The notes beneath the pieces were generated by a model that was given only the letters and a program-made list of their open reading frames with translations, did not search any database and was not told where the DNA came from. The position numbers and the translations under genes are program-made. From a virus, in the IMG/VR virus record IMGVR_UViG_3300020411_000477, positions 1-20,238 of that record: a stretch of DNA of 20,238 nt; one strand, given 5' to 3'. Positions 1 to 20,238 of the stretch are shown here, piece by piece. Positions within the stretch are counted from its first letter, which is position 1. The number at the start of each line of letters is the position of its first letter.

Positions 1-2
1 AG

Positions 3-68
3 CCCGAAGGTATCGTCCCTGCCACAAATCGCACTCTTTTATTACGATACAATGACAACTACTACTGA
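3..68 (+). CDS. C-terminal tail of an upstream phage gene (partial, uncertain)
   Basis: The window opens inside sequence that is open in all three forward frames, so the reading frame of the upstream gene cannot be fixed. The frame beginning at base 3 has an ordinary protein-like composition (start of the fragment: [17 protein letters not shown]) and stops at 66-68, which would overlap hli by 17 bases. The frame beginning at base 2 stops at 53-55 with a classic ATGA overlap on the hli start, but its residues are Arg/His-rich and less protein-like. In T7-like cyanophages the gene before the hli/psbA/capsid block is usually the scaffolding protein, so that is the likely identity by position only. 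Confidence 0.3.
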   Translation, partial: PEGIVPATNRTLLLRYNDNYY

Positions 69-237
69 ATCAGGCGGACGCAACAACAGATTTGCTACCG
101 AAGCACAAGCACAAGTAATCGAGCAAGACTACTTTGAAAATGCTGAACGTGTAAACGGTCAACTAGCTATGCTAGGTTTCGTTGCTGCATTAGGTTCGTA
201 TGTATTCACTGGTAATATTATACCTGGCATTTTTTAA
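52..237 (+). CDS. hli: High-light-inducible protein (Hlip), single-helix chlorophyll-binding stress protein
   Basis: This 61-residue protein has the chlorophyll a/b-binding helix motif [13 protein letters not shown] at residues 31-43, followed by a hydrophobic helix and the ending TGNIIPGIF that is typical of marine cyanobacterial and cyanophage Hlips. Glu32 and Asn35 are the expected pigment ligands. The Arg usual in ExxNGR is Gln37 here. Hlips are thylakoid proteins that associate with photosystem II, carry chlorophyll and carotenoid, and dissipate excess light energy. In a phage they are thought to protect photosynthesis during infection. The stop codon overlaps the psbA start (TAATG, shared base 237), so the two are probably translationally coupled. 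The N-terminus (about 25 residues) is short and polar. Identity is secure; the exact role in infection is inferred. Confidence 0.95.
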
Positions 238-1271
238 TGGCAACAACAGTACAAATAACAAAACCAACTAATAACTGGCAGAGTTTTTGTGACTGGACTA
301 CAAGCACCGACAACCGACTCTACGTTGGTTGGTTCGGTGTATTGATGATCCCTGCACTACTAACAGCAACGACATGCTTTATCATAGCATTCATTGCGGC
401 TCCTCCAGTTGACATAGACGGTATACGAGAACCCGTCGCAGGATCATTACTCTATGGAAACAACATCATCTCAGGAGCCATCGTCCCGAGCTCAAACGCA
501 ATCGGTCTTCACTTCTACCCAATCTGGGAAGCTGCAACCATCGACGAGTGGTTATATAACGGAGGACCATATCAACTTATTGTGTTCCACTTTCTCATCG
601 GTATCTCAGCATACTTGGGACGCCAATGGGAACTTAGTTATAGACTAGGAATGAGACCTTGGATTTGTGTTGCATACTCAGCTCCAGTCTCAGCTGCCTT
701 CGCAGTCTTCTTGGTTTATCCGTTCGGACAAGGATCTTTCTCTGACGGTATGCCTTTGGGGATCTCAGGGACGTTCAACTTTATGTTTGTATTCCAAGCG
801 GAACATAATATCCTTATGCATCCTTTCCATATGTTGGGAGTTGCGGGGATGTTTGGTGGTGCTTTGTTCGCTGCTATGCATGGTTCCTTGGTCACGTCAT
901 CACTAATACGTGAGACAACTGAGAATGAATCTCAAAACTATGGATATAAATTCGGCCAAGAAGAGGAGACGTATAACATTGTCGCTGCTCACGGCTACTT
1001 TGGTAGGCTTATCTTTCAATACGCCAGCTTTAATAATAGTCGCAGCCTTCACTTTTTCCTTGCTGTTTTCCCCGTCATTTGCATATGGCTTACCTCTATG
1101 GGAGTCAGCACCATGGCTTTTAATCTCAACGGTTTCAACTTCAATCAATCAGTTGTTGATTCCAATGGCAGGGTGGTTCCGACATGGGCTGATGTGCTCA
1201 ACAGGGCTAACCTAGGTATGGAAGTAATGCATGAAAGGAACGCTCATAATTTCCCACTTGACTTAGCGTAA
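237..1271 (+). CDS. psbA: Photosystem II reaction-centre D1 protein, ending at mature Ala344
   Basis: This is a 344-residue D1 protein that replaces the rapidly photodamaged host subunit, so photosynthetic electron flow continues during infection. Functional residues lie at standard D1 numbering: Asp61, His118, Gln130, Tyr161 (YZ), Asp170, Glu189, His190, His198 (P680), His215 and His272 (non-haem iron), Ser264 (QB site), and His332, Glu333, Asp342 and Ala344 (manganese cluster). Gln130 is the low-light form of that position. The gene stops directly after NFPLDLA. Cyanobacterial precursors normally continue for about 16 residues, which CtpA removes after Ala344; here that extension is absent. 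Segments such as GISAYLGRQ resemble Prochlorococcus and phage D1. Base composition is clearly higher in GC than the following gene (31 of 60 bases GC at 301-360). It overlaps hli and the downstream dioxygenase gene by TAATG. Confidence 0.98.
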
Positions 1272-1816
1272 TGTCTACGTCCCACCCACATGAGGAGGTA
1301 AAAGTTTTTCATAGAATTGTACCTCCTTCATTATGTAAATTACTAATAGATACATATGACAAGGATGAAGATCTAGCTCAAGAAGAAGTCTATGGTAAAG
1401 GACATAATGTACAAGCTAATTATCTACTATTAAATAATCCTAAATACAAATCACTAGATGAAAAGGTATTTAAAATTGTAGATAAAGTTGTAAACAAACT
1501 AAGAGAACGAGATAAATTTATAACAATATCTGGTTCAGTTACATATCAACTTAGAAAAATATACGGAGCTACTAGATTACATGTGGATGGTCCATTATGT
1601 CCAACAACTAATCAGCTAAGAAATGTTAGTTTGATTATGGCATTGAACAGTAACTATGAGGGAGGGTTATTTCATTTCCCTAAACAAGACTTACATCTAA
1701 GACTTGAAGCTGGAGATGTAATTACATTCCCTGTATACTTTACACATCCTCATGAAGTAGCAGCTCCAATTAATGACACCTATAGATATACTATAAACAC
1801 TTGGCTAACACAGTAG
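1271..1816 (+). CDS. 2-oxoglutarate/Fe(II)-dependent dioxygenase (prolyl-hydroxylase-like), substrate unknown
   Basis: This 181-residue protein has the double-stranded beta-helix signature of 2OG/Fe(II) oxygenases. Iron ligands are His104 and Asp106 in the HxD motif (RLHVDG) and a distal His, most likely His161 in HEVAAP (His159 is a nearby alternative). Arg172 in YRYTINTW is the expected 2-oxoglutarate-binding residue. The intervening segment EGGLFHFP...GDVITFP (about 130-154) is typical of the P4H/PhyH-like branch. Such enzymes are common in cyanophages and hydroxylate protein or small-molecule substrates; no substrate can be read from the sequence. The start overlaps the psbA stop by TAATG, which places it in the same translational unit as hli and psbA. 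It is much more AT-rich than psbA (13 of 60 bases GC at 1441-1500), so it was probably not acquired together with psbA. Confidence 0.85.
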   Translation: MSTSHPHEEVKVFHRIVPPSLCKLLIDTYDKDEDLAQEEVYGKGHNVQANYLLLNNPKYKSLDEKVFKIVDKVVNKLRERDKFITISGSVTYQLRKIYGATRLHVDGPLCPTTNQLRNVSLIMALNSNYEGGLFHFPKQDLHLRLEAGDVITFPVYFTHPHEVAAPINDTYRYTINTWLTQ

Positions 1817-1825
1817 CCTAACACC

Positions 1826-1898
1826 ACGTCCGTTCATCCTTTTATTAGGACGCATGAAACCACAGCATGGAACGGGGTTGTGGTACTGGAGAATTACT
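1826..1898 (+). promoter_or_regulatory. Glutamine-II riboswitch (Downstream-peptide RNA motif)
   Basis: The sequence contains the blocks remembered for this motif: CGTTCATCC, then GGACGCATGAA, then GGAACGGGG, and a Shine-Dalgarno just after. The pairings fit. P1 is CCGTTC (1830-1835) with GAACGG (1870-1875). P2 is TCCT (1837-1840) with AGGA (1847-1850). A pseudoknot stem pairs ACCACAGC (1859-1866) with GTTGTGGT (1877-1884), eight pairs including one G-T. That H-type pseudoknot is the known architecture of the glutamine-II class, in which L-glutamine binding stabilises the pseudoknot and limits ribosome access. The SD GGAG (1888-1891) lies three bases beyond the pseudoknot. The motif is known from cyanobacteria and marine phage-like DNA, upstream of short peptides. 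It starts about ten bases after the dioxygenase stop, so here it is probably intra-operonic. Confidence 0.85.
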
Positions 1899-1949
1899 AT
1901 GTCAGTAAGACTTAAGTATCGTGGTGTAACTTACACAAAAAACATTTAA
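1899..1949 (+). CDS. Riboswitch-controlled mini-protein, 16 residues, DUF4278-like YRGVxY core
   Basis: The ORF encodes MSVRLKYRGVTYTKNI and stops at TAA. The ATG at 1899 is preceded by GGAG at 1888-1891 with a 7-base spacing, one of the better ribosome-binding sites in the window. The core LKYRGVTY matches the beginning of the small cyanobacterial DUF4278 domain (YRGxxY), here cut to almost nothing but that core. The function of DUF4278 is unknown to me. An in-frame ATG at 1854 would give 31 residues, but it lies inside the riboswitch and lacks an SD, so 1899 is preferred. Its position directly after a glutamine-II riboswitch is the arrangement that gave the 'Downstream-peptide' motif its name. 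It may be a functional micro-protein or a leader peptide for the next gene. Confidence 0.7.
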   Translation: MSVRLKYRGVTYTKNI

Positions 1950-1958
1950 TTTATTTAC

Positions 1959-2315
1959 ATGAAAAAAATTGCACTAGCCCTAGCGGCAACTCTCGCTTCG
2001 ACTCCTGCAATGGCTGGCGTCTATATCAACGCTGAGTCTAACGCATCTTATACAGGAAATAATTATACAGGTAGAAATACTGATCTTCATCTTGGTTATG
2101 AAGGTGAGGTAGGTGCTCTTGGATATTACATTCAAGGTGGTCCTGCATTCGGTTCTCCTGATGGAGCCGATGGTGATACAGATTTCTCAGGCAAAGGCGG
2201 AGTATCCGTTGCTGCTTCAGAGAAGCTTGACATCTACGGTGAAGTATCTTTCCTAACAGATTCTGTTAATGATACAGCTTATGGTACAAAGATAGGCGCT
2301 AAATTCAAATTCTAG
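1959..2315 (+). CDS. Exported beta-rich protein, outer-membrane-like, function unknown
   Basis: This 118-residue protein has a clear Sec signal peptide: Lys2-Lys3, a hydrophobic stretch and an AMA cleavage site, with cleavage predicted after Ala19. The mature part (about 99 residues) is glycine- and aromatic-rich, with alternating patterns such as DLHLGYEGEVGALGYYIQGG and a C-terminal aromatic end (GAKFKF) typical of outer-membrane beta-strands. It is too short for a full porin barrel but could form a small barrel or an oligomeric or periplasmic protein. No Shine-Dalgarno is visible before the ATG, where the leader is AT-rich. The gene lies nine bases after the riboswitch-controlled mini-ORF, so it may be co-regulated by glutamine. 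Similar small secreted proteins occur in other cyanophages as far as I recall, with no assigned role. Confidence 0.75.
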   Translation: MKKIALALAATLASTPAMAGVYINAESNASYTGNNYTGRNTDLHLGYEGEVGALGYYIQGGPAFGSPDGADGDTDFSGKGGVSVAASEKLDIYGEVSFLTDSVNDTAYGTKIGAKFKF

Positions 2316-2324
2316 ATTCTAATT

Positions 2325-2513
2325 ATGGCACATCAATCCTCGCAAATGAGAGCAGGTCCATCTGCTTACTCTCTCATTGAAGAACCAGCAGATGCATATG
2401 CTAATCACGATAAACCTGAAGAGCATGTAGATACCAGTCCTAGCGATCAACAACCACCTGGAGTTGATGATGACATTGATTACAATTCTTTGGAAGAAGC
2501 TCTCACGAGTTAA
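2325..2513 (+). CDS. Small acidic hypothetical protein sharing MAHQSS with the capsid protein
   Basis: This 62-residue protein is hydrophilic and acidic, with a GVDDDIDYNSLEEALTS end and a Pro/Asp-rich middle, and is probably disordered. Its first six residues, MAHQSS, are the same as those of the major capsid protein that begins 430 bases downstream, and the first 12 bases of the two genes are identical (ATGGCACATCAA). No other similarity to the capsid protein is visible. The gene sits between the exported protein (9-base gap) and a strong terminator. No SD is apparent. I do not recognise a family. Its position just before the capsid gene would suit a capsid-associated or assembly factor, but that is a guess. 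Confidence 0.65.
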   Translation: MAHQSSQMRAGPSAYSLIEEPADAYANHDKPEEHVDTSPSDQQPPGVDDDIDYNSLEEALTS

Positions 2514-2521
2514 TGAATTAT

Positions 2522-2553
2522 GGATAGGGGTTTACTTACTCCTATCCTTTTTT
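2522..2553 (+). terminator. Rho-independent terminator upstream of the capsid unit
   Basis: GGATAGGGG (2522-2530) pairs with CTCCTATCC (2539-2547), nine pairs including one G-T, around an 8-base loop. Six T residues follow (2548-2553). It begins seven bases after the stop of the small acidic gene, so it ends the hli-psbA-riboswitch transcription block or attenuates entry into the capsid gene. Confidence 0.9.
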
Positions 2554-2566
2554 ATAATGATAGAAA

Positions 2567-2695
2567 CCTTACATGTCAATTATCATAGACAAGGTAAGGC
2601 TTGGTTAGAGGCACCTCAGTGTCGGACCTCTGACTAATTGGCTTTAGCCCTGTACGCAGGATACCTTTAGCCGTCTAGACGGTGGGAAAGACCAC
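2567..2695 (+). ncRNA. Structured leader of the major capsid gene, five consecutive potential hairpins
   Basis: The 201 bases between the terminator and the capsid start contain no convincing ORF but are dense in short inverted repeats. H1: CCTTAC (2567-2572) with GTAAGG (2594-2599), extended by TGTC (2574-2577) with GACA (2588-2591). H2: AGAGG (2607-2611) with CCTCT (2627-2631). H3: CCTG-TACG-CAGG (2649-2660). H4: the perfect palindrome CCGTCTAGACGG (2671-2682). H5: GTGG (2682-2685) with CCAC (2692-2695) around GAAAGA. The 8-mer CTTTAGCC occurs twice, at 2642-2649 and 2665-2672. It may be a 5' leader, an RNA processing site or a small RNA. It does not look like a tRNA (no TTCGA arm), and I do not recognise it as a named RNA family. 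Confidence 0.5.
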
Positions 2696-2754
2696 GAAAA
2701 ATTGATCAAAAAATTTTCAGCTGAAGAAAGTAAATATAAATTTATCCATAGGAA

Positions 2755-3942
2755 ATGGCACATCAAAGTTCCAGCTCTACTACCAGTCTTACCTGGGGTG
2801 GTGCTGATAACGGTGCAGCTACTACAACTGCTGCACGTAGAGAATTATATCTCAAGCTGTTTTCTGGAGAGCTGTTCAAAGGGTTCCAACGCAACACAAT
2901 TGCTCGTGATCTAATCACAAAGAGAACACTTAAGAACGGAAAGTCATTGCAGTTCATCTACACAGGTAGAACGAATGCTGAATTCCATACTCCAGGAAAT
3001 AGTATATTAGGTAATGGTGACGGTGCTCCTCCAGTAGCAGAAAAGACAATCACTTGTGATGATCTACTCATCTCTAGTGCATTCGTCTATGAGCTCGATG
3101 AGACACTTGCGCATTACGATCTGCGTGGCGAAATAAGTCGTAAAATCGGCTATGCTTTAGCAGAAAATTATGATAGGAGAATCTTCAGAGCAGTAAGTAA
3201 AGCTGCACGTAAAGCTTCACCAATCACAAAGACAAACTACGTCGAGCCAGGCGGAACACAGATCCAAGTTGGAGCTGGTTCTAATGCTGACGATGCTCTT
3301 AATCCTGATCACCTAGTGACTGCATTCTATGATGCAGCTGCAGCTTTAGATGAGAAGGGAGTATCTACTGAGGGTCGAGTAGCCGTTATAAACCCAAGGC
3401 AGTACTATGCTTTAATCAAAGGTTTAGACGGATCAGGTATCGGTGCATACCTAGTAAACAGAGACGAGCAAGGAGATGCCCTACAATCAGGTAAGGGTGT
3501 TTATGAGATTGCTGGTATCAAGATTTACAAATCAATGAACATCCCATTCTTCAGCAAGTTTGGTACAAAGTATGCTCCTTCTTCAGGTGCATCTGCTGCT
3601 ACTGACCTTGATACTATCGATCCAGGTAATACTGGTGACTTCGTGTCTGAGTCAATGGGTGATCAACACGCCAACTCAACTCCTTCTGGTCAGCGTACCG
3701 TTAATGACTACGGACAAGAAGCTAAGTTCGCTAATAGCTGTGGACTTATATTCCAGAAAGAAGCTGTAGGTTGTGTTGAAGCAATCGGACCTCAAGTTCA
3801 AGTAACTTCTGGGGATGTATCAGTCATCTACCAAGGTGATGTAATCCTCGGACGTCTCGCTATGGGTGCCGACTATCTTAATCCAGCTGCTGCTGTAGAA
3901 CTGTTCGCAGGAACAACTACTAAGCCAACTGCATTCGGGTAA
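2755..3942 (+). CDS. Major capsid protein (T7 gp10-like)
   Basis: This 395-residue protein forms the icosahedral head shell in the HK97-like fold. Recognisable T7-type landmarks are an N-terminal region ending in ARRELYLKLFSGELFKGFQR (about 28-47), the segment KSLQFIYTGRTNAEFHTPG (about 64-82), the E-loop/spine region with CDDLLISSAFVYELDE (about 101-116), and the A-domain-like VAVINPRQYYALI segment near the middle. The length is close to cyanopodovirus and T7 gp10A. The start is set by alignment to the family and by an AGGAA only one base before ATG, which is too close to be a good SD. It is bracketed by terminators at 2522-2553 and 3967-3993, so it forms its own expression unit, as gene 10 does in T7. 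The first six residues match those of the small acidic protein upstream. Confidence 0.95.
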   Translation: MAHQSSSSTTSLTWGGADNGAATTTAARRELYLKLFSGELFKGFQRNTIARDLITKRTLKNGKSLQFIYTGRTNAEFHTPGNSILGNGDGAPPVAEKTITCDDLLISSAFVYELDETLAHYDLRGEISRKIGYALAENYDRRIFRAVSKAARKASPITKTNYVEPGGTQIQVGAGSNADDALNPDHLVTAFYDAAAALDEKGVSTEGRVAVINPRQYYALIKGLDGSGIGAYLVNRDEQGDALQSGKGVYEIAGIKIYKSMNIPFFSKFGTKYAPSSGASAATDLDTIDPGNTGDFVSESMGDQHANSTPSGQRTVNDYGQEAKFANSCGLIFQKEAVGCVEAIGPQVQVTSGDVSVIYQGDVILGRLAMGADYLNPAAAVELFAGTTTKPTAFG

Positions 3943-3966
3943 TAGTTTTTAATTAACCAACATATG

Positions 3967-3993
3967 GGGAGTCTTCGGGCTCCCTCTTTTTTT
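3967..3993 (+). terminator. Rho-independent terminator after the capsid gene, UUCG tetraloop
   Basis: GGGAGTC (3967-3973) pairs with GGCTCCC (3978-3984) around a TTCG tetraloop, giving a seven-pair stem with one G-T, closed by C(UUCG)G. It is followed by TC and seven T residues to 3993. It ends only four bases before the tail-tube A ATG. The position is the same as T7's T-phi after gene 10; partial read-through would lower tail gene expression relative to capsid. Confidence 0.93.
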
Positions 3994-3997
3994 ATTT

Positions 3998-4615
3998 ATG
4001 GCAACCACGACAACAGATAACGAGACCGAACTCTCCGCAGTAAATTCTATCCTGGGAGCCATCGGTCAATCACCAGTCACTTCGATAGTACAAGATAATC
4101 CAGAGATAGGATTTATATATAATCTATTAAGAGATGCTAATGTTGATGTACAGGCAGAAGGCTGGCACTTCAATACAGAAAAGCATGTATCTTATACTCC
4201 AGATACTAATGGTAAGATAGCTATTGGTGCTGATATTTTAAAGATGGATGTGACTGATGGTTGGAAGAAAAGAGAATTTGATGTAGTAAAAAGAGGAGGA
4301 TATTTATATGATAAGTATGACCATACAGACGACTGGTCAGATACCGATGAGATGTTATTAGATATAGTTAGGTTATTTTCTTTTGAAGATATACCTTTAG
4401 TATTCAGAAGATATATAGTTTACAGAGCAGCACGAGTAGCAGCCAGCCAGCTAGTAGTAAATGCTCAATTAGTACAACTTATAACTCAGCAAGAACAACT
4501 TGCTAGAGCTGCATGTATGGAGTATGAATGTAATCAAGGTAATCATACTATGTTTGGTTTACCAGAAGATTCAGTCTATACATCTTATGAACCTTGGAAA
4601 AATCTTAGACGCTAA
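3998..4615 (+). CDS. Tail tubular protein A (T7 gp11-like)
   Basis: This 205-residue protein forms the adaptor ring between portal and nozzle in T7-like tails. The N-terminal ELSAVNSILGAIGQSPV (about 11-27), the following LLRDANVDVQAEGWHFNTE segment and the C-terminal helix with RRYIVYRAARVAASQLV are characteristic of the gp11 family, and the size is near T7's 196 residues. There is no SD: the sequence immediately upstream is the T-tract of the terminator. Its stop overlaps the tail-tube B start (TAATG, shared base 4615). The first about 100 bases are richer in GC than the rest of the gene. Confidence 0.93.
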   Translation: MATTTTDNETELSAVNSILGAIGQSPVTSIVQDNPEIGFIYNLLRDANVDVQAEGWHFNTEKHVSYTPDTNGKIAIGADILKMDVTDGWKKREFDVVKRGGYLYDKYDHTDDWSDTDEMLLDIVRLFSFEDIPLVFRRYIVYRAARVAASQLVVNAQLVQLITQQEQLARAACMEYECNQGNHTMFGLPEDSVYTSYEPWKNLRR

Positions 4616-7600
4616 TGGCAGGAATTACTCAAACAATACCTAACTATACTGGTGGTATATCTGAACAGCCTGATCAGTTAAAAGTACCTGGTCAAGTTAA
4701 GTCTGTTCAGAATGCTATACCAGATCTAGTATATGGTTTATATAAAAGACCTGGTTCTAAACGTATAGGTAGTGATAAACTTACTAATGTACAAGTAGGT
4801 GGGTCTTGGTTTCATTACTATAGAGATGAAACAGAGGGCTCTTATATAGGACAAGTAGCAGATGATGGTAAGGTTAGGATATGGAGTTGTAATGATGGTA
4901 CTGAGAAAGCTGTTCATTATGATACAGCTGGACAGACTTACAATTCTAGTGATCCAGATCATACATCAATTACATCCTACTTAACCCCTAATCCTACTAC
5001 AGATACAGAAGACATACAAGCATTAACTATTAATGATACTACCTTCTTAAATAATAGAGCTAAAACAGTAGCTACTACAGGTACAACAGATGAGAGACCA
5101 CATAAGAACTTTGCTTATATAGAATTAGCTAGAACAGAGAATGGTAGACAGTATGGATTAAATGTATATGATGATACTACAACACAGACTATCAATACAG
5201 CTACTAGGATCAAGATTAAAAGTGATACTTTAGATGAAGGTAATGGTAGTGGTACATGTCCTGGGATAGGTACACAAGTATTTGCTATTAGTAAACCTGT
5301 TTTAACACTGACTATAACAAATGGTGGTAGTGGTTATACTAATAATAACGAGGTATTTTTTGTTGGAGGAGGAGGTAGTGGTGCAAAAGGATCAGTCTCT
5401 ATAAACAGTGGTTCTATAGGAACAGCAACAATTGTTCATTGTGGTTCAGGTTATACATCAGCTCCTACTGTAATCATAGGTCATGCTTGGGAAACAGGTA
5501 AAGCTATTCAATATCTTAACCAGCACTATTATGATGGAAGAATCTATACATCTCAAAGTCCAAACAATACTTTATGTGGATCTACACCACCAACACATAC
5601 TTCAGGAACAGTAAGCGATGGTAATATAGACTGGACGTATGCTGGTGTTCAAGCAACAGCTACATGTACTGTAGGTACTGGAGAGAATCTTACATTTAGA
5701 ATGAGTGCTTTAGGACAGCAAGGGGTCAGAGATGGTGCTGGTAGTTCAGTAACTGGAAGTGACTATCGTTGTTCTTATAACCGTGAGTTAACTTTATTAC
5801 ATGGTGGAGAAGGTTGGGTTACAGATGATGAGATAACTGTTGAGATGGATCAAGCTGCTACAGCATATACCTATACTATTCAAGTTACACATCATGAATC
5901 ACCAGCAGTAACTGCTAATTTGAAAGCTGTTAGACCAGTTCCAACACCATTTGATTCAGATACTTGTGTAACAGTAGAGTCTATCTTAGGCGGTATTGCT
6001 TCAGAAATATCTGGAGTAACTGTAAATGGTAATCCTATTCTAAGTAAAATAGTAGGTAATGGTATTTATATTTATACAACAAATGATGCAGATGATTTCA
6101 ATGTAGAGGTTGTTGATCAGGATCTCATGCGTGTTGTACAACAACAGATTAATGATGTACAAAATCTACCAATCCAATGCGTACATGGTATGATCGTAAA
6201 GATTTCTAATACTAGAATGTCTGATGAAGATGACTATTATGTGAAATTTAATGGAGAGAATGATAAAGATGGTGCTGGATCATGGGTAGAATGTGCAGCA
6301 CCTGGTATAGTTAAAAGCTTTGATGCTACTACTATGCCTCATATACTACAGAGACAAGCTAGTGGTAACTTCTTACTTAAAAAATATTCATGGAAAGATA
6401 GAGAGATAGGTGATGATATTACTAACCCTAAACCATCTTTTATAGGTAAAACTATTAATAAAGTATTGTTCTTTAGAAATAGATTAGCCTTCCTATCAGG
6501 TGAAAGTGTTGTTACATCTAGACCTGGATCAATAGCTGAACCTAACTTCTGGTCTAATACAGCATTAACAGTTAGTGCTTCAGATCCTATTGATATATCA
6601 TGTTCTTCTAATTATCCTTCTGATTTATTTGATGCAATAGAAATTACATCTGGTTTATTATGTTTCAGTTCTAATGCTCAGTTCTTATTAGCATCTGATG
6701 ATACTATATTAAATCCAGATACAGCTAAGTTAAGAGCAGTAGCATGGTATAACTATGACACTGTTACACCTCCTATCTCATTAGGTCAAACTGTAGGTTT
6801 TATAGATAATTCTAATAAGTATAGTAGGTTTATGGAGATAGCTAATATAGCTAGAGAAGGTGAACCAATGGTACAAGATACAAGTAAAGTTGTACCTAGT
6901 TTATTACCTAAAAACTTAGACTTATTCACTAATTCAAAGGAGAATAATTTAGTATTCTTTGGTAAAACAGATAGTAATACAGTAATAGGTTATAGATATG
7001 TAAGAACAGGTGAAAAACAAATACAAACATCCTGGTTTAAATGGAAATTTAACAACCCACTTAAATATCATTTCTGTATTAATGATCAATATTTCTTTTT
7101 AGATACTGATAATTTCTTACAACAAGTTAACTTAGTACAAGAAGATGCAGATCCAGCAATAACTCAAGATGATACTAATTATAAAATACACTTAGATAAT
7201 TATACTAATGTATCTAGTGGTGTTTTTGATCCTATTACAAATATAACTACATTTACTAATCAATCTGATTGGATAGATGAAGTAACTTCAACAGATAATA
7301 AATTAGTATTAGTCGATGTAGATTCTAACACAGCAAGGGTAGGTAGATATGCAGAATGTACTATCATTAATAGTGATGATTTCACTGTTCCTGGTGATTG
7401 GTCTAGTGCTACATTAAAGATAGGATATCTCTATGATTATCAAGTAGACTTCCCTAGATTTTATTTACAGAAATCAGAAGGTGATACAGTTATGTCAGAT
7501 GTAAATTCTAAACTAACTGTACATAGAATGAAACTAAACTTTGGTAAGATAGGTTTATATAGAACTACACTTACTAGAGTAGGTAAGGCTGATTATACTG

Positions 7601-7800
7601 AAGTATATGAATCCACTGATCTAGATGAATATGATGCATCAGATGCTCCATATTTAGCTGAAAAAATTAAAGACGTTCCAATATATGAACGTAATTCAAA
7701 TGTAGATGTTACGTTAAAATCTACTCATCCAGCACCTGCTACTCTGAGATCAATGTCTTGGGAAGGTGACTGGTCGCCCATGCACTATAGACGTATGTAA
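4615..7800 (+). CDS. Tail tubular protein B / nozzle (T7 gp12-like), with inserted domains
   Basis: This 1061-residue protein forms the tail nozzle. The opening GITQTIPNYTGGISEQPDQLKV is diagnostic of gp12 (a ring strand binding gp11), as is the middle segment FIGKTINKVLFFRNRLAFLSGE...PGSIAEPNFWSN (about 603-645). The protein is longer than T7 gp12 (794 residues). Much of the excess sits at about residues 225-365: two Gly-rich units (TNGGSGYTNNNEVFFVGGGG and CGSGYTSAPTVIIG) and a GRIYTSQSPNNTLCGSTPP segment that resembles repetitive surface domains of marine phage structural proteins. These could decorate the tail exterior or bind host glycans, which is inference. The gene is translationally coupled on both sides (TAATG at 4615 and 7800). 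Confidence 0.93.
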   Translation: MAGITQTIPNYTGGISEQPDQLKVPGQVKSVQNAIPDLVYGLYKRPGSKRIGSDKLTNVQVGGSWFHYYRDETEGSYIGQVADDGKVRIWSCNDGTEKAVHYDTAGQTYNSSDPDHTSITSYLTPNPTTDTEDIQALTINDTTFLNNRAKTVATTGTTDERPHKNFAYIELARTENGRQYGLNVYDDTTTQTINTATRIKIKSDTLDEGNGSGTCPGIGTQVFAISKPVLTLTITNGGSGYTNNNEVFFVGGGGSGAKGSVSINSGSIGTATIVHCGSGYTSAPTVIIGHAWETGKAIQYLNQHYYDGRIYTSQSPNNTLCGSTPPTHTSGTVSDGNIDWTYAGVQATATCTVGTGENLTFRMSALGQQGVRDGAGSSVTGSDYRCSYNRELTLLHGGEGWVTDDEITVEMDQAATAYTYTIQVTHHESPAVTANLKAVRPVPTPFDSDTCVTVESILGGIASEISGVTVNGNPILSKIVGNGIYIYTTNDADDFNVEVVDQDLMRVVQQQINDVQNLPIQCVHGMIVKISNTRMSDEDDYYVKFNGENDKDGAGSWVECAAPGIVKSFDATTMPHILQRQASGNFLLKKYSWKDREIGDDITNPKPSFIGKTINKVLFFRNRLAFLSGESVVTSRPGSIAEPNFWSNTALTVSASDPIDISCSSNYPSDLFDAIEITSGLLCFSSNAQFLLASDDTILNPDTAKLRAVAWYNYDTVTPPISLGQTVGFIDNSNKYSRFMEIANIAREGEPMVQDTSKVVPSLLPKNLDLFTNSKENNLVFFGKTDSNTVIGYRYVRTGEKQIQTSWFKWKFNNPLKYHFCINDQYFFLDTDNFLQQVNLVQEDADPAITQDDTNYKIHLDNYTNVSSGVFDPITNITTFTNQSDWIDEVTSTDNKLVLVDVDSNTARVGRYAECTIINSDDFTVPGDWSSATLKIGYLYDYQVDFPRFYLQKSEGDTVMSDVNSKLTVHRMKLNFGKIGLYRTTLTRVGKADYTEVYESTDLDEYDASDAPYLAEKIKDVPIYERNSNVDVTLKSTHPAPATLRSMSWEGDWSPMHYRRM

Positions 7801-8237
7801 TGTCAGATTTTATTCACCCAATAACATTGGAGGCTGCTGCCGAGGTAGCCTTCAATCTACGCCCAGATGACCGTAGAGAGGTCGAAGAAGGTCATGGGGT
7901 AGATCCATTAGTAGAGCTTGTCAAAGCAGCCCAGAAAGGCTCCTCCGTGTATTTCACGGTGCCTAACGGCAAGACTGCTGGTATGGCTGGAGTCGAAGAA
8001 GGTGGTTTAATATGGATGCTCACAACACCCGCTATAGAAGAGTACCCACACACCTTTGCTAGAGAAGCTAAACGTTTTGTAGAACGTAGAGAAGAACCAC
8101 TACTATGGAATATAGTTGATGAACGTAATACAGTTCATTTAAAACTACTGAGATTTTTGGGCTTTAAATTTTTACGAAAAAAATTACATGGTCCTCACAA
8201 TTTGTCCTTTATAGAATTTTGCCGTGTGCGCTCCTGA
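7800..8237 (+). CDS. T7 gp13-like virion assembly protein (GNAT-like fold)
   Basis: This 145-residue protein is close to T7 gp13 (138 residues) and in its usual place between gp12 and gp14. The C-terminal half has the pattern LLWNIVDERNTVHLKLLRFLGFKF (about 99-122) ending in FIEF, which is the acetyltransferase-like (GNAT) beta-strand and helix pattern of the gp13/DUF2833 family. Acetylation activity has not been shown for the T7 protein, which is needed for virion morphogenesis. The first roughly 250 bases are GC-richer (31 of 60 bases at 7861-7920) than the end of the gene (17 of 60 at 8101-8160), a noticeable shift inside one gene. It overlaps gp12 by TAATG, and its last 14 bases overlap the next gene. 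Confidence 0.85.
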   Translation: MSDFIHPITLEAAAEVAFNLRPDDRREVEEGHGVDPLVELVKAAQKGSSVYFTVPNGKTAGMAGVEEGGLIWMLTTPAIEEYPHTFAREAKRFVERREEPLLWNIVDERNTVHLKLLRFLGFKFLRKKLHGPHNLSFIEFCRVRS

Positions 8238-8994
8238 TCCTAATGCTGGCATAAGAATGCAAGCAAAGATAGAGAAGTTTAAGAAAGATAGTAAGTATCA
8301 TTCAGACTCTCTAAAATACTGGAATAGAGAAGCTGGTGTTAAACGTCGTAGTCAGAGTTTAACTAGAGCGTTAAGTCGTACCAAGAGTGATGCTCATTCT
8401 AAAGCCTTATGGACTTTAGGTAAGGGTAGACTTGCTCAAGAAGGTATTTATAAACAGAAAGCTAAGATATCTAGATACTCAGATAAGACTGGAGTAGCTA
8501 GATCTAATAGATATAATGTTGCTAAATACAAAGCTATCTTAGATAAACAGAAACAAATAGAAAGTACAATCAATAATACCTTTGGTCGAAATATGGATAT
8601 AGCTAATCAGATGATATCACGAAATCATCAGATGCATGTAGCTAAGAATAGAGCTTCATTAGGAGCTAGACCTGAATATGGTGCTCCAGTTATGATGCCT
8701 CCTAGAGATACACAAGGACAATTCTTTAATAGTCTTTCAATGGGTCTTGGTATAGCATCAGGTGTAATGGGATTATCTGATATAAGAGCTAAAGAAAACA
8801 TAGAAGAAGTAGGTAAATCACCACAAGGATATAAAATATTTGAATGGAATTATAAATCAATACCTAACAAACGTTATCGTGGTGTTATAGCTCAAGACGT
8901 TGTTAAGATTAATCCTATGGCTGTAGATATAAGAGATAACTATTTAGTTGTAGATTATTCTAAAGTTGATGTAGACATGGAGGTTGTCGCATGA
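8224..8994 (+). CDS. Internal virion protein B (T7 gp14-like) with C-terminal peptidase S74 chaperone domain
   Basis: This 256-residue protein starts at a GTG inside the end of gp13. The alternative ATG at 8257 would remove the first 11 residues (VCAPDPNAGIR as coded). It has a long Lys/Arg-rich helical region to about residue 150, then a Gly-rich hydrophobic stretch (SMGLGIASGVMGL, 172-184). At 184-256 is a peptidase S74 (intramolecular chaperone auto-processing) domain: the SDIRAKENI motif gives the Ser185/Lys190 dyad, and GYKIFEWNY, GVIAQDV and VVDYSKVD are the standard conserved blocks. These domains assist folding or trimerisation and then cut themselves off at the Ser, here releasing about 72 residues. 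S74 domains are best known from tail fibres, so its place on an ejection protein is notable. It overlaps gp15 by ATGA. Confidence 0.85.
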   Translation: MCAPDPNAGIRMQAKIEKFKKDSKYHSDSLKYWNREAGVKRRSQSLTRALSRTKSDAHSKALWTLGKGRLAQEGIYKQKAKISRYSDKTGVARSNRYNVAKYKAILDKQKQIESTINNTFGRNMDIANQMISRNHQMHVAKNRASLGARPEYGAPVMMPPRDTQGQFFNSLSMGLGIASGVMGLSDIRAKENIEEVGKSPQGYKIFEWNYKSIPNKRYRGVIAQDVVKINPMAVDIRDNYLVVDYSKVDVDMEVVA

Positions 8995-11624
8995 GTGATT
9001 CAAACCTAGCATTAATGTATAAGCTCGATACTCTGCCTACTGCAGGTATGAAAGAGAATTATATAGATGAAGAAGCCATTGGCGAAAAAGTTAAATCAGT
9101 TAATGCTAATATAGATGAAACACAAAAGGGATTGGATGCTCATTTCAATTCCCTTATTAGAACATACAACCACCTACATAAGAGAGACGAGAATAGACCT
9201 AAAGAGTTCCTTGCAATGCTTAAGCAAGGTAAACAAACTAAACAAGATCTTAAAGAATTTCAAGATTACTGGGGTCAATACTATGAGTATGCTAATAGAT
9301 TAGTTGCTCAGAAAGAGACTATTGGTAATGTTAAGTGGGCTCATTATCCTGGTAAAGGTAACTTTGATAAAGATGTAGCAAAAGAAATAGAAATACAACC
9401 TCAACTTAAAGCTTCCAGAGCTGAAGCAAATGACTTTGCTGGTCAACTTCAAGCTATGGGAGCTAATGAGGATGCTAATAATCTAATTCGTGGTCCTGGT
9501 GGAACCCATGAGAATGAAGTAGAACTCATAGATAATATGAAACATCTACTGATTGATCATGAGAATTCTTATAGACCACTAGCTGAAGCAGGAATGAAAG
9601 TTCCTATGCGTGGACAGTACACAGCTGATGGTCTTCAGATTTATAAGACTTATAATGAAGCTGTAGGTGCTGAAGAGAGAAGATTTATTAGTGATACTAT
9701 AGATGCATGGTATGCCTATAAGCATAAAGATATAGCTGGTGGTAGAGCAGGTCTTTGGAAACGTAACTTTATCAATGAACTAATTGATAGAGATGAAGCT
9801 AGAGTTAAGAAAGAACTAGAAACAGAAGGTGAAGTATATAAACAACTTCAACTTGAAGGTCGTTCAAAAGAACTAGAAACTAGAATCAATCAAGATCCTG
9901 GATTCCTAATAGATTATATTAATATCTATAAAGGAGCACATGATGGTAGGTATGACCTAGCTAGAGTAGAAGCATTTGATATGCTGATCACTGGCGTTCA
10001 ACAAGGTATACTTGATAGAGCAGATATACAACCTGTTCTAGATCATCAATTCTTAGCACATGATAGTACTCCAGAAAACCCACACTGGGTTACTGCTAGA
10101 AATTATTGGAGAAAAGATTCAGGTAGATTACTAAAAGCTTTAAGAGAGCAAGAGAAGGAAACTTCAGATGCAGCTAAAGAAGCTAGAGAGACTGAGATGA
10201 ATGCTCAAGCTTTAGCAATACTTAAAGCTATTGATAGCGAAGATGCCCCTGTAACTTATAAATCCGTAACAGATATTCAATTAGATTTCATGGAGAAGTG
10301 GGGTATAAGAAACCCTGAAGAGTTACCTGATATCATGAAGAACTTACCATATGATGGTATGTATGATGATCAGGAAATAGATGCTCAACTTGCTTATAAT
10401 CATTATACACTAAATCAACGTATTGAACCTTCAGATCTTAGAGGTATTATCGATCCAGACATTAAAAAGAAATGGATGGATATTGCTAGGTCACAAGAAG
10501 GCTTAACCAAGGATGCTATAACTAGAAGGAATAGTGCTATCTCAGCAGAAGTAACAGCTAGAACTATGGAGTCTGATGTTAATCAAGCTAAGACACCTAA
10601 GTGGCAATCTAATTATGAGCAAGCTGTTAGAGAATATGATGCTGTATATAACGGTATTATATCAGAGGGAGGTAATGATCTCCAAGCTCATAAAGAAGCT
10701 ATAGCTGCTGTTAAAGATGGTCTATGGAAAGAAACATCTCCTGGTGTATATCAATGGGATACTAGAGGAGAGTCTTCATATAATGTAGAACCTGCTAGAG
10801 AAGTTAATGGTATAGTTAAACAAATAGGTAAAGATAGAAGTCTTATTAATAGTACATCTCCATGGAAAGGTGAAGAACCTCATCTTATAGATGCTCTTAA
10901 TTATTTAGAGAAGAGTCGTCAAGGTAGAGAAGTTAATCAACCATTCTATTATAGACAGATTGCTAGAAAAATAGGTATGAATCCTGAGAGACTTATACTA
11001 AATAGATTAGAATCTACAGGAGCTATTAAACCTAGTAATCGTAAACTACCAGAAGAAGAGAACCTATCACCTAAACATCAGAGACTCTTACTAAAACCTT
11101 CTGCTGCTAAAACTTATAGAGTTACACAGGAGAATGAAGATATAATTTGGATGCTAGATACTATTGCATCTCCTCTAGCTGAAGCTAATGGTGGCTACGA
11201 TGCTATCCGTAATGCTAATGGAGACTATCAAAGTATAGAAGCATTAACAGGTAAGAAGTTATCTGAAGTTACCTTTGGAGATATAGCTGTCTTATTAGAT
11301 GAAGGTTATACAAATCTAGGTCGTTATGATTTAACACCTCAAGGTTTCATTGAAGTAGTACTTTCTAATCAACTGACATCAGATACATTATTTGATGAAG
11401 ATGGTCAGAATAAACTACTAATAGCTAGACTAAGAATGAAAGCAAATGCTGCTAATAATTATCAAACATTAGAAACTAGGTATCGCAGGTTAGTCAATAT
11501 ACCACAACAAGACCATGATGAATTCTTAGAAATGGTTGGAGATCTACCCACTTGGCTTAGACTAGATACATTACTTCCAGAAGTAGCTAAGGAGCTTGTG
11601 AGAAGTACAACACAAACAGAGTAA
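8991..11624 (+). CDS. Internal virion protein C (T7 gp15-like)
   Basis: This 877-residue protein is highly charged and mostly helical by composition, with many Glu/Lys/Arg and few hydrophobic clusters. I see no catalytic motif. Identity rests on position between the gp14-like and gp16-like genes, length (T7 gp15 is 747 residues) and the helical character expected of the ejectosome tube protein that crosses the periplasm during DNA entry. The ATG at 8991 overlaps the previous stop (ATGA) and is preceded by GGAGG at 8979-8983 with 7-base spacing, the strongest SD in this part of the window, suggesting high translation. A four-base gap separates it from the gp16-like gene. Confidence 0.8.
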   Translation: MSDSNLALMYKLDTLPTAGMKENYIDEEAIGEKVKSVNANIDETQKGLDAHFNSLIRTYNHLHKRDENRPKEFLAMLKQGKQTKQDLKEFQDYWGQYYEYANRLVAQKETIGNVKWAHYPGKGNFDKDVAKEIEIQPQLKASRAEANDFAGQLQAMGANEDANNLIRGPGGTHENEVELIDNMKHLLIDHENSYRPLAEAGMKVPMRGQYTADGLQIYKTYNEAVGAEERRFISDTIDAWYAYKHKDIAGGRAGLWKRNFINELIDRDEARVKKELETEGEVYKQLQLEGRSKELETRINQDPGFLIDYINIYKGAHDGRYDLARVEAFDMLITGVQQGILDRADIQPVLDHQFLAHDSTPENPHWVTARNYWRKDSGRLLKALREQEKETSDAAKEARETEMNAQALAILKAIDSEDAPVTYKSVTDIQLDFMEKWGIRNPEELPDIMKNLPYDGMYDDQEIDAQLAYNHYTLNQRIEPSDLRGIIDPDIKKKWMDIARSQEGLTKDAITRRNSAISAEVTARTMESDVNQAKTPKWQSNYEQAVREYDAVYNGIISEGGNDLQAHKEAIAAVKDGLWKETSPGVYQWDTRGESSYNVEPAREVNGIVKQIGKDRSLINSTSPWKGEEPHLIDALNYLEKSRQGREVNQPFYYRQIARKIGMNPERLILNRLESTGAIKPSNRKLPEEENLSPKHQRLLLKPSAAKTYRVTQENEDIIWMLDTIASPLAEANGGYDAIRNANGDYQSIEALTGKKLSEVTFGDIAVLLDEGYTNLGRYDLTPQGFIEVVLSNQLTSDTLFDEDGQNKLLIARLRMKANAANNYQTLETRYRRLVNIPQQDHDEFLEMVGDLPTWLRLDTLLPEVAKELVRSTTQTE

Positions 11625-11628
11625 ACAC

Positions 11629-14600
11629 ATGCCAGAAGATCCTAATCTTCTATTTAGTAATGAAGAGATAGATGCTGCAGTTCAGACTACAGATGCTTTT
11701 CTAAATAAATTAGAAGAAAATAAAGAAGCTAGGGACACTCTTCAACAAGAACAAATTGCTGAAGAAACACAAGCTAAGGCTGAAGTAAGTGATCCCAGAG
11801 ATGCAGAAAAATGGGGATTAAAAGCATACGCAAAAGAAGCTCAATCAATCTTATCAGGCGGTCTACAAGATACCGCCTCTTCTATAACTACCTTTCCAGA
11901 ACGTACAATTGATGCGGTCTCTGGAGAGATGGCTAGAGAAAGAAAGACAGATGAAGGTTATAGACCAGATTGGGATCCTTTTGTAGATGAAGAAAATCCT
12001 ATAGTAACTAAAACATGGTGGGGTAAATTAGCTAGAGGAACTGTACATTTCGGTTCAATGGCAGCTGCTATATATGGTGTTGCTCAAACAGCTCCAGTAA
12101 CATTACCAGCTTGGCTGATAGGTGCTACATCATTAAGCTTAAAACGAGCTGCTGTAGTTGGTGCAGCTACCGATTTAATATCTAAAGAATCAGATGGACA
12201 TAATGCATTAGGAGCTTTACGGAATTCATTTGGATTTATAGATACACCATTAACAACTAGAGATACTGACCATCCAGTAATGATGAAGCTGAAGAACATA
12301 CTTGAAGGTATGGGAATTGGTGTAGTATTTGACAGTGTATTATTAGCTGTACGTGGAAATGCTCCACGAGTAGCAGAGCAGATTAAATTCAGAAATGATA
12401 ATATAAAGAATAATGATCTAGCTCTAGCTCTAAAAAAGTTAGATGCTAAACAAAAGATTTATGCAGCTGAAGCAGAAGACATAAGATTAAATAATGCTGT
12501 TGAACCTGATGTTATGAATCAGGGTATAACTGACCCATGGCAAGGAGCTTATACATCAGAACAACCTGTTTATGAAGCTTTACAAACACTAAGACGTACA
12601 AGAACATGGGAAGGTGCTGAAGGTTCTGTTGGTCGTGTAGGTACTCCAGTTCAATTAGAACGTATCGCTAGAGAAGGTGATATGAGTGAAGATACTGCTG
12701 AAAGTATCTTAAGAAATCTAATTGGCGATCAAAGATATCAACAAGAATTAGCTGCTGTTAGAGGTAATAGACAAGCTTTAATAGAAGTATGGGGTGATTC
12801 TTTAGAAGCATATCAAAGAATAACATTAGGAAGAAATCCAGCTGATTTAACTCCTGATGAATTCTTAGCTGAACTATATCAATCTAAAGCAACCTATGAT
12901 ATTACTAATGCAAAGGGAGAAGTAATTGATACAATAGAAACATTTACTGCTAAAAATGTTGTTACAGCTGATCTAATAGTAGGATCACTCTTACATCAAA
13001 TTAGAGATTATGGTATAGCAGGTAGAGAACTAGCAGACATAGCAGATCTAAGAGACATTGATGGACCAGCAGCAAGGATTGTTGATAACATAATGGCACT
13101 CTTAAGAGAAACTAAGAAAGCTAGGATCATGAAGTCTGCTGACTTTAGAAACTTAGGTGCTGGTAAACAGAGACCTGCATTAGAAAAGATCCTTACACAA
13201 GAGATGGAGGATACTAAAGATGCTATTATATCTATATTAAAGATAGCTAAAGAAGATGAAAGTCCAGAGATAATGAATGCTTTGTTTGAACTATTCTCCT
13301 CAATGAGAACAGTTAATAACATAGATGACTTTGATAATTGGGCTAAGAAGATGATTAAAGGTGGTTCTATGGACCCAAGACAACCTAATAGAACAGGTGT
13401 CTTAATCCAAGAACTAGGTAAGATGTATGTTCATAGTATTCTTAGTGGTGTTAAAACCTCTATGAGAGCTATTATGGGTACAAGTACTGCTACCTTTATG
13501 CGTCCAGCATCTCAAGTTGTAGGTGCTACTATGACTGGAGATAGAGCAACACAAAGAGCTAGTCTATCTGCTATGAATGCTATGATTCAAGCTATACCAG
13601 AAAGCTTTGAATTATTTAGAACTAGATTAAACTCCTATTGGAGTGGTGATATGTCTAGTGTTAAGACTAGATTCTATGACTATGCACAAGATGATGCTAA
13701 CTGGGAATTACTAAGAAGATATTACGAAGATAGTGGTAGAGCAAGTCTCGGTGATAGAGCCCTTTTTGCTATGGCAAATATGGCTAGACAGGCGAATAAT
13801 AGTAATTTACTTACTTATTCAACTAAGCTGATGGCTGCTACTGATGATAGTTTTGCTTATATTTTAGGTAGAGCTAGGATGAGAGAGAAGGCTATGCGTA
13901 GGATAATGGACTTAGAGACCAAGGGTTACGACATACCTGAGATTACACCAGAATTCATGAGGGCTTATGAGAATGATTTTCATAGCCAAGTATGGGATGC
14001 TCAAGGTAATCTAACAGATGAAGCAACCAAATGGGCTCGTAAAGAAGTTACTCTAACTGCTGACTTAAAAGGATTTGCTAAAAAGCTAGAAGATGCTTTT
14101 GCTGCTACACCTTGGAGTAAACCTTTCTTCTTATTTGCAAGAACAGGTGTAAATGGTTTAACTTTAACAGCTAAACACACACCTGGATTTAACTTCCTGG
14201 TTAAGGAATTCAATGATATCGCTCGTGCTACTCCTGATAACTTAGCAGCTGTAGCTGAATATGGTATTAAAACATCGGAAGATCTAGCTAATGCTAAGGC
14301 ATTACAAAATGGTCGTTTAGCTATAGGATCTGCTGTAACCTTTATGGCTGGTCAAGCATTCCTAAATGGTAACTTAACAGGTAACGGTCCAGTTGATAGA
14401 CAGAAAAGACAAGCATGGATAGATGCAGGATATAGACCAAGACAAATAAAGCTTGGTGGAGTATGGGTAGGATATGATTCAGTAGAACCATTTAACCTTA
14501 TATTCTCTACAATAGGAGATATAGGTGATTATAGTTTATTAATGGGTGATGAATGGACTGAACAACAGTTCCAGAAAGTAGCCCTTGTTATAGCACAGTC

Positions 14601-15360
14601 TGTATCGAGTAAGTCTTACTTTGCTGGTATTCAACAAATGGTTGATATGGTAGCAGGTAGACCTGGACAACAGAATAGAATACTTGGTGGTATATTAAAT
14701 AACCAAGTACCTCTAGCTGGCTTACGGAATGATCTAGGTAAACTATTTAATCCTTATATGAAGGAAATCAACTCTGGTGTAGTTCAATCCGTTAGAAATA
14801 GAAACTTAATATCAGAATATCTAACAGGTGAACCATTACCTACTAAGTATGACTTACTGAATGGTAGACCTATTAGAGACTATGACTTCAATACTAGAGC
14901 TTATAATACTTTTAGTCCTATATCATTAAACTTAGATTACAGTCCTGGTAGGAAATTAATATTCGATAGTGGTTATGATTTACGAATGTCTACCTTTATG
15001 TCACCCGATGGCGTAGACCTAAGTGAACATCCAAGACTACGTTCTATGTTCCAAAAAGCTATCGGTGATCAAAAGATAGAAGCTAAACTAAATAAATTAG
15101 CTGAGAATCCTAAGATTCTAGAATCATTAGATACTATGGAAGCTGATCGTAATGCTGGAAATAGAGGTAAGTATGATGCTATGGATTATTACCATAACAT
15201 GCAAATAGATCGTATCTTCCAACTAGCAAGACGTACTGCATGGGCTCAGATAATGAATGACCCACGTATTCAGCAACTTAAGAAAGAAGCTTTACTTAGA
15301 AAACAAGCTAAGTATAGGAAAAAAGAACAAACTCGTGACATCCTCTCAATTTATAGATAA
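11629..15360 (+). CDS. Internal virion protein D (T7 gp16-like ejection protein)
   Basis: This 1243-residue protein is near T7 gp16 (1318 residues) in size and occupies its position directly before the tail fibre gene. The N-terminus is acidic and helical. A region rich in hydrophobic residues follows at about 143-171 ([20 protein letters not shown] and beyond) and about 225-244 ([17 protein letters not shown]), candidates for membrane insertion. The C-terminal part is helical and basic (ends [16 protein letters not shown]). T7 gp16 starts with a lytic transglycosylase domain; I cannot see its catalytic Glu-Ser motif or other muramidase signature here, so peptidoglycan cleavage may be carried by another protein. 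Start: no clear SD; the gap of four bases from gp15 suggests coupling. Confidence 0.8.
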
Positions 15361-15363
15361 ACA

Positions 15364-17895
15364 ATGGCATTAACATTCGTAGACCTGACTGGGGATGGGA
15401 ACAATAATAAGAATTTTTCCTTCCCTTCATACCAAGTATCCGATGTAAAAGTTGAAGTAGATAATGTTGTTAAAACTGTTAGCACACATTATAACATAAC
15501 TAATTATACTACAACTGGTGGAGGTACTGTAGTATTTACATCTGGAAATATACCAACATCTGGACAATCTATCCGCATTTATCGTGATACAGACGTAGCT
15601 ACTGCTGGAGGTGAGTATGATCCTAAAGCTACCTTTGCTGCAGGTTCCTCAGTTAAAGCAGGTGATTTAAACAATAATACAAAGCAAGCATTATATGCTA
15701 TTGCTGAAGAGAAAGATCAAACAATAACAACACAAGATATAAAAGATGGTGCTGTAACAAGTGCTAAAATATTTGATGGTACAATTGTCGATGCTGATAT
15801 AGCAAACACAACCATTACAGGTGGTAAGCTTGTAAATGATACAATTACATCTACTCAGATTGCAGCTGATGCAGTTGGTGCTAGTGAATTAGCTGATAAC
15901 TCAGTTGCTTCAGCTAATATAATAGATGGAACAATTGTTAATGCTGATATAAATGCTAGTGCAGCAATTACATATTCAAAATTAGAAGATGTAAATAGTG
16001 CTAAGATCTTAGTTGGTAATGGATCTAATAAAGCAGCTCCAGTCGATATGTCTGGTGATGTCACTATTACTAATGCTGGTGTTACAACTATTGGTACTGA
16101 TGCTGTACAGATTGGAAATATATCAGATACAGAAACAACACTAACTGCTAACAGTGATGCAAAGATTCCTACATCTAAAGCTGTAGCAGATCACGTTGTT
16201 GATGTTGTTAACTCAGTTGGTGGTTTCGTTATCGTTCCTGATAAAGATAACTTCCCTGCTTCTCATCCTGATCCTAATAATGATGCTGGTACTGTACTAA
16301 GTATCACTAATCCAAATGGACTAACTGTTTCAAGTAACACAAGTTCAAATGGTACTAGAACAGGTGGAAGTAGCACTGTAACAATTAATAATATACCAAC
16401 AAATGCTGGTTCAACACTGACAGCTAACTATACAATGTTAGTTCAGACAACCAGTACAGAACATACATATGACTTCTATAAATTCTTAGCTAAAGACGGT
16501 GATGTCTTAAGTCTAAGTAATGATATAAATGACTTTGCTGCAAGATATAGGGTAGCAGCTTCTGCACCTGTAACTGGTTTATGTGATGCTACTGGTGCTA
16601 ATACTGGTGCATATCCTTGTGATGGGGACATGTATTGGAATACAGGAACTAATAAGATGTACGTCTTTGGTGGTCCTGCGGCTAGTACAAGTACTTCAGA
16701 TTTACAAGCAGCTTGGGCAGAGGTTACATCAACTGGTGAATTTAAAGAATTAACTGTTGTTAATAATGGTGCAACATCTGGACCTCCTACCTTTGGATCA
16801 GCAACTCAATTTGATTTAAGAGATGCAGGTAATGCTGCTAGTGTAATTAATAAAAATCAATTAATAGTTGTCTTAAACGGTGTTGTTCAAAAGAGTAACG
16901 CTGGTACTTATAGTACAAGTGAAGAAGGTTTCTATTTAGATGGTGTTGACGGTATTAGATTCTGTACTGCTCCTCCAGCTAACTCAACTGTATTTGTAAC
17001 ACTAATTGGTTCTGCTGTTTCAATCCCTACTCCAGGCGATGAGACAGTTGATGAAGGAAAGTTAAATGCTAATGCTCCTACTAATGATCATGTCTTAACA
17101 GCAGATGATACTGCTACAGGAGGATTTAAGTGGGCAGCTCCAGCTCCAACAGTAGGTGGTGCTAATGGTGTTGACTTTAACGATAATGTTAAAACTCGCT
17201 ACGGTACTGGTAACGACTTTGAAATTTATCATGATGGTTCTGATGGTCAGATAAGAAATGATATAGGAGGAGATCTATATATTAGAACTGGTTCTACTAG
17301 TAGTCATAAGAATATACATATAAGCAGTGATAATAATGGTACTGTAGTAACAGGTGCAAGTTTCCATGGTGGTAGTTCAGTTGAATTAAATCATAACGGT
17401 ACTAAGAAATTTGAAACAAGATCAAATGGTGTTGAGGTTTCAGGGCATATTACGACAGGCTCTCTTTCTGCAACAGGTGATATATACTCTGTTGGTCCTG
17501 GTAGTACAGCCTCTGGAACAGATGCAGGATTACTTACATCTACAGGTGTAGTTCTTAGTGCAACAAATGCAGGTCCATGTGATATTAGATTCCTTGGTCA
17601 AACTGCTAATGCTTATGTTGGATTTAAGAGTGTTGGTGCTTCCCTTACTACTGGACAAACAATATGGACATTACCAGCTGCTGATGGTTCAGCAAACCAA
17701 GCTCTTACTACAGATGGATCAGCAGTTTTATCTTGGTCTGATGTTTCAAGTACTTCAGCTAATGGTACTATGTATAAAAACTCATTTATCATTAGTGATG
17801 CACATACAATATTAGCAACTGAAGGGGCGCACAGTGTCGGTCCTATAACTGTAAATAACACTGTAACTGTAAACGGACGTTGGGTAATTAGCTAA
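15364..17895 (+). CDS. Tail fibre protein (T7 gp17-like N-terminus)
   Basis: This 843-residue protein is the main fibre and host-recognition candidate. Residues 1 to about 120 match the T7 tail-fibre N-terminal domain that docks on the tail (FSFPSYQVSDVKVEVDN, QSIRIYRDTD, FAAGSSVKAGDLNNN). A shaft of short repeats follows, with GTIVDADI (about 139-146) and GTIVNADI (about 189-196) and intervening TSAKI/ASELADNSV units, probably a trimeric beta-helix or coiled region. Further on are FEIYHDGSDGQIRNDIGGDL (about 619-638), a very common marine phage fibre motif, and GHITTGSLSATGD. The end (NNTVTVNGRWVIS) is also typical of phage fibres. No S74 or other cleavage domain is visible in this fibre. 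Three bases separate it from gp16, and its stop overlaps the next gene by TAATG. Confidence 0.9.
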   Translation: MALTFVDLTGDGNNNKNFSFPSYQVSDVKVEVDNVVKTVSTHYNITNYTTTGGGTVVFTSGNIPTSGQSIRIYRDTDVATAGGEYDPKATFAAGSSVKAGDLNNNTKQALYAIAEEKDQTITTQDIKDGAVTSAKIFDGTIVDADIANTTITGGKLVNDTITSTQIAADAVGASELADNSVASANIIDGTIVNADINASAAITYSKLEDVNSAKILVGNGSNKAAPVDMSGDVTITNAGVTTIGTDAVQIGNISDTETTLTANSDAKIPTSKAVADHVVDVVNSVGGFVIVPDKDNFPASHPDPNNDAGTVLSITNPNGLTVSSNTSSNGTRTGGSSTVTINNIPTNAGSTLTANYTMLVQTTSTEHTYDFYKFLAKDGDVLSLSNDINDFAARYRVAASAPVTGLCDATGANTGAYPCDGDMYWNTGTNKMYVFGGPAASTSTSDLQAAWAEVTSTGEFKELTVVNNGATSGPPTFGSATQFDLRDAGNAASVINKNQLIVVLNGVVQKSNAGTYSTSEEGFYLDGVDGIRFCTAPPANSTVFVTLIGSAVSIPTPGDETVDEGKLNANAPTNDHVLTADDTATGGFKWAAPAPTVGGANGVDFNDNVKTRYGTGNDFEIYHDGSDGQIRNDIGGDLYIRTGSTSSHKNIHISSDNNGTVVTGASFHGGSSVELNHNGTKKFETRSNGVEVSGHITTGSLSATGDIYSVGPGSTASGTDAGLLTSTGVVLSATNAGPCDIRFLGQTANAYVGFKSVGASLTTGQTIWTLPAADGSANQALTTDGSAVLSWSDVSSTSANGTMYKNSFIISDAHTILATEGAHSVGPITVNNTVTVNGRWVIS

Positions 17896-18530
17896 TGGCA
17901 TTATCATTAAATGGTCTTTCAAATACTATTGGAGGACTAGCCGTTGGTGGTGTACCAGACGGCACAATAGACGCAGATGCTCTAGCAGCAAATGCTGTAA
18001 CAGGAGGAAAACTTGCTTCAGGTGTTGGTGGAAAGATTCTTCAAGTAGTTCAGTCAACTGATAATGATGCTAGATCATCGACTTCAACAAGTTATGTAGA
18101 TTTAAGTGGTACTGATGAAACAGGAAGTGGATCAGTTTTTGAATGTAATATCACCCCTGCATCGGCAAGTAGTAAAATATTAGTTTCTATGCAACTGAGA
18201 GCATCATGGGCTACTGATGCTGCACATCTTAGAGCAATGAGAGATAGTACAGCTATTCATGAAGGTAGTTATAGTGCTACTCAGAAAGGTATACATGGTT
18301 CTTATTGTGGTGGTACTTCTACAGGTGAGACACTTCATGGGATAAATACTGCTTCAATGTTCTTCTTAGATTCACCCAATACTACAAGTTCCATATGTTA
18401 TAAGCCACAATGGAAATGCAATAGTGGGTATATTGTTCTTAATGGTTCTTATGCACAACTTGTCAATGGATATGACAATCAATATTCCATGTCTTGTGAA
18501 AGTAACATCGTATTAATGGAGATAGGCTAA
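17895..18530 (+). CDS. Accessory fibre / adhesin-like protein 1
   Basis: This 211-residue protein has a fibre-like N-terminal repeat region (PDGTIDADALAANAVTGGKL, about 21-40), then the sequence GGKILQVVQ followed by a beta-rich domain with ITPASASSKILV and a terminal NIVLMEIG. The GGKILQ...ITPSS.SSKIL...MEIG layout is shared with the fibre-like protein at 18802-19416, so the two are homologous modules. Such domains occur widely in cyanophage tail fibres. It contains several Cys residues (for example SYCGG, CYKP, CNSG, CES). Role: probably receptor binding or fibre tip, inferred from position. TAATG overlaps occur at both ends. Confidence 0.75.
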   Translation: MALSLNGLSNTIGGLAVGGVPDGTIDADALAANAVTGGKLASGVGGKILQVVQSTDNDARSSTSTSYVDLSGTDETGSGSVFECNITPASASSKILVSMQLRASWATDAAHLRAMRDSTAIHEGSYSATQKGIHGSYCGGTSTGETLHGINTASMFFLDSPNTTSSICYKPQWKCNSGYIVLNGSYAQLVNGYDNQYSMSCESNIVLMEIG

Positions 18531-18805
18531 TGTTAGATTTCGCTGCAATATATAAAGCTTATACTGATGTCGTTCATATAGATGACGGCAAGAAAAAAGC
18601 TTATGATAAAGACTGGAAAGAAGTAACTCTTGAGCAATCTAAAATAGATGCAGCTAGAGTAGAACTTGATAAACTTAAATATCAAGGTCAAAGAAAAGCT
18701 GAGTATCCTAGCGTGGTCGATCAGCTAGATGACATCTATCATAATGGAATAGATGGATGGAAAACTAAAATACTAGCAATTAAAAACAAATACCCTAAAT
18801 CATGA
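18530..18805 (+). CDS. Small helical protein, putative tail-fibre assembly chaperone 1
   Basis: This 91-residue protein is charged and helical. The C-terminal half has the pattern YPSVVDQLDDIYHNGIDGWK (59-78) followed by IKNKYPK. This pattern (YPSI.DQLD.IYHNG..GWK) is characteristic of small proteins found beside tail fibre genes in many phages, commonly annotated as tail fibre assembly or hypothetical proteins. The 57-residue protein at 19413 is a clear shorter relative. It lies between two fibre-like genes, overlapping both (TAATG at 18530, ATGA at 18802), which favours a one-to-one partnership with a fibre protein. The exact activity is not known. Confidence 0.7.
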   Translation: MLDFAAIYKAYTDVVHIDDGKKKAYDKDWKEVTLEQSKIDAARVELDKLKYQGQRKAEYPSVVDQLDDIYHNGIDGWKTKILAIKNKYPKS

Positions 18806-19416
18806 GTGGAGTAAAAATCACAGCATCAGCTGGAGGTGGTTCAACTGAACTACAAGGACCAGCTAATACAGGAAATAATACAGTATTAAAATTACCATCA
18901 AATATAGTAGCTGATCAATTCTTAACGACCGATTCAAGTGGAGCCATGAGTTGGGCAGAAGCTGGTGGAGGAAAGATTTTACAGCTTCAGTATGCTACAA
19001 CAACAACAGGTCAAAAAACTCATACAGCTGATGTTTGGGAAGCTAGGACACCTACTGTATCTATAACACCTTCAAGTAATACAAGTAAAATATTAATTCA
19101 ACATTATGCACATGGTATCGTTTATTACTGTAACCATGCTGAATTAAAACTTTCAAGAAAAATAGGTACTGGTTCCTATACAGATTTAACTGGTTTATCT
19201 GGATATGGTAATGCTTATGACTGGACGTCCATAAACTGGAGCTACACTTTTGTAGATGATCCTTATGGTGGTAGTGGAACAGTTGAAGAATTAACCTATC
19301 AAACTAGTCAATGGACTGATCAAAACCCTACTTATGCCCATTATAATTATGGTGGACAAGGAACAGCAGGTCAGTCAAATAAAGCAATTATGATAGCTAT
19401 GGAGATAGGAGCATGA
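18802..19416 (+). CDS. Accessory fibre / adhesin-like protein 2
   Basis: This 204-residue protein has an N-terminal part, VKITASAGGGSTELQGPA...VLKLPSNIVADQFLTTDSSG, that is a typical phage fibre module. From GGGKILQLQYATT on, it follows the same plan as the accessory fibre protein at 17895-18530 (VSITPSSNTSKILI in the middle, AMEIGA at the end), with a different, Tyr/Trp/Gly-rich insert (for example YGNAYDWTSINWSY and NPTYAHYNYGGQG). That makes it a diverged copy of the same module with a different surface region, as expected of a receptor-binding set. ATGA overlaps occur at both ends. Confidence 0.75.
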   Translation: MSGVKITASAGGGSTELQGPANTGNNTVLKLPSNIVADQFLTTDSSGAMSWAEAGGGKILQLQYATTTTGQKTHTADVWEARTPTVSITPSSNTSKILIQHYAHGIVYYCNHAELKLSRKIGTGSYTDLTGLSGYGNAYDWTSINWSYTFVDDPYGGSGTVEELTYQTSQWTDQNPTYAHYNYGGQGTAGQSNKAIMIAMEIGA

Positions 19417-19586
19417 CAATATATAATCCTCCTGAAACTGAACCAGATTGGTCAGTAAAACGTAAATTCACCTTTCCCGATATATTCACTCAACTAGATA
19501 TGTTATATTGGGATAAAAAGAATGGTACTAACAAGTGGGTCGAAGCCATTGACAAAGTTAAAGCAGACAATCCTAAACCATCATGA
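19413..19586 (+). CDS. Very small chaperone-like protein 2 (57 residues)
   Basis: The ATG at 19413 overlaps the previous stop (ATGA) and the ORF ends at TGA 19584-19586, overlapping the next start at 19583 (ATGA). It fills exactly the space that would otherwise be an unexplained gap of 166 bases. The sequence contains FPDIFTQLDMLYWDKKNG (21-38) and a lysine-rich end (KVKADNPKPS). The QLDxLYxD pattern is shared with the 91-residue protein at 18530-18805 (YPSVVDQLDDIY). It lacks the N-terminal half of that protein. Probably a fibre assembly partner by analogy. The function is unproven, but the reading frame is well supported by overlap at both ends and by the homologous motif. Confidence 0.75.
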   Translation: MTIYNPPETEPDWSVKRKFTFPDIFTQLDMLYWDKKNGTNKWVEAIDKVKADNPKPS

Positions 19587-20182
19587 GTTCAATAATAGTA
19601 GATGGAATAACCCACTCAGGAAATACTGGAACATCTAATTTAACATTAGCCAGTAATGGTAATGTCACAGTAGCTGGTACATTAAGTGCTAATAGTGTTA
19701 CTGGAGGAGGTATATTACTTAAAAAAACATATTATGAAATAGCAAGATCTGCACCCGCAGGTAATGCTTGGCCTATGGATGATACTTCACCTCAAATAAC
19801 AGAAGGGGATGAAATATTTTCCCAATCCTATACACCAAGTACAGCCAGTTGTGATTTATATATAAATACTTGGTTCCATGCTGGTGAATCATCTAACGTC
19901 TCTAATGCAGTTCACGCTGGTTTATTCATAAGTGGTACGAATGATGCTTTACAAGTAGGTAGTTGCCCTGCTGAATATTATGGAAATGCAAATAGGCAGA
20001 TAAACGGTAAGATTATATTTATTTATAAAATGGCATCTTGGGGAACTACTGCAAAAACATTTTCTATAAGAACTTCTGGATGTAATGCTGTCAACTATCA
20101 TTATATTGGCGGATTAGCAACTCAACAGTTTAGTGCAGGATCATCTAAAACAGGATTTGTAATAGAGGAGATATCAACCTAA
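19583..20182 (+). CDS. Accessory fibre / adhesin-like protein 3
   Basis: This 199-residue protein has an N-terminus with the fibre pattern SGNTGTSNLTLASNGNVTVA followed by GTLSANSVTGGGILLKK, close to stem sequences of cyanophage fibres. The rest is a beta-rich domain of a different type from the two preceding adhesin-like proteins (for example FSQSYTPSTASCDLYINTW and YKMASWGTTAKTFSIRTSG), ending EEIST. It is the third fibre-like member of the tandem array. ATGA overlaps the upstream mini-gene and TAATG the next gene. Confidence 0.72.
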   Translation: MSSIIVDGITHSGNTGTSNLTLASNGNVTVAGTLSANSVTGGGILLKKTYYEIARSAPAGNAWPMDDTSPQITEGDEIFSQSYTPSTASCDLYINTWFHAGESSNVSNAVHAGLFISGTNDALQVGSCPAEYYGNANRQINGKIIFIYKMASWGTTAKTFSIRTSGCNAVNYHYIGGLATQQFSAGSSKTGFVIEEIST

Positions 20183-20238
20183 TGGCTCTAACAGAAGTTG
20201 GTACTAAAGGTATCACAAATGCCTCTATTAAATTAGAG
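20182..20238 (+). CDS. Further tail-fibre-like gene, 5' part only
   Basis: The ATG at 20182 overlaps the previous stop (TAATG) and the frame remains open for 19 codons to the window edge: MALTEVGTKGITNASIKLE. The beginning MALTEVxxxGI is common for cyanophage tail fibre or host-specificity proteins. The array therefore continues beyond the window. Confidence 0.65.
   Translation, partial: MALTEVGTKGITNASIKLE

Follow-up and report, generated by a model that had tools for sequence, protein, structure and literature searches.

The question raised by this locus is what a glutamine riboswitch, followed by an open reading frame (ORF) of only 16 codons, does in the genome of a T7-like cyanophage. 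The window, i.e. the whole stretch of 20,238 bases from a virus record that was analysed, is a fragment of such a phage, with its genes in the order hli, psbA, 2OG-Fe(II) oxygenase, riboswitch and mini-ORF, PF24653 Phage_OMP, a 62-aa ORF, major capsid protein and tail genes. Earlier work has established this class of RNA, the ligand it binds and its association with YRG/DUF4278 proteins. Type-2 (Glutamine-II) aptamers bind glutamine in vitro and, according to a review, a Prochlorococcus copy activates expression (PMC6316151); the targets are DUF4278 proteins (PMC6316151, PMC6698751), pseudoknot formation has been proposed in a crystal-structure paper to free the ribosome site (PMC6698751), and the occurrence of the class has been described as apparently limited to marine picocyanobacteria (PMC6316151). 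We think it probable that in T7-like cyanophages this riboswitch controls translation of a YRGxxY micropeptide, with glutamine turning synthesis on and the peptide acting in trans. New here are the viral setting, the fixation in a lineage, the minimal ORF with a single YRG unit and a candidate expression platform embedded in coding sequence.

Class and structure of the aptamer

A preliminary description of this DNA, made from its letters, had placed the interval in the Glutamine-II/Downstream-peptide class, and the Rfam covariance-model run agrees: RF01704 is the sole above-threshold Rfam match in the window (cmscan), with E values of 4.6e-13 over a 401-base stretch and 2.3e-11 over the window (Table 1). 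The type-1 glnA riboswitch, RF01739, was rejected as the class, scoring 18.5 bits against a cut-off of 35. The three pairings read earlier from the letters, P1, P2 and a pseudoknot, lie where they had been placed, but the pseudoknot consists of six Watson-Crick pairs in the window rather than the eight first claimed. P2 has eight pairs, including one G-U, and the last three bases of its 3' strand, GGU (1882-1884), double as the base of a downstream hairpin.

The aptamer is under selection as an RNA. Among 25 diverse phage aptamers, 97.1% of cells are paired by standard pairs and 40 cells have changed on both sides, with a covariation score of 0.298 compared to 0.096 for shuffled and 0.016-0.045 for slid alignments. 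P1 and P2 covary across the phage homologues; the inner pseudoknot pairs are invariant and so speak neither for nor against the pseudoknot, and its outermost pair is C-G in 19 of the 25 sequences and A.G in the other 6.

Table 1. Features of the riboswitch and mini-ORF, in window coordinates
Feature	Position	Strand	Basis
Glutamine-II riboswitch aptamer (RF01704)	1828-1884	+	cmscan 56.0 bits, gathering 33; covariation in homologues
Pseudoknot 5' strand CCGUUC	1830-1835	+	sequence; no variation at the inner five pairs among 25 phage sequences
P1 hairpin UCCU/AGGA	1837-1840/1847-1850	+	cmscan alignment; compensatory changes at 2 of 4 pairs
P2 5' strand ACCACAGC	1859-1866	+	cmscan alignment; both-side changes at 4 of 8 P2 pairs
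Pseudoknot 3' strand GAACGG	1870-1875	+	sequence; homologue alignment
P2 3' strand GUUGUGGU	1877-1884	+	cmscan alignment; covariation; folds
Candidate expression-platform hairpin	1882-1920	+	MFE folds; recoding and swap controls; arm covariation
Hairpin stem GGUACU/AGUAUC (predicted)	1882-1887/1915-1920	+	MFE fold
Shine-Dalgarno GGAG	1888-1891	+	sequence; 7 nt 5' of ATG 1899-1901
Hairpin stem GAG/CUU (predicted)	1889-1891/1911-1913	+	MFE fold
Hairpin stem UUACU/AGUAA (predicted)	1894-1898/1904-1908	+	MFE fold
16-codon ORF MSVRLKYRGVTYTKNI, YRGVTY core	1899-1949 (16 codons + stop)	+	conserved in homologues; dN/dS 0.31

Distribution and genomic position

Riboswitch and peptide are a fixed feature of a T7-like cyanophage lineage, across many genera. 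When whole records were searched with the Rfam model, 17 of 26 T7-like cyanophage records carried one above-cut-off Glutamine-II copy each, including P-SSP7, P-SSP2, NATL1A-7, NATL2A-133, P-GSP1, S-RIP1, S-RIP2, S-TIP37, S-TIP28, S-CBP1, S-CBP4 and SS120-1; S-SBP1 and S-CBP3 gave weak matches and retain the YRG ORF, and in the same search Glutamine-II was not found in S-B28, WH11-B, DSL-LC07, S-SRP01, S-CBP2, P60 and Syn5. The leader was matched in 25 phage records by blastn, and IMG/VR pattern scans, isolates and the window together yield at least 94 copies, the IMG/VR numbers being lower bounds and not frequencies. The element sits between psbA (or a scaffold gene) and the major capsid gene in the 17 of 26 reference records and in dozens of IMG/VR contigs. 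On most sufficiently long contigs the element lies downstream of the end of psbA and about 300-600 bases ahead of the capsid gene, or up to ~1.5 kb ahead where other genes are inserted. Capture of a host module that was then retained by chance, with no role in the phage, would fit the resemblance of aptamer and peptide to the host versions; it is highly improbable in view of the one fixed site across many genera, the near-saturated synonymous change around an invariant core and the compensatory changes.

The gene that follows varies. The preliminary description had suggested that the switch perhaps also governs the exported protein encoded next (PF24653 Phage_OMP), which the relatives do not support: gp222/OMP is shifted or missing, or another neighbour takes its place, while riboswitch and peptide are kept. 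The OMP gene was rejected as the target since the downstream neighbour is not constant among relatives. In the window, a terminator-like hairpin (2522-2547) and a -10-like TATAAT (2553-2558), both consensus matches only, lie ahead of the capsid gene and make direct control of the capsid gene less likely.

Two further observations stand apart. Immediately 5' of the major capsid gene, at about 2605-2697 of the window, lies a conserved structured RNA of ~90-105 nt that is also seen at L298, L305, L309, L311-L313, L324 and other loci. It is built from a hairpin GGAGGCACCTCAGAGTCGGACCTCC (or a T-arm-like GGGAGGTGCAAATCCTCCC), a UACG-tetraloop hairpin, CCGUCUAGACGG and GUGG-GAUAGA-CCAC; the tetraloop hairpin shows apparent covariation (CUG-UACG-CAG, CAG-UACG-CUG, CGG-UACG-CCG), the GUGG/CCAC stem reads GUAGG/CCUAC in L062 and GUCUG/CAGAC in L316, and comparison with Rfam 15 gave chance-level matches only. 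Furthermore, a contig (L226 / L298) of a bacterial-collection genome assembly carrying several host-type Glutamine-II copies has the podovirus order hli, psbA, Glutamine-II, YRG peptide, gp222 and capsid genes, and is probably DNA of an infecting phage.

The mini-ORF and its peptide

The 16-codon ORF that had been pointed out just past the aptamer, behind a Shine-Dalgarno (SD) sequence, has counterparts with the same core in the homologues. Among the matches listed, YR[GS]xxY is encoded at 87 of 87 homologous loci (copies with at least 160 nt of downstream DNA), compared to 2.7% for 170-nt stretches drawn at random from the same contigs, and all 17 Glutamine-II-bearing reference records have a short YR[GS]xxY ORF downstream. 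The Y, R, G and second Y are unchanged in 55 distinct sequences, in which Arg uses five codons and Gly four. In these sequences dN/dS is 0.31 in the frame of the mini-ORF and 1.2 and 1.8 in the other two, values that are approximate as synonymous sites are far diverged and near saturation. The codons of the mini-ORF are under purifying selection and are not a chance frame.

The peptide has two forms: in the short form only a few residues separate YRG from the start, and in the long form an N-terminal VELQARIREQ-like stretch precedes the same core. The short-form ORF is without annotation in NATL2A-133, NATL1A-7, P-SSP7, P-SSP2 and P-GSP1, and long-form ORFs carry the label hypothetical protein, e.g. 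in S-RIP2 and S-TIP37. In a MAG filed as Porticoccaceae (L161 / L281), Glutamine-II occurs with a long-form peptide whose core is YRS and not YRG; this is probably a phage contig within that bin. The likeness of the core to DUF4278, proposed in the preliminary description, holds for the YRGxxY core itself and for long-form peptides, which match the C-terminal half of PF14105 at 14.7 and 17.9 bits, below the 25.3 cut-off; it does not extend to the short forms, as phage peptides of 20-21 aa had no Pfam match, the 16-mer of the window being under the length minimum of the tool. Only a T4-like phage relative passes the PF14105 cut-off. The phage peptide shares with DUF4278 proteins (PF14105; the IF17 N-terminus) the YRGxxY core and glutamine-riboswitch control, but consists of a lone YRG unit encoded by a very short ORF. 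In the GS inactivating factor IF17, the part that carries DUF4278 is dispensable for IF17 function (PMC6316151).

Like the picocyanobacterial RF01704 riboswitches, including the Yfr6 and PMM1846 leaders, the phage elements have the same sequence blocks, P1, P2 and pseudoknot, and a short YRG ORF downstream at a similar aptamer-to-ATG distance. They differ in being viral and present once per genome, compared to 3-6 copies in the host genomes searched, and in an ORF reduced to a single YRG unit. Peptides of 33 and 57 residues, such as MTLIYRGQKYVQNKEAAKKQHNELTYRGKTYTS, are encoded by Prochlorococcus loci under Glutamine-II; it is their C-terminal YRG unit that the phage core resembles. This host comparison was made with the Rfam model; a genome-wide pattern returned mostly another target, MNNLLQIREKIK..., a 56-aa ORF without YRG that Glutamine-II precedes in Prochlorococcus (L126, L127, L292, L300), so that not every host target is a YRG protein.

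The glnA type-1 riboswitches (RF01739), known from tandems in T4-like cyanophages and from a copy reported in the methylophage Melnitz, have a related aptamer, and the T4-like copies also precede YRG proteins; the window has a different P1-P2 intervening region, and the myophage copies are in tandem. On T4-like cyanophage contigs (L014, L017, L018, L037, L066, L070, L072 and others) we observed tandem type-1-like glutamine elements, CGTTCA..GGACGCAAGTAAGCCGACTCGGAACGG and a second full copy, before DUF4278-type MAQVTYRGVKY... proteins. On other contigs the second copy is shortened to CGTTCATCC and is followed at once by the ATG of another small ORF, and several copies score just under the RF01739 cut-off.

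A hairpin within the codons

When leader and ORF were folded together, the window and most short-form relatives were predicted to form a hairpin that the earlier reading had not anticipated, in which the K-L-K-Y-R codons of the peptide are the pairing partners of the P2 end and the SD, and the start codon is looped (AUGUC in the window). In short ORFs the leader-codon duplex has a predicted energy of -8.2 kcal/mol compared to -6.3 for peptide-preserving synonymous recodings (P 2e-9), and in long ORFs -5.8 compared to -4.4 (P 1e-4), the latter difference losing significance when a flat codon pool is used; 200 random arm swaps gave no duplex as strong as the native one. Pair 5, between a leader base and the wobble position of the codon that precedes Tyr, appears as C-G, U-A, G-C and G-U, and is paired in 21 of 36 sequences where shuffling gives 13.5 (P 0.001), and 34 of 44 short copies keep at least five of the expected pairs. 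As the sequences are related, all of these P values are optimistic and overstate independence. Leader and codons are constrained at the level of RNA, and because the hairpin is stronger than recodings and swapped arms, covaries and overlaps P2, it is probably the expression platform. The phage hairpin reaches the YRG codons, whereas the same SD-occluding hairpin was not seen in the host Glutamine-II loci folded.

Hairpin and P2 compete in the models because both use GGU. Enforcing the aptamer lowered the predicted cost of opening the SD by a mean of 1.0 kcal/mol in short forms (P 5e-4) and by 2.1 kcal/mol in a long-P2 subclass, in which the SD pairs more locally; long ORFs with an 8-9 pair P2 showed no significant shift in SD opening. 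In the window itself the predicted change is only 0.4 kcal/mol, most of the hairpin persisting with P2 enforced. Pseudoknot locking alone was rejected as the switch, as locking the strands gave no mean change in SD exposure, and so was an anti-SD inside the CGUUCAUCC block, which was not found as a general partner.

The pairing of these codons with the SD and with the end of P2 could also mean that the ORF acts mostly in cis, as a leader: the codons would serve as RNA platform, and the act of translating, not the product, would matter through mRNA opening, stability or coupling to the next gene. Codon choice points to an RNA-level constraint of this kind: the first Tyr codon is TAT in 83 of 87 copies and the second TAC in 85 of 87, where 61% of the Tyr codons in long ORFs of these contigs are TAT. 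The next ATG (1959), moreover, is only 9 bases past the stop in the window. Of the opposite Tyr choices within YRGxxY, the hairpin explains the first at most. However, the hairpin does not include Gly and the second Tyr, which are nevertheless invariant as amino acids, the downstream gene is inconstant, host and T4-like phage glutamine riboswitches with other leaders likewise precede YRG proteins, and the terminator-like hairpin lies ahead of the capsid gene. We consider a mainly cis-acting ORF unlikely.

Proposed mechanism

In the mechanism that we favour, translational control of a peptide acting in trans, the aptamer would be carried on mRNA downstream of psbA, its leader presumably transcribed with, or shortly after, the psbA region. 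With glutamine scarce, the P2 3' end and the SD would pair with the K-L-K-Y-R codons and the hairpin would close around the start codon. With glutamine plentiful, pseudoknot and P2 would form and reclaim the GGU base of the hairpin, so that the ribosome site would open more easily and the peptide would be made in infected cells. Switching on by glutamine is the likely direction, mainly from host precedent, and the small change predicted for the window supports it weakly. P2 continues into the hairpin arm with no spacer, and several copies are predicted to keep a stable hairpin even after trimming, which would suit the opposite direction, in which the glutamine-bound aptamer stacks on the remaining hairpin and keeps the SD shut. 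We regard this as quite improbable, as the Prochlorococcus type-2 riboswitch activates expression (PMC6316151) and aptamer formation lowers rather than raises the predicted SD-opening cost in most copies.

Under the favoured mechanism the product would be one YRG unit, the C-terminal one of the host peptides found under the same riboswitch. We infer a role in trans because podovirus type-2, T4-like phage type-1-like and host riboswitches all precede YRG proteins; the peptide would most likely act on host nitrogen metabolism, with glutamine synthetase or PII as candidate partners by association only. A bolder reading, which we hold to be possible but doubtful, is that a lytic lineage has fixed a nutrient-sensing riboswitch with the platform in its own peptide codons, and that the peptide is a stripped-down host nitrogen-regulatory unit that tunes host glutamine metabolism to infection.

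Significance

In the open literature searched, phage glutamine riboswitches were mentioned only for T4-like cyanophages and Melnitz-like phages, and none of type 2 was described from a phage; an earlier entry, for instance in Rfam species lists or subscription papers, is possible. Most of the marine T7-like cyanophages examined carry a single copy of the type-2 riboswitch next to psbA and the capsid gene, where it precedes a tiny conserved peptide that genome annotation has mostly missed. The coding-embedded hairpin is a concrete, testable prediction of an expression platform, and cultured pairs such as P-SSP7 and Prochlorococcus MED4 allow direct tests of glutamine sensing in infection and of the function of the YRG/DUF4278 peptide. 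Through this riboswitch the virus may read the nitrogen state of its host during infection and, if the bolder reading is true, the locus would be a dual-coded RNA/peptide sensor by which a virus both reads and steers host nitrogen.

Follow-up and report, generated by a model that had tools for sequence, protein, structure and literature searches.

Background

What lies in front of the major capsid gene of a marine T7-like phage, and does it act on the capsid message as an RNA? Few viruses are as abundant as the marine T7-like phages that infect Prochlorococcus, Synechococcus, SAR11 and roseobacters. An RNA fold retained upstream of the coat-protein gene in such phages would make a common late-infection regulatory element in the ocean, passed over by annotation, and a concrete handle on their high capsid protein production. 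The question is raised here by a 20,238-nt stretch of viral DNA (IMG/VR record IMGVR_UViG_3300020411_000477, the whole of which is termed the window). From its ORF list, the window is a cyanopodovirus fragment with the gene order hli, psbA, oxygenase, small ORFs, major capsid gene and tail genes. The capsid gene and psbA were identified by similarity, and the first genes are ones that we take, partly from their sequence, to be hli and an oxygenase. In similarity searches, the nearest annotated relatives were T7-like phages of Prochlorococcus and Synechococcus.

The initial annotation placed a dense, terminator-bounded run of hairpins ahead of the capsid gene. Our preferred reading, held with about even confidence, is that the element forms a processed, structured 5' leader which acts in cis on the capsid mRNA and would stabilize and/or regulate it. 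What the sequences show is a conserved fold, a fixed place before the capsid gene or operon, a single copy, a module set flush against the core and a self-complementary palindrome some 29 nt upstream of the start codon; the mechanism is a proposal.

Sampling of loci

A search for capsid homologues in IMG/VR returned 80 loci, from which 77 leaders were taken (L008, L012 and L070 carried no capsid start). A 25-base pattern of the core added at least 120 stretches, and named phage genomes were included as well. The core could be parsed in 197 of 222 loci, giving 104 distinct forms, with many loci being near relatives; truncated, divergent and non-cyanophage loci are among the 25 left unparsed.

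Extent of the capsid leader

The major capsid protein gene occupies 2755-3942 on the plus strand, as indicated by the ORF list, similarity and the IMG/VR homologues. The true non-coding leader is 2638-2754, and the 90 nt before it (2548-2637) are the 3' part of a conserved small ORF. The leader had been drawn as 2554-2754, which is too wide on the 5' side, as homologous ORFs in relatives mark 2554-2637 as coding. Nor is it the only sizeable non-coding stretch of the window, as had been claimed, since a glutamine-II (Downstream-peptide) riboswitch is also present at 1828-1884 (56 bits, Rfam), followed by a 16-codon ORF at 1899-1949. When the 207 nt before the capsid gene were compared with 200 dinucleotide shuffles, the fold of the native sequence surpassed 197 of them (z -2.6).

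The small ORF (2467-2637, plus strand) encodes 56 amino acids from an ATG at 2467, with a TTG start at 2464 also listed, and overlaps a 62-aa ORF at 2325-2513. Its product contains a hydrophobic segment and is probably a membrane protein, and its stop codon falls exactly at the core. In 39 parsed loci the core carries a TAA, and among these, 28 distinct frames of at least 41 codons share the ending ...PQ(C/S)R(I/T)S, the exceptions being one truncated contig and two unrelated frames.

Within this ORF lies a terminator-like hairpin followed by six T (2522-2547, plus strand). Its 6-bp stem shows compensating changes in relatives, with all 6/6 pairs kept in 12 distinct relatives or forms, although the pattern used for the stem fixed TA in each strand and the pairs are not all independent. 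Coding and RNA structure thus fall on the same bases. Of the terminators said to flank the leader and the capsid gene, terminator-like hairpins do occur at 2522-2547 and 3966-3985, but the front one is inside the small ORF. The notion of a terminator-bounded non-coding leader was dropped, since coding sequence covers both the front hairpin and the first 90 nt. Five consecutive hairpins had been drawn in all. Comparative support was obtained for the one at 2601-2637 and for those named P1/P2 and P4 below, but not for the palindrome P3, and the first in the series is coding sequence.

A conserved RNA core

The core extends over 2638-2696 on the plus strand, where covariance model R1 scores 78.9 bits. 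As RNA it begins with UU, followed by stem P1, in which GGCUUUAG pairs with CUUUAGCC (GGCTTTAG at 2640-2647 with CTTTAGCC at 2665-2672 in the DNA). P1 (2640-2672, supported by covariation and fold) has inner U-U mismatches and encloses hairpin P2 (2649-2660; CCUG UACG CAGG), from which it is separated by an asymmetric internal loop that places C opposite AUAC. With the closing pair G2647-C2665, P2 and this loop make up a sub-motif, GC-[CCTG TACG CAGG]-ATAC-C, at 2647-2665 on the plus strand, which is backed by leader pattern counts and models. Next comes the near-invariant palindrome P3 (2671-2682; CCGTCTAGACGG, or CCGUCUAGACGG as RNA), with a CC in common with P1 and only putative pairing. 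Hairpin P4 (2682-2695) follows, with GTGG and CCAC (GUGG and CCAC in RNA) around a GAAAGA loop, and rests on covariation and fold. The perfect 12-nt palindrome and the TACG-loop stem noticed at the outset are thus both real. The repeat CTTTAGCC does occur twice (2642-2649 and 2665-2672), but as a mere by-product of the GGCTTTAG/CTTTAGCC pairing in P1.

The stems vary with compensation. Among 38 distinct 8-bp strand pairs of P1, the outer pairs hold in 38, 38 and 37, while the two middle pairs are mostly mismatched (paired in 17/38 and 21/38). Pair 4 occurs as AU (17), UA (13) and GC (1), and pair 7 as AU (19), GC (9), UA (4) and CG (1). P2 is represented by 29 distinct hairpins, of which almost every one has a stem without mismatches and a YNMG-type loop, and P4 by GUGG/CCAC, GUAGG/CCUAC, GUGGG/CCCGC, GUGUG/CACAC and GUCG/CGAC. 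In a 60-sequence MAFFT alignment, which misplaces one gap and hence displays no P4 double changes, the covariation score was 0.359 versus 0.05-0.09 with the strands slid and was reached by 0 of 500 shuffles. In a model-fitted alignment of 68 matches, which leans to the model, it was 0.448 versus at most 0.10 when slid. A lack of compensatory change had been named at the outset as grounds for doubting the structure; P1, P2 and P4 covary strongly. Because such changes are many, P1, P2 and P4 are supported as a functional RNA fold. The thermodynamic fold of 2600-2700 consists of exactly the 5' module described below, P1, P2 and P4, while the minimum free energy fold of the longer leader (2638-2754) places the 3' part differently.

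For P3, no independent pair covariation was found among the parsed relatives. Its hairpin stays putative because its pairs hardly vary and because it uses the same CC as the end of P1, making the two mutually exclusive. The centre of P3 changes symmetrically (CUAG, CAUG, UCGA in P-GSP1, AACGUU in a second copy in L098), and the palindrome is shorter or imperfect in S-CBP1, S-CBP3, S-CBP4, DSL-LC07 and S-SRP01.

Of 22 phage records searched with model R1, 19 gave one good match per genome (E ≤ 8.8e-7), always located in the leader of the capsid gene. In the same set, P60 gave a weak match (E 0.0018), and S-CBP2 and the pelagiphage Gjalp gave none. Genomes outside the model were among those recovered: P-GSP1 (4.9e-13), DSL-LC07 (4.3e-12), S-SRP01 (7.3e-9), S-RIP1 (1.6e-7) and S-CBP4 (8.8e-7). 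Among the matches listed for the 120 pattern loci, the capsid start was at most 400 nt downstream of the core in 107 and 434-1091 nt downstream in nine, and four were contig ends. Inserted small genes between core and capsid were seen at such far-capsid loci in L109 and L162. A second, diverged core copy occurs in L098 at 5007-5059 on the minus strand, directly before the capsid gene and with the P3 palindrome CCGAACGTTCGG; the first copy in L098 precedes inserted small genes. The exact 25-base pattern was absent from the bacterial and archaeal contigs of the GTDB collection.

With Rfam 15, no family exceeded its gathering threshold in 2500-2800 and none matched the core at E ≤ 10; the best score in that interval, 20.7 bits versus the 60 needed, fell on the terminator-like hairpin. 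At tRNA-like loci and in other lineages, Rfam likewise returned nothing for the core, but only glutamine-II/glutamine matches, weak noise and one true tRNA (L294). These results bear on whether the core might be a ligand-binding riboswitch controlling the capsid operon, which we regard as highly improbable. The fold is compact and conserved, and cyanophages do carry riboswitches, as the glutamine-II element at 1828-1884 illustrates. However, the core has few invariant unpaired bases and no Rfam match, neither an expression platform nor a terminator is seen between it and the capsid start, and it is hard to see why phages of unrelated hosts would place a capsid gene under a metabolite switch. 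Inspection by eye for the consensus features of ribozyme cores (hammerhead, twister, HDV-like and others) revealed none.

Interchangeable 5' modules flush with the core

Immediately before the core, a compact fold adjoins the initial UUGG without a gap in 191 of the 191 loci with enough upstream sequence; six more loci were too short. In the window, this module is a hairpin at 2601-2637 (plus strand; relatives and fold), with the stem TTGGTTAGAGG/CCTCTGACTAA around CACCTCAGTGTCGGA, and it overlaps the coding sequence of the small ORF. Hairpins account for 119 loci (116 by script and three, scored as 'other', assigned by eye) and carry the loop CACCTCAGNGT(C/A)GGA or near variants. Another 55 modules are of T-arm or tRNA-like type, with a 7-nt T-loop and an acceptor-like stem. 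Most of these are truncated to one middle hairpin, and some are degenerate full-length tRNA-Gly. ARAGORN called tRNA-Gly in 17 of 197 loci, with the anticodon TCC in those inspected. Apart from these 17, the tRNA-like modules were recognized neither by ARAGORN nor, as tRNA, by Rfam, and ARAGORN found no tRNA in the window. In the six loci compared (L004, L013, L029, L030, L036 and L202), the end of the ARAGORN tRNA and the start of the core were no more than 1 nt apart. The tRNA-Gly annotated in NATL1A-7 has as its last base the one immediately preceding UUGG. The glutamine-II riboswitch also lies upstream of the tRNA-like structure in P-SSP7, P-SSP3, S-TIP37, P-GSP1 and others.

This interchange amounts to a natural experiment on what the place requires. 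Since three module types replace one another at one fixed position, the comparison suggests that the requirement is for a compact fold that marks, by its 3' edge, one point in the transcript; that the transcript is cut there, we infer. The initial annotation had offered a processing site as one guess, and this guess gains indirect support because relatives have a tRNA or tRNA-like structure flush at the 5' end of the core. A hairpin or T-arm stands before the motif in 24 of 27 MPP-A leaders (that script did not find the motif in 11 more). In MPP-C, roseophages and pelagiphages, the module and the distal palindrome are missing although the sub-motif is present. Processing thus cannot be the universal role of the sub-motif.

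A sub-motif shared by other marine T7-like phages

In general form, the sub-motif is GC-[hairpin, YNMG loop]-AYAMC, a stem and tetraloop followed by A(C/T)A(A/C)C. The leader sets comprised leaders of at least 60 nt from loci in which the match reached the capsid start. By strict count it was present in the capsid leaders of 30/38 MPP-A, 59/59 MPP-C, 51/69 roseophage and 26/64 pelagiphage loci, versus 0-0.4% of shuffles, and was missed in 38/64 pelagiphage, 18/69 roseophage and 8/38 MPP-A leaders. When one outer pair was required, the counts were 62/64 for pelagiphages and 56/69 for roseophages, leaving 2, 13 and 8 misses in pelagiphages, roseophages and MPP-A. In a looser count with the closing pair free, A-U replaced G-C in eight roseophage leaders; the background of the generalized looser pattern amounted to about 2% among shuffled leaders and to 0.6-4% per 250 bases outside the leaders. 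On the plus strand, 166 instances fell in leaders versus six elsewhere in the same loci, with one on the minus strand. The sub-motif ends 58-131 nt before the start codon (5th to 95th percentiles over phage groups). In some roseophage loci, such as L309 and L335, it seemed by eye to form part of a larger multibranched domain, perhaps with a closing stem. L294 and L295, contigs found with the pelagiphage capsid, have a tRNA-Thr some 180 nt upstream of the capsid start, and L294 has the sub-motif.

The leader pattern and alignment A4 select complementary P2 stems, and their 100% P2 pairing is by construction; the unselected evidence consists of the shuffle and elsewhere rates, the loop sequences and the outer pairs. 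The tetraloop was left free in the pattern, yet it was YRMG in 123 of 124 distinct instances, the remaining one being a chance match elsewhere in L093 that was excluded from A4. YNMG loops are stable in RNA. Because YNMG-type loops occur on the mRNA strand only, a function in RNA rather than in DNA is favored.

A 31-nt model of the sub-motif, R2, was run on 18 records and matched the capsid leader in ten isolate genomes at E ≤ 1.4e-5 (Syn5, CRP-125, S-TIP37, SS120-1, Gjalp, S-SRP01, P-SCSP2, P60, P-SSP7 and S-RIP1), near relatives of several of which were included in its alignment. In the other eight of the 18 (S-CBP2, NATL1A-7, S-CBP1, S-SBP1, S-CBP3, S-CBP4, the Desulfovibrio phage ProddE and T7), R2 had no significant leader match.

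The breadth of the sub-motif gives rise to the main rival to our reading, namely a translational operator in which capsid or scaffold protein binds the C/AYAM loop and YNMG hairpin and represses or times capsid translation, with processing secondary. We consider this possible, though doubtful. The small motif alone is conserved across Prochlorococcus, Synechococcus, Roseobacter-group and SAR11 hosts and tracks the capsid gene, and a constant asymmetric loop with freely varying stems, as found here, is typical of protein operators. Against this stands the distance of the motif from the start codon, which removes it from the ribosome site. As the sub-motif is more widely shared than the module, protein binding could be the older function.

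The distal palindrome and spacer

Between the core and the capsid gene, the plus strand carries a short palindrome, TTGATCAA, in an A-rich spacer (2702-2709), then the hypervariable self-complementary palindrome TTCAGCTGAA (2716-2725), and finally a 29-nt A+U-rich stretch that reaches the capsid start codon (2726-2754). A perfect palindrome of at least 10 nt was found between core and capsid start in 131 of 169 distinct leaders versus about 14% of shuffles, usually ending 27-35 nt upstream of the start codon. Such a palindrome is present in MPP-A leaders as well (17 of 22). Where palindromes were not required, 31 of 40 distinct tetraloop hairpins still had a self-complementary loop, for which the chance expectation is 1/16. 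With palindromes of at least 8 nt, 16 central 6-mers were seen, and 135 of 379 leader pairs with nearly the same 3' flank carried a different 6-mer.

A hairpin alone needs no self-complementary loop, and homotypic RNA contacts would explain why self-complementarity is kept; alternatively, template switching might perfect palindromes through mutation and so account for it. It is conceivable, but in our estimation unlikely, that capsid messages or cut leader RNA recognize their own copies through these loops, with a code for each phage lineage. If true, such recognition might couple capsid synthesis to message concentration or gather capsid mRNA, and in the extreme case a pRNA-like oligomer would be built from leader RNA. 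A palindrome that changes in sequence but stays self-complementary makes homotypic contact directly testable.

The same loops, together with the tRNA-type module in front and the well-folded 59-nt core, would also fit a free small RNA that is cut from the leader and acts in trans, with host mRNA or assembly as possible targets. This seems very unlikely to us, as the position is always ahead of the capsid gene or operon and no terminator follows the core. The element could also act at the DNA level, as a promoter for the phage RNA polymerase or by binding a dimeric protein. In favor of this, the palindrome of P3 hardly varies, the distal ones are without mismatch, and the core start, ATTGGC, resembles the start of the Syn5 promoter, given as ATTGGGCACCCGTAA in PMC3950665. 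However, the stems vary freely with compensation, the YNMG-type loops are confined to the mRNA strand, each genome has one core copy, and the distal palindrome differs between near-identical leaders. A DNA-level element is thus very unlikely indeed, and a phage polymerase promoter as the main explanation is ruled out by the single core copy per genome and the covariation.

Discussion

Under our preferred reading of a processed cis-acting leader, the capsid message would reach the leader within a longer transcript. A tRNA-type or hairpin-specific nuclease might then cut at the 3' edge of the module, giving an mRNA that begins with UUGGC. The P1/P2 hairpin would lie two bases from the new 5' end and could shield the message in the way known from terminal stem-loops in other systems. 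Either a phage protein or the ribosome may recognize, or dock on, the YNMG-capped C/AYAM loop, and the palindrome hairpin would bound a 29-nt ribosome landing site. The most economical reading of these sequences is a processing module, in P-SSP7- and Syn5-type cyanophages, joined to a protective or recognized core and a cleared ribosome stretch. The earlier suggestion of capsid mRNA stabilization or processing points the right way, and the leader probably shapes the cutting, protection or translation of the most abundant viral message.

In a literature search, with most subscription papers outside its coverage, no description of this capsid-leader element was found, and the accessible portions of PMC3950665, PMC9860041, PMC8776855, PMC2864571 and PMC4646655 contain no account of it. 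Several known systems are comparable in part.

The leader of T7 gene 10, behind the phi10 promoter, is likewise the 5' leader of a capsid gene in a T7-like phage, and the string GACCACAAC occurs in both. That leader is processed by RNase III. In contrast to the present element, no C/AYAM motif, tRNA module or palindrome was seen in it, and R2 had no match anywhere in T7 (GU071091) at E ≤ 0.5. At 2682-2699, the core of relatives reads GGGANAGACCACAAC, which is similar to GGGAGACCACAAC of the T7 gene 10 leader (L519), likely by chance because the P4 stem covaries.

tRNA-like structures and tRNA-flanked mRNA processing are known from other systems. The likeness here lies in what directly precedes the core, either a full tRNA-Gly or a T-arm joined to an acceptor-like stem; the difference is that the modules are mostly truncated and attached to a capsid leader. 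The retroviral dimer initiation site and the phi29 pRNA are self-complementary or kissing-loop RNAs. As in these, the loop sequence differs between relatives while complementarity is kept, but here the setting is an mRNA leader of a T7-like dsDNA phage, for which a dimer or a role in the motor would be hypothetical.

The manA, wcaG and glutamine-II (Downstream-peptide) RNAs come from cyanophages or cyanobacteria (PMC2864571) and are, like ours, structured leaders found in marine cyanophages. Of the three, only glutamine-II matches the window, where it lies about 750 nt upstream of the leader and separate from it. Structured mRNA leaders are thus known as a kind, whereas the family and architecture described here appear to be new.
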